Assembly (NCBI GenBank): GCA_913055905.1 | Contig: CAJXLB010000001.1 | Span: 124,001 to 188,000, forward strand | Source of the DNA: an uncultured Winogradskyella sp. | Lineage (GTDB): Bacteria; Bacteroidota; Bacteroidia; Flavobacteriales; Flavobacteriaceae | Direction: 5' to 3' | Length of the DNA: 64,000 nucleotides | In this document: piece by piece, positions 1 through 64,000 of the stretch | Numbering within the stretch: the stretch's first letter is position 1 | Layout: every line of letters begins with the position of its first letter | Translations under genes and position numbers: made by a program | The notes under the pieces: model-generated | Seen by the model: only the letters and a program-made list of their open reading frames with translations | Told to the model about the DNA's origin: nothing | Databases searched by the model: none

Positions 1-1418
1 CAGTTGGTTTTGGAGGATCTGTTGGATTATTGGGACCTGCCATTGCGTCTTCCTCTGCGGTAAGTTCTACTCTTGGTGGATTACTGCATACAGATAGAAA
101 AACGCGGAGCTTACTTATAGGTTGTGCAGCAGCTGGTGCCATAGCCTCCATTTTTAAATCACCCATTGCCGCTATTATTTTTGCAATTGAAGTGTTTAGC
201 CTGGATTTAACCTTTGCTTCATTATTGCCTCTTTTAATTGCATCGGTTTCATCCGTTATCACTTCCTATTTTTTTCTGGGTAATAGCGTTTTGTTCGACT
301 TTACGGTAACCGAAAAGTTTGCCATTAAAGACACTTTATTCTACGTGGTCTTAGGCATTGGTACTGGCATAGCTTCCATTTACTTTTCTAAAATTTATTT
401 TTCTATCACGGCACTTTTTAACAAACTAAAATCAGCAAGGCAAAAATTAATCATTGGTGGTCTTGCTATTGGTGTCATGTTATATTTTATTCCACCCCTT
501 TATGGCGAAGGTTTCGGGTTTATCAATGACCTCATGCTAGGCAATGACCTCAATGCTTTAGGAAGTACACCATTTGATGCTTACCTAGACAATATATGGG
601 TTGTCATAGCTCTTTTGATTGGCATTACGATTTTTAAAGCTATTGCCATGACCACGACCTTTGCTGCTGGCGGAACTGGTGGTATTATCATTCCAACCCT
701 TGTTATGGGTAGTGCCTTAGGCAATGTCGTGGCCAAAATCATTAACAACACTGGTTTCGGGTTTTCTGTGTCTGAGGCGAATTTTACACTTATAGGAATG
801 GCGGGACTTATAGCTGGTGTGCTCCATGCACCTTTAACCGCGATTTTTTTAATTGCTGAAATTACCGGAGGCTACGAGTTGTTTGTACCTCTAATGATAA
901 CGGCTTCCATGTCCTTTATTATTAACAAAAACACTTTAGACCACACTATTTACACCAAGGAGCTATTGGAAAAGGGAGCACTTCTAACCCAAGACAAGGA
1001 CAAGAGTGTATTGACCTTAATGAATCTCGATTCTGTTATTGAAAAAGATTTTATTCAGCTCAGACCCGAAATGACCTTAGGTGAGATGTTGCTTAAAGGT
1101 GTAGCAAAATCTAGCCGAAACCTCTTCCCTGTTACGGACAGTAAGAGAAATTTCATTGGCATTATTTTATTGGATGACATCAGGACCGTGATGTTTGACC
1201 AATCCCTGTACAATTCCACAACTGTTGAAACCTTTATGCATAAGCCTCCTGAATACATTCAATATGATAGTGATTCCATGGAGGTTGTGATGAAAAAATT
1301 TCAGGATTCCGGAGCTTGGAACCTCCCGGTAATAAAGGATAAAAAATATTATGGATTCGTCTCTAAATCTAAATTGTTAACAGCTTACCGCCGAGAATTG
1401 ATTAATTTTACATCATGA
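1..1418 (+). CDS. ClC-family chloride channel with C-terminal CBS pair (5' end outside window)
   Basis: The gene is already open at the left edge (frame from base 3), so the N-terminal helices are missing. The visible part starts with the ClC pore motif GFGGSVGLLGP. It continues with the helix region FKSPIAAIIFAIEVF, the inner-pore motif GGTGGIIIP and GYELFVP, which aligns with the chloride-coordinating tyrosine segment of E. coli ClC. About 130 C-terminal residues resemble two CBS domains, which in this family bind nucleotides and gate the pore. The external gating glutamate of the GxEGP motif is leucine here, and the inner proton glutamate position is valine. Family knowledge makes a passive channel more likely than a chloride/proton exchanger, but that is inference. 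The stop overlaps the next start (ATGA), so the two genes are probably co-transcribed. Confidence 0.9.
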   Translation, partial: VGFGGSVGLLGPAIASSSAVSSTLGGLLHTDRKTRSLLIGCAAAGAIASIFKSPIAAIIFAIEVFSLDLTFASLLPLLIASVSSVITSYFFLGNSVLFDFTVTEKFAIKDTLFYVVLGIGTGIASIYFSKIYFSITALFNKLKSARQKLIIGGLAIGVMLYFIPPLYGEGFGFINDLMLGNDLNALGSTPFDAYLDNIWVVIALLIGITIFKAIAMTTTFAAGGTGGIIIPTLVMGSALGNVVAKIINNTGFGFSVSEANFTLIGMAGLIAGVLHAPLTAIFLIAEITGGYELFVPLMITASMSFIINKNTLDHTIYTKELLEKGALLTQDKDKSVLTLMNLDSVIEKDFIQLRPEMTLGEMLLKGVAKSSRNLFPVTDSKRNFIGIILLDDIRTVMFDQSLYNSTTVETFMHKPPEYIQYDSDSMEVVMKKFQDSGAWNLPVIKDKKYYGFVSKSKLLTAYRRELINFTS

Positions 1419-1660
1419 ATTGGATAAAGCAAATAACTATTATAGCGTTTATTGCCGCCTTGGCGAGCATTGTGAGTGGCTATATATTAGAGGTTGAGTA
1501 CAGCCAAAAACTAATTGGTTTTGGTGTGGCAGGACTATTTTTTGTTGTATTTCCATTATTCTCATACTACCGCTGGAAAGACAAAAGTTTTAAGGATTAC
1601 ATGCTTACTCAAGAAAATCTGGACAAAATGCGCGAATCCCAAAAAGAGAAAAAGTTTTAA
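1415..1660 (+). CDS. small two-helix membrane protein, unknown function
   Basis: This encodes 81 residues with two predicted transmembrane helices (about residues 7-25 and 32-51), then a charged cytoplasmic tail rich in Lys, Glu and Gln. It overlaps the ClC gene by 4 bp in the ATGA arrangement, which implies translational coupling. I recognise no family. An accessory role for the channel is possible from position only. Its length, coupling and codon use look like a real gene. Confidence 0.7.
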   Translation: MNWIKQITIIAFIAALASIVSGYILEVEYSQKLIGFGVAGLFFVVFPLFSYYRWKDKSFKDYMLTQENLDKMRESQKEKKF

Positions 1661-1777
1661 TAGTCCTCTCTTTCGGTTAGCTATAAATTTTTGTTTTTTA
1701 AGCCTTTAAGAGGCTGCAAAATTTGCCACAATATTAAAATAATACAATTTCTTAACAATAGACTGTATTAAATAGTA

Positions 1778-1785
1778 TACCTTTG
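1778..1785 (+). promoter_or_regulatory. Bacteroidota -7 box for the cold-shock gene
   Basis: TACCTTTG fits the TAnnTTTG consensus exactly and lies 25 bp before the ATG, giving a very short leader. No clear TTG -33 element is visible at the usual distance. Confidence 0.55.
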
Positions 1786-1810
1786 TGCTTTAATTTTTTA
1801 TTTATTTACA

Positions 1811-2002
1811 ATGACTGGAACAGTTAAATTTTTCAATGACTCCAAAGGGTTTGGTTTCATTACAAACGAAGAAACAGGAAAAGACATCTTCGTACACGTA
1901 TCTAATCTAAATGGTTTAGAGTTGCGTGAAGGCGATAATGTTGAGTACACAGAAGAAGAAGGACGCAAAGGAATGGTTGCTGCTAATGTAAGCATCCTTT
2001 AA
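1811..2002 (+). CDS. cold-shock domain protein (CspA family)
   Basis: A 63-residue single cold-shock domain that binds single-stranded nucleic acid. RNP1 is visible as KGFGFI and RNP2 as DIFVHVS, and the start MTGTVKFFN is typical. The leader predicted from the -7 box is only about 20 nt, unlike the long thermosensing 5'UTR of E. coli cspA. The gene is monocistronic, with a strong hairpin terminator directly after it. Size and motifs fit the family fully. Confidence 0.95.
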
Positions 2003-2023
2003 GATATACTTTATTGAAGTTTC

Positions 2024-2055
2024 AACGCCTAGCACAGAGCTAGGCGTTTTTTTTT
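2024..2055 (+). terminator. rho-independent terminator of the cold-shock gene
   Basis: Perfect stem AACGCCTAGC / GCTAGGCGTT with a 5-base loop, followed by nine T. It also separates csp from the convergent tadA. Confidence 0.9.
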
Positions 2056-2058
2056 GAC

Positions 2059-2508
2059 TTAATTTAAATTCCTTTTCTGAATAAAAAATCGACGCATTAA
2101 TTCAGATGCTTCATCTGCCATTACGCCTTCTATAACCTTGGTTTTAGGATGCAGCTGCGTTCCCATGGCCCTGAAACCTCTGGTCTGGTCTGAAGCACCA
2201 AAAACCAATTTATCAATCTGACTCCAATATAGCGCACCAGCACACATTTGGCAGGGTTCTAAAGTAACGTATAGGGTGCAATTATAAAGATATTTACCTC
2301 CTAAGAAATTAGAAGCTGAAGTTATTGCTTGCATTTCGGCATGTGCCGTTACGTCATTCAACAACTCTGTTAAATTATGGCTTCTGGCAATAATCCTATC
2401 TTCAACCACAATAACTGCGCCCACAGGAACTTCACCTTTTTCAAAAGCGGCTTCAGCTTCCTCAAGTGCTTTTCGCATAAAATAATTGTCGTCGTAGGGT
2501 CTAATCAT
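2059..2508 (-). CDS. tadA: tRNA-specific adenosine deaminase TadA
   Basis: A 149-residue zinc deaminase of the cytidine deaminase fold that converts A34 to inosine in tRNA-Arg(ACG). The zinc and catalytic motifs are TAHAEMQA (His ligand and catalytic Glu) and EPCQMCAGAL (two Cys ligands). The length is normal for TadA. The C-terminus MRRFFIQKRNLN fits the RNA-binding tail. A second deaminase at 30.3 kb is of the dCMP type, so the two should not be confused. It lies 18 bp downstream of the M36 protease gene on the same strand and may share its transcript. Confidence 0.93.
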   Translation of the reverse strand: MIRPYDDNYFMRKALEEAEAAFEKGEVPVGAVIVVEDRIIARSHNLTELLNDVTAHAEMQAITSASNFLGGKYLYNCTLYVTLEPCQMCAGALYWSQIDKLVFGASDQTRGFRAMGTQLHPKTKVIEGVMADEASELMRRFFIQKRNLN

Positions 2509-2526
2509 ACGAGACTAATATAGCAC

Positions 2527-5181
2527 TTAGTTCTTAACGATTTTATGGTTATACGTAAATTTATCGCCAGTAATGGTTAAAATATAAAGCCCTGAATTTA
2601 GATTCGACGTATTAATTGAAAGCGTGTCAAATAAGTTATCGTTCGATGCATAGACAACTCGTCCATTAATATCCGTTAGTTTTATACTAACATCGCCAAG
2701 ACTCTGTTTGGTCTCAATAAATAGTTCCGTTTGCGTTGGATTTGGGTAAACACTTAAATTTTGGGCCTCAAATTCTTCAACACTCAAACTAGAGCAATTT
2801 GCTAAAGTAGGGTCATCACTTGGAGGTAGGGAAAAATCTTCAATCTGATCTGCACGGTCAAGTGACGAACCTTGCTGGGCATTAAAACCAAGTCCTCGTG
2901 CTGCGAAAACTTCCCAGATCATACATTGATCGGCTCCGCCAGTGGTTGCCAAATCTGCAGCTAAAAGCGCATCTCTACCATCGACAAAACCAGGTTGACA
3001 AGGCTGCAGTTTTAAACCATCAATAACCAATTGCATGATGCGATTATTCCCTCCGGTACCATTATACAAGTCTGAATCAAAGCCATACTTATCTATATAG
3101 GCCCAAGTTAAATCCCAAAGTATGGTTGCCCAGACAAATCCGATGCCATGAGGCTGAGCCAAGACGTTAGAGTCATCGTAGGTCGCTGGATTAATACCAA
3201 AATCGGTACTGTAACGAGCAGGTCTTATACCACCTCCTGTAGTTGGTTGGCTTATGGCAAATGTACCTATGCCTCTACCATCTTCAGGTAAATCATTCTC
3301 GGTCATTGTAATTATCAATCCAAACCAATCTGACCAACCTTCACCCATCTGTTCATCATTGAACAAGCAATTGGCTACTTGAGGGCCTCCCGCAAGTCTG
3401 TTTGAAATTCCATGGCCATACTCATGCGCTATAATAACATTATCAAAGTCACCATCAATAAACCCTGTTAGGTCAGGCCCTTGTAATGACGCGTTTATTG
3501 TTTGACCGGAATTCAAATTAGAAATTAAAAGGTTTCCTATAGCTTGAGTAATCATCATTGATGGAATAGTAACAGCATCTCCGTCGGCTCCAGGTCCCAT
3601 TACTATTGGTGCCGCAGGTTCATTATTAACAACAATAGCTCCAATCGCCCCAGCATTTTGAACAGCCAAAACCTTTGTTCCAAACTGACAATTCCCTCGC
3701 GTAAGAACAGCAATCTTACCATTTAAAGCCCCAGCATTTAAGATGATATCACAGGCGTCATTAGGATCTCCGATAGGGTCAATCACTAAAGCCAATTCTC
3801 CCGTGACAGGGACTGTTGGCGATAAATCGGCACCAAATCCAGCGCCTACACCAGGATATTCGCCAGTAAGGTTTCCGTTTAAGATAGTTAGTCTATCGCC
3901 AGCATTGCCACCTCCTGGAGGCGACCATAAAAACATTTGCATTCTAGGATTGGAGCCATCTGGAGGCGTACCAAAATTAGCGTTGTTAAAGCCACTACCA
4001 TCTTGAGCATCTGCTAGTACAAAGTCATTTCCAAGTCCTAATCCTGTGAGATAGTTGGTCTCCTGAAAATTCCCAGATTCTTCATCAAAACCATAGGCAT
4101 ACCAAATATCATGCATCATATTATTGACGTAAAATAAATTGGTAATAGCGGCATCTTGGTAATCTAATGGTGACATGTTGAAATCTATAGGATAATCAAA
4201 CACCAAGGACTGCCCACCATCTGGAGAATACCCAATGCCTCCTTGCTCGTTAAAACCATCTACATCTTCCTTAGCCAAAACATTATTACCTCGTGTTATG
4301 GTATGTTCTGGTCCTAAAATACCATCAGTGTCATGCCATCCAAAAGGTGAAGCCACCGTACTGGCAGGACTGGTTACAATTTGTCTTGTACCGTGATTTG
4401 GACTTTCTACCGGTAAAGGAAATACATTATAACGAGAACCATCTACCATTTCTGGCATGGATGAATATGCTCTTGTAAACAAGTCAATATTAAAATCTTC
4501 TGCGTGGTGATGCGACAAAGCGTCTTCACCCTTATGATCAAAATTGCAGGTCAGGATCAAGTCGTTCGCTTCAATAACGGTTCCACTTATGGCATCTATC
4601 CGCACGCTCCACCAATTAGAATTATCGCGTTTGTAAATAAGTAAATCCCAAGCTAGAGTTAAGGTATCTTCCGTTGAAACAAACACCAATTCTACAGGGA
4701 TGTCTTGAGCAGAAATTCCAGCATTGTTAAAAACAAATCGTTTACCTACCAACTCTAATTGTTCTAGTGATGCCACCTGCCCTAATCTAAAATGCTCCGC
4801 AGCAGCTACAATAGCTTCCTCAGGAGAAACCGCTGGTGAGGTGGAATTAATTTTTTCATCTACATTTCCAATAAAGCGATTGGCAAAATAAAATACTTTG
4901 CCATCTTTTATGGCAGCACTAGAAATCGCATTGAAAATCTTAATATTCTGATGTGCTTGATTGATATAGTAATGGTTAATCTCTGTACTACGTGAGTACG
5001 ATTCACTCAATAGCAAGAGATTGCTAATATCGCTCTCGTTTAAGTTATATTGTTCTTTATTTGTATCTAAGTAGTTTAGAACTAAGTCACCGTATTGTGC
5101 ATCTTGTAAGGATGTTTGGGCCGATAGACCAAGAGTGGCAAAGGCCATAAAAATAGCGCAAAGGCGTAGTAATCTTTTCAT
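2527..5181 (-). CDS. secreted M36 (fungalysin-type) metalloprotease with PA and T9SS sorting domains
   Basis: An 884-residue secreted protease. Order: signal peptide (residues 1-22, ending FATLGLSAQ), FTP-like propeptide (about 70-210), M36 catalytic domain split by a PA domain (about 470-560, with the CQFGTKVLAVQNAGAIG segment), then the zinc site HEYGHGISNR near residue 585 with downstream GEGWSDW. The C-terminal 75 residues (SVYPNPTQTELFIE to the end) are a type A T9SS sorting domain, so the protein should be exported through the type IX system and anchored or released at the surface. All catalytic signatures are intact. It probably degrades external protein for nutrition. Confidence 0.93.
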   Translation of the reverse strand: MKRLLRLCAIFMAFATLGLSAQTSLQDAQYGDLVLNYLDTNKEQYNLNESDISNLLLLSESYSRSTEINHYYINQAHQNIKIFNAISSAAIKDGKVFYFANRFIGNVDEKINSTSPAVSPEEAIVAAAEHFRLGQVASLEQLELVGKRFVFNNAGISAQDIPVELVFVSTEDTLTLAWDLLIYKRDNSNWWSVRIDAISGTVIEANDLILTCNFDHKGEDALSHHHAEDFNIDLFTRAYSSMPEMVDGSRYNVFPLPVESPNHGTRQIVTSPASTVASPFGWHDTDGILGPEHTITRGNNVLAKEDVDGFNEQGGIGYSPDGGQSLVFDYPIDFNMSPLDYQDAAITNLFYVNNMMHDIWYAYGFDEESGNFQETNYLTGLGLGNDFVLADAQDGSGFNNANFGTPPDGSNPRMQMFLWSPPGGGNAGDRLTILNGNLTGEYPGVGAGFGADLSPTVPVTGELALVIDPIGDPNDACDIILNAGALNGKIAVLTRGNCQFGTKVLAVQNAGAIGAIVVNNEPAAPIVMGPGADGDAVTIPSMMITQAIGNLLISNLNSGQTINASLQGPDLTGFIDGDFDNVIIAHEYGHGISNRLAGGPQVANCLFNDEQMGEGWSDWFGLIITMTENDLPEDGRGIGTFAISQPTTGGGIRPARYSTDFGINPATYDDSNVLAQPHGIGFVWATILWDLTWAYIDKYGFDSDLYNGTGGNNRIMQLVIDGLKLQPCQPGFVDGRDALLAADLATTGGADQCMIWEVFAARGLGFNAQQGSSLDRADQIEDFSLPPSDDPTLANCSSLSVEEFEAQNLSVYPNPTQTELFIETKQSLGDVSIKLTDINGRVVYASNDNLFDTLSINTSNLNSGLYILTITGDKFTYNHKIVKN

Positions 5182-5236
5182 CGTAGAGAATAGTTAAAGT
5201 GAAATATACATCTGTTGTGATGTAAGCAATTTTTCT

Positions 5237-5244
5237 CAAAAATA
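5237..5244 (-). promoter_or_regulatory. -7 box for the M36 protease
   Basis: On the minus strand this reads TATTTTTG, an exact TAnnTTTG match 56 bp before the protease start. I could not identify a -33 TTG at the standard distance. Confidence 0.45.
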
Positions 5245-5410
5245 CGGAATAGCCTTAAATTTTAAAAACTGTGCAAAATTTTAACTTTTTTGGGCCCTCA
5301 TCTTCAAAAAAGCTAGATGAAATACCTCACATGACCTTATCCTGAATTTCTCAGGATATTTCATTACAGCGCCACAAGGTGTAATGTTCAAAGATATCAT
5401 GTATTTTTAC

Positions 5411-7198
5411 ATGGTGAAAAACGGTTTACTTAACAATATTGAAACACCAGAAGATTTAAGGTGTTTAAAGACCTCACAGCTCAATCAACTTGCTAAAGAG
5501 CTTAGGGAGTTTATCATCTCCATTGTTTCGGTAAAAGAAGGTCATCTAGGTGCAAGTCTTGGGGTGATAGAATTGACCATTGCCATTCATTATGTTTTTA
5601 ACACACCTAAGGACCTACTCATTTGGGATGTGGGTCATCAAGCCTATGGTCACAAAATACTTACTGGCCGAAAAAATGAATTTCATACCAACCGTCAACT
5701 ACACGGTTTAAGTGGTTTCCCTAAACGCTCAGAGAGTGTTTATGACACTTTTGGTGTTGGCCACTCCTCTACCTCAATTTCTGCAGCATTGGGTATGGCC
5801 ATAGCTTCTAAGCTAAAAGGTGAAAACCGACAACATATTGCCGTTATTGGTGATGCTTCCATTGCTAGCGGAATGGCATTTGAAGCCATGAACCATGCTG
5901 GCGTTACAAATACCAACCTATTGATTATCCTCAATGATAATGCCATTGGCATAGACCCAAGTGTTGGTGCCTTAAAAGAATACCTTACTAACGTAAAACA
6001 GGGTACACAACAGCGCGAGAATATTTTTGAAGCATTAAATTTTGAATATTCAGGTCCCATAGATGGGCACGACCTAAAGGCTTTAATTACGGAATTAGAA
6101 CGACTTAAAAATATTGATGGTCCAAAATTTCTCCATATTATTACCACCAAAGGCAAAGGCCTAAAATCTGCCGAAGAAAATCAGGTGGTCTATCACGCAC
6201 CAGGCAAATTCGATGCGAAAACCGGGAAACTAGCTTCGGTTTCAACAAAAGATGGCCCTCCAAAATATCAGGATGTCTTTGGGCACACCATCGTAGAACT
6301 GGCCGAAAAGAATGACAAAATCATTGGTATTACGCCAGCCATGCCTACCGGAAGTTCCCTGAAATATATGATGGCTAGATTTCCAGAACGTGCGTTTGAT
6401 GTGGGAATCGCAGAGCAGCATGCCGTCACATTAGCTGCAGGTATGGCCACACAAGGCCTCATTCCTTTTTGTAACATTTATTCTACCTTCTTACAGCGCG
6501 CCTATGATCAGGTAATCCATGATGTGGCTTTACAGAAACTTCCTGTTATATTCTGTTTGGATAGGGCAGGTTTGGTCGGTCAAGACGGCGCTACACATCA
6601 CGGTGTCTTCGATTTGGCGTTTCTTAACTGTATTCCTAACCTCACAATTTTTGCTCCAAGAAATGAAATTGAATTACGGAATATCATGTACACAGCACAA
6701 TTGGGACTAGAATTGCCTTTGGCCATACGATATCCAAGAGGTCGTGGCCATATTACAGCATGGCAAAAACCGTTTTCCACCATACCATTTGGTAAGGGTG
6801 AGCGCTTAAAAGAAGGGCATGACCTTGCGGTTATTAGCATAGGAACCATGGCGCACACGGTAAGCGATGCCATAGCAAAATCTGAATATGCTGATGCCAT
6901 TGGACATTATGATATAAGATTTCTCAAACCTCTTGACGAAACCTTACTTCATTATATTTTTAAAAGGTACAAACATATTGTTACCGTTGAAGATGGTACG
7001 ATAATAGGAGGTCTTGGCAGCTCTGTAACTACCTTTTCAAATACTCATGAATATCCACAATCCATTACAGTATTAGGCATTGAAGACAAATTTGTACAGC
7101 ACGGCACTACGCTAGAGTTAATGGAACTCCAAGGATTGGATGCACTGTCGTTGCAATCCAAACTCGATGCGTTAATCCTCCGTCTCAATAACGGCTAG
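5411..7198 (+). CDS. dxs: 1-deoxy-D-xylulose-5-phosphate synthase
   Basis: About 595 residues. It is a thiamine-diphosphate enzyme making DXP from pyruvate and glyceraldehyde 3-phosphate, the first step of the MEP isoprenoid pathway. Visible are GHLGASLGVIELTIAIHYVF, WDVGHQAYGHKILTGR, the ThDP-binding segment GDASIASGMAFEAMNHAG ending in LNDN, the pyrimidine-domain motif DVGIAEQHAVTLAAG and DRAGLVGQDGATHHG. I start at the ATG at 5411 (MVKNGLLNNIETPEDLR). An upstream in-frame ATG at 5384 adds nine unconvincing residues. The usual GDG of the cofactor motif is GDA here. Stand-alone transcription; the 3' end overlaps a small convergent ORF. Confidence 0.95.
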   Translation: MVKNGLLNNIETPEDLRCLKTSQLNQLAKELREFIISIVSVKEGHLGASLGVIELTIAIHYVFNTPKDLLIWDVGHQAYGHKILTGRKNEFHTNRQLHGLSGFPKRSESVYDTFGVGHSSTSISAALGMAIASKLKGENRQHIAVIGDASIASGMAFEAMNHAGVTNTNLLIILNDNAIGIDPSVGALKEYLTNVKQGTQQRENIFEALNFEYSGPIDGHDLKALITELERLKNIDGPKFLHIITTKGKGLKSAEENQVVYHAPGKFDAKTGKLASVSTKDGPPKYQDVFGHTIVELAEKNDKIIGITPAMPTGSSLKYMMARFPERAFDVGIAEQHAVTLAAGMATQGLIPFCNIYSTFLQRAYDQVIHDVALQKLPVIFCLDRAGLVGQDGATHHGVFDLAFLNCIPNLTIFAPRNEIELRNIMYTAQLGLELPLAIRYPRGRGHITAWQKPFSTIPFGKGERLKEGHDLAVISIGTMAHTVSDAIAKSEYADAIGHYDIRFLKPLDETLLHYIFKRYKHIVTVEDGTIIGGLGSSVTTFSNTHEYPQSITVLGIEDKFVQHGTTLELMELQGLDALSLQSKLDALILRLNNG

Positions 7199-7339
7199 GC
7201 CTGTAGATTGGGTATCCTTTTGATTAAATTCTGTAGCTGTTTCATCCTGACTTTTTGGAGATGAAATATCATCTAACACAATTAAGCAGGTGACGACAAC
7301 CAAAAAAATGACTAAGCCTCCGAGTATATTATTTCTCAT
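7172..7339 (-). CDS. 55-residue single-helix membrane protein
   Basis: Reading the minus strand from the ATG at 7339 gives MRNNILGGLVIFLVVVTCLI, then VLDDISSPKSQDETATEF and an acidic polar tail, ending at TAA. That is one N-terminal transmembrane helix and a hydrophilic tail, a common small-membrane-protein layout. It follows dgt on the same strand after about 80 bp, and its last 27 nt overlap the 3' end of dxs. No family is recognised. There is no obvious Shine-Dalgarno site, which is normal for this phylum. Confidence 0.5.
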   Translation of the reverse strand: MRNNILGGLVIFLVVVTCLIVLDDISSPKSQDETATEFNQKDTQSTGLAVIETED

Positions 7340-7420
7340 AAGTAGGTGGTTTTAGGGCTAAATTCACTTCTAAATACGCTAATTAAACGATAAAAACCAA
7401 AAATAATCGATGAAATGCAT

Positions 7421-8761
7421 TTAGTAAATCTGCCCTTTCAACTTTTGATGCAGCATCAAAGCATTAGAATCCGATAACGACGCCACAAAGCGGCAGACGC
7501 TCAATAAATTATCGTATAACGACTCTTGGCCTAAATGAAATGAAGATGGCAATAATTGGATTAGCAGCTTGTCATAATGTGATAAGCTATTGTTAAAGCA
7601 GTTATAAGCTACAGTGCCATAACGCTCAAGTAAATGATTTAAAATTTCATAACCTGAAATTTCTTTTTGCACCACCTCTTGAGAGTTATATACGTTCTTT
7701 ATACTCAATGTTATGATATCCTGGATTTGCGCCTTGTATTTGGAGGCGTCTAGAAGTGCGGTGTCAAAGGTGCCATTGAGTATAGCATCCTCATTGGCCA
7801 TAAAAATTTCGGCAGCTTCGTCTATTAAAGTACCTATGGCAAGAGCTCTAAGGTAGCTTATACGATCTTGTTTAGATGTAAGCGCATTATAATTCTTGGT
7901 CTGGATACGATCTCTTACCAAGTTGATTAAATATTCCAAAGCGTAATCTTCTTCGATAAGGCCCAAATTAATACCATCCTCAAAATCTATTATAGTGTAA
8001 CAGATATCATCAGCCGCCTCAACCAAAAAAGCCAAAGGATGCCTATGAAAACGAAGGTCTTCTGCACTGCGTTTTGGCAAACCAAGTTCCTGGGCGATGT
8101 CTACAAACATGGACTTTTCGGATTGAAAAAACCCATACTTTTTATCGGCGATATGCGTACTTGGTTTTTTAGGAAGGGATTCCTTCGGGTATTTCATAAA
8201 AGCCCCTAAGGTGGCATAGCTCAATCGAAGTCCGCCCGAACGGCCTTCTCTACTTTGCGCCAAGATATGAAACCCATTGGCATTACCTTCAAAATCACAT
8301 AAGTCTTGGTATTGCTTATCCGTTAATACTTCGGAATAACGGCTTCCTGGTCCGTTTTTAAAGAACGACCCTATAGCCTTTTCCCCAGAATGACCAAAGG
8401 GAGGGTTTCCTATATCGTGCGCTAAAGCTGCGGCTGCCACAATAGCTCCAAAATCGTTTAAAGTATAGCCATGAATTTCTGCGAGATGTGGATGCTTTTC
8501 TAAAAGTCGTTGCCCTACCTTTCTTCCTAAAGAACGTCCTACGACGCTGACCTCTAGGCTATGCGTAAGCCTGGTATGAACAAAATCTGTTTTTGATAAA
8601 GGAATGACTTGGGTTTTATCCTGTAAACTTCTAAACTCCGCACTAAAAATTATACGGTCATAATCCACCTCAAAGCCCAAACGGGTTTCGTCCTGCTCTT
8701 TTCTTAAGCGCTTAAAATTATCGCCATATCGTTTAAGTGAAAGTAATTGCTCCCAATTCAT
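7421..8761 (-). CDS. dgt: deoxyguanosinetriphosphate triphosphohydrolase-like HD protein
   Basis: About 446 residues from the ATG at 8761 (MNWEQLLSLKRYGDNFKR). An in-frame ATG eight codons upstream at 8785 is possible, but the extra residues MRLGKIDG look unconserved. HD-domain metal ligands are visible: TRLTHSLEVSVVGRSLG (H), AALAHDIGNPPFGHSGE (HD) and the later VEAADDICYTIIDFEDG (D). The family hydrolyses dNTPs to deoxynucleosides and triphosphate and controls dNTP pools, which suits a chromosome region also carrying nrdAB and a dCMP deaminase. Confidence 0.9.
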   Translation of the reverse strand: MNWEQLLSLKRYGDNFKRLRKEQDETRLGFEVDYDRIIFSAEFRSLQDKTQVIPLSKTDFVHTRLTHSLEVSVVGRSLGRKVGQRLLEKHPHLAEIHGYTLNDFGAIVAAAALAHDIGNPPFGHSGEKAIGSFFKNGPGSRYSEVLTDKQYQDLCDFEGNANGFHILAQSREGRSGGLRLSYATLGAFMKYPKESLPKKPSTHIADKKYGFFQSEKSMFVDIAQELGLPKRSAEDLRFHRHPLAFLVEAADDICYTIIDFEDGINLGLIEEDYALEYLINLVRDRIQTKNYNALTSKQDRISYLRALAIGTLIDEAAEIFMANEDAILNGTFDTALLDASKYKAQIQDIITLSIKNVYNSQEVVQKEISGYEILNHLLERYGTVAYNCFNNSLSHYDKLLIQLLPSSFHLGQESLYDNLLSVCRFVASLSDSNALMLHQKLKGQIY

Positions 8762-8879
8762 ACCATCTATTTTACCGAGTCGCAAGATAGAGAAATTGAC
8801 CCTTAATCAGTTACCCTTGCCAAATGAAAATAGAACATTTTTTGATGTTAACTCAGTGTTTTCTGCAGGCCCCTGTTTC

Positions 8880-8968
8880 GTAACACTTAGATAACACCCG
8901 GCTAACTTTTTAATTACAAATGTTTAATTTTTGTTTAACCTGTTTGCCTCCTAATCGCAGTTTCTTTG
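8880..8968 (+). promoter_or_regulatory. phased 11-bp PhoB/PhoP-like box array and promoter of the TonB receptor
   Basis: Units GTAACA, ATAACA, CTAACT, ATTACA, TTAATT and TTAACC begin at 8880, 8891, 8902, 8913, 8924 and 8935, exactly 11 bp apart. Five of six keep the AC dinucleotide in phase. A -7-like element TTTCTTTG lies at 8961-8968, just before the ATG at 8992. The spacing matches the known E. coli Pho box (11-bp units) and the B. subtilis PhoP site (TTAACA-like hexamers with about 5-bp spacers). Assignment to a flavobacterial PhoB is inference. Confidence 0.6.
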
Positions 8969-8991
8969 CATCATTAAATATAATTGATTTT

Positions 8992-11844
8992 ATGAGAAAT
9001 ATTTTAGCCTGGGTTTTGGTAATAACGGCTCTGTATGGAGGAGCGCAAAACACGGGTTCTATTGCTGGAAAACTGACAGACAAAGACTTTAATAATGAGC
9101 CTTTGCCTTTCGCCAACATTGTCATTAAAGGTACTTCTAAAGGGACAACTTCTAATGAAGAAGGACTTTACTTAATTGATAATGTAGAGCCTGGGACTTA
9201 CACTGTGGTCTTCAGTTTTGTTGGATATGAAACACAAGAAATTGAAGCGACTGTAGAAGCAGGTAAAGTTACTACTATTAATGTTCCTATGGGAGCCAGT
9301 GCTGCAGCACTCGATGAAATTGTAATTACAACAGAACTGCGCAAAGAAAGTGAAGTGGCTTTGCTTTTAGCTCAAAAAAATGCTGTTGAGATTAAGGAAA
9401 GTATCGGTGCGGAACAATTAACTAGATTGGGTGTCTCAGACGCTTCTGCCGCCACCACTAAAATTTCTGGAGTTTCTAAATCCGACGGTGCAGGTCAAAT
9501 TTATGTTCGTGGTCTAGGCGACAGGTATTTGACTACTACTCTTAACGGTCTTCCTATACCTTCAGATAATATTGACAAAAAGAACATTGATTTGGAATTA
9601 TTTCCAACTCGATTTATTCAAAACGTATCTATTAGCAAGACGTTCTCACCAAAAAATTCGGCAGATCAAGCATCTGGTAATATTGATATTTCGTCAAAAC
9701 AAATCACTTCTCGAAAAGACTTCGGAATTGGTATGAGCGGAGGACTTAATACAAATGCTAATGATGTTTACGACGATTTTAAAGTTACGGCCGTAAATGA
9801 CAATTTAAATTTAGGCATATTTTCTAGGCCTTATCAAAATGATAATCTTAGGGATGCCTTATTAGGTCAGACCTGGAACACAGGAACAGAATCCATGCCA
9901 TTGGACTATTCATTTGGTTTCAATGCTGGTGGCTTCATCGATGAAGACGGTAAATTAAGAATGTTTGTTGCTGGAGGACAATCTGTAAGTCATGAATATC
10001 GCGAAGGATTGTTCAGGGAATATGACGTTGGACAACGAAATGACTCCATTCCAGATGGCGACAACAGGTTCTGGAGACGAGAGGTTAATACCTCTGGAAT
10101 GTTTGGAGCTGAATACCGTATCAATTCCAAAAATAAACTTAGCCTAAATACCTTCGCTATTAATAAAGTTTTTGAAGAAACCTATGAAGCAGGTCGTGAA
10201 GGTGGTGCAATTATTTTTGAAGAGTTAACACCGGAGGAAGCAGGTAATCAGTTTGTGAGAGACCAGAACCTTAGAAATACTTTTCTATTGGTATCTCAGC
10301 TTTTAGGTACGCATGACATAAGCGACAATAATACGTTAGAATGGGGTGTGAGCTACAATAGATTGGCAGCTGACGAACCTAATCGTATTCGTAACGAAAT
10401 CAATATCATGAACGAGAATACGAATTTAGGTATTCCAGATGGCCAATTACAATTGGGTAATACTGGTGGATTTCAGCAAAGAAAACAATCGCAAGAGATC
10501 TTGGACAATGAATTCAACGGTAGGATTATGGACGCTATTTCACTAAAGCGTAACGAAGATGGCGATGATATCTATAAGGTAAGTTTTGGTGGAGATGCAA
10601 GAAATAAAGAAAGAGACTTTAGGTCTGACTTTATTGGATTTGATGAGAATTCTGGCGGTACTTTAAACCCAGCCTCAATAGACAACCTAACAGAAGTCTT
10701 TACGCAACAAAACATTGACAACGGCAACATAGTACTATTGCAACAACCTTCTGATTTTTATACTGGAACTTTATTGTCCTACGGCGGTTTTGTTGACTTT
10801 GTTGGAGTTTTCGGGAATTTGACCGCAGAAGTTGGTTTGAGATATCAAAACGACAATATCGATGTTGAGTACGACGTTAATAACGCTCCTGGTGGACGAG
10901 TTGGCGATATCAGTAAAGCTTATGAAAGGTTTTATCCTATGGTCAACTTTAAGTATGCTTTTGATGACAGGATGGCTTTGAGACTTTCTAGTAGTCTGAG
11001 CCAAACCTTACCAGAGTTCAAAGAAATTGCTCCTTTTGAATATGTAGATCCTCTTGGACAGATTACAAGCGGTAACCGTTTTATAGAAGCTTCAAGAAAC
11101 TTCAATATAGACCTTAAGTTTGAATTTTTCCCTTCAGGAGATGAGTTGTTATCCCTTACTACCTACTATAAGAATATCCAAGATCCAATTAACCAAAGTT
11201 TACGACTTGGAGGTGAAGGCATCTTTTCTTACTTCAATACCAGTAATAACGCAGAAGTCTTTGGTATAGAATTGGAAGGCCGAATGTATCTTATTCCAAA
11301 AGTTGAGAATAGAGTAAACCTGAGATTATCCGGAAACGTCTCTTATATAGACCATAAACAAGATTTAAGATCTGATGGTTTAGGCGTTAACGGACAGGAA
11401 CGTTCGTTTCAATATAGAGGTATAGATGAAATAGGCCTAGAAGGTGCCTCCGATTGGACCACTAATGTGGCGCTGACTTTAAATTCAGGTCAAAAAAACC
11501 CGCTCGAATTTACAGTAGCAGCCAATTATGCTTCAGACCGTATTTTCGCCATTGGTGCTCCACGAAGTCAACGTATACTGCCTGATGGATCTTTTGAAGG
11601 CGATGTCTTCTTTAATGGTGAAATTATAGAGCAAGGGGTGGTCGTACTAGATTTCATTTTCAGAAAGGATATTAGTGAAAATCTAAGTATTGGCGTAACC
11701 GCTAAAAATATATTAAATCCAGTTATTGAAAGATATCAATTGGTGTCTGATGATCCAGGAGGATCAACTGCGACAAGAAGAGAAAATGTATTAACATACA
11801 ATAGAGGTATTGATGGTCAATTAAGCCTCAACTATAAATTCTAA
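8992..11844 (+). CDS. TonB-dependent outer-membrane receptor (proposed phosphate-regulated)
   Basis: About 950 residues from the ATG at 8992 (MRNILAWVLVITALYGGAQ), which gives a clean signal peptide. The longer frame from 8920 would start inside the regulatory repeats. After the signal peptide come a carboxypeptidase-regulatory-like beta-sandwich (about 25-110; FVGYETQEIEA), a plug domain (about 120-250; GVSKSDGAGQIYVRGLGDRYLTTTLNGLP) and a 22-strand-type barrel ending in LSLNYKF with the usual aromatic C-terminus. It imports an unknown large substrate across the outer membrane using TonB energy. The next gene follows after 30 bp and encodes a surface-type lipoprotein, a receptor/lipoprotein pair reminiscent of SusCD but without a SusD fold. 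The upstream 11-bp repeats suggest a phosphorus-containing substrate. Confidence 0.9.
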   Translation: MRNILAWVLVITALYGGAQNTGSIAGKLTDKDFNNEPLPFANIVIKGTSKGTTSNEEGLYLIDNVEPGTYTVVFSFVGYETQEIEATVEAGKVTTINVPMGASAAALDEIVITTELRKESEVALLLAQKNAVEIKESIGAEQLTRLGVSDASAATTKISGVSKSDGAGQIYVRGLGDRYLTTTLNGLPIPSDNIDKKNIDLELFPTRFIQNVSISKTFSPKNSADQASGNIDISSKQITSRKDFGIGMSGGLNTNANDVYDDFKVTAVNDNLNLGIFSRPYQNDNLRDALLGQTWNTGTESMPLDYSFGFNAGGFIDEDGKLRMFVAGGQSVSHEYREGLFREYDVGQRNDSIPDGDNRFWRREVNTSGMFGAEYRINSKNKLSLNTFAINKVFEETYEAGREGGAIIFEELTPEEAGNQFVRDQNLRNTFLLVSQLLGTHDISDNNTLEWGVSYNRLAADEPNRIRNEINIMNENTNLGIPDGQLQLGNTGGFQQRKQSQEILDNEFNGRIMDAISLKRNEDGDDIYKVSFGGDARNKERDFRSDFIGFDENSGGTLNPASIDNLTEVFTQQNIDNGNIVLLQQPSDFYTGTLLSYGGFVDFVGVFGNLTAEVGLRYQNDNIDVEYDVNNAPGGRVGDISKAYERFYPMVNFKYAFDDRMALRLSSSLSQTLPEFKEIAPFEYVDPLGQITSGNRFIEASRNFNIDLKFEFFPSGDELLSLTTYYKNIQDPINQSLRLGGEGIFSYFNTSNNAEVFGIELEGRMYLIPKVENRVNLRLSGNVSYIDHKQDLRSDGLGVNGQERSFQYRGIDEIGLEGASDWTTNVALTLNSGQKNPLEFTVAANYASDRIFAIGAPRSQRILPDGSFEGDVFFNGEIIEQGVVVLDFIFRKDISENLSIGVTAKNILNPVIERYQLVSDDPGGSTATRRENVLTYNRGIDGQLSLNYKF

Positions 11845-11874
11845 AACACACAAAAACAAAAATTAAATTTTAAA

Positions 11875-14694
11875 ATGATGAAAACGTTAAGCAAACTATT
11901 AAGCCTCGCAATTATTGCAGGATTATTAATGATGTCATGTAATGATGACGATGATAATGGAGGAGGTCAAGGCCCAGGTTCTGAGGCTAACCTCAATGGT
12001 ACCATTACCTCAGACAGAACATTAGACCCAAATGTACAATATACCATATCTGGTAGTGTATTGGTAGCCGATGGTGTTACTCTTACTATCCCTGCTGGAA
12101 CTGAAATTGTATCGCAACAAGGCACTGATAAGTATATCGCTGTTCTTAAAGGTGGGTCAATTGATATCCAAGGAACTGCTGGAAGCCCAGTAGTTATGCG
12201 CTCTAATGGTGTAGCTGGTTCTTGGGGTGGACTAGTAATCTGTGGTGATGCCACAACCACTGAGGGCGCCAATGCTACAGCGGAAGTTGGTGGTCTTGTT
12301 TACGGTGGTGACAACGACAGTGACGACTCAGGAGATATTGAATACTTAATTATTAGAGACGCTGGTGCACAAATCAACGCTGATTCCCAGTTTAACGGTT
12401 TATCTTTATATGCTGTAGGTTCTGGCACAAACATTAATAACGTAGCTATAATCAATGGTACAGATGATGGTATTGAATTCTTTGGTGGAACTGTTTCTGT
12501 AAGTAACATCTATCTTGAAAACAATGAAGATGATTCTATAGACTGGACTGAAGGATGGAGTGGATCTATTAACACGGCTTATGTAACTCAAACCATTGAT
12601 AACTTCTCTACAGTTATCGAATCTGATGGTGTAAATAACAACCCAACTATCAATAACCTTACAGCCATTTCTTCTACAGGAGGTTTGGCCATTCAAGTTA
12701 AAAATGCTTCAGGAGGAACCATCAACGGTTTTACTGCTACAGGTTATGACGATTTATTTGATTTCCCTGGTACATCAGGTCCTGGTGATTTCATAATTGA
12801 TGGTGCTGGATCTAATGTAGCTGATGACGCTGTTTACGCCTCTTCACAAACCAATGCAAGTCAGTTTTCTTGGGCTACTACTACAGACATTACCGATAAC
12901 GTATTACCGTCAAACATTGTAACAGATACCCAATTAGACCCTTCTATCCAGTATAGAATTGTTGGCCCTGTTTTAGTAAACAGCAATGCAACCTTAACGA
13001 TTCCAGCAGGAACAGAAATAGTCTCAAATTCTGGTACGGCAAATTACCTTGCTGTTCTTCAGGGTGGTGATATTAATATTCAAGGATCACCTGGTAACCC
13101 AGTAGTAATGCGTTCTGATGACGGACTTCCTTGGGGTGGCTTATTATTGTGTGGTAATGCAACAACCACTGAAGGTGTAAACGCTACTGCAGAAGTTGGT
13201 GGTTTAGTGTATGGAGGTACTAATGATAATGATTCTTCAGGTAGTATTGAGTACCTAATTTTAAGAAACACAGGAGCGCAAATCAATGCTGACTCCCAGT
13301 TTAATGGATTATCGCTTTACGCTGTAGGTGATGGCACATCTATTGACAATGTGGCTGTAATCTCTGGTGCTGATGATGGTATTGAGTTCTTCGGTGGTAC
13401 CGTTAACGTAACTAACTTCTATGCAGAGAACATTGAAGACGATGCCATAGATTGGACTGAAGGATGGAATGGAACGTTATCTACTGCATATGTGGTAAAT
13501 ACAATCCAAGATTTCTCAACAGCGATTGAAGCTGATGGCGTAAATGCTAACCCAACTATTGAAAATCTAACAGCTATTTCTTCTACTGGTGGTTTAGCTA
13601 TCCAAATGAAAAATGCTTCCGGTGCAACTATTAATGGTTTCACTGCGACTGGATTTACTGATTTATTTGATTTCCCAGGAACTTCTGGCCCTGCAGAATT
13701 ACAAATTGATGGTGCTGATGCCGATACAGCAGCTGATGCCGTTTATGCGTCTTCTCAGACCAATGCTAGTAACTTTGCTTGGGCTACAGATGGTATTGAC
13801 TCTGAAGTCCTACCAGCAAATATTACTTCTGACCTAACTCTAGACGCGTCTGTTGAATATATTATCAATGGCCCTGTTCTTGTAAACTCTGGTGCTACAT
13901 TAACTATCCCAGCAGGAACTACAATAGTTTCTAACTCTGGTACAGCAAACTACTTAGCGGTTCTACAAGGTGGTGCTATTGACATTCAAGGAGAGATGAG
14001 CAACCCAGTAGAAATGCGTTCTGCAGATGGCTTACCATGGGGAGGATTATTGCTATGTGGTAATGCCCCAACAACAGAAGGTGTAAACGCTACAGCTGAA
14101 GTTGGTGGACTAGTATATGGCGGCACAGATGAGAATGACTCATCAGGAAATATTGACTATTTAATATTAGTAGATACTGGTGCACAGATCAATGCTGACT
14201 CACAGTTTAACGGTTTATCTTTATATGCTGTTGGCGATGGTACTACTATTGACAATGTAGCCATAATCCGTGGTGCTGATGACGGAATCGAGTTCTTCGG
14301 TGGTACTGTAAACGTCACTGGATTCTATGCTGAAGATGTGGAAGATGATTCTGTTGATTGGACTGAAGGATGGAATGGTACCCTTACGGATACTTTTATA
14401 AAGCAAGGAAATGTAAACTTCTCAACTGCTGTAGAAGCTGATGGAGCTCCAGCAAACCCAACTCTTGTGAATTTTGCAGCTATCTCTACAGTTGGAGGTA
14501 CTGGAATCCAAATGAAAAATGCTTCTAACGCAACTATGATGATGGTAACCTTATCAGGTTTCGATGAGCAATTTGATTTCCCTGGAACTTCAGGACCAGC
14601 AGATTTACAAGTGAATGGTGCTAATGCCAATGAAGGTGCTACATATAATGCAGCAACAATCCAAGAATCTGATTTCGCTTGGATTAACAACTAA
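11875..14694 (+). CDS. lipoprotein with three ~300-residue beta-helix-like repeats
   Basis: A 939-residue protein. The signal peptide has a lipobox at LLMMSC (Cys about 22) followed by NDDDDNGGG, an acidic linker typical of surface-exported Bacteroidota lipoproteins. The rest is three tandem copies starting near residues 43, 347 and 649. Each begins T-I-T-S-D..LDP and contains LTIPAGTEI, GGLVYGG, GAQINADSQFNGLSLYAVG, DDGIEFFGGTV, DWTEGW, IQMKNAS and LFDFPGTSGP. Short repeating turns of this kind suggest a right-handed parallel beta-helix. Function is unknown. It is co-transcribed with the TonB receptor and is probably its substrate-binding partner. Copies are still close at DNA level, so the expansion is fairly recent or kept homogeneous by recombination. 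Confidence 0.85.
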   Translation: MMKTLSKLLSLAIIAGLLMMSCNDDDDNGGGQGPGSEANLNGTITSDRTLDPNVQYTISGSVLVADGVTLTIPAGTEIVSQQGTDKYIAVLKGGSIDIQGTAGSPVVMRSNGVAGSWGGLVICGDATTTEGANATAEVGGLVYGGDNDSDDSGDIEYLIIRDAGAQINADSQFNGLSLYAVGSGTNINNVAIINGTDDGIEFFGGTVSVSNIYLENNEDDSIDWTEGWSGSINTAYVTQTIDNFSTVIESDGVNNNPTINNLTAISSTGGLAIQVKNASGGTINGFTATGYDDLFDFPGTSGPGDFIIDGAGSNVADDAVYASSQTNASQFSWATTTDITDNVLPSNIVTDTQLDPSIQYRIVGPVLVNSNATLTIPAGTEIVSNSGTANYLAVLQGGDINIQGSPGNPVVMRSDDGLPWGGLLLCGNATTTEGVNATAEVGGLVYGGTNDNDSSGSIEYLILRNTGAQINADSQFNGLSLYAVGDGTSIDNVAVISGADDGIEFFGGTVNVTNFYAENIEDDAIDWTEGWNGTLSTAYVVNTIQDFSTAIEADGVNANPTIENLTAISSTGGLAIQMKNASGATINGFTATGFTDLFDFPGTSGPAELQIDGADADTAADAVYASSQTNASNFAWATDGIDSEVLPANITSDLTLDASVEYIINGPVLVNSGATLTIPAGTTIVSNSGTANYLAVLQGGAIDIQGEMSNPVEMRSADGLPWGGLLLCGNAPTTEGVNATAEVGGLVYGGTDENDSSGNIDYLILVDTGAQINADSQFNGLSLYAVGDGTTIDNVAIIRGADDGIEFFGGTVNVTGFYAEDVEDDSVDWTEGWNGTLTDTFIKQGNVNFSTAVEADGAPANPTLVNFAAISTVGGTGIQMKNASNATMMMVTLSGFDEQFDFPGTSGPADLQVNGANANEGATYNAATIQESDFAWINN

Positions 14695-14716
14695 TACTGA
14701 GCTTGTTCTCAAAAAG

Positions 14717-14748
14717 AAAGGCGTCATTTCAATGACGCCTTTTTTATT
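14717..14748 (+). terminator. rho-independent terminator after the repeat lipoprotein
   Basis: Stem AAAGGCGTCATT / AATGACGCCTTT with a tiny loop, followed by a T-rich run. The A run on the left means it can also serve the convergent gene from the other side. Confidence 0.9.
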
Positions 14749-14774
14749 TTTAGAGTATAAGACTTTAATTGTAA

Positions 14775-15098
14775 CTATTGATAAATAGCAGTTATTTGGT
14801 TTTTAGTATAATCAACGACCTTCATTTTATCATCGATCCAATAAACCCAACGTCCAACTTTGTTGCCATTGTTATAGCTTGCAGCTACTAGTTTATTACC
14901 TTTCTTATCATAGCTATACCAATATCCATGGAGTTTACCTTCTTTCGTGTAATATCCCTTTTGACTTATCTCACCATTATCATGATAATATACAACTTCA
15001 ATTAAATCTTTCTCTTTGTTTAATTTTAGTGTTCTTTCCTTTTGAGCATATGTAATCCCTACACACAACATCACTATTAGTACTATTAACTTTTTCAT
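14775..15098 (-). CDS. secreted MORN-repeat-like protein (YwqK-type)
   Basis: 107 residues with a signal peptide (MKKLIVLIVMLCVGITYAQ). It has two to three MORN_2-type turns, seen as YYHDNGEISQKGYYTKEGKLHGYWYSYDKKGNK and NGNKVGRWVYW. Family members are often labelled YwqK antitoxin-like, but no toxin partner is visible here and the signal peptide argues for an envelope location. It is transcribed divergently from the first PiT gene, with the phased Pho-like repeats beginning 38 bp before its start, so shared regulation is possible. Function unknown. Confidence 0.75.
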   Translation of the reverse strand: MKKLIVLIVMLCVGITYAQKERTLKLNKEKDLIEVVYYHDNGEISQKGYYTKEGKLHGYWYSYDKKGNKLVAASYNNGNKVGRWVYWIDDKMKVVDYTKNQITAIYQ

Positions 15099-15135
15099 TT
15101 TCTTTGGGTTTACTGTTAATATTTATATTACAAAC

Positions 15136-15204
15136 TTAACATTAATTTTACTTTTAAACAACTTTTACGTAACATTTAATTAACATTAGGCGTGTTATAC
15201 TTTG
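15136..15204 (+). promoter_or_regulatory. phased 11-bp PhoB/PhoP-like box array upstream of the first PiT gene
   Basis: Five consecutive 11-bp units start at 15136, 15147, 15158, 15169 and 15180 with hexamers TTAACA, TTTACT, ACAACT, GTAACA and TTAACA. AC is in phase in all five. A -7-like element ATACTTTG (15197-15204) follows, its TTTG 18 bp after the last AC, so the boxes occupy the place of a -33 element as in known PhoB-activated promoters. A weaker two-unit array (ATAACA, GTAACA at 15316 and 15327) with CAAATTTG at 15353-15360 may be a second promoter nearer the ATG. Confidence 0.65.
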
Positions 15205-15387
15205 TTTATCAGCTTTTTATGTATTTTATATCTATCCACCAATATTAATTTATAAGACATTGTTTACTTTTAGTGGTTATTGGCGTAAATTAGATTTATA
15301 AATACCTAAAAGAACATAACACTTAGGTAACATAACGATCAAATTAAAAGATCAAATTTGCAAACATAAATTTAGAATAGTCTCTGT

Positions 15388-17670
15388 ATGGAGAATCTTT
15401 ACATCTATGTGCTCGCCATCTTAGCTTTTTTGGCAGTAGCAGATTTAGTTGTTGGTGTTAGTAACGATGCCGTAAATTTCCTTAATTCGGCCATCGGTTC
15501 AAAGGCCGTTTCATTTAAAACCATAATTATTGTTGCTAGTATCGGAGTTGCTGTCGGTGCGCTCACCTCCAGCGGCATGATGGAAGTGGCGCGTAAAGGC
15601 ATATTTAATCCTGGCGAATTTATGTTCAATGAGATTATGGTCATTTTCCTGGCCGTAATGCTTACGGATATTTTACTTCTAGATTTTTTTAATACGCTAG
15701 GTTTACCAACGTCTACTACAGTCTCCATAGTATTTGAACTTTTAGGTGCTTCGGTTGCCATGGCCTTAATTAAAATCTATAGCGATGAGGCACAGAGTTT
15801 AACCGACCTTACCAATTACATTAATAACTCCAAGGCTCTAGAAATAATTCTGGGTATTTTACTCTCCGTTGTTGTTGCCTTTACCATAGGTGCTATTGTT
15901 CAGTATGTTTCACGGCTCTTGTTGTCTTTTAATTTTAAGGCGAAGCCTATATGGTACAGCGCCGTTTTTAGCGGTATAGCAGTGACTGCGATAATGTATT
16001 TTATCATTGTAAAGGGATTAAAAAATGCCACCTTTATTCCATCTAACATATTAGATTTTATAACGAATCACCCGTTTTATTTTTTAGAAGGCAGTTTTAT
16101 CGTTTTTACTATTATATCGTATTTAGCGGTTAAGCTTTTTAAAGCTCAAATTTATACCATAATTATAGTCATAGGCACCTTCGCCCTAGCAGTTGCTTTT
16201 GCCGGTAATGATTTAGTTAATTTTATCGGTGTTCCCATTGCCGCCTATAATTCCTACGAGGTATGGTCTACAAGTGGCATAGCGTCCACAGATTATGTCA
16301 TGTCCGCTCTAGGAGAGCCTGTGCAGACGCAACCCGTATTACTTTTATTGGCTGGATTAATCATGGTACTAACTCTTTGGTTTTCTACCAAAGCTAGAGC
16401 TGTGGTGAAAACCTCCGTGGATTTAGCGCGCCAAGATGAAGGCCGCGAGCGTTTTGAGCCTAATTTCCTATCGCGAAGTATTGTGCGTTACTCCATTGGT
16501 GTAGGCACAAGTTTAAATCGCGTTTTACCAGAATCCTATAAAACTTGGGCAGACCAACAATTTAAACCGCCCAGAGTCATCGTTAAAACAGCTGATGCAC
16601 CTGCTTTTGATTTGGTACGTGCAGCGGTTAATCTTATGGTAGCAAGTGTATTAATATCCATTGCCACCTCTATGAAATTGCCTTTATCTACAACCTATGT
16701 CACCTTTATGGTTACGATGGGAACTTCGCTAGCAGATAGAGCCTGGGGTTCTGAGAGCGCTGTGTATCGTGTGGCTGGTGTTCTTAATGTCATTGGCGGA
16801 TGGTTTTTTACGGCATTTAGTGCTTTTACTGCTGCTTCTATAATGGCAGTTTTATTATTTTATGGTGAAGGCTATGCCATAGTAGGTCTTTTCTGCTTTG
16901 CTCTAATCATGCTTGGTAAAAACTACATTTCCCATCGTAAGACTAATCAAGTTTTAAAAGAGGAAGATAAGTTAGAACGTGCCGAGAGTAGCTCTACACA
17001 AGGCGTAATTTATGAAAGTGCCTCTAATATTGCCAACGTGGTAAAACGCGGCAATAGAATCTACACCAATGCTATAAATGGCTTGGCTACTCAAAACTTG
17101 GCCGTGTTAAAAAAGAATAAGAAACAAGTGGAAAAATTGTCTGATGAAGTTGATGATCTTAGAGACAATGTCTTTTTCTTTATAAAAAATCTAGAAGAGC
17201 CTAGCTTATCGGCCAGTAACTTTTATTTAAATATTCTCAACTATCTTCAGGATATGACGCAATCTCTAGAATATATTTCTAGAGTGAGTCTTAAGCACGT
17301 TAATAACAATCATAAAAAACTTAAGTTTAGCCAGATTAAAGAATTAAAAGACTTGGATGCGCAACTTGAAAAGCTATTTGTAAATACTCAAACAGCCTTC
17401 TTGTCTCATAGTTTTGAAAAAATTGGGGAAATCCTTCATGAAAAGGACATCATGTTCGATCTTGTGAAAACGAAAATTTCTAAACAGGTAGAGCGCACAC
17501 GAACCGACGAATCCAGTCCTAAAAATACCACCTTATATTTTGGACTATTATTGGAGACCAAGGATTTTTTAACGGCTACAATGAACCTGTTAGAAGAATA
17601 TTATAGCGCTCATGACAGTTCAGTAGAACCCGCAACCTTAACAGCACCGTCTAATTCCGTAGACAAATAA
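15388..17670 (+). CDS. PiT-family inorganic phosphate transporter with PhoU-like C-terminal domain (copy 1)
   Basis: 760 residues. Residues 1-530 form the membrane transporter with the duplicated PiT signature GVSNDAVNFLNSAIGS near the start and AGNDLVNFIGVPIAAYNS in the second half, plus conserved LPTSTTVSIVFELLG and LPLSTTYVTFMV. These carry phosphate with a cation. Residues from about 540 are soluble and helical (NIANVVKRGNRIYTNAINGL, KKNKKQVEKLSDEVDDLRDN, LNYLQDMTQSLEYISRVSLKHV), resembling PhoU and probably regulating transport. The gene lies in tandem with a paralogue; both have phased 11-bp boxes upstream, so I infer phosphate-starvation control. The ATG at 15388 starts directly at the first helix. 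Confidence 0.93.
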   Translation: MENLYIYVLAILAFLAVADLVVGVSNDAVNFLNSAIGSKAVSFKTIIIVASIGVAVGALTSSGMMEVARKGIFNPGEFMFNEIMVIFLAVMLTDILLLDFFNTLGLPTSTTVSIVFELLGASVAMALIKIYSDEAQSLTDLTNYINNSKALEIILGILLSVVVAFTIGAIVQYVSRLLLSFNFKAKPIWYSAVFSGIAVTAIMYFIIVKGLKNATFIPSNILDFITNHPFYFLEGSFIVFTIISYLAVKLFKAQIYTIIIVIGTFALAVAFAGNDLVNFIGVPIAAYNSYEVWSTSGIASTDYVMSALGEPVQTQPVLLLLAGLIMVLTLWFSTKARAVVKTSVDLARQDEGRERFEPNFLSRSIVRYSIGVGTSLNRVLPESYKTWADQQFKPPRVIVKTADAPAFDLVRAAVNLMVASVLISIATSMKLPLSTTYVTFMVTMGTSLADRAWGSESAVYRVAGVLNVIGGWFFTAFSAFTAASIMAVLLFYGEGYAIVGLFCFALIMLGKNYISHRKTNQVLKEEDKLERAESSSTQGVIYESASNIANVVKRGNRIYTNAINGLATQNLAVLKKNKKQVEKLSDEVDDLRDNVFFFIKNLEEPSLSASNFYLNILNYLQDMTQSLEYISRVSLKHVNNNHKKLKFSQIKELKDLDAQLEKLFVNTQTAFLSHSFEKIGEILHEKDIMFDLVKTKISKQVERTRTDESSPKNTTLYFGLLLETKDFLTATMNLLEEYYSAHDSSVEPATLTAPSNSVDK

Positions 17671-17731
17671 TAACGGCTGTACTCCTGTTGTATTTATTGG
17701 CTTCTTCTTTGACTAATATTTTAATTATTAG

Positions 17732-17779
17732 GTAACACCAATTTTACATTGTATTCACAAAAGAGCGTAGAGTATTTTG
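17732..17779 (+). promoter_or_regulatory. phased 11-bp PhoB/PhoP-like boxes upstream of the second PiT gene
   Basis: Units GTAACA, TTTACA and TTCACA start at 17732, 17743 and 17754, exactly 11 bp apart. A -7-like GTATTTTG lies at 17772-17779, with TTTG 19 bp after the last AC. The first PiT gene has 18 bp, so the two promoters share one architecture. The gene starts at 17815. Confidence 0.6.
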
Positions 17780-17814
17780 TTATTTAAGGGTGATTTTCCA
17801 ACTAAACGAAACTA

Positions 17815-20103
17815 ATGTCTGATTTTTATGTTTTTGTTGTTGGCCTGCTCTTTGTGCTAGCGATTTCAGATTTAATTGTAGGAGTGAGCAATGACGCCGT
17901 AAATTTCTTGAACTCTGCAATTGGCTCCAATGTAACATCGCGGCGAAATATAATGATAGTGGCCAGTCTTGGTATTTTGGTAGGCGCTACTTTTTCGAGT
18001 GGTATGATGGAAGTGGCACGAAAAGGAATTTTTAATCCCGACTATTTCTATTTTTCAGAAATCATGGTAGTGTTTATAGCTGTTATGATTACGGATATTA
18101 TTTTGCTCGATTTGTTCAACACATTCGGTATGCCAACCTCAACGACGGTATCGATAGTTTTTGAATTACTCGGTGCTGCTGTCGCGGTTTCTCTTTTAAA
18201 AATCGCATCTCAGGAAGAATCATTGGCTACTTTAGACAATTACATCAACTACTCAAGTGCCTTACTTATCATTTCTGGTATTTTTCTGTCTATTATAATT
18301 GCCTTTTCAATTGGAAGTGTTGTACAATATATCTCAAGACTCATTTTTACATTTAATGTTTCAAAAAATATGGCTTGGATAAATTATTTATGGTGCGGGC
18401 TGGCCTTGTCTTCACTAACTTATTTTTTATTCATAAAAGGGATATCTGGTGCTTCATTTATTTCGGAAGGACTTATAGCTAATGTTCAAAAAAATGCTCT
18501 AGTAACATTTGGGTTTGCCGTTGTAATTTGGACCTGTATTGTTGTTTTTTTACACAAAGCTTTTCAAATAAACATACTTAAAGTAGTTGTTTTATTCGGA
18601 ACATTTACATTAGCCATGTCATTTTCTGGCAATGACCTTGTTAATTTTATTGGCGTACCAATTGCAGGATATGAGTCTTATTTAGCTTGGAGTGCATCAG
18701 GAGTTCCGGCTGAAAGTTATGCCATGGGAATTTTACTAGAACCCATCCAATCAAAATCATATATGCTTTTATTAGCAGGTTTAATAATGACTGTTACTTT
18801 ATGGTTTTCAAAAAAAGCTAGGGCCGTAACGGAAACTGAAGTCAATCTTGGACGTCAAAGTGAGGGTGACGAACGCTTTAATCCTAACATTTTGTCTAAA
18901 CGCATCGTAAGATACTCCATTTTATTAGGCAAAAAGGTGAATGACGCCATTCCAGAGACTTGGCTGGAGAAGACTGAAAAGCGTTTTCAAACCTCACAAG
19001 AACTATACGACAACACAAAGGGTAAGCCACTACCAGCATTTGACTTGGTAAGAGCTTCTGTAAATTTGGCCGTAGCAAGTATTTTAATTGCCTATGCCAC
19101 CTCACTAAAGCTACCCCTTAGCACTACGTACGTTTCTTTTATGGTGGCAATGGGTACATCTCTCTCCGATAAAGCCTGGGGACGTAATAGTGCCGTATTT
19201 AGAATTGCAGGTGTTATAAACGTCATTGGCGGTTGGTTTGTTACAGCGATTTTAGCGTTTACTGCTTCTGCAGCGTTTGCGATATTTATTTATTTTTTTG
19301 ATATCAAAGCTATTGGCATCCTCATATTATTGGTTGTTTTTCTAATTAGCAGGACATTTCTTCTACACAAGAAAAAAGAGAAAGAAAAGAAAGCGAGAGA
19401 ACAATTTCAACGATCCCGTACATCTATCCTATTTGCAGACAGCATTAATCAAACCTCAGCAAAAGTTGCATCCTCATTATTGGTTGTGAGGGAAGCCTAT
19501 GAAAGTGCATTAAATGGTCTTTTGGATGAAGATCTAAATCTGCTCAAAACCTCCTTAAAGCGTGTAAACTCCATTAAGAAAGAACAAACCCAACTAAAAT
19601 ATCAACTTTTTGACTTAATAAAACGTCTAGACAACAAACCAACTCAATCTGGCCGACTGTATGTATTTGTCTATGACCTTGTCCAGGATATGGTACAATC
19701 CATATCGCTTATTTCTGAGACATGTTTAGAGCATGTATCCCGTAGTTTAACACCTGTCAATAATTATTACGGTACTGATATTTTAAAACTTAGAAATGAC
19801 ATAAATAACTATTTTGAAATTCTGGCTGAATTAATTAAAAACCAAAACTTTGCTAACCTAAACGAACTTATGACCCGTAAAAAAGAAATTTTAGAATCTA
19901 TAGAGCTTATACTTGCGGAACGCATAAATGACATAAGAAATAACGATTTGAATATGAGAAACAGTATGTTGCTTTTTACGATTCTATTAGAGAGTAAAGA
20001 CCTTGTGGCAATTTCTTCTAGATTTGCAAAATTATACAGTAGAATAAAGCCTTTGAGTCAAAGTAAAGGCAATTATTTTCTTTCTAAGAAAAATGACGGC
20101 TAG
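17815..20103 (+). CDS. PiT-family inorganic phosphate transporter with PhoU-like C-terminal domain (copy 2)
   Basis: 762 residues, a clear tandem paralogue of the preceding gene with the same architecture. It has GVSNDAVNFLNSAIGS, MPTSTTVSIVFELLG, SGNDLVNFIGVPIAGYES and LPLSTTYVSFMVAMGTSL in the membrane part, then a basic linker (KKKEKEKKAREQFQRS) and a PhoU-like helical tail from about residue 550. The tail and linker have diverged more than the membrane part, which suggests different affinity or regulation. It has its own upstream box array, so the pair may be transcribed separately. Confidence 0.92.
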   Translation: MSDFYVFVVGLLFVLAISDLIVGVSNDAVNFLNSAIGSNVTSRRNIMIVASLGILVGATFSSGMMEVARKGIFNPDYFYFSEIMVVFIAVMITDIILLDLFNTFGMPTSTTVSIVFELLGAAVAVSLLKIASQEESLATLDNYINYSSALLIISGIFLSIIIAFSIGSVVQYISRLIFTFNVSKNMAWINYLWCGLALSSLTYFLFIKGISGASFISEGLIANVQKNALVTFGFAVVIWTCIVVFLHKAFQINILKVVVLFGTFTLAMSFSGNDLVNFIGVPIAGYESYLAWSASGVPAESYAMGILLEPIQSKSYMLLLAGLIMTVTLWFSKKARAVTETEVNLGRQSEGDERFNPNILSKRIVRYSILLGKKVNDAIPETWLEKTEKRFQTSQELYDNTKGKPLPAFDLVRASVNLAVASILIAYATSLKLPLSTTYVSFMVAMGTSLSDKAWGRNSAVFRIAGVINVIGGWFVTAILAFTASAAFAIFIYFFDIKAIGILILLVVFLISRTFLLHKKKEKEKKAREQFQRSRTSILFADSINQTSAKVASSLLVVREAYESALNGLLDEDLNLLKTSLKRVNSIKKEQTQLKYQLFDLIKRLDNKPTQSGRLYVFVYDLVQDMVQSISLISETCLEHVSRSLTPVNNYYGTDILKLRNDINNYFEILAELIKNQNFANLNELMTRKKEILESIELILAERINDIRNNDLNMRNSMLLFTILLESKDLVAISSRFAKLYSRIKPLSQSKGNYFLSKKNDG

Positions 20104-20375
20104 AAACTACACCTTCCAGTCTAAAGAAAAACAAGCATCCCATAAAAATATTTTGAGTAAAAGTTTTTTATCTGGTTAAACTGTGAATTTTCACTTTCAC
20201 ACTGAATCTATGCAGGATATTGCTAATACCTCCTAGCTAAAACCGTATGCTAAGGGAATGAACAAAAATATTTATCTTCCTAAATCTCATTTATCCCTTA
20301 CAATTAAACTTAACATTACATTTAATTAACAATGAATTAATTTTATTAGTTTTCCAAAAAATTTTTGTCCAGACA

Positions 20376-20630
20376 ATGGCTTCTTATTTATTACCTGTTA
20401 ATGATCTTATTGAATCTATAGAGGATTTCAAAGATTTTGTATCATTAAAGCAATTCATTGATCAAAGTTCAAAGACTGTCAAATTATATAAATTAAGATA
20501 TTTAAACACTTCAGGAAAACTTGTGGTGATGCGAATAGAACTAAATTTAAAAAAGCATAAAATCTCTTACGGCTTATGGAAGGATAACGTCCTCCAAACC
20601 AAGAAGTTTTCTTCATCCATGGCAGATTAA
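20376..20630 (+). CDS. 84-residue protein of unknown function
   Basis: A small soluble ORF starting MASYLLPVNDLIESIEDFKD, with a basic amphipathic middle (LYKLRYLNTSGKLVVMRIELNLKKHKISYG). I recognise no domain. The 270 bp between the PiT gene and this ORF carry two TTAACA-like units 11 bp apart (ATTACA at 20315 and TTAACA at 20326) and an AT-rich stretch. AATTTTTG at 20360-20367 resembles a -7 box, but it is so close to the ATG that the transcript would be almost leaderless. Weak membership of the same regulon is possible. No clear terminator is seen. Confidence 0.55.
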   Translation: MASYLLPVNDLIESIEDFKDFVSLKQFIDQSSKTVKLYKLRYLNTSGKLVVMRIELNLKKHKISYGLWKDNVLQTKKFSSSMAD

Positions 20631-20738
20631 TTAGTTCCATCTAATAACGTGGTAATTTACTAACCCATTAAAGCCAAATTATTGTTTCAACTTAAAGCTT
20701 TATCTATAAAAAGCATCTACTTAAGGCTATCCTAGTAA

Positions 20739-21434
20739 TTAATTAAACGTTTTATATAAGATGGCAGTGTAGGCCATTAAATCTATGAACAAATGGCCAA
20801 TAATGTTAATTGTGAGATTTCGAAATTTCAGATAATAAAATTGCATTAAGCTACCTACCGCCAAGACAATAAATAAATGATCTATACCAGTTCGATAATG
20901 CATTAAAACAAATGCAATTAATGGAACAATAAATGCTATCCAATAGGAACCTTTTAATTTCATAAGTCTCTCAGTAGCGTAGCCTCTGTAAATAATCTCT
21001 TCGGCTATTCCTGCGGTTATTAAGCTTAAAATGCCGTAGGTAAAGACAAACTCTGGACCAACTAGACCTAGATTTGGGTTTTCTATCTGTTGCTCGAAGC
21101 TGGTTGTAATACCTAGTTGATTCAGTACAATTCTGTGAACAAGAATATATAACATGCTGAAGCCACCAAGTCCTAGACCAATACCCAAATATTCGAGTGT
21201 TGGTTTTTTTATGTTAAGAGATTTAAATTTACTTCTTTCACCAAATTTAATTAGACATAGTATCATTAATACTACCAACCAATCCACGCATTGCATTTGG
21301 TAATTTCTCACCTCGAAATCATCCGAAAGCACAGATTTATAAACAGATGGAAACCAAAAAATAGTTGTGAGTACAAGAACTATAAATAACCCTAAATAAG
21401 AGGTTTTCCTAAATCTATTATTGACAATAGACAT
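20739..21434 (-). CDS. CPBP-family intramembrane metalloprotease (Abi/CAAX type)
   Basis: 231 residues with six to eight hydrophobic helices. The family motifs are present: EEIIYRG (glutamate pair at about 145-146), FVLMHYRTG (second motif, FxxxH) and HLFIDL near the C-terminus. The fold is that of eukaryotic Rce1 CAAX proteases; bacterial members process membrane substrates or serve in bacteriocin immunity, but the substrate here is unknown. The gene stands alone between convergent and divergent neighbours. Confidence 0.85.
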   Translation of the reverse strand: MSIVNNRFRKTSYLGLFIVLVLTTIFWFPSVYKSVLSDDFEVRNYQMQCVDWLVVLMILCLIKFGERSKFKSLNIKKPTLEYLGIGLGLGGFSMLYILVHRIVLNQLGITTSFEQQIENPNLGLVGPEFVFTYGILSLITAGIAEEIIYRGYATERLMKLKGSYWIAFIVPLIAFVLMHYRTGIDHLFIVLAVGSLMQFYYLKFRNLTINIIGHLFIDLMAYTAILYKTFN

Positions 21435-21556
21435 CTTTTCTTTTTAACAAAATCAATATTAAAAAAGAATAATGAGAAATATCCGCATTTCAACGTCTAA
21501 AACTTTCCTCTTGTCGTATATGTAATGTATAAATTCTTTAAACCAATTATTAAATC

Positions 21557-22408
21557 ATGAAAAAAATTTCAATTCTTTTTGTTAGTGTTTTACTTCTAAG
21601 TTCATGTGTGTCCAAGAAAAAGTATGTGGCCTTAGAAGAAGAAAATGGCCAAATAAAAAGTGAGCTCACCAAAACACGCGTAGAGAAGGAAGAGCTTGAA
21701 AACAAATTTGCGGCTATAGAAGCACGTGTAAACGAATACAATGCCAAAATTCAATCTCTTAATCAAGATGTCGAAGGCTTAACCATAGAAAACGAAGCCA
21801 AATTTGAGGTGAATGAAGATGGTACTGTTATGTCTGGAATGAGCAAGCAAAAAATGTTGGAAACCTTAGATAAGGTTGATCCGGAAAAATTAGCTAAGGC
21901 AAAAACACTTAAGGACTCCATGAACCTTGCCGTTCAGTATAATTTAAGTAAGGCTATTGACACGAGCGATTTAGATGAAGACGAAGATCTTGTTGTAGAT
22001 ATTAACGAAACTGTAGTTATGATTTCTATAGCTGATGATATGTTGTTTAATACTGGAAGCTATCGTGTGAGCAATAAAGCAGACAAGATTTTGAAAAAAC
22101 TTGCCGATGTTATCAATTCTGAGCCTAGCTTAGATGTTATGGTTGAAGGACACACAGATTCTAGAAGTATCAATACAGCAAAAATCCAAGATAACTGGGA
22201 TCTTAGTGTGTTACGTGCTACATCTGTAGTTAGAAAGCTTCAGAAGCAATTTAAGGTAGCTCCTGAGCAATTAATTGCGTCTGGAAGAAGTAGCTACCAG
22301 CCACTTGTAGATAACGATTCTAAAGAGAATAGAGCTAAAAATAGACGTACACGCATTATTTTAATGCCGAATATAGACAAGTTTTTCGCCCTTATGGAGG
22401 CCAATTAA
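21557..22408 (+). CDS. OmpA-family lipoprotein with coiled coil
   Basis: 283 residues. A lipobox (LLLSSC, Cys about 17) is followed by a coiled coil (about 25-75; KYVALEEENGQIKSELTKTR), a spacer, and a C-terminal OmpA-like peptidoglycan-binding domain (about 145-275). The conserved VEGHTDSRS, ELSVLRA-like DLSVLRATSVVRKL and ENRAKNRRTRIILMP segments are present. It probably links the outer membrane to peptidoglycan. Single-gene unit with two terminators downstream. Confidence 0.9.
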   Translation: MKKISILFVSVLLLSSCVSKKKYVALEEENGQIKSELTKTRVEKEELENKFAAIEARVNEYNAKIQSLNQDVEGLTIENEAKFEVNEDGTVMSGMSKQKMLETLDKVDPEKLAKAKTLKDSMNLAVQYNLSKAIDTSDLDEDEDLVVDINETVVMISIADDMLFNTGSYRVSNKADKILKKLADVINSEPSLDVMVEGHTDSRSINTAKIQDNWDLSVLRATSVVRKLQKQFKVAPEQLIASGRSSYQPLVDNDSKENRAKNRRTRIILMPNIDKFFALMEAN

Positions 22409-22427
22409 TCCATTACCCTCAACGAAT

Positions 22428-22470
22428 AAAAAGCATCCTCCCGTATAGTTCGGCATTGGGTGCTTTTTTT
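22428..22470 (+). terminator. terminator of the OmpA-like gene
   Basis: AAAAGCATCC pairs with GGGTGCTTTT (one G-U pair) across an approximately 20-base loop, followed by a T run. Confidence 0.7.
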
Positions 22471-22493
22471 GTTATACAATCTAATACTAGTTG

Positions 22494-22525
22494 AAAAAAA
22501 ACCTCTCAGATTGAGAGGTTTTTTT
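22494..22525. terminator. bidirectional terminator between the OmpA-like gene and nrdA
   Basis: Perfect hairpin AAAAAAACCTCTCA / TGAGAGGTTTTTTT with a 3-base loop. A and T runs on both sides allow use by both convergent genes. Confidence 0.9.
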
Positions 22526-22554
22526 AACACTTAAAACAATGGTATAAGTCGTTT

Positions 22555-25026
22555 CTAAGACCCACACATTAAACAATCATCACCTTCCCCTTCTTTCGCC
22601 TGCGCTATTAACGCCTTCATTTCTTCGGGTGTTAATGGCTCAACCTCTGTGGTCTCTTGGGTAAACTTAGCAGCGGTTTTTGCAGCTTTGGCTTTTTGTT
22701 TTGCTACCACGGCATCTTCAGTTACCTTAACAGCCTCTGCGACCGGTTGCTCTTTCTTCTTATTGGTTAGAGTGAACTTAATGGCATCTACAGCACTCTT
22801 AGTGCGCAGGTAGTACATGCCTGTTTTTAAGCCGCTCTTCCAAGCGTAAAAATGCATAGAGGTCAATTTGGCCATTGTTGCGCCTTCCATAAATAAGTTC
22901 AACGATTGTGATTGGTCAATAAAATAACCACGCTGACGGGACATGTCAATAATATCCTTCATGCTAAGTTCCCAAACCGTTTTGTAAAGCTCCTTAATGT
23001 CTTCTGGAATAACATCGATGCCTTGAATTGAACCGTTGGCTCTCATGATGTCCTGCTTAACACTTTCATTCCATAAACCAAGTTCAACTAAATCTTCCAA
23101 GAGATGCTTATTTACAACAATAAACTCTCCAGAAAGAACACGTCTGGTGTAAATGTTAGAGGTGTATGGCTCAAAACACTCGTTATTTCCTAATATTTGC
23201 GATGTACTTGCTGTTGGCATCGGAGCGACTAAAAGTGAATTTCTTACGCCATGCTTAAGGACTTGCTTACGCAACTTTGCCCAGTCCCAGCGACCACTTA
23301 ACTCTTCATCTTTTATGTTCCAAAGATTGTGTTGAAACTCACCTTTACTTATTGGCGAGCCTTCATAGGTTTGATAAGGCCCATCAGCTTTAGCCTCTTC
23401 CATAGAAGCGGTAACGGCTGCGTAGTAAAGGGTTTCAAAAATATCTTGATTTAACTTTTTAGCTTCATCACTCGTAAAAGGCAGACGTAACTTAATAAAG
23501 GTATCTGCCAGACCTTGCACACCCAGTCCTATCGGTCTGTGACGGAAATTAGAATTCTCAGCCTCTGGTACTGGATAGTAATTTCTATCGATAACGCGAT
23601 TTAAATTTTTGGTAACGCGCTTGGTTATTCTAAACAACTCCTTGTGATCAAACTCACCATTCTTTACAAACATTGGCAAGGCAATTGATGCTAAGTTACA
23701 GACCGCTACTTCATCTGGAGAGGTATATTCCAATATCTCTGTACAAAGGTTGGAGGACTTAATGGTTCCTAGGTTCTTTTGGTTAGACTTGCGGTTAGCA
23801 GCGTCTTTATAAAGCATGTATGGTGTCCCGGTCTCAATCTGAGACTCGAGGATTTTTTCCCACAATTCCCTTGCCTTTATTGTTTTGCGCCCTTTACCTT
23901 CCGCTTCATACTTGGTATATAGAGCTTCAAACTCTTCACTGTGAGTATCTGCCAAACCTGGACATTCGTTAGGACACATTAAGGTCCATTCGCCATCTTC
24001 CTGTACTCGTTTCATAAAGAGATCAGAAATCCACATCGCATAGAACAAATCGCGTGCACGCATCTCTTCTTTTCCGTGGTTCTTCTTAAGGTCCAGGAAA
24101 TCAAATATATCCGCGTGCCAAGTTTCAAGATAAATGGCAAAACTGCCTTTGCGCTTTCCACCGCCTTGATCTACATAACGTGCCGTATCATTAAATACAC
24201 GAAGCATGGGTACAATTCCGTTTGAGGTGCCGTTTGTACCTGCAATATAGCTTCCCGTAGCTCTGATATTGTGTATAGATAAGCCTATACCTCCAGCAGA
24301 TTGTGAGATTTTAGCTGTTTGCTTTAATGTATCATAAATACCATCAATGCTATCTTCTTTCATGGTTAACAAGAAACAAGACGACATTTGTGGTTTTGGT
24401 GTCCCTGAATTAAACAGTGTTGGCGTTGCATGAGTAAAGTACTTTTTGGACATTAACTCATAGGTTTCCAGTACAGCATCTAAATCATCTAAATGAATAC
24501 CAACAGATACACGCATTAGCATGTGTTGTGGGCGCTCAGCAATTTTGCCATTCAGTTTTAATAAGTAGGAGCGTTCTAGAGTCTTAAACCCGAAATAATC
24601 GTAACCAAAATCACGATTGTAAATAATGGCAGAATCTAATTTATCTTTATTCTCTGTAATGACTTTATATACTTCATCTGAGAGTAGTGGTGCTTTCTTT
24701 CCGGTTCTTGGGTTAACGTATGTGTATAAATCTTCCATGACATCGCTGAAAGATTTTTTGGTGTTTTTATGTAGGTTAGAAACCGAAATTCGTGCAGCTA
24801 ACTTCGCATAGTCAGGATGACTTGTGGTCATTGTCGCAGCAATTTCTGCGGCAAGATTGTCTAGTTCACTTGTAGTAACGCCATCGTACAAGCCTTCTAT
24901 GACTCGCATGGCTACCTTTACGGGATCCACTAATTCGTTTAACCCATAACACAATTTTCTTACTCTTGCCGTAATCTTATCGAACATCATAGGTTCTTTA
25001 CGGCCGTCTCTTTTAATTACATACAT
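22555..25026 (-). CDS. nrdA: ribonucleoside-diphosphate reductase, alpha subunit (class Ia)
   Basis: 823 residues. It holds an N-terminal ATP-cone ([19 protein letters not shown]) for allosteric control, the active-site region [20 protein letters not shown], the loop [26 protein letters not shown] with the second active-site Cys, and the radical-transfer Tyr region in the C-terminal half. The C-terminus DDCLMCGS is the redox-shuttle Cys pair. A Lys/Ala/Glu-rich linker (about 750-800) precedes that tail. It reduces NDPs to dNDPs with NrdB, encoded about 200 bp upstream on the same strand. Confidence 0.97.
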
Positions 25027-25224
25027 ACGTTATTTAATTTAATACCCGCTGAATACACCAACTCAGCATGGCGTTAGTTAGTTAGTTCGAGCAGACAAGT
25101 TTCCTGTATAGGCAACCTACCCACTACTGTTAGATTAATTAATTGTTATAGAATCTGCCTCAAAACTTAGATTTGGGACAGAAAAGGCATTGGATTTTTT
25201 GGCCTAAGTCTAGACCTAACCCAA

Positions 25225-26205
25225 TTAAAAGTCAGCGTCGAAAGAAAATTTATCTTTCTCTTCTTCCTTGTTTAGCACTCCGGCTTTTTGATATTCTGAA
25301 ACGCGTTTTTCAAAGAAATTGGTTTTTCCTTGAAGCGAAATCATATCCATAAAATCGAACGGATTTGACGCATTGTATTCTTTCTCACATCCAAGCTCTC
25401 CTAATAGCCTATCCGTAACAAACTCTAAATATTGCGTCATGAGTTTAGCATTCATCCCTATAAGGCTTACAGGCAATGATTCTGTGATAAACTCTCTTTC
25501 TATATTTAATGCATCTATGATAATTTCACGTATACGCTCTTTTGGCACTTTATTTACCAAGTGGTTATTGTGCAGGTGTACTGCAAAATCACAGTGAACA
25601 CCTTCGTCTCTAGATATTAATTCATTTGAGAAGGTTAAACCTGGCATTAAGCCTCTTTTCTTTAACCAAAAAATAGAGCAGAACGCTCCTGAGAAGAAAA
25701 TACCTTCTACTGCTGCAAAAGCAATTAAACGCTCGGCAAAACTTGGCGACTCAATCCACTTTAAGGCCCAGTCTGCTTTTTTCTTAATGGCTGGAAAATT
25801 TTCTATGGCCTTAAAAAGGACATCTTTCTCTTCCTCATCTTTAACGTAGGTGTCTATAAGTAACGAGTAAGTTTCACTGTGGATATTCTCCATCATGATT
25901 TGGAAGCCGTAGAAAAACTTAGCTTCACTGTACTGAACCTCGTTTACAAAATTTTCCGCCAGATTTTCATTTACAATCCCATCACTTGCGGCAAAAAAGG
26001 CTAAAATATGTTTAATAAAATAACGTTCGTCATCATTTAATTTAGTAGACCAATCCGATAAATCTTGGTGTAAATCTATTTCCTCAGCGGTCCAAAAACT
26101 AGCTTCGGACTTCTTGTACCACTCCCATAAATCATGGTGCTGGATTGGAAAAATTACAAAACGATCTTTGTTTTCTTCTAAAATTGGTTCTACTGCTTGC
26201 GACAT
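25225..26205 (-). CDS. nrdB: ribonucleoside-diphosphate reductase, beta subunit (class Ia)
   Basis: 326 residues, the diiron-tyrosyl radical subunit. The metal/radical segment [17 protein letters not shown] aligns with E115, H118 and the radical Tyr122 of E. coli R2, so this is the tyrosyl (Ia-type) enzyme. [19 protein letters not shown] and [17 protein letters not shown] supply the remaining ligands. It precedes nrdA, with a roughly 200-bp gap without an ORF, so differential expression of the subunits is possible. A -7-like element (AATCTTTG on the minus strand, 26262-26269) lies upstream. Confidence 0.97.
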
Positions 26206-26552
26206 GTTTCTTTTACTTTTTTTGACTATTAAACAACTTTTTAGGAGTGATTTGGGACTGACAAAGATTTAAAAATGTATAGGATAATGAAAGGTAATTT
26301 TATAAACATTGTCAACAAGTTTTTAACAAGTTGGCGGTATGGCCATTATCACTGCACCTTAAACAAAATAAGGCTTATATTGCTTGTTTTCAATAGATTA
26401 CAGAATTTTGTGAAATATAAAAATTGTAAGAATGTGCTTAATAAATAAGACTTAAAGTACCGTGCTTAAAGGGTTTTGTTTGTGGAATTTTTTTGCCATT
26501 TCATTGATCAAAATCAATAGCCCATCACTTCCTTTTTAAAACAAAATTCAGG
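26206..26552. other. intergenic region upstream of nrdB
   Basis: 347 bp without a credible gene. It contains the putative nrdB -7 element (26262-26269, minus strand) and a direct repeat AACAAGTT at 26314-26321 and 26325-26332, the copies 11 bp apart. I see no NrdR-type palindromic pair and no terminator. Confidence 0.4.
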
Positions 26553-27125
26553 CTAGTCTTTTTGCCGCTCTTGGGCAATTTTTTCCAATTCTTGATACCA
26601 TGCTTCACCAAATTTTCTGATTAGAGCTTGCTTCACGAATTTGTAAATTGGCACCTGAAGTTCCTTACCCAAAGTACAGGCATCATCACAGATATGCCAT
26701 CTGTCGTAATTGACTGCCGAGAATTCTGAATAGTCCTTAACACGTACTGGATATAAATGACAACTTACCGGCTTTTTCCAATCAATGGCGCCTTGGTTAT
26801 ACGCTTCCTCAATACCGCAGAGGGCCTTGTTTTTATCGTCAAAAATGACATAGGCACAATCGGCACCATTAATCAGAGGTGTTTCGAGCTCACCCAATGG
26901 ACTGTTTATTGAAGTCCCTTGAGCTTCAATAGCTGCTATACCTTCTTTTCTAAGAAATGGTTTTATTTTCGGATACAACTCCTCGAGTATCCCAACTTCT
27001 TCTTTTTCTAGTGGTGCCCCAGCGTCGCCTTCCACGCAGCAAGCCCCTTTACAAGCTGAAAGATTACAGACAAAATCATTTTCTATGATGTCTTCGGAAA
27101 CGAGTGTTTTTTTAAGCTGAAACAT
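26553..27125 (-). CDS. DUF3109 family cysteine-cluster protein
   Basis: 190 residues. The N-terminal CNLSACKGACCVEG cysteine cluster plus later CHLYPVRV and CDDAC cysteines match the YkgJ/DUF3109 type of predicted zinc or iron-sulfur proteins. The biochemical function is unknown. It is widespread as a conserved single gene in Bacteroidota. It is transcribed divergently from marC. Confidence 0.85.
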   Translation of the reverse strand: MFQLKKTLVSEDIIENDFVCNLSACKGACCVEGDAGAPLEKEEVGILEELYPKIKPFLRKEGIAAIEAQGTSINSPLGELETPLINGADCAYVIFDDKNKALCGIEEAYNQGAIDWKKPVSCHLYPVRVKDYSEFSAVNYDRWHICDDACTLGKELQVPIYKFVKQALIRKFGEAWYQELEKIAQERQKD

Positions 27126-27161
27126 GGTACAAAAATAGCTAAACTTTACAGTTATTTAACG

Positions 27162-27191
27162 TTGAAAATCAGTAAAGAAATCGCACCTTTG
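27162..27191 (+). promoter_or_regulatory. promoter of marC-type gene
   Basis: TTG (27162-27164), 19 bp, then CACCTTTG (27184-27191, seven of eight matches to TAnnTTTG). This is the standard Bacteroidota spacing. It fixes the gene start at the ATG at 27216, because the longer reading would begin inside the promoter. Confidence 0.65.
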
Positions 27192-27215
27192 CGGCGAATT
27201 TTAAAACGGCTTCTA

Positions 27216-27797
27216 ATGCAACTTAATTTTAAGGAAATATTCACTGCGTTTATGGTCCTTTTCGCAGTCATAGATATCGTTGGTAACATACCCATCATTA
27301 TAGATTTACGTAAAAAAGTTGGCCATATACAGAGTGAGAAAGCCTCGCTTATTGCAGGTGTTATCATGATCTTATTCCTCTTTTTGGGAAAAAGTATTTT
27401 AAGCCTTATTGGTGTTGATGTTAATTCCTTTGCCGTTGCTGGTGCTTTTGTTATCTTTTTCATAGCCTTGGAAATGATATTGGGGATTACCCTCTACAAA
27501 GATGAAGAGCACAATGCACTTACGGCTTCTGTATTTCCGTTGGCCTTCCCATTAATCGCTGGGCCAGGGAGCTTAACAACCTTGTTGTCCTTGCGCGCAG
27601 AGTTTCACATTCAAAATATTATCGTTGCCGTAATCGCAAACGTATTGGTAATATATATAGTTCTTAAAACTTCTGCTAAAATTGAGCGTGTTATTGGCGG
27701 AAATGGAATTCAAATTATTAGAAAAGTATTTGGTGTAATCCTATTGGCCATTGCGGTTAAACTTTTTGCCCATAATATTAAAGCCTTGTTCATTTAA
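27216..27797 (+). CDS. MarC family integral membrane protein
   Basis: About 193 residues with six transmembrane helices. The start MQLNFKEIFTAFMVLFAVIDIVGNIPI is typical of MarC/YchE, with FPLAFPLIAGPGSLTTL as the conserved second-half motif. Despite the name, members have no proven antibiotic role and their transport substrate is unknown. I use the ATG at 27216, since the promoter lies between 27162 and 27191. Confidence 0.9.
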   Translation: MQLNFKEIFTAFMVLFAVIDIVGNIPIIIDLRKKVGHIQSEKASLIAGVIMILFLFLGKSILSLIGVDVNSFAVAGAFVIFFIALEMILGITLYKDEEHNALTASVFPLAFPLIAGPGSLTTLLSLRAEFHIQNIIVAVIANVLVIYIVLKTSAKIERVIGGNGIQIIRKVFGVILLAIAVKLFAHNIKALFI

Positions 27798-27830
27798 TTA
27801 GACGCATTTCTGATTACCGATTTGAAGCAT

Positions 27831-27838
27831 TATCTTTG
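27831..27838 (+). promoter_or_regulatory. -7 box for the small membrane protein/flavoprotein operon
   Basis: TATCTTTG, an exact consensus match, 20 bp before the ATG at 27858. Confidence 0.55.
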
Positions 27839-27857
27839 CATTAGAGAATAAAAAACT

Positions 27858-28061
27858 ATGAAAATTGCAACGCTTATCTTATCTATATTAGCGATACTAT
27901 TGATTGCCTTTAATGCTACTAAACTTAATTTTAACGCTCTTTTTGAGGGTGAGAGCTTTACAGCTGTTTTAACTATAATCGCTGGTCTTTGCGCTTTAAT
28001 TTTATTGCAGATTCTAAGAGTGTCCATGAAAATTGAGGCCCTTCAAAAACGTCGCAAATGA
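27858..28061 (+). CDS. 67-residue two-helix membrane protein
   Basis: Two hydrophobic helices (about 3-20 and 33-52) and a basic C-terminus (MKIEALQKRRK). No family recognised. It overlaps the next gene by 4 bp (ATGA), so it is probably translationally coupled to the flavoprotein and may anchor it to the membrane. That link is positional inference. Confidence 0.7.
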   Translation: MKIATLILSILAILLIAFNATKLNFNALFEGESFTAVLTIIAGLCALILLQILRVSMKIEALQKRRK

Positions 28062-28672
28062 CTTTCGATGTCTTGATTATAGGTGGTGGTGCCGCAGGCA
28101 TGTCTTGTGCTTTAGTTTTGGGATCGGCCCAACACAAAGACTATGCTAAAGGAAAAGAGATTGGTATTGTTATGCACCAAAAAGCATCGCACTTACAGTC
28201 TGCATTATTCAATAATGTCTTGGGCCTAAAACCTGGCACTTTAGGTAAGGATATTTTAGAACAAGGCAAACAACAATTAGCCACGTTATATCCTCACGTT
28301 ACCCAAATTGAAAAGGAAAAGGTTAAATCCGTGACTTCAACAGCAGATGGAGGGTTTACAGTTGAAACAACTAAAAATAGTTATCATGCCAAAGTCGTTG
28401 TGATTGCTGTAGGTTATACCAACCTATTTACCATTAAAGGCCTTGAGGCGTTTGTTGAACCTCATCCGAAGGCTGTAGCCGAAAAACAACGCATTTGGCT
28501 AAAAAATACGGACCATAAAATAATAGAGAACTTGTACGTGGCAGGAACTTTAGCAGGATGGCGCAGCCAATTTTCTATAGCCGCTGGAAGTGGTGCGCAA
28601 GTGGCTACCGATATTTTAACACTTTGGAATGATGGCAAACACACCAAAGTGCACGACAAGGTTACTGTTTAA
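28058..28672 (+). CDS. half-size FAD-dependent oxidoreductase (thioredoxin-reductase-like, no NADPH domain)
   Basis: 204 residues. The N-terminal dinucleotide motif DVLIIGGGAAGMSCALVLG binds FAD, and the C-terminal VAGTLAGWRSQFSIAAGSGAQVATDIL is the second FAD contact typical of thioredoxin reductases. The central NADPH domain and its CxxC redox pair are missing, so the length is about two thirds of a normal TrxR (around 310). The join looks clean rather than frameshifted, implying a real short family. Substrate and electron donor unknown. The last 11 bp overlap the convergent S41 protease gene. Confidence 0.8.
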   Translation: MTFDVLIIGGGAAGMSCALVLGSAQHKDYAKGKEIGIVMHQKASHLQSALFNNVLGLKPGTLGKDILEQGKQQLATLYPHVTQIEKEKVKSVTSTADGGFTVETTKNSYHAKVVVIAVGYTNLFTIKGLEAFVEPHPKAVAEKQRIWLKNTDHKIIENLYVAGTLAGWRSQFSIAAGSGAQVATDILTLWNDGKHTKVHDKVTV

Positions 28673-30269
28673 AGTTAGGATATTCCGTACTGAGCAAAAT
28701 TACTTCTTGCACCATGGCGTCATCCTTATTGAGAATTTCTTCAAAGGAGTCATCGTCAAAGAGCTGACGGCCCAAAGATGCTTTTATGAGTCTTCTTAAT
28801 TGATTATAGTAAGCTGCAAAACTAAAGTTGGTCCCTTCTTTATCATTTACATAGTCTTGAAATTGAAGAACCATGTCATCGCTTACGTTATAGTTATTGA
28901 TGAAATCGTATTTAGAATACGCAGCAAATAAATCTCTTTCTTCATCTAAAGTTTCAAAAACAAAACGCCCAAAATGACCACGGCGTCTCAGGAAGTTTAT
29001 AGTTTCATTATCAAAATTACGGTCTACAGGCACAAAAATATCCGGAATGATTCCGCCTCCACCATAGACCACCTTGCCTTTGGGTGTTGTGAATTTTAAT
29101 GAATCTTCAACCTTAATATTATCCTCATCTACCAGCTCTCCTGTGCGCAAGCGCTTAAAATAATCATTGTAATAGGCTCTGTTATTACCATTGGTATAAG
29201 GTCTCTGAATAGAGCGTCCTGTAGGCGTGTAATACCTAGAGACCGTTAACCTAATGGCACTGCCGTCACCTAAGGCCATTTCCCTTTGCACCAAGCCTTT
29301 ACCATAAGATCGTCTACCTACAATAATACCCTTATCGTTATCTTGTAAGGCTCCAGCAATGACCTCACTAGCCGATGCTGAATTCTCATTGATTAAAACG
29401 TAGAGTTCTCCTTGTTCAAAATCGCCACGTTTTGTAGCATAGGTATGTTCTTCCCTTCCATTTTTATCCCGTGTGAATAGAATAAGCTTGCCTTTTTCTA
29501 AAAATTCGTCTGCAATCCTCTCCGCAATTCCCAAAAATCCTCCAGGATTATCCCTTAAATCTAAGACCAATTTGCTTGCGCCCTGTGCTTTTAAATCATC
29601 CAAGGCTTCTTTAAATTCATTAAAAGACGATTCTGCAAAGCGGTTCATCTTTATGAATCCAAGATTATCCGTTAGCATGTAAGAAGCTACTACACTTTTT
29701 ATGGGAATGTCTTCGCGCCATACATCGACATCAAAAATCTTATTTTCACTTTTCCTGAAAACAGTCAAGGTGACTTTAGTGCCTTTATCTCCTTTTAATT
29801 TTTGGGTAATCAGGTCATTGGTTATGGTCTTACCAAATAGAGTGTCGCCATCTGCCATTAAAATACGATCCCCTCGCATGATGCCAGCACGTTCGCTTGG
29901 TCCTCCTGCCGTTGGCTTTATAACCGCTATGGTGTCCTTAAAGGGATAGAAATTTATCCCAATACCAACAAAATCGCCTTTCATGTTTTCCGTAACCCGC
30001 TGCAAATCTTCTTTTGGTATGTAGGTTGAATGCGGATCGAGATTGTCTAAAATACCATTAACAGTAACGTCTACGATGCTATCTGTATTTACCTCATCGA
30101 CGTACTCATAGTCAATGTAATCAATAAGTCGGTTGAGTTTGTCTTTCTTACTGTTGGTCGTGAACAATCGGTCTGAGGTGTCTGTGAAATTAAGCTTTCC
30201 ACCAATAAAAACACCCACCGCAATTGCAGTGCCAATTAAAAGAGGAATATATTTATTTTTTGTAGCCAT
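28662..30269 (-). CDS. S41 family C-terminal processing peptidase
   Basis: 535 residues. It has an N-terminal membrane anchor or signal (IPLLIGTAIAVGVFIGGKL), a PDZ domain (about 90-180; GIMRGDRILMADGDTL), then the S41 core with LVLDLRDNPGGFLGIA, the nucleophile region NENSASASEVIAGALQD and the lysine segment GRRSYGKGLVQ forming the Ser/Lys dyad. A C-terminal extension of about 130 residues follows. It works in the periplasm on protein C-termini. The start abuts the dCMP deaminase gene (1-bp overlap), so they form an operon. Confidence 0.92.
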   Translation of the reverse strand: MATKNKYIPLLIGTAIAVGVFIGGKLNFTDTSDRLFTTNSKKDKLNRLIDYIDYEYVDEVNTDSIVDVTVNGILDNLDPHSTYIPKEDLQRVTENMKGDFVGIGINFYPFKDTIAVIKPTAGGPSERAGIMRGDRILMADGDTLFGKTITNDLITQKLKGDKGTKVTLTVFRKSENKIFDVDVWREDIPIKSVVASYMLTDNLGFIKMNRFAESSFNEFKEALDDLKAQGASKLVLDLRDNPGGFLGIAERIADEFLEKGKLILFTRDKNGREEHTYATKRGDFEQGELYVLINENSASASEVIAGALQDNDKGIIVGRRSYGKGLVQREMALGDGSAIRLTVSRYYTPTGRSIQRPYTNGNNRAYYNDYFKRLRTGELVDEDNIKVEDSLKFTTPKGKVVYGGGGIIPDIFVPVDRNFDNETINFLRRRGHFGRFVFETLDEERDLFAAYSKYDFINNYNVSDDMVLQFQDYVNDKEGTNFSFAAYYNQLRRLIKASLGRQLFDDDSFEEILNKDDAMVQEVILLSTEYPNFKQ

Positions 30270-30700
30270 TAGGCATTTAAGTCTTGTATGTGATCCAGCG
30301 TTATTCCTGCACGCTCTAAAAATTGCAACCCAGAATCGTCTTTATAAGCTTGTTGATAGACCACACGGATTATTCCTGCTTGATGAATCAGCTTACTACA
30401 TTCCTTGCATGGCGACAAGGTAATATACAAGGTAGCACCTTTGCAGGATTGGGTTGACGAGGCCACTTTTAATATAGCATTAGCTTCGGCATGAAGCACA
30501 TACCATTTGGTGTAGCCTTCTTCGTCTTCACAATAATTTTCAAAACCTGTTGGTGTGCCATTGTACCCATCAGAAATAATCATTCGATCCTTAACGATTA
30601 AAGCACCGACCTGCTTCCGCTTGCAATGGGATAATTTACCCCATTCCTTAGCGATTCTTAAATAGGCCTTATCGTATCGTAATTGCTTCTTTGCTGACAT
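30269..30700 (-). CDS. dCMP deaminase family protein (ComEB-like)
   Basis: About 143 residues from the ATG at 30700 (MSAKKQLRYDKAYLRIAKEW). A longer reading from 30718 would overlap the -7 box. The zinc motifs are LHAEANAIL (His, catalytic Glu) and SPCKECSKLI (two Cys). The insert CKRKQVGALIVKDRMIISDGYNGTPTGFENYCE matches dCMP deaminases, with additional structural Cys/His. It makes dUMP for thymidylate synthesis. Co-transcribed with the S41 protease. Confidence 0.88.
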   Translation of the reverse strand: MSAKKQLRYDKAYLRIAKEWGKLSHCKRKQVGALIVKDRMIISDGYNGTPTGFENYCEDEEGYTKWYVLHAEANAILKVASSTQSCKGATLYITLSPCKECSKLIHQAGIIRVVYQQAYKDDSGLQFLERAGITLDHIQDLNA

Positions 30701-30717
30701 TACAAGTTTTGTTTGCA

Positions 30718-30725
30718 CAAACGTA
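30718..30725 (-). promoter_or_regulatory. -7 box for the dCMP deaminase/S41 operon
   Basis: Minus strand TACGTTTG, an exact TAnnTTTG match. It overlaps the ATG at 30718 and thus supports the start at 30700. Confidence 0.6.
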
Positions 30726-30803
30726 CAAGGTATTTAACGAAGATAAAAGGTTAGTATTTTATAGACAATTGGCTTAGAGTTAAAGTTTTACCAAACTTTA
30801 GAC

Positions 30804-31394
30804 CTAGTTTAACAAATCGCTACCTGTAATCATAGGGATTACCAAGCCTACAACTACTGCAGAAAGTACCATGACCCAGTCGCGTTTAGAAAATCTAAAT
30901 AAAGTCTGAAATAAAAACCCTAGGAACAAGACCACAAATACAACTATAATTTGGGCGAGTTCAATTCCTAAAGCAAACTCAATTAATAATTCCAATTTAT
31001 TTTCAGACTGACCCGCAAACATCTTAAACTCGCGAGCAAAGCCCAAACCATGTATTAGTCCAAAGAAAAGGGTTGCAAAAAATAATAAGCCAATAGAATT
31101 TGCTTTATCCTTTTTACCAGCAGTGAATACGTTGTATAAGGCTGTAATAAGTATGGTTACGGGAATTAAAAATTCCACTAATGCAGCATTTACGTTAACG
31201 ACACCATATGCAGCAAGTACAAGGGATAAGGTATGGCCTAGGGTAAACATGGATACTAGAAGCAAAATACGTTTCCAATCCTTAAAGACATAAGGTACGG
31301 CCAGAACCATTAAGAACAGTACGTGGTCATAGCCATTTGGGTCTAAAACATGGTTCATGCCGTATTGCACGTTGAACCAAAAATTCTCAAGCAT
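30804..31394 (-). CDS. HupE/UreJ-like membrane protein
   Basis: 196 residues with about six helices. The signature GMNHVLDPNGYDHVLFLMVLA near the N-terminus (DHxLF) and the later FFGLIHGLGFA are typical of HupE/UreJ_2 proteins found in Bacteroidota. Distant relatives of nickel or cobalt permeases use the His residues for metal binding, but no urease or hydrogenase gene is nearby, so the substrate stays open. Single-gene unit. Confidence 0.82.
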   Translation of the reverse strand: MLENFWFNVQYGMNHVLDPNGYDHVLFLMVLAVPYVFKDWKRILLLVSMFTLGHTLSLVLAAYGVVNVNAALVEFLIPVTILITALYNVFTAGKKDKANSIGLLFFATLFFGLIHGLGFAREFKMFAGQSENKLELLIEFALGIELAQIIVVFVVLFLGFLFQTLFRFSKRDWVMVLSAVVVGLVIPMITGSDLLN

Positions 31395-31527
31395 AATTTA
31401 TGATATTTGGGATGGTAAAGGTAATATTATTATTCATAAAAATATCTCTTATTCTAGACACTTCTCTTTTCACATTCAGAGCTCCTTTTTTCAGTTTCTT
31501 CTTAATCTTTATCAAAGTAATTTTTTA

Positions 31528-31560
31528 ATAAAAAAACCAACCACGATAATCGCGGTTGGC
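31528..31560 (-). terminator. terminator of the Asp-rich lipoprotein gene
   Basis: On the minus strand GCCAACCGCG and CGTGGTTGG form a stem (one mismatch) followed by a T run. It separates the lipoprotein from hupE downstream. Confidence 0.75.
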
Positions 31561-31621
31561 TTGCTATTAATTCAATTGTATCCAGACCGATTTGGTCTTG
31601 ATCAATCCATTAAATACTTAT

Positions 31622-33061
31622 TTAGTTCCTTTCAAAGGTTAGAAAATCTTCTGAGTCATCGTCATCATCAAAATCCCTTAAACGGATTATATCATCCGTC
31701 ACTTCGATGACGTCCCAATCTTCTTGTAACTCCTCTAGAGGGAAAGTACTTCCAAAGTTCAAATTAAGGGCAAGTGGCGTCGTATCTCCGGACGAAGTTG
31801 ACCAAATACCATTAACCGTACCGTTAGAATCTGTTGCCGTAGCCGTGTTATCTGATGCAAAGTTGAAGACGTAATCGGCAAAGTCTGCTGTCTCATCCGA
31901 GTCGTCAAAGAAATAGGTAACGTACCAATCGCCATTTGTTAAGGCATTAACCAAAGCTGAATCATCTACATTTCCATTTCCAGAACAATTGTTCTTAAAT
32001 TCGAGTTCGTCGTCATCGCCTATTCTTAGGCTTACTTCCAACTCGTCGTTATCGTCATTTTCTATTTCATGAAGAACCCATGTGTCATTGACATCGGTGA
32101 AGCCTGGAATACTAATCTCAACGGTAATATTATTCCCAGAACCACTTGCATTCCATGTTCCTGTTTCTGTTTGAGACCCATTATCCCAAGCTACTGAAAT
32201 TGTATTATCGGAATTAAAGGTAAAGAAGTACCCATCGTAATTGTCTTCTAAATCATTGTCGTTTCGCTCTAACTCATCGATGTACCAGTCTGTGCATTGT
32301 GTTAACACATCAGAAAGCAGATCTGTAGTACAATTGTCGCAATCGTCATCATTATAATCATAGTCATCATCCTCATCACAGCTATCATCAGCTATTTCGA
32401 TGGCAACTTCAAGTTCTTGTATGGTATTTATGGTTTGGGTGGTACCATCTGCAAAAACAACTGTTATTGGGAAATCAATAGTTACTGCAGCAAATTCGTC
32501 TAAATCATCAATAAAATCGTACATTTCGTTATCGTTATTAATAACAATGGATTCTATTAAATCGTTATTGGCGTTGAACACAGAGGCCGTAATCGGATAC
32601 TCAAAGTCTATACACTCTATATCATCATCATCTTCATTTTCTCCAGCGCAATCGTCTGCATAATCTTCTAATTCATCTAGACTATTTATAACGATTTCTG
32701 TATAATCTGCTAAAACTATAGTAACAGGAAAATCTATTTCTATGTTATCGTCATCGTCGTCAAAGGCGTCAAGAATTTCCTCGAGATCATCGTAATCACC
32801 AATTTCAGTTATTGTAATCACAATGCTATTTACCGTTACGGTGATAGGAAGCTGAATGGTAAAGCAGTTGGCATTATAGACTATATTGTCTACAGACCCA
32901 TCATTTGCAGCGACACTACTCATTAAACTTGCAACAGCAGAGTTGGCTTCAATCGCTTGTTGCGCTGGTGGATCTATGGACACATCCTCTTCAGTTCTAC
33001 ATGAGGTTACTGAAAGAAAAATCCCTAGGATAACCACAAAAATTGGTTTTAAAGTTTTCAT
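31622..33061 (-). CDS. Asp/Glu-rich surface lipoprotein with internal repeats
   Basis: 479 residues. A lipobox (LSVTSC, Cys about 21) is followed by acidic residues. Residues about 65-235 hold four units of roughly 40 residues built on IDFPITVVFADGT..INTIQELE with acidic loops (DDDDD). Residues about 240-479 hold two lipocalin-like halves, each with a W-containing start, FTFNSDNT / FNFASDNT and GTWN / GIWS. The overall Asp content is extreme. Calcium or other cation binding is plausible. No catalytic motif. It is divergent from the ECF sigma/FecR/TonB receptor operon, which makes it a candidate target or substrate partner of that system (inference). Confidence 0.75.
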   Translation of the reverse strand: MKTLKPIFVVILGIFLSVTSCRTEEDVSIDPPAQQAIEANSAVASLMSSVAANDGSVDNIVYNANCFTIQLPITVTVNSIVITITEIGDYDDLEEILDAFDDDDDNIEIDFPVTIVLADYTEIVINSLDELEDYADDCAGENEDDDDIECIDFEYPITASVFNANNDLIESIVINNDNEMYDFIDDLDEFAAVTIDFPITVVFADGTTQTINTIQELEVAIEIADDSCDEDDDYDYNDDDCDNCTTDLLSDVLTQCTDWYIDELERNDNDLEDNYDGYFFTFNSDNTISVAWDNGSQTETGTWNASGSGNNITVEISIPGFTDVNDTWVLHEIENDDNDELEVSLRIGDDDELEFKNNCSGNGNVDDSALVNALTNGDWYVTYFFDDSDETADFADYVFNFASDNTATATDSNGTVNGIWSTSSGDTTPLALNLNFGSTFPLEELQEDWDVIEVTDDIIRLRDFDDDDDSEDFLTFERN

Positions 33062-33395
33062 AATAAATGGTTTAATTATTTTAAGTTCGTTTTTTGAATG
33101 GCCCTCTTCTCAAAGGTGCCTTTATTAATAAAACAACTCACTTTATAAATGTCCCAAAAAAAATTTCATTTTCTTGTTATCTGTTTTTATTCCGTTGATG
33201 AAAGGAAGCCAATTTACTGTTTTAACCAGCTATTTTTAAGACAAAAAAAGAACCACATCAATTAAATGATTTTAAAACTTTTATTTTTATCACTCTTATT
33301 TTACAATTAATCGGTTTTCATTGATAAACTATAAGTGCTATTTTTCTGAAAGACATTAAAATATTTTGTATCATTCCAACTAATTTGATTCTAAG
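33062..33395. other. divergent intergenic region between Asp-rich lipoprotein and ECF sigma genes
   Basis: 334 bp, AT-rich, without a gene. The ECF side carries an imperfect -7-like ATATTTTG around 33361-33368. I could not identify a paired autoregulated ECF promoter shared by both sides. Confidence 0.3.
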
Positions 33396-33920
33396 GTGAC
33401 CCAGCCCATTTATAAAGATATTTGCGATAAATTTAGATTCTCTAAACTCTACGAGAAGTATGCACAAACCTTGAGCAATATTCTGTATTATAAGTATGGA
33501 GACCTGCTTAACCCTGCCGATAAAGTACAGGAAGCCTTTATAAAGTTATGGGAAAACTGTGCTAAAGTTTCGCCAGAAGCAGCCAAATCATTTTTGTATA
33601 CCACGGCCAATAATATGATGCTTAATGAGGTAAAGCATCAAAAAGTGGTTCTTAATTACCAAAAGGTAAAGCCTAAGGACTATACGAACGAAACGCCAGA
33701 ATTTATATTGCGAAAAAAGGAATTCCTGAAAAAGTTTCAAAATGTACTATCACAATTAAAGGAAGAAGAGCGCACCGCATTTCTTTTAAGTAAAGTCGAT
33801 GGCAAAACACATAAGGAGGTTGGGGAAATTTTAGGAATCACCAAAAAAATGGCGGAGCATAGAATATACGCTGCAATGAAAACACTGAAGGAACACCTTG
33901 AAGAACTCAAACAAAAATAA
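33396..33920 (+). CDS. ECF-type RNA polymerase sigma factor
   Basis: 174 residues from a GTG start. Region 2 is seen as ADKVQEAFIKLWENCA and SFLYTTANNMMLNEVKHQK. Region 4 as LKEEERTAFLLSKVDGKTHKEVGEILGITKKMAEHRIYAAMKTLKEHL, a helix-turn-helix for -35 recognition. It is the first gene of a sigma-FecR-TonB receptor cassette, the standard trans-envelope signalling arrangement. The family activates its own receptor operon and sometimes distant targets. Confidence 0.92.
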   Translation: MTQPIYKDICDKFRFSKLYEKYAQTLSNILYYKYGDLLNPADKVQEAFIKLWENCAKVSPEAAKSFLYTTANNMMLNEVKHQKVVLNYQKVKPKDYTNETPEFILRKKEFLKKFQNVLSQLKEEERTAFLLSKVDGKTHKEVGEILGITKKMAEHRIYAAMKTLKEHLEELKQK

Positions 33921-33969
33921 TTTTGGGACAATTGCATTTTAAGTTGTTTTAATAGTATAACAGCATGTT

Positions 33970-34872
33970 ATGGAAAAAGTGGATTTAATAAAAAAATGGT
34001 TGAACAATGACCTGTCCAAGGCAGAGTTGGAGGCTTTTAATGCCATGGAAGATGCTGCGCTCTACAAGGAAATTGTTGCAGAAGCCCAAAGATTTAGCGG
34101 TGCTACAAACGCAAAAGTACCCTCTTACGAAGCTTTTGATAAAAAACTCAGTGAGCATAAAAACACAAGGACGCCGTGGCTGAAAATTATTTCTGGTATG
34201 GCAGCGGTTCTCGTTGTGGGCCTAGCCTTATTTACGCTTATAAACAATAACAAAACAACCTCATTTAGAACAGATTTAGCCGAGAAAGAACAGATTACCT
34301 TGCCTGATAATTCACGCGTTGATCTTAATGAGTTATCAGAATTGGAATTTAACAGTGCTAAATGGCGAGATAACCGTATGCTTAACTTAAAAGGTGAAGC
34401 CTTTTTCGATGTAGAGAAAGGTAAGCGCTTTGACGTTAATACCAATTTAGGAACCGTTAGCGTTTTGGGAACCGAATTTAATGTCCTGTCAAGGGATAGT
34501 ATCTTTAAAGTATCTTGTTACGAAGGTTTAGTACAGGTAAGCTACGGTAATAAAACTATTAAGTTACCTGCGGGTACCGAATTTTTGTTGTCCTCTGGAA
34601 CAGGTATTACCACCAATATTAGTGTAGCAGAACCGTATTGGCTCAAAAACATGAGTGTCTTTAAAAATGCCATTTTTCCTGATGTCATCAAAGAGCTAGA
34701 AAAGCAATACAACATTGAGGTAGATATCCCAACAGATATCAGCATGAAATTTACTGGTGCTTTTGAACATAATAACTTAGATAATGCCCTTAAATCTATA
34801 ACAAAGCCCCTTAATTTGACCTATGCCATACTAGAAAACAACAAGGTCATTATAAGGCATGAAGCACAGTAA
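33970..34872 (+). CDS. FecR-family anti-sigma factor
   Basis: 300 residues. A cytoplasmic N-terminal helical part (about 1-70) should bind the sigma factor. One transmembrane helix follows (about 76-93; ISGMAAVLVVGLALFTLI), then a periplasmic FecR domain (LAEKEQITLPDNSRVDLNELSELEF, LKGEAFFDVEKGKRFDVNTNLGTVSVLGTEFNV) and a C-terminal DUF4974 (VIKELEKQYNIEVDI). It relays receptor occupancy to the ECF sigma. The 3' end overlaps the receptor gene by 14 bp. Confidence 0.93.
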   Translation: MEKVDLIKKWLNNDLSKAELEAFNAMEDAALYKEIVAEAQRFSGATNAKVPSYEAFDKKLSEHKNTRTPWLKIISGMAAVLVVGLALFTLINNNKTTSFRTDLAEKEQITLPDNSRVDLNELSELEFNSAKWRDNRMLNLKGEAFFDVEKGKRFDVNTNLGTVSVLGTEFNVLSRDSIFKVSCYEGLVQVSYGNKTIKLPAGTEFLLSSGTGITTNISVAEPYWLKNMSVFKNAIFPDVIKELEKQYNIEVDIPTDISMKFTGAFEHNNLDNALKSITKPLNLTYAILENNKVIIRHEAQ

Positions 34873-37354
34873 AGTCTTTGTTTTTTTCGTGTTGTGCTTT
34901 GTTGCCCTATTTGCATCGCAAGCCCAAACTGTAGAGGAGAAAATCCCTTTAACCAGTGCTCTTGAAGAACTTTCACGCACTCATAATATTACATTTAATT
35001 ATGAAAGTAGCCTTTTAGAAGGTATCTCAGTTAATAAGCCTTCTGGACAGCTTAAACTCAAAGAGCAACTTAAATCTCTTGAACAGCAAACCGGATTGGT
35101 TTTTGAAAAAGTTTCCGCTATGGTCTACACGGTGACAAAGACACTTCGGCTATGTGGTATCATAAAAGATTCAGAATTTATGCGCCCTTTGGAAGGCGCT
35201 ACCATTAAGAGCAACTTCAATTATGCCATAACCGATTCCAATGGTTATTTTGAAATTGACCTCAGGTCTGCAGAAGATATCCTAACCCTAAGGTATATTG
35301 GTTTTAAAACTATTGAACGCCAAGCCAAATATTTCAATTTAGAGGATTGCGCAACCATTGTAATGCTTGTACAACAACAGGTCATTGCTCCTGTACTTAT
35401 TGAGACCTACCTTGTTAGAGGTATTGATAAACGAGAGGACTGGACCACTTCTATAGATTATGAACGCTTCAGTCTATTGCCAGGACTTATAGAATCTGAT
35501 GTTCTTCAAACGGTACAAGCCTTACCAAGTATTTTAAGTGTAGACGAGACCGTTTCAAACCTCAATATAAGAGGTGGGTCGCACGATCAAAACCTCATCC
35601 TTTGGGACGATATTAAGATGTATCAAACCGGACACTTTTTTGGGCTAATTTCTAGCTTTAATCCCCTTATGACGCAAAAAGCCAGTGTTATCAACAATGG
35701 TTCTGATGTGGCCTTAACCGATGGCGTTTCTGGTGCAATCCATATGCAAACCGAACAACAAATCGATTCCAAGTTCAACAACATTTTTGGTGTTAATTTT
35801 TTAAATGCCGAATTGTTTTCCAATATACCAATTGGCAACAGCTCTTCACTTCAAATTGCGGCCAGAAAATCGTTGGACGATTTTGTGAGAACACCTACCT
35901 ATGACGTATATTTTGATAGGGTAACCCAAAATACAGAAGTAGATAACAACACCTCTAATACCGACCAAGAGTTTAACTTTTACGATACCGCCATACGATG
36001 GTTATACCAACCAACCGATAACGATTATATTCGCTTTAATTTTATCCTAATTAATAACGACTTGAGCTTCAATGAAAATGCCATTGTTAACAACACTCTG
36101 AGAACACGAGAGAGCAACGCCTCACAAAACAGCTTAGGTTTTGGCCTTCATTATCAAAGATTATGGAGTGATAAAATAAGTACCGAGCTAAGCGTCTACA
36201 ATAGTGATTATAAGTTACAGGCCATAAATGCCGATATAGAGGCTCAGCAGCGATTTTTACAGGAGAATATAGTTTCAGAAACCAGTGTTAAGCTTAATAA
36301 TAGTTACACCCAAAACCTTTGGCGCTTCAACTTAGGCTATCATTTTACAGAAACCGAAGTGATTAACCTAAACGATATTGATTTGCCACGTTTTGTAAGG
36401 CGCGATGAAGAAATTCTAAGAACACATGCTGCTTTTGCCCAAGCTCTTTATAAAAATGCCACGAATGATTTTTCAGTAAGAGGCGGTGTAAGAGTGAATT
36501 ACCTCCCAAAATTTGATAAAATCATTATTGAACCTCGAATTAGCGTTAGGAAATCTCTCGGCGAATTTGTCGAAGTTGAAGCTCAGGGTGAGTTTAAACA
36601 TCAAAATACCTCTCAAATCGTAAATTTTCAAAATGACTTCTTAGGTATTGAAAGGAGGCGTTGGCAACTTACAGATAATGATAGCATCCCAATCATTCAA
36701 AGCAAGCAAGCCTCTTTAGGGATAATGCTAAAAAAAGATGGCTGGTTGCTAGATGCTAAAGGCTATTTCAAAAGGGTTGAAGGTATAACCACGCAAAGTC
36801 AGAGTTTTACAACTAAATATGAGTTTGCTAGAGAAACAGGCAGCTATGATGCTTATGGGTTTGAATTGCTTTGCCGGAAGAATTATGGGAATTTTAATAG
36901 TTGGCTAAGCTATGCTTATATCAACAATACCTATACATTCGAAGCTCTCGAAGACCAAAGTTTTCCCAGCAATTTTGATATTTCACATTCCATTACTTTA
37001 GGTACGACCTACAGCAATGACTCATGGAACATCTCTGCCGGACTAAACTACAGAACAGGCAAACCTACCTCTGTCCCACTTGCAGGAAATGAGGTAGTAG
37101 ATGACGAAGTTAATTTTGATGTTGCAAATACAGAACGATTACTGGACTATCTCAGAATAGACGCCTCTGCTTTGTATAAATTTAAACTTAGCGGTAAGGT
37201 ACGATCCGAAATCGGAGCATCTGTATGGAACATCTCAGACCGTCAGAATGCTGTAAATAATTATTTTAGAGTAAGCGACAACAACACCGCGAATAGATTC
37301 TCGAGGTTCTCTTTAGGTTTAACCACCAATGTGGTGTGGCGTGTGTATTTTTAA
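34859..37354 (+). CDS. TonB-dependent transducer/receptor with STN signalling domain
   Basis: 831 residues. Signal peptide (to about 22; ALFASQAQ), then an STN domain (about 23-95; LTSALEELSRTHNITFNYESSLL) that talks to FecR, a carboxypeptidase-regulatory-like domain (about 97-170; GFKTIERQAKYF), the plug (about 195-300; ETVSNLNIRGGSHDQNLILWDD) and a beta-barrel ending TTNVVWRVYF. The STN domain and gene order make this a signalling receptor controlled by its own sigma. Substrate unknown; siderophore or glycan are the usual options. No SusD-like gene follows. Confidence 0.92.
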   Translation: MKHSKVFVFFVLCFVALFASQAQTVEEKIPLTSALEELSRTHNITFNYESSLLEGISVNKPSGQLKLKEQLKSLEQQTGLVFEKVSAMVYTVTKTLRLCGIIKDSEFMRPLEGATIKSNFNYAITDSNGYFEIDLRSAEDILTLRYIGFKTIERQAKYFNLEDCATIVMLVQQQVIAPVLIETYLVRGIDKREDWTTSIDYERFSLLPGLIESDVLQTVQALPSILSVDETVSNLNIRGGSHDQNLILWDDIKMYQTGHFFGLISSFNPLMTQKASVINNGSDVALTDGVSGAIHMQTEQQIDSKFNNIFGVNFLNAELFSNIPIGNSSSLQIAARKSLDDFVRTPTYDVYFDRVTQNTEVDNNTSNTDQEFNFYDTAIRWLYQPTDNDYIRFNFILINNDLSFNENAIVNNTLRTRESNASQNSLGFGLHYQRLWSDKISTELSVYNSDYKLQAINADIEAQQRFLQENIVSETSVKLNNSYTQNLWRFNLGYHFTETEVINLNDIDLPRFVRRDEEILRTHAAFAQALYKNATNDFSVRGGVRVNYLPKFDKIIIEPRISVRKSLGEFVEVEAQGEFKHQNTSQIVNFQNDFLGIERRRWQLTDNDSIPIIQSKQASLGIMLKKDGWLLDAKGYFKRVEGITTQSQSFTTKYEFARETGSYDAYGFELLCRKNYGNFNSWLSYAYINNTYTFEALEDQSFPSNFDISHSITLGTTYSNDSWNISAGLNYRTGKPTSVPLAGNEVVDDEVNFDVANTERLLDYLRIDASALYKFKLSGKVRSEIGASVWNISDRQNAVNNYFRVSDNNTANRFSRFSLGLTTNVVWRVYF

Positions 37355-37533
37355 TGATGCCTCTGTGCAATTCAATAATTTAAAAGCCCATTGGTTTTTG
37401 ATTCTATTCGCTTAACCAACTGACGCGCTTTGCTATCCCTATTTTTTATACTCAACTGATAATTGTCAGCAACTTCATCATTTTAAAGTCATAGTTTTAT
37501 TGTTCACTACCATTTTAAAATGAAGGTTTAGCC

Positions 37534-40284
37534 ATGTGGTTTTCATCTAGTAAGGAAGAGTATTTCAAGTTCGTGAGTTTAAAAACCTATGCTTGGGATA
37601 GAACTATAAATAACAAAAGAAAATTTAGGTCGGTATTTGATCGATCAGAACTCAATTATCTCAGTGTGGCTCTTGAGTTCTACAATAAGAAGTTTGATGA
37701 GAAAGACTGGAAAACAGTTATCACATTCAAAGCGTTTACACTAGAAAACGATGAAAAAACCACGGAACATTGTAGCGATTCCACAGAACACACCATCAGC
37801 AAAGATGAAAACACAATAATTATAGATTATGGCTATGGTAATGATGAGCACGGCTCTTATTGGCCTAAGGGGTCTTACATTTGGGAAGTCTACATGGATG
37901 ACGACTTAGTTGCTACTACAAAATTTTATGTTGAGGATATGGGTAAAGTAACAACGGAAAACAACCCATATTTTAAAATTGAATCGATAAAAACCTACGA
38001 AAATCCAGGTGACGATGACCCTGAAGAGAATAGATTCTATGTCAAAACCTTTGACCAAAGCATAACGCGATACGTCATGACCGAGTTAACGTTCGTTAAT
38101 CTCGTGCAAGAACCCTGGCTTTGTGAATTGTTCTTTAATTATTACGATGATTCTGGCATGCTTATAGGAGTTTCCAAGATCTTCAATCAAATTGAACCTT
38201 ACACACCTGAAGAAGACATTACTACAGTGGTTGCTGGTTATGGCTTCGAGGATCCTGGCCATTGGTTAAAGGACACCTATAGAATAGAAGTGGTTTTTAT
38301 GGATACCCTTGTGGCACTCATTCCTTTTAAAATTGGAGATAAAATAGTAGAGCGAATTTCTGGTTATGATGCGCTTATAAATGATGAGGTTGACTTTATT
38401 TACTGGCCAGAAAAGCTTTCCGATTCATACGCTTCTAACAATGTTCCACAACCAAATCCCGAAGACCAAACAGACACCAAATCAGAAGAACATGTAGAAG
38501 AAGTACCTCAAACCAAAGTTGACATAACCCCTTCAGACGACAGACCCTTGGAAGCTATTCTTGATGAGCTCAATGGATTGATAGGTCTAGATGTTATAAA
38601 GGAGCGCATCACTGAGTATGTCGATTACCTTAAATTTCTAAAGATTAGACAGGAAAAAGGCTTGGAAAAGGACAGCAAAATCAATCTGCATAGCGTGTTT
38701 ACCGGAAACCCAGGAACAGGAAAAACAACGGTTGTTAAATTATTGGGAGGTATTTTTAAGGCCCTAGGACTTTTATCGAAGGGCAGCGTATTAACTGTAG
38801 AAAGTAACGATTTAGTTTCGGGTTATGTAAGGCAAACCGGTAAAAATACAAAAGAGGTCATTGAAAAAGCCAGAGGTGGCATCTTGTTTATAGATGAAGC
38901 CTATATGCTGTATAAGGACGGTTCTACTAATGACTTTGGGGCCGAAGCTATAGCAGCTCTCATTACCGAAATGAGTGACGGACCTGGAGATATTGCAATA
39001 ATGATGGCAGGGTACCCTAATGAGATGGAATTGCTCATCAACTCCAACCCAGGACTTAAATCGAGACTGAGAAATCATTATCATTTTGACGATTACACCC
39101 CTAACGAGCTACTCGCCATTGCCCTTTATTCCGCGAATAAAAAACAAGTGACACTGAGTGAAGAGGCCGTTCAAAAACTAAAATCTATAATTACAGAAGC
39201 TTTTAGAAAACGAGACAAAACCTTTGGCAATGCACGCTTTGCAAATGCCCTTATTGATGAAGCCAAAATAAATCTAGGCATCAGGTTGGTCCGCAACCAC
39301 CAACCATCCAAACTCACAAAAACTATGCTTACTCGGATTGAGGCTGAAGATATCGAGGACATCACCAAGAAAAATCTAAACAAACGATTGAATTTAGATA
39401 TAGATATGCCTCTGTTAAAAGAAGCTCTTGTTGAATTGGAAAATCTCATAGGACTTCAAGACATCAAAGAAGAGGTGCAGAATATGATAAAGCTAACCCA
39501 ATATTATAAAGACCTCAAACGAGATGTCTTAAAAGTATTCTCATTACACTCTGTGTTTTTGGGCAATCCTGGAACAGGAAAAACAACGGTAGCTCGAATC
39601 ATAGGTAAAGTCTATAAAGCATTGGGCCTCTTAGAACGCGGCCATTTAGTGGAAGTAGATGCTAGCGATCTTATTGCAGGATATGTAGGGCAAACAGCCA
39701 TTAAAACCAAGGCGGTCATTGACAAAGCTATGGGTGGTATTTTATTTATAGACGAAGCCTATGCCATTTCCGAGGGAACTGGCAATTCAGCATCTAACGA
39801 TTTTGGTAGTCAAGCCATTGCCGCGCTGATTAAAGAGATGGAAGACCATCGTGGCGAATTTGCCGTTATCGTGGCAGGTTACACTCACAATATGCAAAGG
39901 TTCTTAGAATCTAACCCTGGTATTAAGTCGCGATTTGACAGAACTTTCATGTTTAAGGATTTCTCAGAAGCCGAACTATGGGAAATCGCTCTTATTATAC
40001 TAAACAATAAAAAACTTAAACTAGATGCTGAAGCAGAAGCACATTTAAAAGCGTACATCTCACATTTGTATAATACTCGTAATCGATACTTTGGCAATGC
40101 ACGGTCAATTCGAAAGATTATAGAAAAAACAATACGCAATCAAGAGCTTCGTATGGCTAACCTCCCTAAAAACAAACGTTCAAAAGCACTTACTGAACTT
40201 GTAACACTCGACGATGTTAGTGATTTTGACGCTTCAAAAACCATACAGCTAGAATCACGGAAACCAATTGGTTACCGCTCTTAA
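37534..40284 (+). CDS. tandem AAA+ ATPase (CbbX/SpoVK type) with duplicated novel N-terminal domain
   Basis: 916 residues. Residues about 9-135 and 148-275 are two copies of an unrecognised beta-rich domain sharing YFK..S.KTY near the start and G-Y-G....G.W.K..Y..EV..MD..LVA at the end. A polar linker (about 295-345) leads into two AAA+ modules. The first has Walker A GNPGTGKTT near 391 and Walker B GGILFIDEAY near 449; the second has them near 676 and 734. Both keep the sensor-like NARF/NARS motifs (FGNARFANALID, FGNARSIRKIIE). Such modules remodel proteins (Rubisco activase CbbX, EccA of type VII secretion). Partner unknown. It stands alone but faces an envelope operon ending 110 bp away. 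Confidence 0.88.
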   Translation: MWFSSSKEEYFKFVSLKTYAWDRTINNKRKFRSVFDRSELNYLSVALEFYNKKFDEKDWKTVITFKAFTLENDEKTTEHCSDSTEHTISKDENTIIIDYGYGNDEHGSYWPKGSYIWEVYMDDDLVATTKFYVEDMGKVTTENNPYFKIESIKTYENPGDDDPEENRFYVKTFDQSITRYVMTELTFVNLVQEPWLCELFFNYYDDSGMLIGVSKIFNQIEPYTPEEDITTVVAGYGFEDPGHWLKDTYRIEVVFMDTLVALIPFKIGDKIVERISGYDALINDEVDFIYWPEKLSDSYASNNVPQPNPEDQTDTKSEEHVEEVPQTKVDITPSDDRPLEAILDELNGLIGLDVIKERITEYVDYLKFLKIRQEKGLEKDSKINLHSVFTGNPGTGKTTVVKLLGGIFKALGLLSKGSVLTVESNDLVSGYVRQTGKNTKEVIEKARGGILFIDEAYMLYKDGSTNDFGAEAIAALITEMSDGPGDIAIMMAGYPNEMELLINSNPGLKSRLRNHYHFDDYTPNELLAIALYSANKKQVTLSEEAVQKLKSIITEAFRKRDKTFGNARFANALIDEAKINLGIRLVRNHQPSKLTKTMLTRIEAEDIEDITKKNLNKRLNLDIDMPLLKEALVELENLIGLQDIKEEVQNMIKLTQYYKDLKRDVLKVFSLHSVFLGNPGTGKTTVARIIGKVYKALGLLERGHLVEVDASDLIAGYVGQTAIKTKAVIDKAMGGILFIDEAYAISEGTGNSASNDFGSQAIAALIKEMEDHRGEFAVIVAGYTHNMQRFLESNPGIKSRFDRTFMFKDFSEAELWEIALIILNNKKLKLDAEAEAHLKAYISHLYNTRNRYFGNARSIRKIIEKTIRNQELRMANLPKNKRSKALTELVTLDDVSDFDASKTIQLESRKPIGYRS

Positions 40285-40393
40285 AGCTATCTTGAGCCTG
40301 AAGAAAGATTTATTGATATTTTATAATCTAAAATCCTATAAAGCAGCACATGAAATAACATATGATTCTCGCTCAATAAAATTGCCCAGACAT

Positions 40394-42223
40394 TTAATAT
40401 TCGTTCAACGTTAAATCAGTTAAACTTCTTTTGAACTTGCTATTGTTGGCGATATCCTTTTTCCCTTTTTTAGTATCCATTAATTTAATACTGGATATTC
40501 CGGCATTACAGTTAATTTTTAAATAATACTTTTTACCCATTTCAATTACAGGCTTGCTGTTTACTAAGGCAATTTCATCGGGATTTGTTCTTACTGAAAA
40601 CACATACGACCGGTCAGGATCACAAACTGTAGTTTTGAATCTCATGCCTGGCTCCAATTTCGCGATTAATTCACCATGATTGTACAAGTAGACTGGAGCA
40701 TCGTACTCCAACATAGACATTTTGCGGTAAAAATAGATGTCGCTGCAATTGGATGACGAGACAGGTTTGGAAGTTGTATTGGTTACGTTAGTTACAGCTG
40801 TTTGGGTTTTAGTAGCATTCGCAGCTTTTTCAGCAAAGCTTAAATTTCTGATTTGAAAGACACCTTTATTTTTTTTGTCCGAAAAACCTACTTTTAATAA
40901 TGAAATTCCTTTTGTTGAGGATGCTACATCTTTAAAAGATAAAATCAATGGTACTCTTACGTCTTGAATTAAATTATGCTCTACATAACGGTATGATTTA
41001 TTTGCAACGGAGATATTGTAAGGTTTATATTCTGAACCCAAATCGTCATATAAGAAGATATCATTATTGCTTAAAAATATTGGCTTGTCTCTATTTAAAC
41101 TTGTAGCTGTAAAGGTAATGACCACTTCCGTGCCTGTTTTATTAATATCATCCAATTCAAATTTAAAGCCTAATTCTTCTTTACTCCACTTTCCGGTTTC
41201 ACCAACATCTTCTTTGTTGTCTCCAAAGTATAAGTCTTTATATTCGAAACTATTTTTTATGTTATTTGCTGAAAATCCTACGGTGAGTAACGATGCAAAT
41301 TCTGCTGAGGAAGAAACGCCTGTAAAAACGAGTTTCATTGGCACAGCGGTGCCTTCAACCAAATTATAATCCACATAACGGTATGATTTATTTCCAATAG
41401 TTATTGTATTGGGATTGTATTCCAATCCATTATTTTCATACAATCGTATATCACGATTTGAAAGAAAGATTTCCCTATCTTTCTTTAAGCTAGTGACTTC
41501 AAATTCAAACGTAACTTTATCAGCACTTTTGTTGATGTTTATCAAATTGAATCTAAAATCGTCTACTTCTCTGGTCATGTTTTTATCGGTAATGACAGCG
41601 GAACTTTTTTTAGCTTTAACCGGATTAAAGAAGCTTCCCAGAATTTTCTCCATTTCATCAGCTCTTATCACAGAGCCATTTTCGTCGTCTGCAATAGATT
41701 GCAACATACCCAGAAATACTTTTTTACCTTGGTAATCGACAAACAAAGACGATCCACTCATTCCTTGATAAAACTTTTCCCTGTAATCTTTTGGTCTAAT
41801 TGAAATGTATTGCACGTCTACTCCTGTAATAGTAACCGCAACTTTAGAAGCGCTACCATCTTCTTCTCTCAGTTCAATAAAACCTTCAAAAATATTCTCT
41901 ATTATAGCGCTGTAATTTTTATCCAGTTGCCATTTTGTTGCATTTAGACTTTGAGCTTCTGGAAAGCGAAGCACTGCCAAATCTCCAATATAGGTTTTTA
42001 AAAGTTCGGCTCTAGCCCTTACACTTCCCTTTCCATGTACAGTGATAGGGCCGTAATAATCTTTAAGCAAATGCTCTGGAGTAATTACATATGTTTCACT
42101 GCCCCTCATTTTTAAGATTCCTCGCCCGAATTGATTGGTTTTAACGTATACGGTTGATTGGCTGTAGGAATAATAACCAACTAAAATGCTTAATGCTATG
42201 ATGAGTTTATTTAAGTGTTTCAT
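40394..42223 (-). CDS. secreted trypsin-like protein with two repeated beta-domains and DUF2846-like C-terminus
   Basis: 609 residues. Signal peptide (1-22). Residues about 24-195 look like a chymotrypsin-fold protease with a possible triad His51 (VITPEHLL), Asp81 (YIGDLAVLRF) and Ser156 (GMSGSSLF). Two copies of a beta-sandwich follow (about 215-335 and 350-470), each with IFLSN.DI.LY....EY.P..I...NKSYRYV..NL......VP. The last 110 residues (SDIYFYRKMSMLEYDAPVYLYNHGELIAKLEPG) resemble DUF2846. Last gene of a tight three-gene operon (3-bp gap upstream). Whether it cleaves protein or only has the fold cannot be told from sequence. Confidence 0.75.
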   Translation of the reverse strand: MKHLNKLIIALSILVGYYSYSQSTVYVKTNQFGRGILKMRGSETYVITPEHLLKDYYGPITVHGKGSVRARAELLKTYIGDLAVLRFPEAQSLNATKWQLDKNYSAIIENIFEGFIELREEDGSASKVAVTITGVDVQYISIRPKDYREKFYQGMSGSSLFVDYQGKKVFLGMLQSIADDENGSVIRADEMEKILGSFFNPVKAKKSSAVITDKNMTREVDDFRFNLININKSADKVTFEFEVTSLKKDREIFLSNRDIRLYENNGLEYNPNTITIGNKSYRYVDYNLVEGTAVPMKLVFTGVSSSAEFASLLTVGFSANNIKNSFEYKDLYFGDNKEDVGETGKWSKEELGFKFELDDINKTGTEVVITFTATSLNRDKPIFLSNNDIFLYDDLGSEYKPYNISVANKSYRYVEHNLIQDVRVPLILSFKDVASSTKGISLLKVGFSDKKNKGVFQIRNLSFAEKAANATKTQTAVTNVTNTTSKPVSSSNCSDIYFYRKMSMLEYDAPVYLYNHGELIAKLEPGMRFKTTVCDPDRSYVFSVRTNPDEIALVNSKPVIEMGKKYYLKINCNAGISSIKLMDTKKGKKDIANNSKFKRSLTDLTLNEY

Positions 42224-42226
42224 CTC

Positions 42227-43135
42227 TTAAATTTTAAAGGATTTTTTAATGTTTTGTACAAAATCAAAAACGGTACTCAATGCTATTAGTGTGGCAAAAA
42301 TCAAGGACAACCCTTGAAAAAGTCTGTCGTTTACAAATCTGTCATACAAGGATGCTGAAATTCTATACCCACTATTATTTGCTTTTGGCCCTGGTTTTCT
42401 AACTACTGCTTCTTCGGCTTCAATCCGGTATGATACTTGGAGCGCAGGATTATCATTAACAGCAACAAAACCTATAGCTTCTTTGTCTTTAAACTCTAAA
42501 CAATCTCCCAGGTATAGTTGCTCACTACCAGCTTCAAAATACTGTCCTTTACCAATGAAATTAGAATACCCTGTCATTGAAATATCTCCAGACCTTAAGA
42601 CAGGGCTGGTCTCTTCAAATATCTCTACGTCTACAGATTTACCTAACTCAACAATACCAGATAAAGGAAATACGATACTAACGCCACTGTTTAGAAGACT
42701 ATCAACTTCATGGATTTCGATTAACATGTAATCACTTGCCGTGTAAATTTTGGAATTACTTGCGTTGTAAAGATTTCCTATGGATTTTCCATCTTCATTT
42801 TCCAATGAAAAAATAATTGCTCCATTGGATATGCGTTCCAGCTCCACATTTACGTCCTTATTAATCTCTAAACTTCCGTTAAACGAATTATAGATTTCTT
42901 TAAACTCGTAGTTTTGAGCCACATGAATGGAAGCATTGTTTAAGTTATATCTACTAATGGGCTTACTAGTGGTATGGAACTTAATAATTTCAGTATGTGC
43001 AGTGATATTAAAAAGTGTGTTTATATTGTCAAAAAACAATAGAAGTATTAAGTACAACATAAAGGCTGTTACGCTCACAACAGCAACGCCCAAGAGCCCT
43101 TTTCTAATATTATTTTTGGCAATAATTGTCTTCAT
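42227..43135 (-). CDS. bitopic membrane protein of unknown function
   Basis: 302 residues with a transmembrane helix near the N-terminus (about 15-35; GVAVVSVTAFMLYLILLLFF) and another near the C-terminus (about 272-292; GLSLIFATLIALSTVFDFV), enclosing a roughly 235-residue beta-rich periplasmic domain. No family recognised. Middle gene of an operon with 2-3 bp gaps, so it is likely the inner-membrane component of a complex with the two secreted neighbours. Confidence 0.75.
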   Translation of the reverse strand: MKTIIAKNNIRKGLLGVAVVSVTAFMLYLILLLFFDNINTLFNITAHTEIIKFHTTSKPISRYNLNNASIHVAQNYEFKEIYNSFNGSLEINKDVNVELERISNGAIIFSLENEDGKSIGNLYNASNSKIYTASDYMLIEIHEVDSLLNSGVSIVFPLSGIVELGKSVDVEIFEETSPVLRSGDISMTGYSNFIGKGQYFEAGSEQLYLGDCLEFKDKEAIGFVAVNDNPALQVSYRIEAEEAVVRKPGPKANNSGYRISASLYDRFVNDRLFQGLSLIFATLIALSTVFDFVQNIKKSFKI

Positions 43136-43137
43136 TG

Positions 43138-43845
43138 CTAAAGCTTCAAATTCATAGGGTAACGATTAAAGGACCTTCTTGCGCGCTGGATTACAGAGAT
43201 TTCACTACTTTTTGTAATCAATTTTAATGGTATTTTGCAATAGGCGCAGAAGGAAACTTTAGCTTGGTCTTTAAACTGTTCGCATTTAATATCAACAGAT
43301 TCGTTAGTTTCCGAATCGTAAATATTGATGAGTGCCTGATGCTCCGAATTGAGTACGATATAAACAAACTCCTTGGTGTCCAAAGGGGTCCAACTGGATA
43401 CTACGAAGTTTTTTCGCTCTGCATTGTCTTCATTTCCTGCCCATGCGAGAATGGTAAGTTCTTTTGAGTTAAATGCCTTTAGTTCATTGTAGAAGGCGGT
43501 GCTCCATTTCAATTTTAATTCCCCTGAAGGCTTGTCTTTTATATCAAAACTCAAAGAGGCATGGTAGCGGCCGTCATTTGATGTAATTTCGACAAAAAGA
43601 AAATTGAATTTCTCATTAGGAAGTTGTACATAAAAATGATCCTTCACCTTGTTTTCACTAGATATATCAAAAACAAGACCTGTTCTAATTTCTCCACTAA
43701 CAGGAATGTTCATGTCCTTGCGCCATACCTCGTCAATGGCGTTTCTTGGTTCAATTGCCGCATCTCTTTGCCCATAGGACATAAGAAAAGAAAATAGAAT
43801 AATTATAAAGCTGAATAAATAAGATGGCTTCTGTTTAACTATCAT
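43138..43845 (-). CDS. secreted protein of unknown function, first gene of envelope operon
   Basis: 235 residues with a signal peptide (to about 26; FIIILFSFLMSYGQ) and a beta-rich body. It holds two Cys pairs (IKCEQF and SFCAYCKIPL), possibly a disulfide or metal site. No family recognised. It is immediately followed by the bitopic membrane protein and the trypsin-like protein. No convincing promoter identified. Confidence 0.7.
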   Translation of the reverse strand: MIVKQKPSYLFSFIIILFSFLMSYGQRDAAIEPRNAIDEVWRKDMNIPVSGEIRTGLVFDISSENKVKDHFYVQLPNEKFNFLFVEITSNDGRYHASLSFDIKDKPSGELKLKWSTAFYNELKAFNSKELTILAWAGNEDNAERKNFVVSSWTPLDTKEFVYIVLNSEHQALINIYDSETNESVDIKCEQFKDQAKVSFCAYCKIPLKLITKSSEISVIQRARRSFNRYPMNLKL

Positions 43846-44060
43846 GATTACTAATTTTAACGGTTAATCATAAGCATGACAAATACTTAAATAACGAATG
43901 TACTTATTTAACTCTTTTTTTATGCTGACAAAAATCAGTTCTAGCGAATAAATTCAGATATGGATGTATACAATTGTTTTATTGTAAAAACATAAGGCAA
44001 GAAAGAAATGAACCTAAAACCCTTTTTTGAAAATATAGGATGATACGATTTCGGTAATAA

Positions 44061-44093
44061 AAAAAACCTCCAACCTATAAAAAGGTTGAAGGT
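44061..44093 (-). terminator. outer copy of duplicated terminator
   Basis: Hairpin ACCTCCAACC / GGTTGAAGGT (one mismatch) with an 8-base loop. Identical to the copy at 44174-44206. On the minus strand it ends in a T run. Probably a second, redundant terminator for tRNA-Leu. Confidence 0.7.
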
Positions 44094-44173
44094 TCGACTG
44101 GTACACTACATTGACCTATTTTCGAACCAACACATCAAGTTTTTCAAAAATTTAGATAGTTCTTTTTGAAAAC

Positions 44174-44206
44174 AAAAAACCTCCAACCTATAAAAAGGTT
44201 GAAGGT
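44174..44206 (-). terminator. terminator of tRNA-Leu (inner copy)
   Basis: Same hairpin as the outer copy, starting 9 bp after the tRNA 3' end and followed on the minus strand by TTTTTTG. Confidence 0.8.
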
Positions 44207-44214
44207 ACGACTTG

Positions 44215-44296
44215 TACTCAAGGTGGGAATCGAACCCACACTCCCGAAGGAACTGGATTTTGAATCCAGCGCGTCTACCAATTCCGCCACTTGAGC
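44215..44296 (-). tRNA. tRNA-Leu (anticodon CAA)
   Basis: An 82-nt minus-strand gene. Acceptor GCTCAAG pairs with CTTGAGT. The anticodon arm is CTGGA-TTCAAAA-TCCAG with anticodon CAA, reading UUG. The long variable arm TTCCTTCGGGAG is typical of class II tRNA-Leu, and the T arm has GTGGGTTCGATTCCCAC. CCA is not encoded. The first 30 nt recur as a broken copy about 320 bp away. Confidence 0.97.
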
Positions 44297-44315
44297 AATT
44301 TAATTTGGTATTGTG

Positions 44316-44567
44316 TTATTTTTTTTCAGTTCTAATCTGTCTTAGTTTTTCTTTACCAATTCCAGATTTCCAATATTTTTCTCTTTTCCTTGCTTCGCTT
44401 CTTTCCACATCTAAAACTTCTGAAAAAATCAATTCAAAAGGTCTATAGGCTCTTGTTGTTTTTTCCCTTCCTGATTGGTGCCTCTCAACTCTTTTCTCAA
44501 GATTTGTGGTCATCCCAACATAGATATAATTTCTATGAATACTCGATAATGCATAAATATAGAACAT
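44316..44567 (-). CDS. GIY-YIG family small nuclease-like protein
   Basis: 83 residues. It begins FYIYALSSIHRNYIYVGMT (the GIY and YIG halves), then NLEKRVERHQSG and ARKREKYWKSGIGKEKLRQI. This is the minimal GIY-YIG domain of the YhbQ/UPF0213 type, without other domains. It lies exactly between the intact tRNA-Leu and a partial copy of the tRNA 5' half carrying an inserted palindrome. Small GIY-YIG genes of this phylum are often in mobile or repeated settings, so a homing-like or repeat-associated role is possible. Activity is unproven. Confidence 0.85.
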   Translation of the reverse strand: MFYIYALSSIHRNYIYVGMTTNLEKRVERHQSGREKTTRAYRPFELIFSEVLDVERSEARKREKYWKSGIGKEKLRQIRTEKK

Positions 44568-44588
44568 ATTTCATAGAACATTTAGCTT

Positions 44589-44640
44589 CAGCGCGCCTGC
44601 CTGTCGGCAGACAGGTCTACCAATTCCGCCACTTGAGCAA
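44589..44640 (-). pseudogene. broken tRNA-Leu 5' fragment with inserted palindrome
   Basis: Bases 44616-44640 are identical to 44274-44298 (tRNA-Leu 5' end plus two flanking bases). Bases 44589-44595 (CAGCGCG) are identical to 44267-44273, the next part of the tRNA. Between them sits a 20-nt palindromic insert. The copy lacks the anticodon, variable and T arms, so it cannot make a tRNA. Confidence 0.85.
44596..44615. repeat. REP-like palindromic unit
   Basis: CCTGCCTGTCGGCAGACAGG, containing the hairpin CCTGTC-GGCA-GACAGG. Units of this type are recognisable in flavobacterial genomes, where read-through gives peptides like LPVGRQ. Only one copy occurs in this window. Confidence 0.65.
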
Positions 44641-44725
44641 AATTTGGACAGCAAAAATATAAAATATTTCAACCGAACCAATTAAAAATACCCTCTTTTA
44701 TATTTTAGCAAGACGATTATTTTTC

Positions 44726-44733
44726 TAATTTTG
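44726..44733 (+). promoter_or_regulatory. -7 box for prs
   Basis: TAATTTTG, an exact TAnnTTTG match, 46 bp before the prs start. Confidence 0.5.
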
Positions 44734-44779
44734 ACCATCACTTTTTATCTAACCCTAACGGAATAAATTACAGTTTATA

Positions 44780-45721
44780 ATGCCACACGGACCCGCCGAA
44801 GCCAAGATTTTTACATGTTCCCAAAGCCAGTACCTCGCAGAAGAAATTGCTGAGGCCTATGGCGTTAAATTAGGAAACGTCATTACATCGACCTACAGTG
44901 ATGGTGAATTTCAACCCTCTTACGAGGAATCCATTCGTGGTACACGGATATTTATCATAGGGTCTACCCATCCTGGACCAAAAAACTTAATGGAAATGCT
45001 GCTTATGATCGACGCTGCAAAACGAGCGAGCGCAAGACATATCACAGCAGTGATGCCTTACTTTGGCTGGGCAAGACAAGATAGAAAAGACAAACCTAGA
45101 GTACCTATTGCTGCTAAACTCGTAGCGAAAATGTTGGAAGCTGCTGGTGCTACAAGAATAATTACCATGGATTTACATGCGGATCAAATCCAAGGATTTT
45201 TTGAAAAACCCGTAGATCACCTCTTTGCGTCCACTATCTTTTTACCTTATTTAAAGAGTTTGAATCTCGACAATCTTACTATAGCTTCTCCAGATATGGG
45301 TGGTTCTAAGAGAGCCTATACCTATTCCAAAGCACTTAAAAGTGATGTTGTTATTTGTTATAAACAGCGCGCTAAAGCAAATGTTATTTCCCATATGGAG
45401 CTCATAGGTGACGTTACAGGCAAAAATGTGGTTTTGGTAGATGACATGGTTGATACTGCAGGTACACTAACCAAGGCTGCTGACCTTATGATGGAGCGCG
45501 GTGCCAAAAGTGTTCGCGCCATTTGTACACACCCAATACTATCTGGCAATGCGTATGAGAAGCTTGAAAACTCTGCTCTAGAAGAACTTATAGTTACTAA
45601 TTCTATTCCGCTTAAAAAAGAAAGTAAAAAACTTAGGGTTTTGAGTTGTGCTAACCTCTTTGCAGAAGTCATGTACAACGTTCACCACAACCAATCTATA
45701 AGCAGTAAGTTTATTATTTAA
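44780..45721 (+). CDS. prs: ribose-phosphate pyrophosphokinase
   Basis: 313 residues. It makes PRPP from ribose 5-phosphate and ATP for nucleotide, His and Trp synthesis. Motifs: FTCSQSQYLAEEIA, TYSDGEFQPSYEESIRG, PYFGWARQDRKDKPR (ATP-binding loop), ITMDLHADQIQGFF and the PRPP loop VVLVDDMVDTAGTL. Family-normal length. It is followed by rplY in the common flavobacterial order prs-rplY-pth, with about 160 bp between prs and rplY and an independent promoter. Confidence 0.97.
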   Translation: MPHGPAEAKIFTCSQSQYLAEEIAEAYGVKLGNVITSTYSDGEFQPSYEESIRGTRIFIIGSTHPGPKNLMEMLLMIDAAKRASARHITAVMPYFGWARQDRKDKPRVPIAAKLVAKMLEAAGATRIITMDLHADQIQGFFEKPVDHLFASTIFLPYLKSLNLDNLTIASPDMGGSKRAYTYSKALKSDVVICYKQRAKANVISHMELIGDVTGKNVVLVDDMVDTAGTLTKAADLMMERGAKSVRAICTHPILSGNAYEKLENSALEELIVTNSIPLKKESKKLRVLSCANLFAEVMYNVHHNQSISSKFII

Positions 45722-45830
45722 ACTTCAATACAGCGCTTTTAAATAGGTCTTGTAAGCATAGACGTGGCTTTAATTATTCGTCGCTATAAAAAAACCTAAG
45801 TCTTTCTTTAGATATTCTGCTTTTAATTTA

Positions 45831-45838
45831 TAAATTTG
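45831..45838 (+). promoter_or_regulatory. -7 box for rplY
   Basis: TAAATTTG, an exact consensus match, 47 bp before the rplY ATG. Confidence 0.5.
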
Positions 45839-45884
45839 CAGCCCTCAAAATGAGGATTTTAAAACTTTAAACAACTATTTCAAA

Positions 45885-46538
45885 ATGAAATCAATTACAA
45901 TCAATGGATCTCAAAGAGAAAGCGTGGGCAAAAAATCTACCAAAGCCTTACGTAATGCTGGCCAGGTTCCTTGCGTTTTATACGGAGGAGATAAGCCACT
46001 TCATTTCTCTGCACCAGAATTGGCTTTCTCAAAACTCGTATACACAGCAAATGCGCATACGGTTGTGATTGCCTTAGATAATGGTGAATCGTTTAATGCA
46101 GTAATGCAAGACATTCAGTTTCACCCGGTAACCGATAAGATTTTACATATCGACTTTTACCAAATCTTTGAAAATAAACCAATAACTATGGAAATTCCTG
46201 TTAGAACAGTGGGAACTTCCAAAGGCGTTTTAAATGGTGGAAATTTAAGAAGACCTTACCGTAAATTAAGAGTTAAGGCTATTCCTTCTAAACTTCCCGA
46301 TTTTATTGAAATTGACATCACGCCTTTAAAAATTGGTGATAAGGTTTATTTATCAGAACTTAAAAACGACGACTATGCATTGATGCATCCAGATAACATG
46401 GTGGTATGTCAAGTGAGACGTAGTCGATTGGCTCTTGTCGATTTAGGTGACGAAGAGGAAGAGGAAGAAGGTGAAGAAACAGCAGAAGGTGCAGATGATG
46501 CAGCTACAACTGCTGAGGCTGAAACAAGTCAAGAATAA
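45885..46538 (+). CDS. rplY: 50S ribosomal protein L25 / general stress protein Ctc
   Basis: 217 residues, the long CTC form. The N-terminal L25 domain (about 1-95; [28 protein letters not shown]) binds 5S rRNA. A C-terminal TL5/CTC beta domain follows (about 100-185; [22 protein letters not shown]), then an acidic tail of Glu, Ala and Asp (about 188-217). The tail is common in Bacteroidota versions. A hairpin terminator follows directly. Confidence 0.95.
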
Positions 46539-46560
46539 ATAGAAATCTATTCTATATCCT

Positions 46561-46592
46561 AAAAGCATCCTTATATGAGGATGCTTTTTTTA
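46561..46592 (+). terminator. terminator of rplY
   Basis: AAAAGCATCCT / AGGATGCTTTT stem with a 6-base loop and a T run. The T run merges with a -7 box TATTTTTG (46591-46598) for pth. Confidence 0.85.
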
Positions 46593-46598
46593 TTTTTG
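46591..46598 (+). promoter_or_regulatory. -7 box for pth
   Basis: TATTTTTG, an exact match, 17 bp before the pth ATG at 46615. It overlaps the end of the rplY terminator, so pth has its own promoter. Confidence 0.45.
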
Positions 46599-46614
46599 AG
46601 GTTCAATTTCAGAG

Positions 46615-47247
46615 ATGCTTGATTTTATAAAATCGTGGTTTACTAAAAATTCAAAGCCCATAACAGCAGAAGATAATGGTATGAAAAAATATTTGATCGT
46701 TGGCTTAGGAAATATAGGCGCTGAATATGCCAATACGAGGCACAATGTTGGTTTTAAGGTGCTAGACCACTTCATTGCCGATGAAGACACCCAGTTTGAA
46801 ACAGTAAAACTTGGAGATATAGCCAAAGTAAGGGTTAAAGGCCGCACAATTATTCTTTTAAAACCAAGCACCTACATGAATCTTAGTGGAAAGGCTGTTA
46901 GGCATTGGTTAACCAAGGAAAAAATACCCATAGAAAATCTTTTAATTGTCACTGACGACCTCAACTTACCCTTCGGTACTTTAAGGTTAAAGACAAAAGG
47001 AAGCGACGGAGGCCATAATGGTTTAAAAGACATCCAGGACAAACTCCAGACCACTAAATATAACCGCTTTAGGTTTGGTATCAGTGATAGTTTTAGCAAA
47101 GGCAAGCAAGTAGATTATGTCTTAGGTGAATGGAATGAAGACGAGGCTGCCAAACTACCTGAACGCTTAGACCGCTCTAAAGAAGCTATTATTTCCTTTG
47201 TGCTCTCAGGCATATCAGAAACCATGAATCGCTATAACGGGACATAA
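46615..47247 (+). CDS. pth: peptidyl-tRNA hydrolase
   Basis: 210 residues. It recycles peptidyl-tRNA released during translation. The core starts KKYLIVGLGNIGAEYANTRHNVGF (catalytic His and Asn), with LLKPSTYMNLSGKAV, the Asp in VTDDLNLPFGTLRLKTKGSDGGHNGLK and NRFRFGIS. About 22 extra N-terminal residues (MLDFIKSWFTKNSKPITAEDNG) precede the core. An internal ATG at 46681 would remove them, but the -7 box at 46591 fits the longer start. Single-gene unit. Confidence 0.95.
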   Translation: MLDFIKSWFTKNSKPITAEDNGMKKYLIVGLGNIGAEYANTRHNVGFKVLDHFIADEDTQFETVKLGDIAKVRVKGRTIILLKPSTYMNLSGKAVRHWLTKEKIPIENLLIVTDDLNLPFGTLRLKTKGSDGGHNGLKDIQDKLQTTKYNRFRFGISDSFSKGKQVDYVLGEWNEDEAAKLPERLDRSKEAIISFVLSGISETMNRYNGT

Positions 47248-47276
47248 AAAAAGAGGTGATGTTGTCACCTCTTTTT
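47246..47276. terminator. bidirectional terminator between pth and the reprolysin-like gene
   Basis: Hairpin AAAAAGAGGTGA / TCACCTCTTTTT with a 5-base loop and A/T runs on both sides. Confidence 0.88.
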
Positions 47277-47297
47277 ATTTGCTTTAATTTTCTAGTG

Positions 47298-50200
47298 TTA
47301 GTTAATAACAATTTTCTTGAGTGCTTCGCTGCTACCATCTCTAACCTTTACAAGATACATACCAGAAGCAATATCTTGTAAATTTATCTGATGCGTTAGA
47401 CCATAAGAAGCATTTAGGCGCTGCGCATGAATGCGCCTACCATTTAAATCGTAAACTTCAATATTTACGTTATCACTAATTGGATTACCAAATCGTATAG
47501 TGAATAAACCGTTATTTGGGTTAGGGTAAATACTAAAATTATTTTCTAAAGAAAACTCTTCTGTAGACAAAGGCTCAACAACGCAGAGCTCTAAAGTAAA
47601 CTCTTGTATAAATCCTCCATCTCCATTCGCATCATCAAAAACTTCTAAAGTCCATGTTCCAGCTGAAAATTCTCCATAAAGAAGGGAAAGATCGCCCTCT
47701 GGAATAAAAGAACCTGTAAATGGCGCTGAACCATCTGTTATCAAATTAGAAGCTTCTTGATCAAATACTGTGTTTGTATAATCATCACCACTTCCACCGT
47801 TATCTGAAGTCAATTCAATAACAGTCCCTGCAGGGCTTATCAATGAAATATCCAAATCTGCAGTCCAGGTATGCTCAATAGAAATACCTACATTAACATC
47901 AGTGATTTCAAAATCAAAACCTACATCAACAGTAGATTCATAAGTAATGCCTCCTGTAGTAGAAATAGCAATTGGTGTGTCTGTTGCTGTCACAGTATTA
48001 CAGGCAATATTAGCTGTTGTAAAACTCGCCTGTGCGTATGGTCCAACACCACAATCGTTAACCGATCTAACACGCCAAAAATATTGGGTTCCTGTACTTA
48101 ACGATGCTACCGTAAAATTAGGATCAACAGGTGTCCCACTAGCAACAATATTGGTAAAACCGGCATCCGTCGCAACATCAACTTCAAAGTTTAATGCATT
48201 GTCTAGGGCATTTATATCAGCATTCCAAGAGAAAAAGATATTATCCGTGGAAACATCTGTACTGCCGTCTGCGGGAGAAATTATACTTAGAGGTCCTAGG
48301 TTACTATCAAATACATTAAACTCTACAGCTGTACTTTGAGTGAGGGCTCCAGATGTACCTACAAGTTCTATTGGATAATCACCAACACTAAGACCACCTA
48401 TACCTGAAATAGTGACGGTTACATTAGTGCCATCTACGGTTGCAGATGAAGGGTTGAACACTGCAGAAGTTCCTGCTGGCAACCCTGTAGCACTAAAATT
48501 AGTTGTACCTGTAAACCCTAAAAATGTATTATAAGTAAAATTGAATACAGCATTATCAGGGGAACATACATTCACAGAGTTATCGGCTACAGCAAGCACA
48601 AATTCAGTTTCCCTAACGGTGAAATTGCTACTATTAATTGCATAGAATATATTGTTATTTCCTTCCACTTTCACTCTTGCGGTAGAAACATCACCTCCTC
48701 CTGTAACAGGAACGACAATAGTTTCTGATCCATCATTAGGAACGTTAGTAGCTAAAGTAAACGGATATGTCAACCCACCATCTACAGATAATAGAATATT
48801 AACGGTTGGTGTATTAACAGCACCTCCATCGGTACCCGCTACATCCCAAGTCACTGTTTGGTTAGACCCGGCATCCCATATTTCGTTAGTGGTTTGGGAA
48901 GTCACAGCAAATGGTCCAGAGTTACCGTCCACAGTTACTGTCATCGTATCGAAACTACTTTGTGGCGTTTGTCCAACACCACCTGCATCACTGCGATCTC
49001 TTACCGTTAAGGCAAAATTTAATGTTCTACTAACGTTTGAAACGGTTTCCCAGCTGGAATTATCTACCGTCTCTACAGGATTGGTCTCAGTTAACTGACC
49101 CGTAATAACACGCTCCACAATTGGCATGAAACGCTGCGTTGATGTACTTGGCGGTCTAGAGCGCCAAACACCTCCTGTGGTCTTATTTGGGCCAAAGTTT
49201 CCGGTTGTAGTGAGCCCATTATCTATTTGCTCCCAAGTGTAGGTTAACACATCGCCTCCATCTGGATCTGTGGCAGAACCGTTCAAAACAAAAGCAGTAC
49301 CTGCTGGAATGGTATAATCCAAGCCTGCATCAGCAACTGGAGGATTATTAGGTATTGCTGTTCCTACCCAACAGGTTTGGGTCTGTAGATTATTTAATAT
49401 CTGTAAAATACTGAAATAATGAAAATAAGGATCGGAATGGTCTTGCACATCATTTGGTCCTGTAATTCCTGCATAACCCATGATGGTGGTTCCACTACCA
49501 GGTTCAGCATTTACGCCCGCTCCTTCTGTATTAAAAGCAAAAGTGTGATTTGCTCCCATTTGGTGACCAATTTCATGCGGCACATAATCGATATCAAAGA
49601 AATCAGACATGTAAGGCCCTCCATCATTATCTAGAAAAGAATGTGATGAGAAGGCACTTCCCTTTTGGCCATCATCACAAACACAGCCAATACATCCAGC
49701 ATTCCCGTTATTTCCACCATAGTTAAAAAGATGTCCTATATCGTAATTGGCTTCTCCAATACTAGTAGTCAAGGTACTTTGTAATTGCGAATTAAAACTT
49801 GTCGTGTAAGGATCGGTGGCCGCATTAGGAAAAATAATGTTAATACCACTTATGAGTTGAAAGTTCACCGCCATATCAACCTCAAAAACCTCGTTGCTTC
49901 TGTTTAATGTTGAAACAACTTGGGCCAAGGCATCAAATTGTGCATTACCATTAGCGCTATTTCCATCATTCCAAAAACTTGTGTATTCTCCTGTGGTAGA
50001 AATAGCAATTCTAAAAGTCCTAAGGGTTTGATCATTGGCGTCTCTATTGGCATTGCCAACGTTTTCCATGTCTATAGATATAAACTCATCTTCCGTTAAA
50101 CACTCAAAATCTTTAATACTTGATATTCTCGCATCTCTAGTATACAGAATGTAATTGGCTGTATCTCCTTTGGCAACAGGAACAATGAATTCCATGGGGC

Positions 50201-50627
50201 CGTTCGGATAAGTTACCATAGTTTGAAGCCCTTGAGGTGTAACACTAAATCTCGCACGAACACCAGGTTGCTTAGTGCCAAAACCAAGGTAGGTCTTTAT
50301 CTGAGGAAACTGTAGTGATAACTCCTCTGATAAAACCGGAGCTTCAAAAACAACAAATTCTTCGGTTTCTCCTTTTAAATTTGGGAGAACCATACGAACT
50401 GTCGATGTGACTCCTGTACCTCTACGAGGCGCACCTTCCAGTTGTGTTCTTAAGGCGTTTAAATCTAATTGGTAGGTTTGATAGAACTTCTCATTTAAAT
50501 TTGACGTATTCAAATTTGAAGTGTTGTTAGAACCGTCTATTTTCTGCCAATAACCCTGTTGAGCAGGTAGCGAAAATAGCGTTAAAATCATTGATAATGA
50601 TAAAACAAAATGTAGCTTTGCTTTCAT
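47298..50627 (-). CDS. secreted reprolysin-like (M12B) metalloprotease, multidomain, T9SS exported
   Basis: 1109 residues. It has a signal peptide (1-22), a propeptide-like region (about 25-190), then the zinc site HEIGHQMGANHTF near residue 350 with a downstream Met-turn candidate (GTTIMGYAG), as in metzincins. After it come PKD/Ig-like and fibronectin III-like domains (about 425-870; FSWNADINALDNALNFEVDV) and a P/proprotein-convertase-like domain (about 880-1020; DLDISLISPAGTVIELTSDNGG). The end is a type A T9SS sorting domain (about 1035-1109; FSIYPNPNNGLFTIRFG). Catalytic residues intact. Together with the M36 enzyme it suggests an active proteolytic lifestyle. Confidence 0.93.
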   Translation of the reverse strand: MKAKLHFVLSLSMILTLFSLPAQQGYWQKIDGSNNTSNLNTSNLNEKFYQTYQLDLNALRTQLEGAPRRGTGVTSTVRMVLPNLKGETEEFVVFEAPVLSEELSLQFPQIKTYLGFGTKQPGVRARFSVTPQGLQTMVTYPNGPMEFIVPVAKGDTANYILYTRDARISSIKDFECLTEDEFISIDMENVGNANRDANDQTLRTFRIAISTTGEYTSFWNDGNSANGNAQFDALAQVVSTLNRSNEVFEVDMAVNFQLISGINIIFPNAATDPYTTSFNSQLQSTLTTSIGEANYDIGHLFNYGGNNGNAGCIGCVCDDGQKGSAFSSHSFLDNDGGPYMSDFFDIDYVPHEIGHQMGANHTFAFNTEGAGVNAEPGSGTTIMGYAGITGPNDVQDHSDPYFHYFSILQILNNLQTQTCWVGTAIPNNPPVADAGLDYTIPAGTAFVLNGSATDPDGGDVLTYTWEQIDNGLTTTGNFGPNKTTGGVWRSRPPSTSTQRFMPIVERVITGQLTETNPVETVDNSSWETVSNVSRTLNFALTVRDRSDAGGVGQTPQSSFDTMTVTVDGNSGPFAVTSQTTNEIWDAGSNQTVTWDVAGTDGGAVNTPTVNILLSVDGGLTYPFTLATNVPNDGSETIVVPVTGGGDVSTARVKVEGNNNIFYAINSSNFTVRETEFVLAVADNSVNVCSPDNAVFNFTYNTFLGFTGTTNFSATGLPAGTSAVFNPSSATVDGTNVTVTISGIGGLSVGDYPIELVGTSGALTQSTAVEFNVFDSNLGPLSIISPADGSTDVSTDNIFFSWNADINALDNALNFEVDVATDAGFTNIVASGTPVDPNFTVASLSTGTQYFWRVRSVNDCGVGPYAQASFTTANIACNTVTATDTPIAISTTGGITYESTVDVGFDFEITDVNVGISIEHTWTADLDISLISPAGTVIELTSDNGGSGDDYTNTVFDQEASNLITDGSAPFTGSFIPEGDLSLLYGEFSAGTWTLEVFDDANGDGGFIQEFTLELCVVEPLSTEEFSLENNFSIYPNPNNGLFTIRFGNPISDNVNIEVYDLNGRRIHAQRLNASYGLTHQINLQDIASGMYLVKVRDGSSEALKKIVIN

Positions 50628-50726
50628 AAATGGTATTTAGAGTTAAAATTGTTGCTAATTTAAGAATTTTTTAAGACACCTGAGCAACGTGTAGAATGAT
50701 GAGGTAACTCCTTTAATAATAATGTC

Positions 50727-51635
50727 TTGGCCAAAAAATCAGTAAAAGTTACAACAATAGGCACGTTCGACGGTGTGCACATAGGACATCAAAAAATCCT
50801 TAATCGCGTTATCAAGCTGGCTGATTCGCAAGGCTATGAGTCTGCCGTCCTAACCCTGTTTCCGCATCCCAGAATGGTGCTTTTTGGTGATGGCTCCATT
50901 AAGCTCATAAATACCATTGATGAACGTATTGAAATCTTAAAGTCTTTCGGGATTAATCATGTCATTGTAAAAACCTTTACTAAACGTTTTGCCAATCTTA
51001 GCGCAGAGGATTATGTGAAAACCATACTTGTCGATGAACTCAATACCAAACAAATTGTGATAGGCTATGACCATCATTTTGGTAAGGGAAGAAGTGCTAA
51101 TATTTCAGACTTAAAAGTATTTGCCAAGATGTTTGACTTTAAGGTTGAAGAAATTTCTGCACAAGACATCAAAGATGTTACGGTTAGCTCTACAAAAATT
51201 AGAAATGCACTGCAAGAAGGACACGTTGATAAGGCCAACACTTATCTAGGTTATCATTTTTTTGTAACAGGGTCTGTTGTGAAGGGGAATAAAATAGGCA
51301 GAACCATCGGTTTTCCCACAGCAAATATTTTTATAAAAGACGCCTATAAACTTATTCCAAAAGACGGTGTTTACGTCGTTAGGTCTCGATTTAAAAACCG
51401 TACTTTAACCGGAATGTTAAATATAGGCAACAAGCCCACAGTAGATGGAAACTCCAAGTCTATAGAAGTACACTTCTTCAATTTTAATGAAGACCTCTAC
51501 GGTAAAACCTTAAAAATTGAATTTCTAAAACGGCTTAGGGACGAACGTAAATTTGAAGGTTTGGACACCTTGAAGTCCCAGTTGCAACTAGACATGAAAG
51601 AAGCACAAAGTTTTATTACCAAATATGATAACTGA
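50727..51635 (+). CDS. ribF: bifunctional riboflavin kinase/FAD synthetase
   Basis: 302 residues. The N-terminal FAD synthetase domain has TIGTFDGVHIGHQKIL and VIGYDHHFGKGRSA. The C-terminal kinase domain has KGNKIGRTIGFPTANI and DGVYVV. No ATG fits the frame upstream (stop at 50700), so I use the TTG at 50727 (TTG GCC AAA), close to the first conserved strand. The overlap of 11 bp with the next gene makes an operon. It supplies FMN and FAD. Confidence 0.93.
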   Translation: MAKKSVKVTTIGTFDGVHIGHQKILNRVIKLADSQGYESAVLTLFPHPRMVLFGDGSIKLINTIDERIEILKSFGINHVIVKTFTKRFANLSAEDYVKTILVDELNTKQIVIGYDHHFGKGRSANISDLKVFAKMFDFKVEEISAQDIKDVTVSSTKIRNALQEGHVDKANTYLGYHFFVTGSVVKGNKIGRTIGFPTANIFIKDAYKLIPKDGVYVVRSRFKNRTLTGMLNIGNKPTVDGNSKSIEVHFFNFNEDLYGKTLKIEFLKRLRDERKFEGLDTLKSQLQLDMKEAQSFITKYDN

Positions 51636-52935
51636 TTTTCTTTTTAAGCGCATCGACAACTCCGGATTGGTAGTATTCAGAATCTTTTTTGGGTTGTTGT
51701 GTTTTTTGGAATCTGTTGGAGCCATACTAACGGGATGGGTCAATCGCGTCATGATCCAACCAAAGTTCACGTTTTCATTTATTGGTTTTGAATGGTTGCA
51801 GCCGCTTCCAGGAAATTGGATGTATCTGTATTATGTAATAATGGGCCTATTTGGCCTATTTGTAATGCTGGGTTATAAGTACCGCTTTAGCATGCTGATG
51901 TTTGCTGTAATGTGGACGGCCACCTACCTCATGCAAAAATCTTCATACAATAATCACTACTATCTCTTATTTGTTTTGAGTTTTGTGATGGTTTTTCTGC
52001 CTGCAAATCGTTATGCGTCTATTGATGTGCGCTTAAATCCTAAACTTAAGGCATATTCCATGCCTAATTGGTGCAAATGGCTTTTTGTGGCACAGCTTTT
52101 TATTTTATACACCTACGCTTCTATAGCAAAACTCTACCCAGATTGGCTGGACACTTCTGTCATTGCGCTAATGATGAAAGGAAAGGCTCATTTCCCTATA
52201 ATAGGAGACCTTTTGCAGCAAAAAGTAATGCACTATTTCATTGCATATGGTGGCATTTTGTTCGATGGATTAATTATTCCACTATTGCTTTATAAACCCA
52301 CACGAAAATTTGCATTTTTTGGGTCTATTTTTTTCCATATTTTCAATTCGGTTGTATTTCATATCGGCATATTCCCCTTCCTATCCTTAGCCTTCTGTCT
52401 CTTCTTCTTTGAACCCAAGACGGTAAGAAACCTATTTTTGAGAAACAAACCTTTTTACGACAAGGGCGAGGTTATACTCCCACGTCAGCACAAGCTTATA
52501 ACAACAGTTTTAGTGGTTTACGTAGTGGTTAATATCGCTCTTCCTCTTCGGCATCACTTTTTTAAGGATAATGTTCTTTGGACAGAAGAAGGGCACCGCC
52601 TGGCCTGGCGAATGATGTTACGGACCAAGAGCGGTTCTGCAAGCTTTACCGTGGTAGACAAAGAAACCAATAAAAGCAGCATCGTGAAATTAAAGGACCA
52701 TTTAACCAAAAAGCAACAAAGCCGTGTAGCTACAAAACCCGATTTTATTTGGCAATTTGCCCAGTATTTAAAACAGGAATATGCTGAAAAGGGCCAAGAT
52801 GTAGAAGTGTTCGCCAGAGTTTATGTTAGCGTTAATGGCAAACCTTACAAACAACTTATAGACCCCAAGGTAGATTTGGCATCGACAGAATGGCACCATT
52901 TCAAACACCACGATTGGATTTTACCTTCAAAATAG
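51625..52935 (+). CDS. HTTM-domain membrane protein (gamma-carboxylase-like)
   Basis: 436 residues. The first 290 residues have eight to nine transmembrane helices with NSGLVVFRIFFGLLCF at the start, QKSSYNNHYYLLFVLSF in the middle and YASIAKLYPDWL. These are HTTM (vitamin K-dependent gamma-carboxylase-like) signatures. The C-terminal 140 residues are soluble (GHRLAWRMMLRTKSGSASFTVVD) and match the beta-rich tail found in bacterial members. Bacterial function is unknown; true carboxylation has rarely been shown. Translationally coupled to ribF. Confidence 0.85.
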   Translation: MITDFLFKRIDNSGLVVFRIFFGLLCFLESVGAILTGWVNRVMIQPKFTFSFIGFEWLQPLPGNWMYLYYVIMGLFGLFVMLGYKYRFSMLMFAVMWTATYLMQKSSYNNHYYLLFVLSFVMVFLPANRYASIDVRLNPKLKAYSMPNWCKWLFVAQLFILYTYASIAKLYPDWLDTSVIALMMKGKAHFPIIGDLLQQKVMHYFIAYGGILFDGLIIPLLLYKPTRKFAFFGSIFFHIFNSVVFHIGIFPFLSLAFCLFFFEPKTVRNLFLRNKPFYDKGEVILPRQHKLITTVLVVYVVVNIALPLRHHFFKDNVLWTEEGHRLAWRMMLRTKSGSASFTVVDKETNKSSIVKLKDHLTKKQQSRVATKPDFIWQFAQYLKQEYAEKGQDVEVFARVYVSVNGKPYKQLIDPKVDLASTEWHHFKHHDWILPSK

Positions 52936-52969
52936 AAAAAGTTTTGTTTTCCGCTGCTCAAAATCTTTT

Positions 52970-52977
52970 TACTTTTG
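52970..52977 (+). promoter_or_regulatory. -7 box for serS
   Basis: TACTTTTG, an exact consensus match, 47 bp before the serS ATG. Confidence 0.5.
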
Positions 52978-53023
52978 CCCAAAGAGTTTAAGGACATGAG
53001 CGCCTTTAATCAAAATCACCCAG

Positions 53024-54295
53024 ATGTTACAAGTTGCTTATTTAAGAGACCATAAAGAAGAGGCAATTGCCCAATTAGCAAAGCGCAATATAGAGGCTAG
53101 AGAAATGGTAGATAATGCCATATCCCTAGATGAGGAGCGCCGCATTACCCAAACCGAATTAGACAGTATTAAGGCCGAAGCCAATAAAATATCCAAGGAC
53201 ATAGGAGGCTTGTTTAAATCTGGCGCTATTGATAAAGCTAATGCACTAAAAGCCAAATCAGCAGACTTAAAGGAAACCATAAAGCAGCTCGAAAATCGGC
53301 TAAATACCACTAAACAAGATTTAGAAAATCTACTTTATAAAATCCCTAATATTCCTCATGAGCTTGTACCAGCAGGCAATACCGAGGACGACAATGAGGT
53401 CGTTTTTGAACATGGCGACATCCCAAAATTACCAGGCGATGCCTTGCCTCATTGGGAGCTCGCCAAGAAATACGATATCATAGATTTTGAATTAGGAAAT
53501 AAAATCACCGGATCCGGATTTCCTGTTTACAAAGGTAAAGGCGCCAAATTACAACGTGCCTTAATCACCTATTTTCTAGACAAAAACACAGAAGCTGGAT
53601 ACACGGAATACCAACTTCCACATCTTGTTAACGAAGCTTCGGGCTTTGGTACAGGTCAGCTGCCCGATAAGGAAGGGCAGATGTACCATGTTAGCGAAGA
53701 CAATCTATATCTCATTCCTACTGCCGAAGTTCCAGCGACCAACATTTTCAGGGATACAATTTTAAATGAAACTGATTTACCTCTAAAACTCACTGGTTAT
53801 ACACCATGCTTTAGACGGGAAGCGGGAAGTTATGGTGCTCATGTAAGAGGTCTTAATCGCTTACACCAATTTGATAAGGTAGAAATCTTGAGAATTGAGC
53901 ATCCTAACCAATCATACGAGGCACTTAAGGATATGGTAGAACATGTTAAGGGCATACTTAACGAATTAAAATTACCTTATCGTATCTTAAGACTATGTGG
54001 AGGTGATTTGGGCTTTACTTCCGCCCTAACCTATGATTTCGAAGTATTTTCTACAGCGCAAAACCGATGGTTAGAAATTTCTTCAGTGTCTAACTTTGAA
54101 ACATTCCAAGCCAATAGGCTAAAACTACGATTCAAAAATAAGGATGCTAAGAATGAATTATGCCATACACTCAATGGAAGTTCCTTGGCCTTGCCAAGAG
54201 TTCTTGCAGGGATTCTGGAAAACTATCAAACCGAAGATGGTATTGCTATACCTGAGGTTCTTATTCCGTATACAGGATTTAGCCATATAAATTAA
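53024..54295 (+). CDS. serS: seryl-tRNA synthetase
   Basis: 423 residues, class II. The N-terminal coiled-coil arm that grips the long variable arm of tRNA-Ser is at about 25-105 (LDEERRITQTELDSIKAEAN). Motif 2 (TPCFRREAGSYGAHVRGLNRLHQFDKVE) and motif 3 (NGSSLALPRVLAGILENYQ) are intact. Also LYLIPTAEVPATN. Length normal. Own promoter; the downstream region carries only a tiny possible peptide. Confidence 0.97.
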   Translation: MLQVAYLRDHKEEAIAQLAKRNIEAREMVDNAISLDEERRITQTELDSIKAEANKISKDIGGLFKSGAIDKANALKAKSADLKETIKQLENRLNTTKQDLENLLYKIPNIPHELVPAGNTEDDNEVVFEHGDIPKLPGDALPHWELAKKYDIIDFELGNKITGSGFPVYKGKGAKLQRALITYFLDKNTEAGYTEYQLPHLVNEASGFGTGQLPDKEGQMYHVSEDNLYLIPTAEVPATNIFRDTILNETDLPLKLTGYTPCFRREAGSYGAHVRGLNRLHQFDKVEILRIEHPNQSYEALKDMVEHVKGILNELKLPYRILRLCGGDLGFTSALTYDFEVFSTAQNRWLEISSVSNFETFQANRLKLRFKNKDAKNELCHTLNGSSLALPRVLAGILENYQTEDGIAIPEVLIPYTGFSHIN

Positions 54296-54443
54296 TAAAT
54301 AAGATGACTTAAAACCTTTGGAAATGCCAAGGGTAATCATCGTATTTGTTAAAAAATTATGCTTTTCATCGAATTTTTATGTAGTTCTTCGTTTTTTTAC
54401 TATATTCGAAACGAAGAAATGCCCCAAATACACCTTAACTGAA

Positions 54444-54512
54444 ATGAAAGATATTAAACGCATTGTACTACTACTTGCACTTGTTGTTATGGTAAGCAAG
54501 GTTTTGTTTTAG
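54444..54512 (+). CDS. possible 22-residue membrane peptide
   Basis: MKDIKRIVLLLALVVMVSKV plus two residues, a single hydrophobic segment, starting at the ATG at 54444 and ending 54512. A longer in-frame reading from 54318 adds 42 residues of poor quality. Neither form has a recognised family. Listed as a candidate only. Confidence 0.25.
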   Translation: MKDIKRIVLLLALVVMVSKVLF

Positions 54513-54603
54513 ACATCCGTTTAAAATAATAAGAAACCAAAGCAGAATAACTGAATCATATTTGTAACGAATAATGATTAATAGCACATTTATTTTGTTG
54601 GTC

Positions 54604-54635
54604 AAAATGCCTAAACCTACGTTTAGGCATTTTTT
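54604..54635 (+). terminator. terminator upstream of the TPR gene
   Basis: AAAATGCCTAAAC / GTTTAGGCATTTT stem with a 4-base loop and a T run. It ends the serS or small-peptide transcript. Confidence 0.88.
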
Positions 54636-54692
54636 ATGATTACCTTTATAATATCTAGTTCTACCATTTGCTATCTTTACAAAAACTACGGC

Positions 54693-56477
54693 ATGAATAT
54701 TTTGCGCCTTACTGTCCTATTTATGTTTTCGCTTGGCTTTACTTACGGTCAAAATAGTGAAGCTTTAGCCGATAGTTACTTTAAGGAAGGTGAATTTAAA
54801 AAGGCTCTTGTCATTTATGAAGGCCTGCTAAAAGAAAAACCTCACGTTACCAATTATTTATTTAAGCTCATAAAAACGCACCAACAACTCGAGGCGTATG
54901 ACGAGGCAGAAAAACTCCTAACCAAGGCCTTAGCCCAATACAGAAGGCCTTCGCTTTTGGTAGAGCTTGGTTACAATTACCAGCTCAAGGACAGCTTAAA
55001 TAAAGCACAGGAATTATATGACGAAGCCATTAAATATGTTGATGTTAATCCCAACTATATTTATGGCATTGCAAGAAAGTTTGAAGACCACTCTCTTTTA
55101 GATGAGGCTATAGAAGTCTACAATAAAGGAAAGGTCGTTGCTCCAGAAAAGAACTTTAGCATACAACTGGCTAGGATTTACGGTGAGCAAGGAAACATAG
55201 AAGAAATGTTCTCTAGTTATATCGATTATATCGCTTTTCGCCCAAACTATTTAAACAATATTAAACGTGCGCTTAGTGATTTCATTACAGAGGACCCTGA
55301 GGATGACAACAACCAATTCCTAAGAAGAGCCCTTCTAAAAAAAATTCAACAAGAGCCCAATACATATTGGTATCAAATGCTTAGCTGGCTGTACATTCAA
55401 GAAAAAGCCTACAGAAAAGCATTTATCCAAGAAAAAGCGCTTTACAAAAGAAATCCAGAAAGTTTAGACCGCATTATTGAACTGGCCTTAATCGCATTGG
55501 AAGATGATGCCAACGCAATTGCCAAGGATATTTTTAATTTCATCCTAGAGACCTCTCAAGACACGAGAACACGCTTAACGGCACATCAATTCATCCTACA
55601 AATAGAGACAAAGAATGCCGAAGCCAAAGACCTTATTAAAATTGATAGTCACTACAACAAACTTTTTGAAACCTACGGCAAATCTGAACTAACCGTACCA
55701 TTACAATTGGCCTATGGCGAATTTTTGGCCTTTAATCTTAACGAAGAGGAAAAAGCCAATACGTTTTTGAAACAAACGCTCAATCTCAACATTTCAGATT
55801 ACCAAAAAGCCAAGGTAAAACTTTTGTTAGCTGATATTCTTGTGCTTCAAGAGCGATTTAATGAAGCCTTGATTTTTTATTCCCAAATTCAGGTTAATTT
55901 AAAAAATAGTACCATTGCCCAAGAAGCACGATTTAAGGTGGCTAAAACCAGTTATTATAAAGGCGACTTTGACTGGGCAGAATCACAGCTAAAAATCTTA
56001 AAATCCTCAACGTCCCAATTGATAGCTAATGATGCCCTAGAATTAAAGCTGTTGATCTCCGACAACAAATATGAAGACAGTACCCAAACAGCACTCAAGT
56101 ACTATGCTAAGGCAGATTTAATGGCCTTTCAAAACAAAACCGAGGAAGCGATAAGCTTATTGGATAAAATTTTAGAAGAGCATCGTGGTGAAAGTATTAC
56201 AGATCAGGCCCTTTACAAACAAGCCAAATTATACGAAACATTGAAAAATTACAATAAGGCCGAAACCAATTATTTGAGCATAATAAAAGATTACGGCGAG
56301 GATATCCTGGCAGACGATGCCATTTACCATCTTGCCGAATTGTACAACAGGTATTTAGCAAAACCTGAGGAGGCTAAAGCCTTGTACGAACGCATCATTT
56401 TTGAATTTGAAGACAGTATTTACTTTATAGAGGCTCGAAAAAATTACAGGAGACTCCGTGGTGATGCCATTAACTAA
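54693..56477 (+). CDS. secreted TPR-repeat protein
   Basis: 594 residues from the ATG at 54693, which begins a signal peptide (MNILRLTVLFMFSLGFTYGQ). A longer frame from 54636 starts on the upstream terminator, and a -7-like TATCTTTA lies at 54672-54679. The body is almost entirely tetratricopeptide helices: early ones such as ADSYFKEGEFKKALVIYEGLLKEKP, later ones such as QALYKQAKLYETLKNYNKAETNYLSII and ADDAIYHLAELYNRYLAKPEEAKALYERII, reminiscent of outer-membrane assembly or gliding-related scaffolds. Interaction partner unknown. The next gene follows after 15 bp. Confidence 0.85.
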   Translation: MNILRLTVLFMFSLGFTYGQNSEALADSYFKEGEFKKALVIYEGLLKEKPHVTNYLFKLIKTHQQLEAYDEAEKLLTKALAQYRRPSLLVELGYNYQLKDSLNKAQELYDEAIKYVDVNPNYIYGIARKFEDHSLLDEAIEVYNKGKVVAPEKNFSIQLARIYGEQGNIEEMFSSYIDYIAFRPNYLNNIKRALSDFITEDPEDDNNQFLRRALLKKIQQEPNTYWYQMLSWLYIQEKAYRKAFIQEKALYKRNPESLDRIIELALIALEDDANAIAKDIFNFILETSQDTRTRLTAHQFILQIETKNAEAKDLIKIDSHYNKLFETYGKSELTVPLQLAYGEFLAFNLNEEEKANTFLKQTLNLNISDYQKAKVKLLLADILVLQERFNEALIFYSQIQVNLKNSTIAQEARFKVAKTSYYKGDFDWAESQLKILKSSTSQLIANDALELKLLISDNKYEDSTQTALKYYAKADLMAFQNKTEEAISLLDKILEEHRGESITDQALYKQAKLYETLKNYNKAETNYLSIIKDYGEDILADDAIYHLAELYNRYLAKPEEAKALYERIIFEFEDSIYFIEARKNYRRLRGDAIN

Positions 56478-56492
56478 AACACTTTCACTACA

Positions 56493-56834
56493 ATGGACAA
56501 AACCCCTTCTATTATTTATAACGTTACCGTAAACATTGATGATTCCATTCATAAGGAATGGCTATCTTGGATAAAACAGCATATCCCTGAAGTTCTTGCC
56601 ACTGGGAATTTTTCTGAAGCGAAACTTACAAGGGTACTGGTTGAAGAAGAGCTAGGAGGCATAACCTATTCCATTCAATACAGAGCCTACAATAGAGATG
56701 CCTTGGAAAATTACTATAAACACCATGCTGATCGGTTGCGGCAAGATGGTTTAAAACGATTTGCAGATAAAATGCTAGCCTTTAGGACCGAATTAGAGGT
56801 TATTGATGATTATACCGTAACCCTTAATTCGTAA
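56493..56834 (+). CDS. DUF4286 family protein
   Basis: 113 residues. The start [32 protein letters not shown] and the end [13 protein letters not shown] match DUF4286, a ferredoxin-like small protein conserved next to rsmA in many Bacteroidota. Function unknown. It lies between the TPR gene and rsmA with 11-15 bp gaps, an operon. Confidence 0.88.
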
Positions 56835-56845
56835 TTCTTGAAACC

Positions 56846-57622
56846 TTGGCCGTAAAACCAAAAAAATATCTTGGTCAGCATTTTCTCAAAGACGAGAATA
56901 TTGCAAGAAAAATTGCAGACACATTGAGCCTCGAAGGTTATGATAATGTTTTGGAAATAGGCCCTGGCATGGGCGTGCTAACAAAATATCTGTTGGGTAA
57001 ACCCATAAAAACCCATGTCATAGAATTGGACTCAGAATCTGTAGTGTATCTAAACAATCACTTCTCTGATCAAGACCTAACGATATTTGAAGCCGATTTT
57101 TTAAAATTTGATCTTGGCAAAATCTTTCAAAATCATCAATTTGCCATAATTGGAAATTTTCCCTACAACATATCCTCGCAAATCGTATTTAAAGCACTTG
57201 AGCATAGAGCACTGATTCCAGAATTCTCAGGCATGTTTCAAAAGGAAGTCGCCCAAAGAATATGTGCTAAGGAAGGTTCTAAGACATACGGTATTCTCTC
57301 AGTATTGACTCAGGCATTCTATGAAGCCCAATATTTGTTTACAGTGCCTCCCACTGTTTTCAACCCTCCTCCTAGGGTAGACTCTGGTGTCTTACTATTA
57401 AAAAGAAAATCCAATTTTCAATTGCCCTGTAACGAGTCCCTATTTTTCAAGATTGTAAAAAGCAGCTTTCAACAGCGACGAAAAACACTGCGCAATAGCT
57501 TAAAAACATTCAATCTCTCCAATAATTTAAAAGCAAATACTATCTTTGGGCAACGTCCTGAACAGTTAAGCGTTTCACAGTTTATTGAACTCACCTCTTT
57601 AATTGAAGGCGACAGTAAATAA
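56846..57622 (+). CDS. rsmA: 16S rRNA (adenine1518/1519-N6)-dimethyltransferase
   Basis: 258 residues starting at a TTG (TTG GCC GTA), giving [20 protein letters not shown]. Other starts would cut the conserved GQHFL motif. SAM motif [16 protein letters not shown], catalytic [11 protein letters not shown], and [18 protein letters not shown]. It dimethylates two adenosines in helix 45 during 30S maturation. Operon with DUF4286 and probably mgtE. Confidence 0.96.
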
Positions 57623-57672
57623 GCGTCAATTTGGTTTAGGGCCATTAACCAACTTTTCATTAAAAAATCGAA

Positions 57673-59043
57673 GTGGAAGAAATCCAAGACAACATACAAT
57701 TTCAACTCACTGATGAACTTTTGGAAAAAGTTGAGTCCCTTATCGAAGGTAGGAATGATAAGGAGCTAAAAAGACTTTTGAATGAGTTCCATTATGCTGA
57801 TATCGCTGAGATTCTAGATGAATTGAATTTAGACGATGCTGTCTATCTCATAAAATTATTGGATTCTGAAACAACTTCTGATGTTCTCACAGAGCTCGAT
57901 GAAGACACTAGGGAAAAGGTACTGCAGAATTTATCCGATAAGGAGATTGCTGAAGAAATTGAGGAATTAGATACGGACGATGCCGTTGACATCATTGCCG
58001 AGCTTCCTGAAAATAGGCAACTTAATGTAATTTCTAAAATTGAAGACGAAGCCCATAAGTCTGAAATTAAGGAACTGCTTAAGTACGATGATGATACAGC
58101 AGGTGGTCTCATGGCTAAGGAGCTAGTTAAAGTTTATGAAACCTGGACCGTTGCTGGATGTTTGAGACGTATTAGAGGTCAAGCAAAGGATGTTACCAGA
58201 GTACATTCCATTTATGTTGTAGACAAACAAGAAAAGCTTATAGGTCGCTTGTCTTTGAAGGACTTAATCGTAGCTAAAAACGACCAGAAAATTGCTGAGA
58301 TTAAAAAAGACAATGTAGACTGGGTGAATGTACATGACGATGTAGAAGACGTTGCCAAAGTGATGGCAAAATACGATTTGGAAGCCATCCCTGTTGTAGA
58401 CGATAATCAAACCCTTCTCGGGCGCATTACCATAGATGATATCGTAGATGTTCTTAAAGAAGAGGCTGACAAAGATTATCAATTGGCAGCTGGTATCACC
58501 CAAGACGTAGATATCGACGATACAATTCTTGAACTTACCAAAGCCCGTTTACCATGGTTGTTCCTAGGACTACTTGGTGGTATAGGCGCCTTTATAATCA
58601 TGGAAGGATTTCAAGAGGCGTTTAGCACCTATGCCGTGTTATTTTTCTTTACACCTCTGATTGCGGCCATGGCTGGTAATGTAGGTGTACAATCCAGCGC
58701 CATAATCGTACAAGGTTTGGCAAATGATGATGTAAAAGGCAGCATCAATGGACGTCTAGCCAAAGAAATGCTGCTAGCAGCCCTAAATGGCATTATACTC
58801 GCTCTGTTTTTATTCGTGTTTGTTTGGATTTATAATGGAGAGGTTTTAAAGGCTGTTGCTATTTCGGTATCCCTTGTGGCCGTTATAATTATTGCTGGTT
58901 TAATAGGAACTTTTGTGCCTTTATTTTTAGACAAACGCGGTATTGATCCGGCCATAGCGACTGGTCCATTCATTACAACGAGTAATGATATTTTAGGCAT
59001 ACTACTGTATTTTTGGATTGCCAAGCTCATATTGGGTATTTGA
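57673..59043 (+). CDS. mgtE: magnesium transporter MgtE
   Basis: 456 residues from a GTG start. The cytoplasmic N-domain (about 1-130; LLNEFHYADIAEILDELNLDDAVYLIKLLD) and a CBS pair (about 135-255; LGRITIDDIVDVLKEEAD) sense magnesium. Five helices (about 290-456) follow, with the pore segment AAMAGNVGVQSSAIIVQGLA and a C-terminal TSNDILGILLYFWIAKLIL. Length normal. About 50 bp downstream of rsmA. Confidence 0.95.
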   Translation: MEEIQDNIQFQLTDELLEKVESLIEGRNDKELKRLLNEFHYADIAEILDELNLDDAVYLIKLLDSETTSDVLTELDEDTREKVLQNLSDKEIAEEIEELDTDDAVDIIAELPENRQLNVISKIEDEAHKSEIKELLKYDDDTAGGLMAKELVKVYETWTVAGCLRRIRGQAKDVTRVHSIYVVDKQEKLIGRLSLKDLIVAKNDQKIAEIKKDNVDWVNVHDDVEDVAKVMAKYDLEAIPVVDDNQTLLGRITIDDIVDVLKEEADKDYQLAAGITQDVDIDDTILELTKARLPWLFLGLLGGIGAFIIMEGFQEAFSTYAVLFFFTPLIAAMAGNVGVQSSAIIVQGLANDDVKGSINGRLAKEMLLAALNGIILALFLFVFVWIYNGEVLKAVAISVSLVAVIIIAGLIGTFVPLFLDKRGIDPAIATGPFITTSNDILGILLYFWIAKLILGI

Positions 59044-59159
59044 GCCCAAGCTTTTGATTTAAACTTGATTGAACCTTTGGGAATTTGTAACTTTAAGTCT
59101 AAAGGTTGTTTAATTTACCGTTATAGTTAATATAACTAGACCGCCTAAAACCATATAGT

Positions 59160-60137
59160 TTGAAAATACTCCATTTAGATAGCAACCATCCACTTCTCAT
59201 AGAACAACTCAACGTGTTGGGCTTTAGCAACGATGAGGACTACACTTCAAGTAAAGAGGTTATTACGTCTAAGATTTCAGACTACCACGGCATTGTAATA
59301 AGAAGTCGGTTTGCCATAGACAAGGCCTTTATAGATGCCGCCACAAATCTTAAGTTTATTGGTCGTGTCGGTGCAGGTTTAGAAAATATAGATGTCAATT
59401 ATGCCCAAGAGAAAGGAATTAGCCTTATAGCTGCACCAGAAGGCAACCGTAATGCTGTTGGTGAGCACGCTCTTGGAATGCTTTTGGCGTTATTGAACAA
59501 AATTACCCAAGCCGACAGGGAAGTTAAGAACGGACATTGGCGCAGAGAGAAAAATAGGGGAATTGAACTCGATGGCAAAACGGTTGGCCTCATAGGTTAC
59601 GGCAATATGGGCAAGGCCTTTGCCAAAAAGTTACGCGGTTTCGATGTAGATGTCATTTGCCATGATATAAAAAGTAATGTCGAAGATGAAAACGCTAAAC
59701 AAGTATCCTTAGAAGACCTTCAGAATAGGTCGGATGTACTCAGTTTACATACGCCAGAAACGCCTCTTACCATAGGCATGGTCAACCTAAAGTTCATTTC
59801 ACAATTCAAAAAACCGTTTTGGTTAATAAATACGGCTCGTGGAAAAAGTGTCGTGACAAAAGATTTAGTCTCTGCTTTGGAATCTGGTAAGATTTTAGGC
59901 GCTGGATTAGATGTTCTTGAATATGAAAAAGCGTCATTTGAAGACCTTTTTAAACCTGAAGAGCCAAAATCTAGATGGATGCGCAAGGCCAAAAAAACTA
60001 AATTGCCCGAAGCTTTTGAATATCTCATAAATGCCGAAAATGTCATTCTCACACCTCATGTCGCCGGATGGACCTTGGAGAGTCATGAAAAGTTGGCACA
60101 AACCATTGTAGATAAAATAAAGGCTGAATTTTGCTAA
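59160..60137 (+). CDS. D-isomer-specific 2-hydroxyacid dehydrogenase (phosphoglycerate dehydrogenase-like)
   Basis: 325 residues from a TTG start (TTG AAA ATA CTC). The NAD-binding Rossmann motif is VGLIGYGNMGKAFAKKL (about 142-158). The active-site Arg is in INTARGKSVV, the Glu in LDVLEYEKAS and the His in TPHVAGWTLES. The front domain has GRVGAGLENIDVNYA. SerA is most likely, but no ACT domain follows and no serBC are nearby, so the substrate is not certain. Monocistronic or followed by luxR-type gene. Confidence 0.85.
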   Translation: MKILHLDSNHPLLIEQLNVLGFSNDEDYTSSKEVITSKISDYHGIVIRSRFAIDKAFIDAATNLKFIGRVGAGLENIDVNYAQEKGISLIAAPEGNRNAVGEHALGMLLALLNKITQADREVKNGHWRREKNRGIELDGKTVGLIGYGNMGKAFAKKLRGFDVDVICHDIKSNVEDENAKQVSLEDLQNRSDVLSLHTPETPLTIGMVNLKFISQFKKPFWLINTARGKSVVTKDLVSALESGKILGAGLDVLEYEKASFEDLFKPEEPKSRWMRKAKKTKLPEAFEYLINAENVILTPHVAGWTLESHEKLAQTIVDKIKAEFC

Positions 60138-60146
60138 TTTGAAGTG

Positions 60147-60560
60147 ATGCGTAAAACCATACTTATTTTTTCTTTGCTTATTATAGTTTTATTACTGCTT
60201 TTTCAATTAAGCAAGTACAGCATCGTATTTGGCCACAGCAAAACAGAAACGATAATAGCGGTCATTGCTGTGGTATTCTTTGCCATAGGTTTCGCAATTC
60301 AAAAACAAAGTAAAGCGCCCGAACAGAAACACAACAGCACTCGCATTGATTACGACAAAATCAAAGCACTACAAATCAGTGACCGAGAGTATGAGGTATT
60401 GCAGGGCATTTCAGAAGGACTGTCCAACAAAGAAATAGCGGAAAGACTATTTTTATCTGAGAGTACGATTAAAACACACGTTTCCAATTTACTTTTAAAA
60501 CTTAATGCGAAACGGAGAACACAGGCGCTTCAAATAGCACAGTCCTTTCATATTATTTAA
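60147..60560 (+). CDS. membrane-anchored LuxR-family regulator
   Basis: 137 residues from the ATG at 60147 (a GTG one codon earlier is possible). Two helices lie at the N-terminus (about 3-20 and 30-48; TILIFSLLIIVLLLLF). A linker leads to a GerE/LuxR HTH (about 75-135; ISDREYEVLQGISEGLSNKEIAERLFLSESTIKTHVSNLLLKL). There is no receiver or ligand domain, so it is an unusual one-component membrane DNA-binding protein. It directly precedes the DUF4199 gene, whose promoter carries a palindrome, so it likely controls it. Confidence 0.85.
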   Translation: MRKTILIFSLLIIVLLLLFQLSKYSIVFGHSKTETIIAVIAVVFFAIGFAIQKQSKAPEQKHNSTRIDYDKIKALQISDREYEVLQGISEGLSNKEIAERLFLSESTIKTHVSNLLLKLNAKRRTQALQIAQSFHII

Positions 60561-60593
60561 AATACCTACTTTTAAACTTAAGTACTACCGTTT

Positions 60594-60609
60594 TCATACT
60601 TTAGTATGA
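60594..60609. promoter_or_regulatory. palindromic operator candidate upstream of DUF4199 gene
   Basis: TCATACT-TT-AGTATGA, a perfect 7-bp arm inverted repeat whose right end abuts the expected -33 position of the promoter with -7 box at 60632-60639. A good candidate binding site for the LuxR-type protein encoded just upstream. Confidence 0.5.
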
Positions 60610-60631
60610 GCCCAGAAATGGACATGATACC

Positions 60632-60639
60632 TACATTTG
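60632..60639 (+). promoter_or_regulatory. -7 box for DUF4199 gene
   Basis: TACATTTG, an exact TAnnTTTG match. No TTG at -33; the palindrome sits there instead. It supports the gene start at 60664 rather than the longer reading. Confidence 0.6.
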
Positions 60640-60663
60640 CTTAAATCTAAAAAAACAAATTCA

Positions 60664-61173
60664 ATGAAATCAACAATATTAAAATTTGGAGGCTATGGTC
60701 TCCTTACAGGTTTAGTAGTATTTGGCTTAGCCCTGACCTTTGGCGATGAACTAAGTTACACTACACAGGAAATAATTGGCTATGGTGCCATGATTGTTTC
60801 GCTTTCGTTCGTTTTTTTTGGTATTAAACATTACCGCGACAATGTTAATAATGGGCAACTCCGATTTGGCAAAGGACTTGTGATAGGCTTATTGATTTCT
60901 TGCTTGGTTGGTCTTGGAATTGGTTTTATGGACTACCTGTATACTACGGTTATCAATCCCGATTTTGCTGATGAATACCTTGAACGAACACTTAAACTCT
61001 ATGAGTCCCAGTTTTCTGGTGAAGAGCTTAAAGCTAAATCAGAAGAACTGACCCAACAAATGAAAGATTACGGCGGTTCAGGGTTTATGGCATTTTTAAT
61101 GTTTATAACCGTAGCCTTGATTGGAACGGTAATTTCTATCATTTCTTCTCTTATTCTACAACGGAAACACTAA
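60664..61173 (+). CDS. DUF4199 family membrane protein
   Basis: 169 residues from the ATG at 60664 (MKSTILKFGGYGLLTGL). Four helices: about 4-22, 32-52, 70-90 and 142-163, with an extramembrane loop LERTLKLYESQFSGEELKAKSEELTQQMKDYGG between helices three and four. This matches DUF4199, common in Bacteroidota and of unknown function. The two following small genes are spaced 8-12 bp apart, so a LuxR-regulated operon is likely. Confidence 0.88.
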   Translation: MKSTILKFGGYGLLTGLVVFGLALTFGDELSYTTQEIIGYGAMIVSLSFVFFGIKHYRDNVNNGQLRFGKGLVIGLLISCLVGLGIGFMDYLYTTVINPDFADEYLERTLKLYESQFSGEELKAKSEELTQQMKDYGGSGFMAFLMFITVALIGTVISIISSLILQRKH

Positions 61174-61184
61174 CCATAGCTATT

Positions 61185-61640
61185 ATGAAAATCGATGCCA
61201 ACACACCAGAAGACTATATCAATCAAGTACCCGAACAACGCCGAGAGGCACTCAAAAAATTACGACAAGTCATAAACAAAAATTTACCTGAGGGCTTTGA
61301 AGAAGGTATCATTTATAACATGATAGGTTACTTTGTGCCTCATTCTGTTTATCCAGATGGCTACCATTGCGACCCAAAGATTCCGTTACCATTTATGAGC
61401 TTTGCCTCACAGAAAAATTCGGTTAACCTATACCATAGCGGCATTTATGCCAAAAAGGAATTACATGATTGGTTTGTGCAAGAATACTCTAAGCACAGTA
61501 GTAGAAAATTAGATATGGGTAAAAGTTGTATCAGGTTTAAAAAAATGGATGCTATTCCGTTTGAACTTATTGGCCAACTTACCCGAAAAATGAGCTCGGA
61601 AGAGTGGATAGAAATTTACGAGTCTGCAATTAAAAAATAA
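61185..61640 (+). CDS. DUF1801 family protein (YdhG-like)
   Basis: 151 residues. The start ANTPEDYINQVPEQRREALKKLRQVI and SFASQKNSVNLYHSGIY are typical of DUF1801, a frataxin-like-fold protein. Function unknown; relatives in Bacillota were linked to intracellular iron handling. In operon after the DUF4199 gene. Confidence 0.85.
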   Translation: MKIDANTPEDYINQVPEQRREALKKLRQVINKNLPEGFEEGIIYNMIGYFVPHSVYPDGYHCDPKIPLPFMSFASQKNSVNLYHSGIYAKKELHDWFVQEYSKHSSRKLDMGKSCIRFKKMDAIPFELIGQLTRKMSSEEWIEIYESAIKK

Positions 61641-61647
61641 ATACCTC

Positions 61648-62034
61648 ATGAAAAAAAGAGTAACTGGAATTGGAGGACTGTTCTTCAAATCAAAGAATCC
61701 AAAGGCAACTAAGGATTGGTATAATAAACATCTTGGCTTTAACACAGACGATTATGGTTGTACCTTTTGGTGGCAAGATAAAGCCGGAAGGGAATGTTCA
61801 ACACAATGGAGTCCTTTTGAATCTGACACTAAATACTTTCAACCGTCACAAAAAGACTTTATGTTTAATTACAGAGTTGAAAACCTAGAAGCACTTCTAA
61901 AAGTTCTAAAAGAAGAAGGCGTAGAAATCGTTGGCGATATGGAAACCTATGACTACGGGAAATTTGCTTGGATTCTCGACAATGAAAACAATAAAATCGA
62001 ATTATGGGAACCTAAAGATCAGGCCTTGAAGTAA
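61648..62034 (+). CDS. VOC-superfamily (glyoxalase-like) protein
   Basis: 128 residues with the betaalphabetabetabeta pattern of one VOC module pair: ITGIGGLFFKSKNPKATKDWYNKHLGFNTDD, and the C-terminal FAWILDNENNKIELWEPKD with the metal-ligand Glu. These bind a divalent metal and a small substrate, often in detoxification. Substrate not assignable. Third gene of the DUF4199 operon. Confidence 0.87.
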   Translation: MKKRVTGIGGLFFKSKNPKATKDWYNKHLGFNTDDYGCTFWWQDKAGRECSTQWSPFESDTKYFQPSQKDFMFNYRVENLEALLKVLKEEGVEIVGDMETYDYGKFAWILDNENNKIELWEPKDQALK

Positions 62035-62094
62035 TTCAATTGGTTTTTTTAGTATTTTTAAGTCATTACTATTAACCACTAAAAAATCACGATC

Positions 62095-62580
62095 ATGTCT
62101 GATGAAAATAACAACAAAGATCTAGGTGACGACCTCAACGATATGTTGGGAGACGCCAAGGATGGAGCAAAAAAGGCTGCGGATAAGGCCGAAGACAAAG
62201 CCAAGGAAATGGCAGATGATGCCAAGGAATTTGGAAAAGATGCCAAAGAAAAAGCCTCTAAATTTGCAGATGAGGCCAAGGAAACAGCAAAAGAATTTAC
62301 ATCAAGTGCCAAAGAGACATTTGAGTCTAATGACAACAAGAAAATTCTTGCTGGAATATTAGGAATATTACTTGGTGGCCTTGGTGTGCACAAATTTATA
62401 TTAGGATACACAAAAGAAGGTATCATAATGCTTGCCCTGGCACTACTAGGTTTTTTTACCTGTGGCATTACCTCAGCAGTTTCTGGTATTGTTGGTCTTA
62501 TTGAAGGTATCTTGTATCTAACAAAATCAGATGAAGACTTTTACAACACCTATCAAGTAGGGCAAAAGCCTTGGTTCTAA
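62095..62580 (+). CDS. TM2-domain protein with LEA-like charged helix
   Basis: 161 residues. Residues about 5-75 form a long amphipathic helix of Ala, Lys, Asp and Glu in an 11-residue rhythm (AKDGAKKAADKAEDKAKEMA), like late-embryogenesis-abundant stress proteins. Residues about 80-161 hold a TM2 domain with two helices (ILAGILGILLGGLGVHKFILG and IIMLALALLGFFTCGITSAV) and the usual start/end signature. The mix is unusual and suggests a membrane-tethered stress helix. Own small unit followed by a terminator. Confidence 0.85.
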   Translation: MSDENNNKDLGDDLNDMLGDAKDGAKKAADKAEDKAKEMADDAKEFGKDAKEKASKFADEAKETAKEFTSSAKETFESNDNKKILAGILGILLGGLGVHKFILGYTKEGIIMLALALLGFFTCGITSAVSGIVGLIEGILYLTKSDEDFYNTYQVGQKPWF

Positions 62581-62596
62581 GCGATTCCCAATACAT

Positions 62597-62634
62597 AAAA
62601 AAGCCCATAGTTTTAAAATTATGGGCTTTTTTTA
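62597..62634 (+). terminator. terminator of TM2 gene
   Basis: AAAAAAGCCCATA / TATGGGCTTTTTT-like stem (AAAAGCCCATAGTTTT to AAAATTATGGGCTTTT) with a T run; the symmetric A/T runs also suit the convergent gene. Confidence 0.88.
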
Positions 62635-62703
62635 TGGTTCTTTACCTTTATTGAAAACAAGGGCTCACTACGGTTAAATCAATAAAATCATGTGGGTGTG
62701 CTC

Positions 62704-63999
62704 TTATTTATCATGATTATCCATTAAGTTTCGCTCCAACTCGGCTTGAAACTCCTCCATCACTGGTTTTACCGTGCTTTCGGGTAAATCTGCTATTTTA
62801 ATGTACATCAATCCGTCTACAGAGTTATTAAACAATGGATCTACATTAAAGGCCACCAACTTGGCATTTTGCTTTATATATTTTTTGAGCAAAACTGGTA
62901 GTCTTAATGCCCCAGGTTCTACCTCATCGATGATTTTATCAAATTTGTTTAAATCGGCTTCCGTAGAGTCAAACACAAAATCCTTATCAGCATCCTTAAG
63001 CTTTACCTTAAACTCCTTTTTAGGTCGCACGTACTGCGCCACATAAGGATCATAGTAATGGGATTTCATAAACTCTATCATCAAACTCTTGGAAAAGTTT
63101 GAAAACTGATTGCTTATGCTTACACCACCAATTAAATATTTGTGCTCAGGATGACGCAAGGTGGTATGCACAATTCCTTTCCACAATAAAAACAAAGGCA
63201 TTGGTTTTTGCTGGTATTCCTTTACAATAAAGGCGCGACCCATTTCAATGGATTGGCTCATCATCTTATACAGTTCTGGCTCAAATCTAAACAGGTCTTG
63301 CAGATAAAAACCATCGATGCCATAGCGTTCAAAAATTTGAGCGCCTAAGCCCATTCTATAGGCTCCTGCTATAATGTTTTTATCATTGTCCCAAAGAAAC
63401 ATATGGTGATAATAGGTGTCAAACGTGTCTAGATCAATGGCTTCGTTTGTTCCCTCACCAACTTCCCTAAATGTAATTTCCCGTAGACGACCTATTTCTC
63501 TCAATATATTAGGAATGTCCTTGGGAGCCGCCAAAAACACCTCATAATTCTTGCTAATGAGTAGTCGCGAACCTATTTCCCTAAGGTTATCTACTTCAGC
63601 AATCATCGTTTCAGAGTCAACTGGTGTGACAATGCGCTTTGGCAATTTTGGCGCTTTTAAAGACGACTGTAAATTATCTAAAATCTTAGGTCTATCTTCA
63701 AAGGTGTTTGATAATATATAGGTTTTACGCCTCAAAAACTCTGAGAAGTCTTTTAAGTTATCGTATTCTCCCTGGTCTTTCACAGATATTGGCCTTCCCA
63801 CACGTACTTTAATAACACGACGCTTTTGGGTGAGCAGTTCTGATGGGAGTTTGGCCGTTCGCAAGGTGTCGCTAATCTTGGATAATCTGTAGAATAACCT
63901 ACTGTTTTTTGCATGAAAGTAAATTGGCACTACTGGAACTTCGGCCTTTTTTATGAGTTTCATGGCCGCTTCTTCCCAGGGTTTATCAACGACCAATTT
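62704..63999 (-). CDS. bifunctional acyltransferase, OlsF-like (N-terminus outside window)
   Basis: About 430 residues are visible; the frame is open at the right edge, so the PlsC-type N-terminal O-acyltransferase domain is cut, with only its end seen (KPWEEAAMKLIKKAEVPVVPIYFHAKNSRLF, VIKVRVGRPIS). The complete C-terminal half is a GNAT-like N-acyltransferase (OlsB/hemolysin-like) with LREIGRLREITFREVGEGTNEAIDLDTFD, YRMGLGAQIFERYGIDGFYL and LWKGIVHTTLRHPEHKYLIGGVSIS. This fusion is OlsF of ornithine-lipid synthesis in Flavobacterium and Serratia; a glycine-lipid role is also possible. Confidence 0.82.
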   Translation of the reverse strand, partial: KLVVDKPWEEAAMKLIKKAEVPVVPIYFHAKNSRLFYRLSKISDTLRTAKLPSELLTQKRRVIKVRVGRPISVKDQGEYDNLKDFSEFLRRKTYILSNTFEDRPKILDNLQSSLKAPKLPKRIVTPVDSETMIAEVDNLREIGSRLLISKNYEVFLAAPKDIPNILREIGRLREITFREVGEGTNEAIDLDTFDTYYHHMFLWDNDKNIIAGAYRMGLGAQIFERYGIDGFYLQDLFRFEPELYKMMSQSIEMGRAFIVKEYQQKPMPLFLLWKGIVHTTLRHPEHKYLIGGVSISNQFSNFSKSLMIEFMKSHYYDPYVAQYVRPKKEFKVKLKDADKDFVFDSTEADLNKFDKIIDEVEPGALRLPVLLKKYIKQNAKLVAFNVDPLFNNSVDGLMYIKIADLPESTVKPVMEEFQAELERNLMDNHDK

Positions 64000-64000
64000 T

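Follow-up and report, generated by a model that had tools for sequence, protein, structure and literature searches.

A conserved Pho-box-like array upstream of a TonB receptor–lipoprotein gene pair in Winogradskyella and its relatives

A TonB-dependent receptor gene of an uncultured Winogradskyella sp. is preceded by six direct repeats phased every 11 bp, and this arrangement recurs, together with a lipoprotein gene placed immediately downstream, in dozens of relatives. We think it likely that the array is the site of a PhoB-type activator, driving a receptor–lipoprotein operon meant for the uptake of a phosphorus-containing substrate. In sea and soil alike, Flavobacteriaceae play a major part in recycling organic matter. 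With a promoter code of this kind, part of each phosphate regulon could be read directly from the DNA, and one receptor–lipoprotein operon would stand out as a leading target for identifying a phosphorus compound imported across the outer membrane. The relevant features, in coordinates of the window (the whole stretch of 64,000 nucleotides that was analysed), are the following.

8880 to 8945, forward strand: six-unit Pho-box-like array of 11-bp units, corresponding to units -7 to -2 of the relatives
8946 to 8956, forward strand: decayed unit -1, GCCTCCTAATC (mostly TTTACA in relatives)
8961 to 8969, forward strand: putative -7 promoter box, TTTCTTTGC, keeping the 11-bp phase of the array
8992 to 11844, forward strand: TonB-dependent receptor, 950 aa (CarboxypepD_reg, Plug, OMP_b-brl_3)
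11875 to 14694, forward strand: lipoprotein with an SCNDDDD start and three repeats of about 302 aa, predicted as acidic right-handed beta-helix modules
14714 to 14745, forward strand: terminator-like hairpin and T run, 3' of the lipoprotein gene
15136 to 15190, forward strand: five-unit array before PiT1 (47.8 bits, best in the window)
15316 to 15365, forward strand: two-unit box and -7 box of PiT1 (31.1 bits, best in the window; same layout before the PiT genes of relatives)
15388 to 17670, forward strand: PiT1 phosphate transporter (PHO4)
17721 to 17759, forward strand: four-unit array before PiT2
17815 to 20103, forward strand: PiT2 phosphate transporter (PHO4)

The units of the receptor array start at 8880, 8891, 8902, 8913, 8924 and 8935, with GTAAC, ATAAC, CTAAC, ATTAC, TTAAT and TTAAC, respectively. 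The phased boxes noticed in a first-pass annotation of this DNA are real: a recount agrees with its six phases, AC being retained in five of them. The array continues in phase up to the -7 box, across a unit -1 that is decayed in the same-genus locus L056 as well. Compared with dinucleotide shuffles, the four-unit score has p=0.007 upstream of the receptor, p=0.007 upstream of PiT1 and p=0.003 upstream of PiT2. The two-unit pattern taken alone is poor evidence for boxes: the genome of 2.95 Mb contains 22 copies of TAACA-N6-TAACA and 11 of its reversed counterpart, and the three copies located at 8881, 15170 and 15317 can be set beside shuffles of the 64-kb window, 1 in 100 of which contained at least three. 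Conservation among relatives is a stronger proof of the array. An array-like repeat at 7596–7640, on the minus strand, was set aside because it lies inside the dgt coding sequence, and an upstream start of the receptor at ATG 8920 was rejected as this codon falls within the array; the start is most likely at 8992, where a signal peptide is predicted. The two genes are separated by 30 bp (11844/11875), as had been annotated, and the hairpin that follows them has 14 pairs, the longest of 8 in the region (shuffles expected 7.0).

Similar boxes precede the phosphate transporters. Positions 15147–15190 resemble the oprP-distal array of relatives, although oprP was not found in the genome under study, which has no PF07396 match. 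Arrays were found in 15 of 17 porin upstreams of relatives, and p<=0.05 was reached in only 4 of the 19 PiT upstreams tested; the porin and PiT matrices behind the scores of 47.8 and 31.1 bits come from 10 of 17 porin and 8 of 23 PiT upstreams, chosen by eye.

Matches to the lipoprotein exist in 179 other genomes of the family, of which 79 were taken, in sets of 39 and 40, as the best-ranked matches down to G034, except G161 and G082. The roughly 100 weaker matches may be paralogues, because the second copy of the lipoprotein in the genome under study (L094) has no adjacent receptor; the loci devoid of a full adjacent receptor are L094 and L080, the latter on a cut contig. The receptor gene is directly 5' of the lipoprotein gene in 38/39 and 40/40 loci, giving a putative operon in 78 of the 79 loci of relatives examined; in 21/38 the two genes lie no more than 50 bp apart. 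A receptor gene also adjoins the lipoprotein gene in 75 of 80 named loci, the other five lacking an adjacent full receptor. Boxes are present in 34/38 and 35/40 receptor upstreams of the two sets. The score used to choose the register rewards TTAAC and TTTG, and the retention of the -7 box register in 36 of 39 upstreams (at the chosen score threshold) is therefore partly circular, the tests being the leave-one-out and held-out runs. With A1, which comprises 34 of the 39 upstreams (L057, L059, L062, L064 and L087 were left out), leave-one-out gave rank 1 in 34/34, and a model trained without the window or its congener ranked the receptor site 1 of 127,820 window positions. Among 40 held-out genera the site came first within its locus in 37, the three loci missed including the pst-phoU locus L206. 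As for the named loci, which partly overlap the unnamed ones and include many congeners, 75 were scored: 66 rank first, 58 are above zero and 17, including Aquimarina, Gillisia and Marinifilum, are below zero. Conserved, phased direct repeats above chance, as expected for a Pho regulon, stand upstream of the receptor. The lipoprotein's own arrays, in long intergenic gaps, had p<=0.05 in 5/13.

It is worth emphasizing that PhoB-like or PiT/phosphate porin genes adjoin the pair in 35/39, 32/40 and 60/80 loci (three partly overlapping sets), while 20 of the 80 named loci have neither in the stretch examined; the tally covered PiT, phosphate-selective porin and PhoB-like genes only. PhoB-like genes adjoin the pair in 12/39 and 6/40 genera, and once the pair sits within a pstB-phoU-phoBR cluster. 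Together with the boxes, this linkage supports the membership of the phosphate regulon that had been proposed from the sequence, and pairs tied to iron or glycans without boxes, named at the time as a refutation, were not seen in the loci examined. The regulatory half of that interpretation is well supported; taken overall, it is partly supported. The candidate regulator, G000:C1:727283-727963, matches the PhoB-like protein of a relative at 83%, and its best family is TIGR02154 PhoB, at 212 bits for an NCBIfam equivalog cut-off of 296; the PhoR-like kinase has 234 bits for a cut-off of 334. Searches of the genome gave neither PhoU at E<=0.001 nor PstB above its cut-off.

The receptor-trained model was also run on whole genomes, 150 first-look candidates being scored in each. 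In the genome under study, which had 3032 candidates, the top five among the 150 scored were the receptor, a PlcP-like phosphoesterase, gpmI and both PiT genes, with rough E-values of 4.5e-8 for the PlcP-like gene, 0.008 for gpmI, and a modest 0.013 and 0.015 for PiT1 and PiT2. The second-best match, the PlcP-like gene, is on another contig, unlinked to the pair. Its best NCBIfam match is LpxH-type, below cut-off, and its name consequently rests on Pfam and on analogy with F. johnsoniae; with a name so founded, the same sites stand before other phosphate-starvation genes, as in a Pho regulon. In two of four other genomes the model recovered both the PlcP-like gene and the porin gene; the scans of G014 and G118 did not retrieve the PlcP-like gene. 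Before an LTD gene that is divergent from phoB, the model gives a weak two-unit match (E 3.1 for the genome under study, 0.03 for the congener). The modest PiT values, and the fact that gpmI outranks both PiT genes, speak against a PhoB-type site.

The receptor combines a Plug and a beta-barrel, which makes it a TonB-dependent receptor; its AlphaFold2 model (pLDDT 83.3) has TonB receptors as Foldseek matches, and the sole match in a PDB sequence search was 9gbc_A, over the first 269 residues. The lipoprotein is predicted by AlphaFold2 to consist of three acidic right-handed beta-helix modules, and has neither a SusD match in Pfam or NCBIfam nor a PDB sequence relative at E<=1, in keeping with the pair without a SusD fold that had been annotated. 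The term SusCD-like, used in the first-pass annotation, holds as a working analogy only: with 56.4 bits for a TIGR04056 cut-off of 368.25, membership of the SusC/RagA family was rejected. With 117 D+E for 14 K+R, the acidity of the lipoprotein argues against direct binding of a polyanion. The best PL6 matches cover most of its model, and their TM-scores of 0.11–0.19 and rmsd above 20 indicate no more than the type of fold; PL3 pectate lyases score 0.52–0.60 by target length.

With boxes that are real and recur alongside the gene pair in dozens of relatives, cells probably produce the pair when phosphorus is scarce. Using the boxes, their register, conservation and linkage, together with the predicted folds, we may picture how it would operate. 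Upon phosphate starvation the PhoB-like regulator would bind the TTAACA-like half-sites, arranged head to tail with an 11-bp period, and recruit RNA polymerase to the weak TTTCTTTGC box, resulting in a single receptor–lipoprotein transcript. Once exported to the surface, the lipoprotein would use its three acidic modules to retain a substrate containing phosphorus, probably a polymer or one bridged by divalent metals, and pass it to the receptor for uptake. The phosphate released would enter via PiT1 and PiT2, equipped with the same boxes. Our preferred candidate for the substrate is either a polymer containing phosphorus or phosphate bridged by metal. A bolder generalization, which we hold as speculative, is that of a PhoB promoter code widely shared among Bacteroidota (five to six TTAACA half-sites, 11-bp register, TTTG -7 box), with, as its best-conserved client, an acidic beta-helix lipoprotein binding metal-bridged phosphate polymers and feeding a TonB receptor, the operon having moved repeatedly, with its promoter, between phoBR and PiT loci.

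Under the same regulation, the pair might import inorganic phosphate or metal–phosphate complexes, with or in place of the porin, and together with PiT. The tally of neighbours comprises genes for PiT, the phosphate-selective porin and PhoB-like proteins, the pair remains in a genome where the porin was not found, and the strong acidity of the lipoprotein renders bridging by a metal plausible. Nevertheless, phosphate is small enough to pass through porins, and the nearest beta-helix folds in the PDB act on polysaccharides; we regard this reading as rather unlikely. The authors of the F. johnsoniae study, for their part, predict organic phosphorus as the target of its clusters (PMC8115612). Fold matches to polysaccharide lyases may also suggest that the lipoprotein is an ElpS-like accessory or a surface enzyme, such as a lyase-like hydrolase, the receptor having a separate role; this is quite improbable when the receptor gene is so constantly found immediately upstream, often at close range, and when all Pfam enzyme families are below cut-off.

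That the boxes bind a different regulator of the OmpR type, the link with phosphate being a by-product of gene order, must also be considered, as other OmpR-family regulators use direct repeats of 10–11 bp too. The PhoB-like protein is indeed under the equivalog cut-off, and the authors of the R. anatipestifer study likened their PhoP motif to that of E. coli ArcA (PMC9603813). The second-best match of the model is, however, the unlinked PlcP-like gene, and PhoB-like genes themselves adjoin the pair in several genera, which leaves such a regulator very unlikely. Repeats arising by chance in AT-rich intergenic DNA could account for a two-unit pattern that is only twice as frequent as its reversed control and recurs thrice in an occasional shuffle, but the leave-one-out and held-out ranks contradict this origin, which we reject as extremely improbable.

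Pho boxes bound by PhoB or PhoP in other phyla are direct repeats with an 11-bp spacing; the array of the window differs from them in its length of up to six units and in its phasing with a Bacteroidota-type -7 box. Among the papers listed in literature searches, none was seen to describe such an array. For the regulator PhoP of R. anatipestifer, DAP-seq gave the motif TTTAACA (PMC9603813), likewise built on a TTAACA-like half-site.

A receptor and a lipoprotein associated under low phosphate are not wholly new, as there are precedents in F. johnsoniae and Caulobacter. In F. johnsoniae, a low-phosphate-induced receptor and a lipoprotein with a pectin-lyase fold lie within the phoBR cluster (PMC8115612, ISME J 2020). 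The receptor of PUSIV, Fjoh_0545, is described with PF07715, PF13715 and PF14905, as in the window receptor, and the next locus tag, Fjoh_0546 (lipoprotein FII), carries the pectin-lyase-fold annotation; a PF04101 glycosyltransferase is found in that cluster and also beside the phoR-like gene of our genome. The window pair differs in having three modules and in being placed between dgt and PiT, and the main text of the article contains neither 'promoter' nor 'pho box'. Caulobacter ElpS (CC0170), as described, is likewise a phosphate-starvation lipoprotein adjoining a TonB receptor, CC0171; it is proteobacterial and released by type II secretion, and CC0171 was reported as constitutive, in contrast to elpS (PMC2996285). 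The remark in the first-pass annotation that it knew of no assigned function overlooks FII and ElpS, published as low-phosphate-induced lipoproteins; adjacency to a TonB receptor gene, expected of this group, is seen in the window and in relatives. SusCD/RagAB has the same receptor-and-lipoprotein plan, the window pair departing from it by its low SusC/RagA score and its predicted beta-helix. Finally, phosphorus starvation induces plcP in Dokdonia, a flavobacterium, and the same study, which includes a flavobacterium, describes predicted Pho boxes in plcP gene clusters of marine heterotrophic bacteria, plcP being a Pho-box gene there too (PMC4796936).

The TonB receptor gene and the three-repeat lipoprotein gene that follows it are preceded by an array of 11-bp, Pho-box-like units (8880-8945), and the six phases that the first-pass annotation had described before the receptor were borne out when the window sequence was read again. 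The genome is of 2.95 Mb in 13 contigs (window, G000:C1:124001-188000) and the locus is organized as follows:

8992-11844, TonB receptor coding sequence (most likely extent)
11875-14694, lipoprotein coding sequence (most likely extent)
from 14714, terminator-like hairpin 3' of the lipoprotein gene
15388 and 17815, two PiT phosphate transporters (PHO4; PiT1 and PiT2), downstream of the lipoprotein gene

Among relatives with an adjacent receptor-lipoprotein pair, a four-unit 11-bp array is present in 34 of 38 receptor upstreams (p<=0.05, 300 shuffles), and period 11 alone stands out, with a mean best score of 20.6 against 16.3 to 16.8 at 8, 9, 10, 12, 13 and 14. TAAC-like units recur each 11 bp and are followed, at a fixed position, by TTCTTTGC; this pattern reaches the in-register threshold in 36 of 39 upstreams, the window among them, a count made partly circular by the choice of register. 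In the window the array sits one unit further upstream, and the unit adjoining the -7 box (8961-8969) has decayed, as it has at L056, a locus of the same genus. In F. psychrophilum, sigma-A promoters are reported to carry TAnnTTTG at -7 (PMC9723704); the box of the present promoters retains TTTG and not TA, as might be expected of an activator-dependent promoter. A further 11-bp array lies 3' of PiT2 (20304-20347), and an ORF of 84 aa (20376-20630) starts some 30 bp beyond it.

When loci were left out of the promoter model in turn, the true site came first in 34 of 34, both strands of each locus being scanned; the window site, scored by a model trained without the window and without L056, reached 33.4 bits and rank 1 of 127,820, the runner-up standing at -12.3. 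An adjacent receptor was found in all 40 held-out genera, none of them used for training, and the site ranked first in 37 (35 of 40 at p<=0.05, 200 shuffles), the misses being loci L206, L227 and L234. Out of 228 upstreams of held-out ORFs of at least 200 aa, 37 exceeded 10 bits, and to go by ORF length and by the match with the scores obtained locus by locus, these belong to the receptors; those ranking after them were mostly porin, lipoprotein and PiT starts. In the named set of loci, which shares genera with the training set, 75 upstreams were scored, of which 66 ranked first and 58 were above zero; two Proteiniphilum loci (L196, L199) have four units visible by eye, yet score below zero. 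In Aquimarina-type loci (L057, L168-L171) two receptor-lipoprotein pairs stand in tandem; these loci fit the array model poorly.

Phosphate induction of such pairs is already known, since two reports describe a receptor-lipoprotein pair of F. johnsoniae (PMC8115612) and the lipoprotein ElpS of Caulobacter (PMC2996285) as induced by low phosphate. Searches of an open-licence library of papers brought up no description of the 11-bp array; close to it come the PhoP motif TTTAACA of R. anatipestifer, which its authors likened to ArcA (PMC9603813), and the Pho boxes predicted in plcP clusters of marine bacteria, in a study that takes in a flavobacterium (PMC4796936).

Genome scans with a sequence-only covariance model built from 34 receptor promoters gave 24 matches at E<=10 in the own genome. 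The receptor promoter, itself in the training set, heads them and is followed by a Metallophos_2 protein (C12:24533, E 4.5e-8), here named PlcP-like, whose best NCBIfam family is LpxH-type, below cut-off; gpmI, PiT1 (0.013) and PiT2 (0.015) come next. The receptor is also the top match in each of four other genomes, two with their own promoter in training and two without; in two of the four the second match is a gene whose product shares 84% or 74% identity with the PlcP-like protein of the own genome, and in those same two the porin gene upstream is matched. Phosphorus starvation is reported to induce plcP in the flavobacterium Dokdonia (PMC4796936) and in F. johnsoniae, where Fjoh_4577 belongs to the same Pfam family, PF12850, as the PlcP-like protein (PMC8115612). 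The third-best match (G000:C4:39686-39743, L103, E 0.008), before a gene read as gpmI, a cofactor-independent phosphoglycerate mutase, may be chance or a real phosphate link. A weak match (G000:C1:645983-646012, L108 and L262, E 0.35) lies in front of a further TonB receptor gene, with no SusD-like gene directly 3'.

By the shuffle test, arrays are present in 15 of 17 porin upstreams and 4 of 19 PiT upstreams, many PiT upstreams showing two units and the -7 box by eye. A profile search found no PF07396 porin in the own genome, and the PiT1 upstream retains two elements, the porin-distal array of relatives (47.8 bits) and the PiT box (31.1 bits); neither has a better match elsewhere in the window. 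Because the congener locus L056 has the porin, this arrangement is likely to be a relic of porin loss. PhoB-like and PhoR-like proteins are present in this same genome, in which neither PhoU nor PstB above cut-off was found.

In the first 39 genera a PhoB-like gene adjoins the pair in 12 and PiT or porin in 24, one locus having both; neither is seen in 4, two of them cut contigs and another, L057, with a PhoB-like gene about 14 kb away on the same contig. The 40 held-out genera give 6, 26 and 8 respectively, seven of the last eight carrying dgt, a gene of the PiT slot, and the 80 named loci give 37, 24 and 20, again with one having both. L206, one of the eight held-out loci counted under neither, combines PstB, PhoU, receptor, lipoprotein, PhoB and PhoR (PstB, PhoU, PhoB and PhoR all above NCBIfam cut-offs), and the promoter model detected no array there. 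On the receptor tree (39 rows; a gene tree only, by a quick method), there are 7 changes of the slot label between PhoB (11 rows) and PiT/porin/dgt, with 6 or more of them on starred branches, against a shuffled mean of 9.6; these changes suggest that the operon switched more than once between two phosphate loci. Of 199 family genomes, 192 encode PhoB-like proteins (E<=1e-60) and 180 encode relatives of the lipoprotein (E<=1e-10, paralogues counted). The own PhoB-like locus comprises LuxE, an LTD/T9SS protein, PhoB-like, PhoR-like and a PF04101 glycosyltransferase gene; its LTD/T9SS-sorted secreted protein (L265:3642-6056), divergent from the phoB-like gene, occupies the slot of other genera's receptor-lipoprotein pair. 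Between the lipoprotein and porin/PiT genes, many relatives keep the small-protein gene seen at 14775-15098, whose product has a signal-peptide-like start and no Pfam match.

Neither Pfam nor NCBIfam gave a family match above cut-off for the lipoprotein. It is built from three repeats, each about 302 aa long and 72% (1-2), 71% (2-3) and 60% (1-3) identical, which AlphaFold2 renders with high confidence as three beta-strand-rich modules (pLDDT 88.5), with a pTM of 0.52 that makes their mutual arrangement uncertain. PL6 alginate lyases head the Foldseek matches, among which PL3 pectate lyases have a probability of 1.00; both are right-handed beta-helices, and they match at an identity of about 10% with low query TM-scores. 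The mature protein is strongly acidic (pI 4.05; D+E 117 versus K+R 14), and the acidic residues of DDG, EDD-xxD and ExDG, invariant or nearly so across 36 aligned sequences, suggest a metal ladder. Its SCNDDDD start is similar to the flavobacterial signal for surface export. The receptor, with CarboxypepD_reg, Plug and OMP_b-brl_3 domains, yields a model (pLDDT 83.3) whose best structure matches are siderophore- and heme-type transporters; a levan utilisome chain, presumably its SusC, comes at rank 35.
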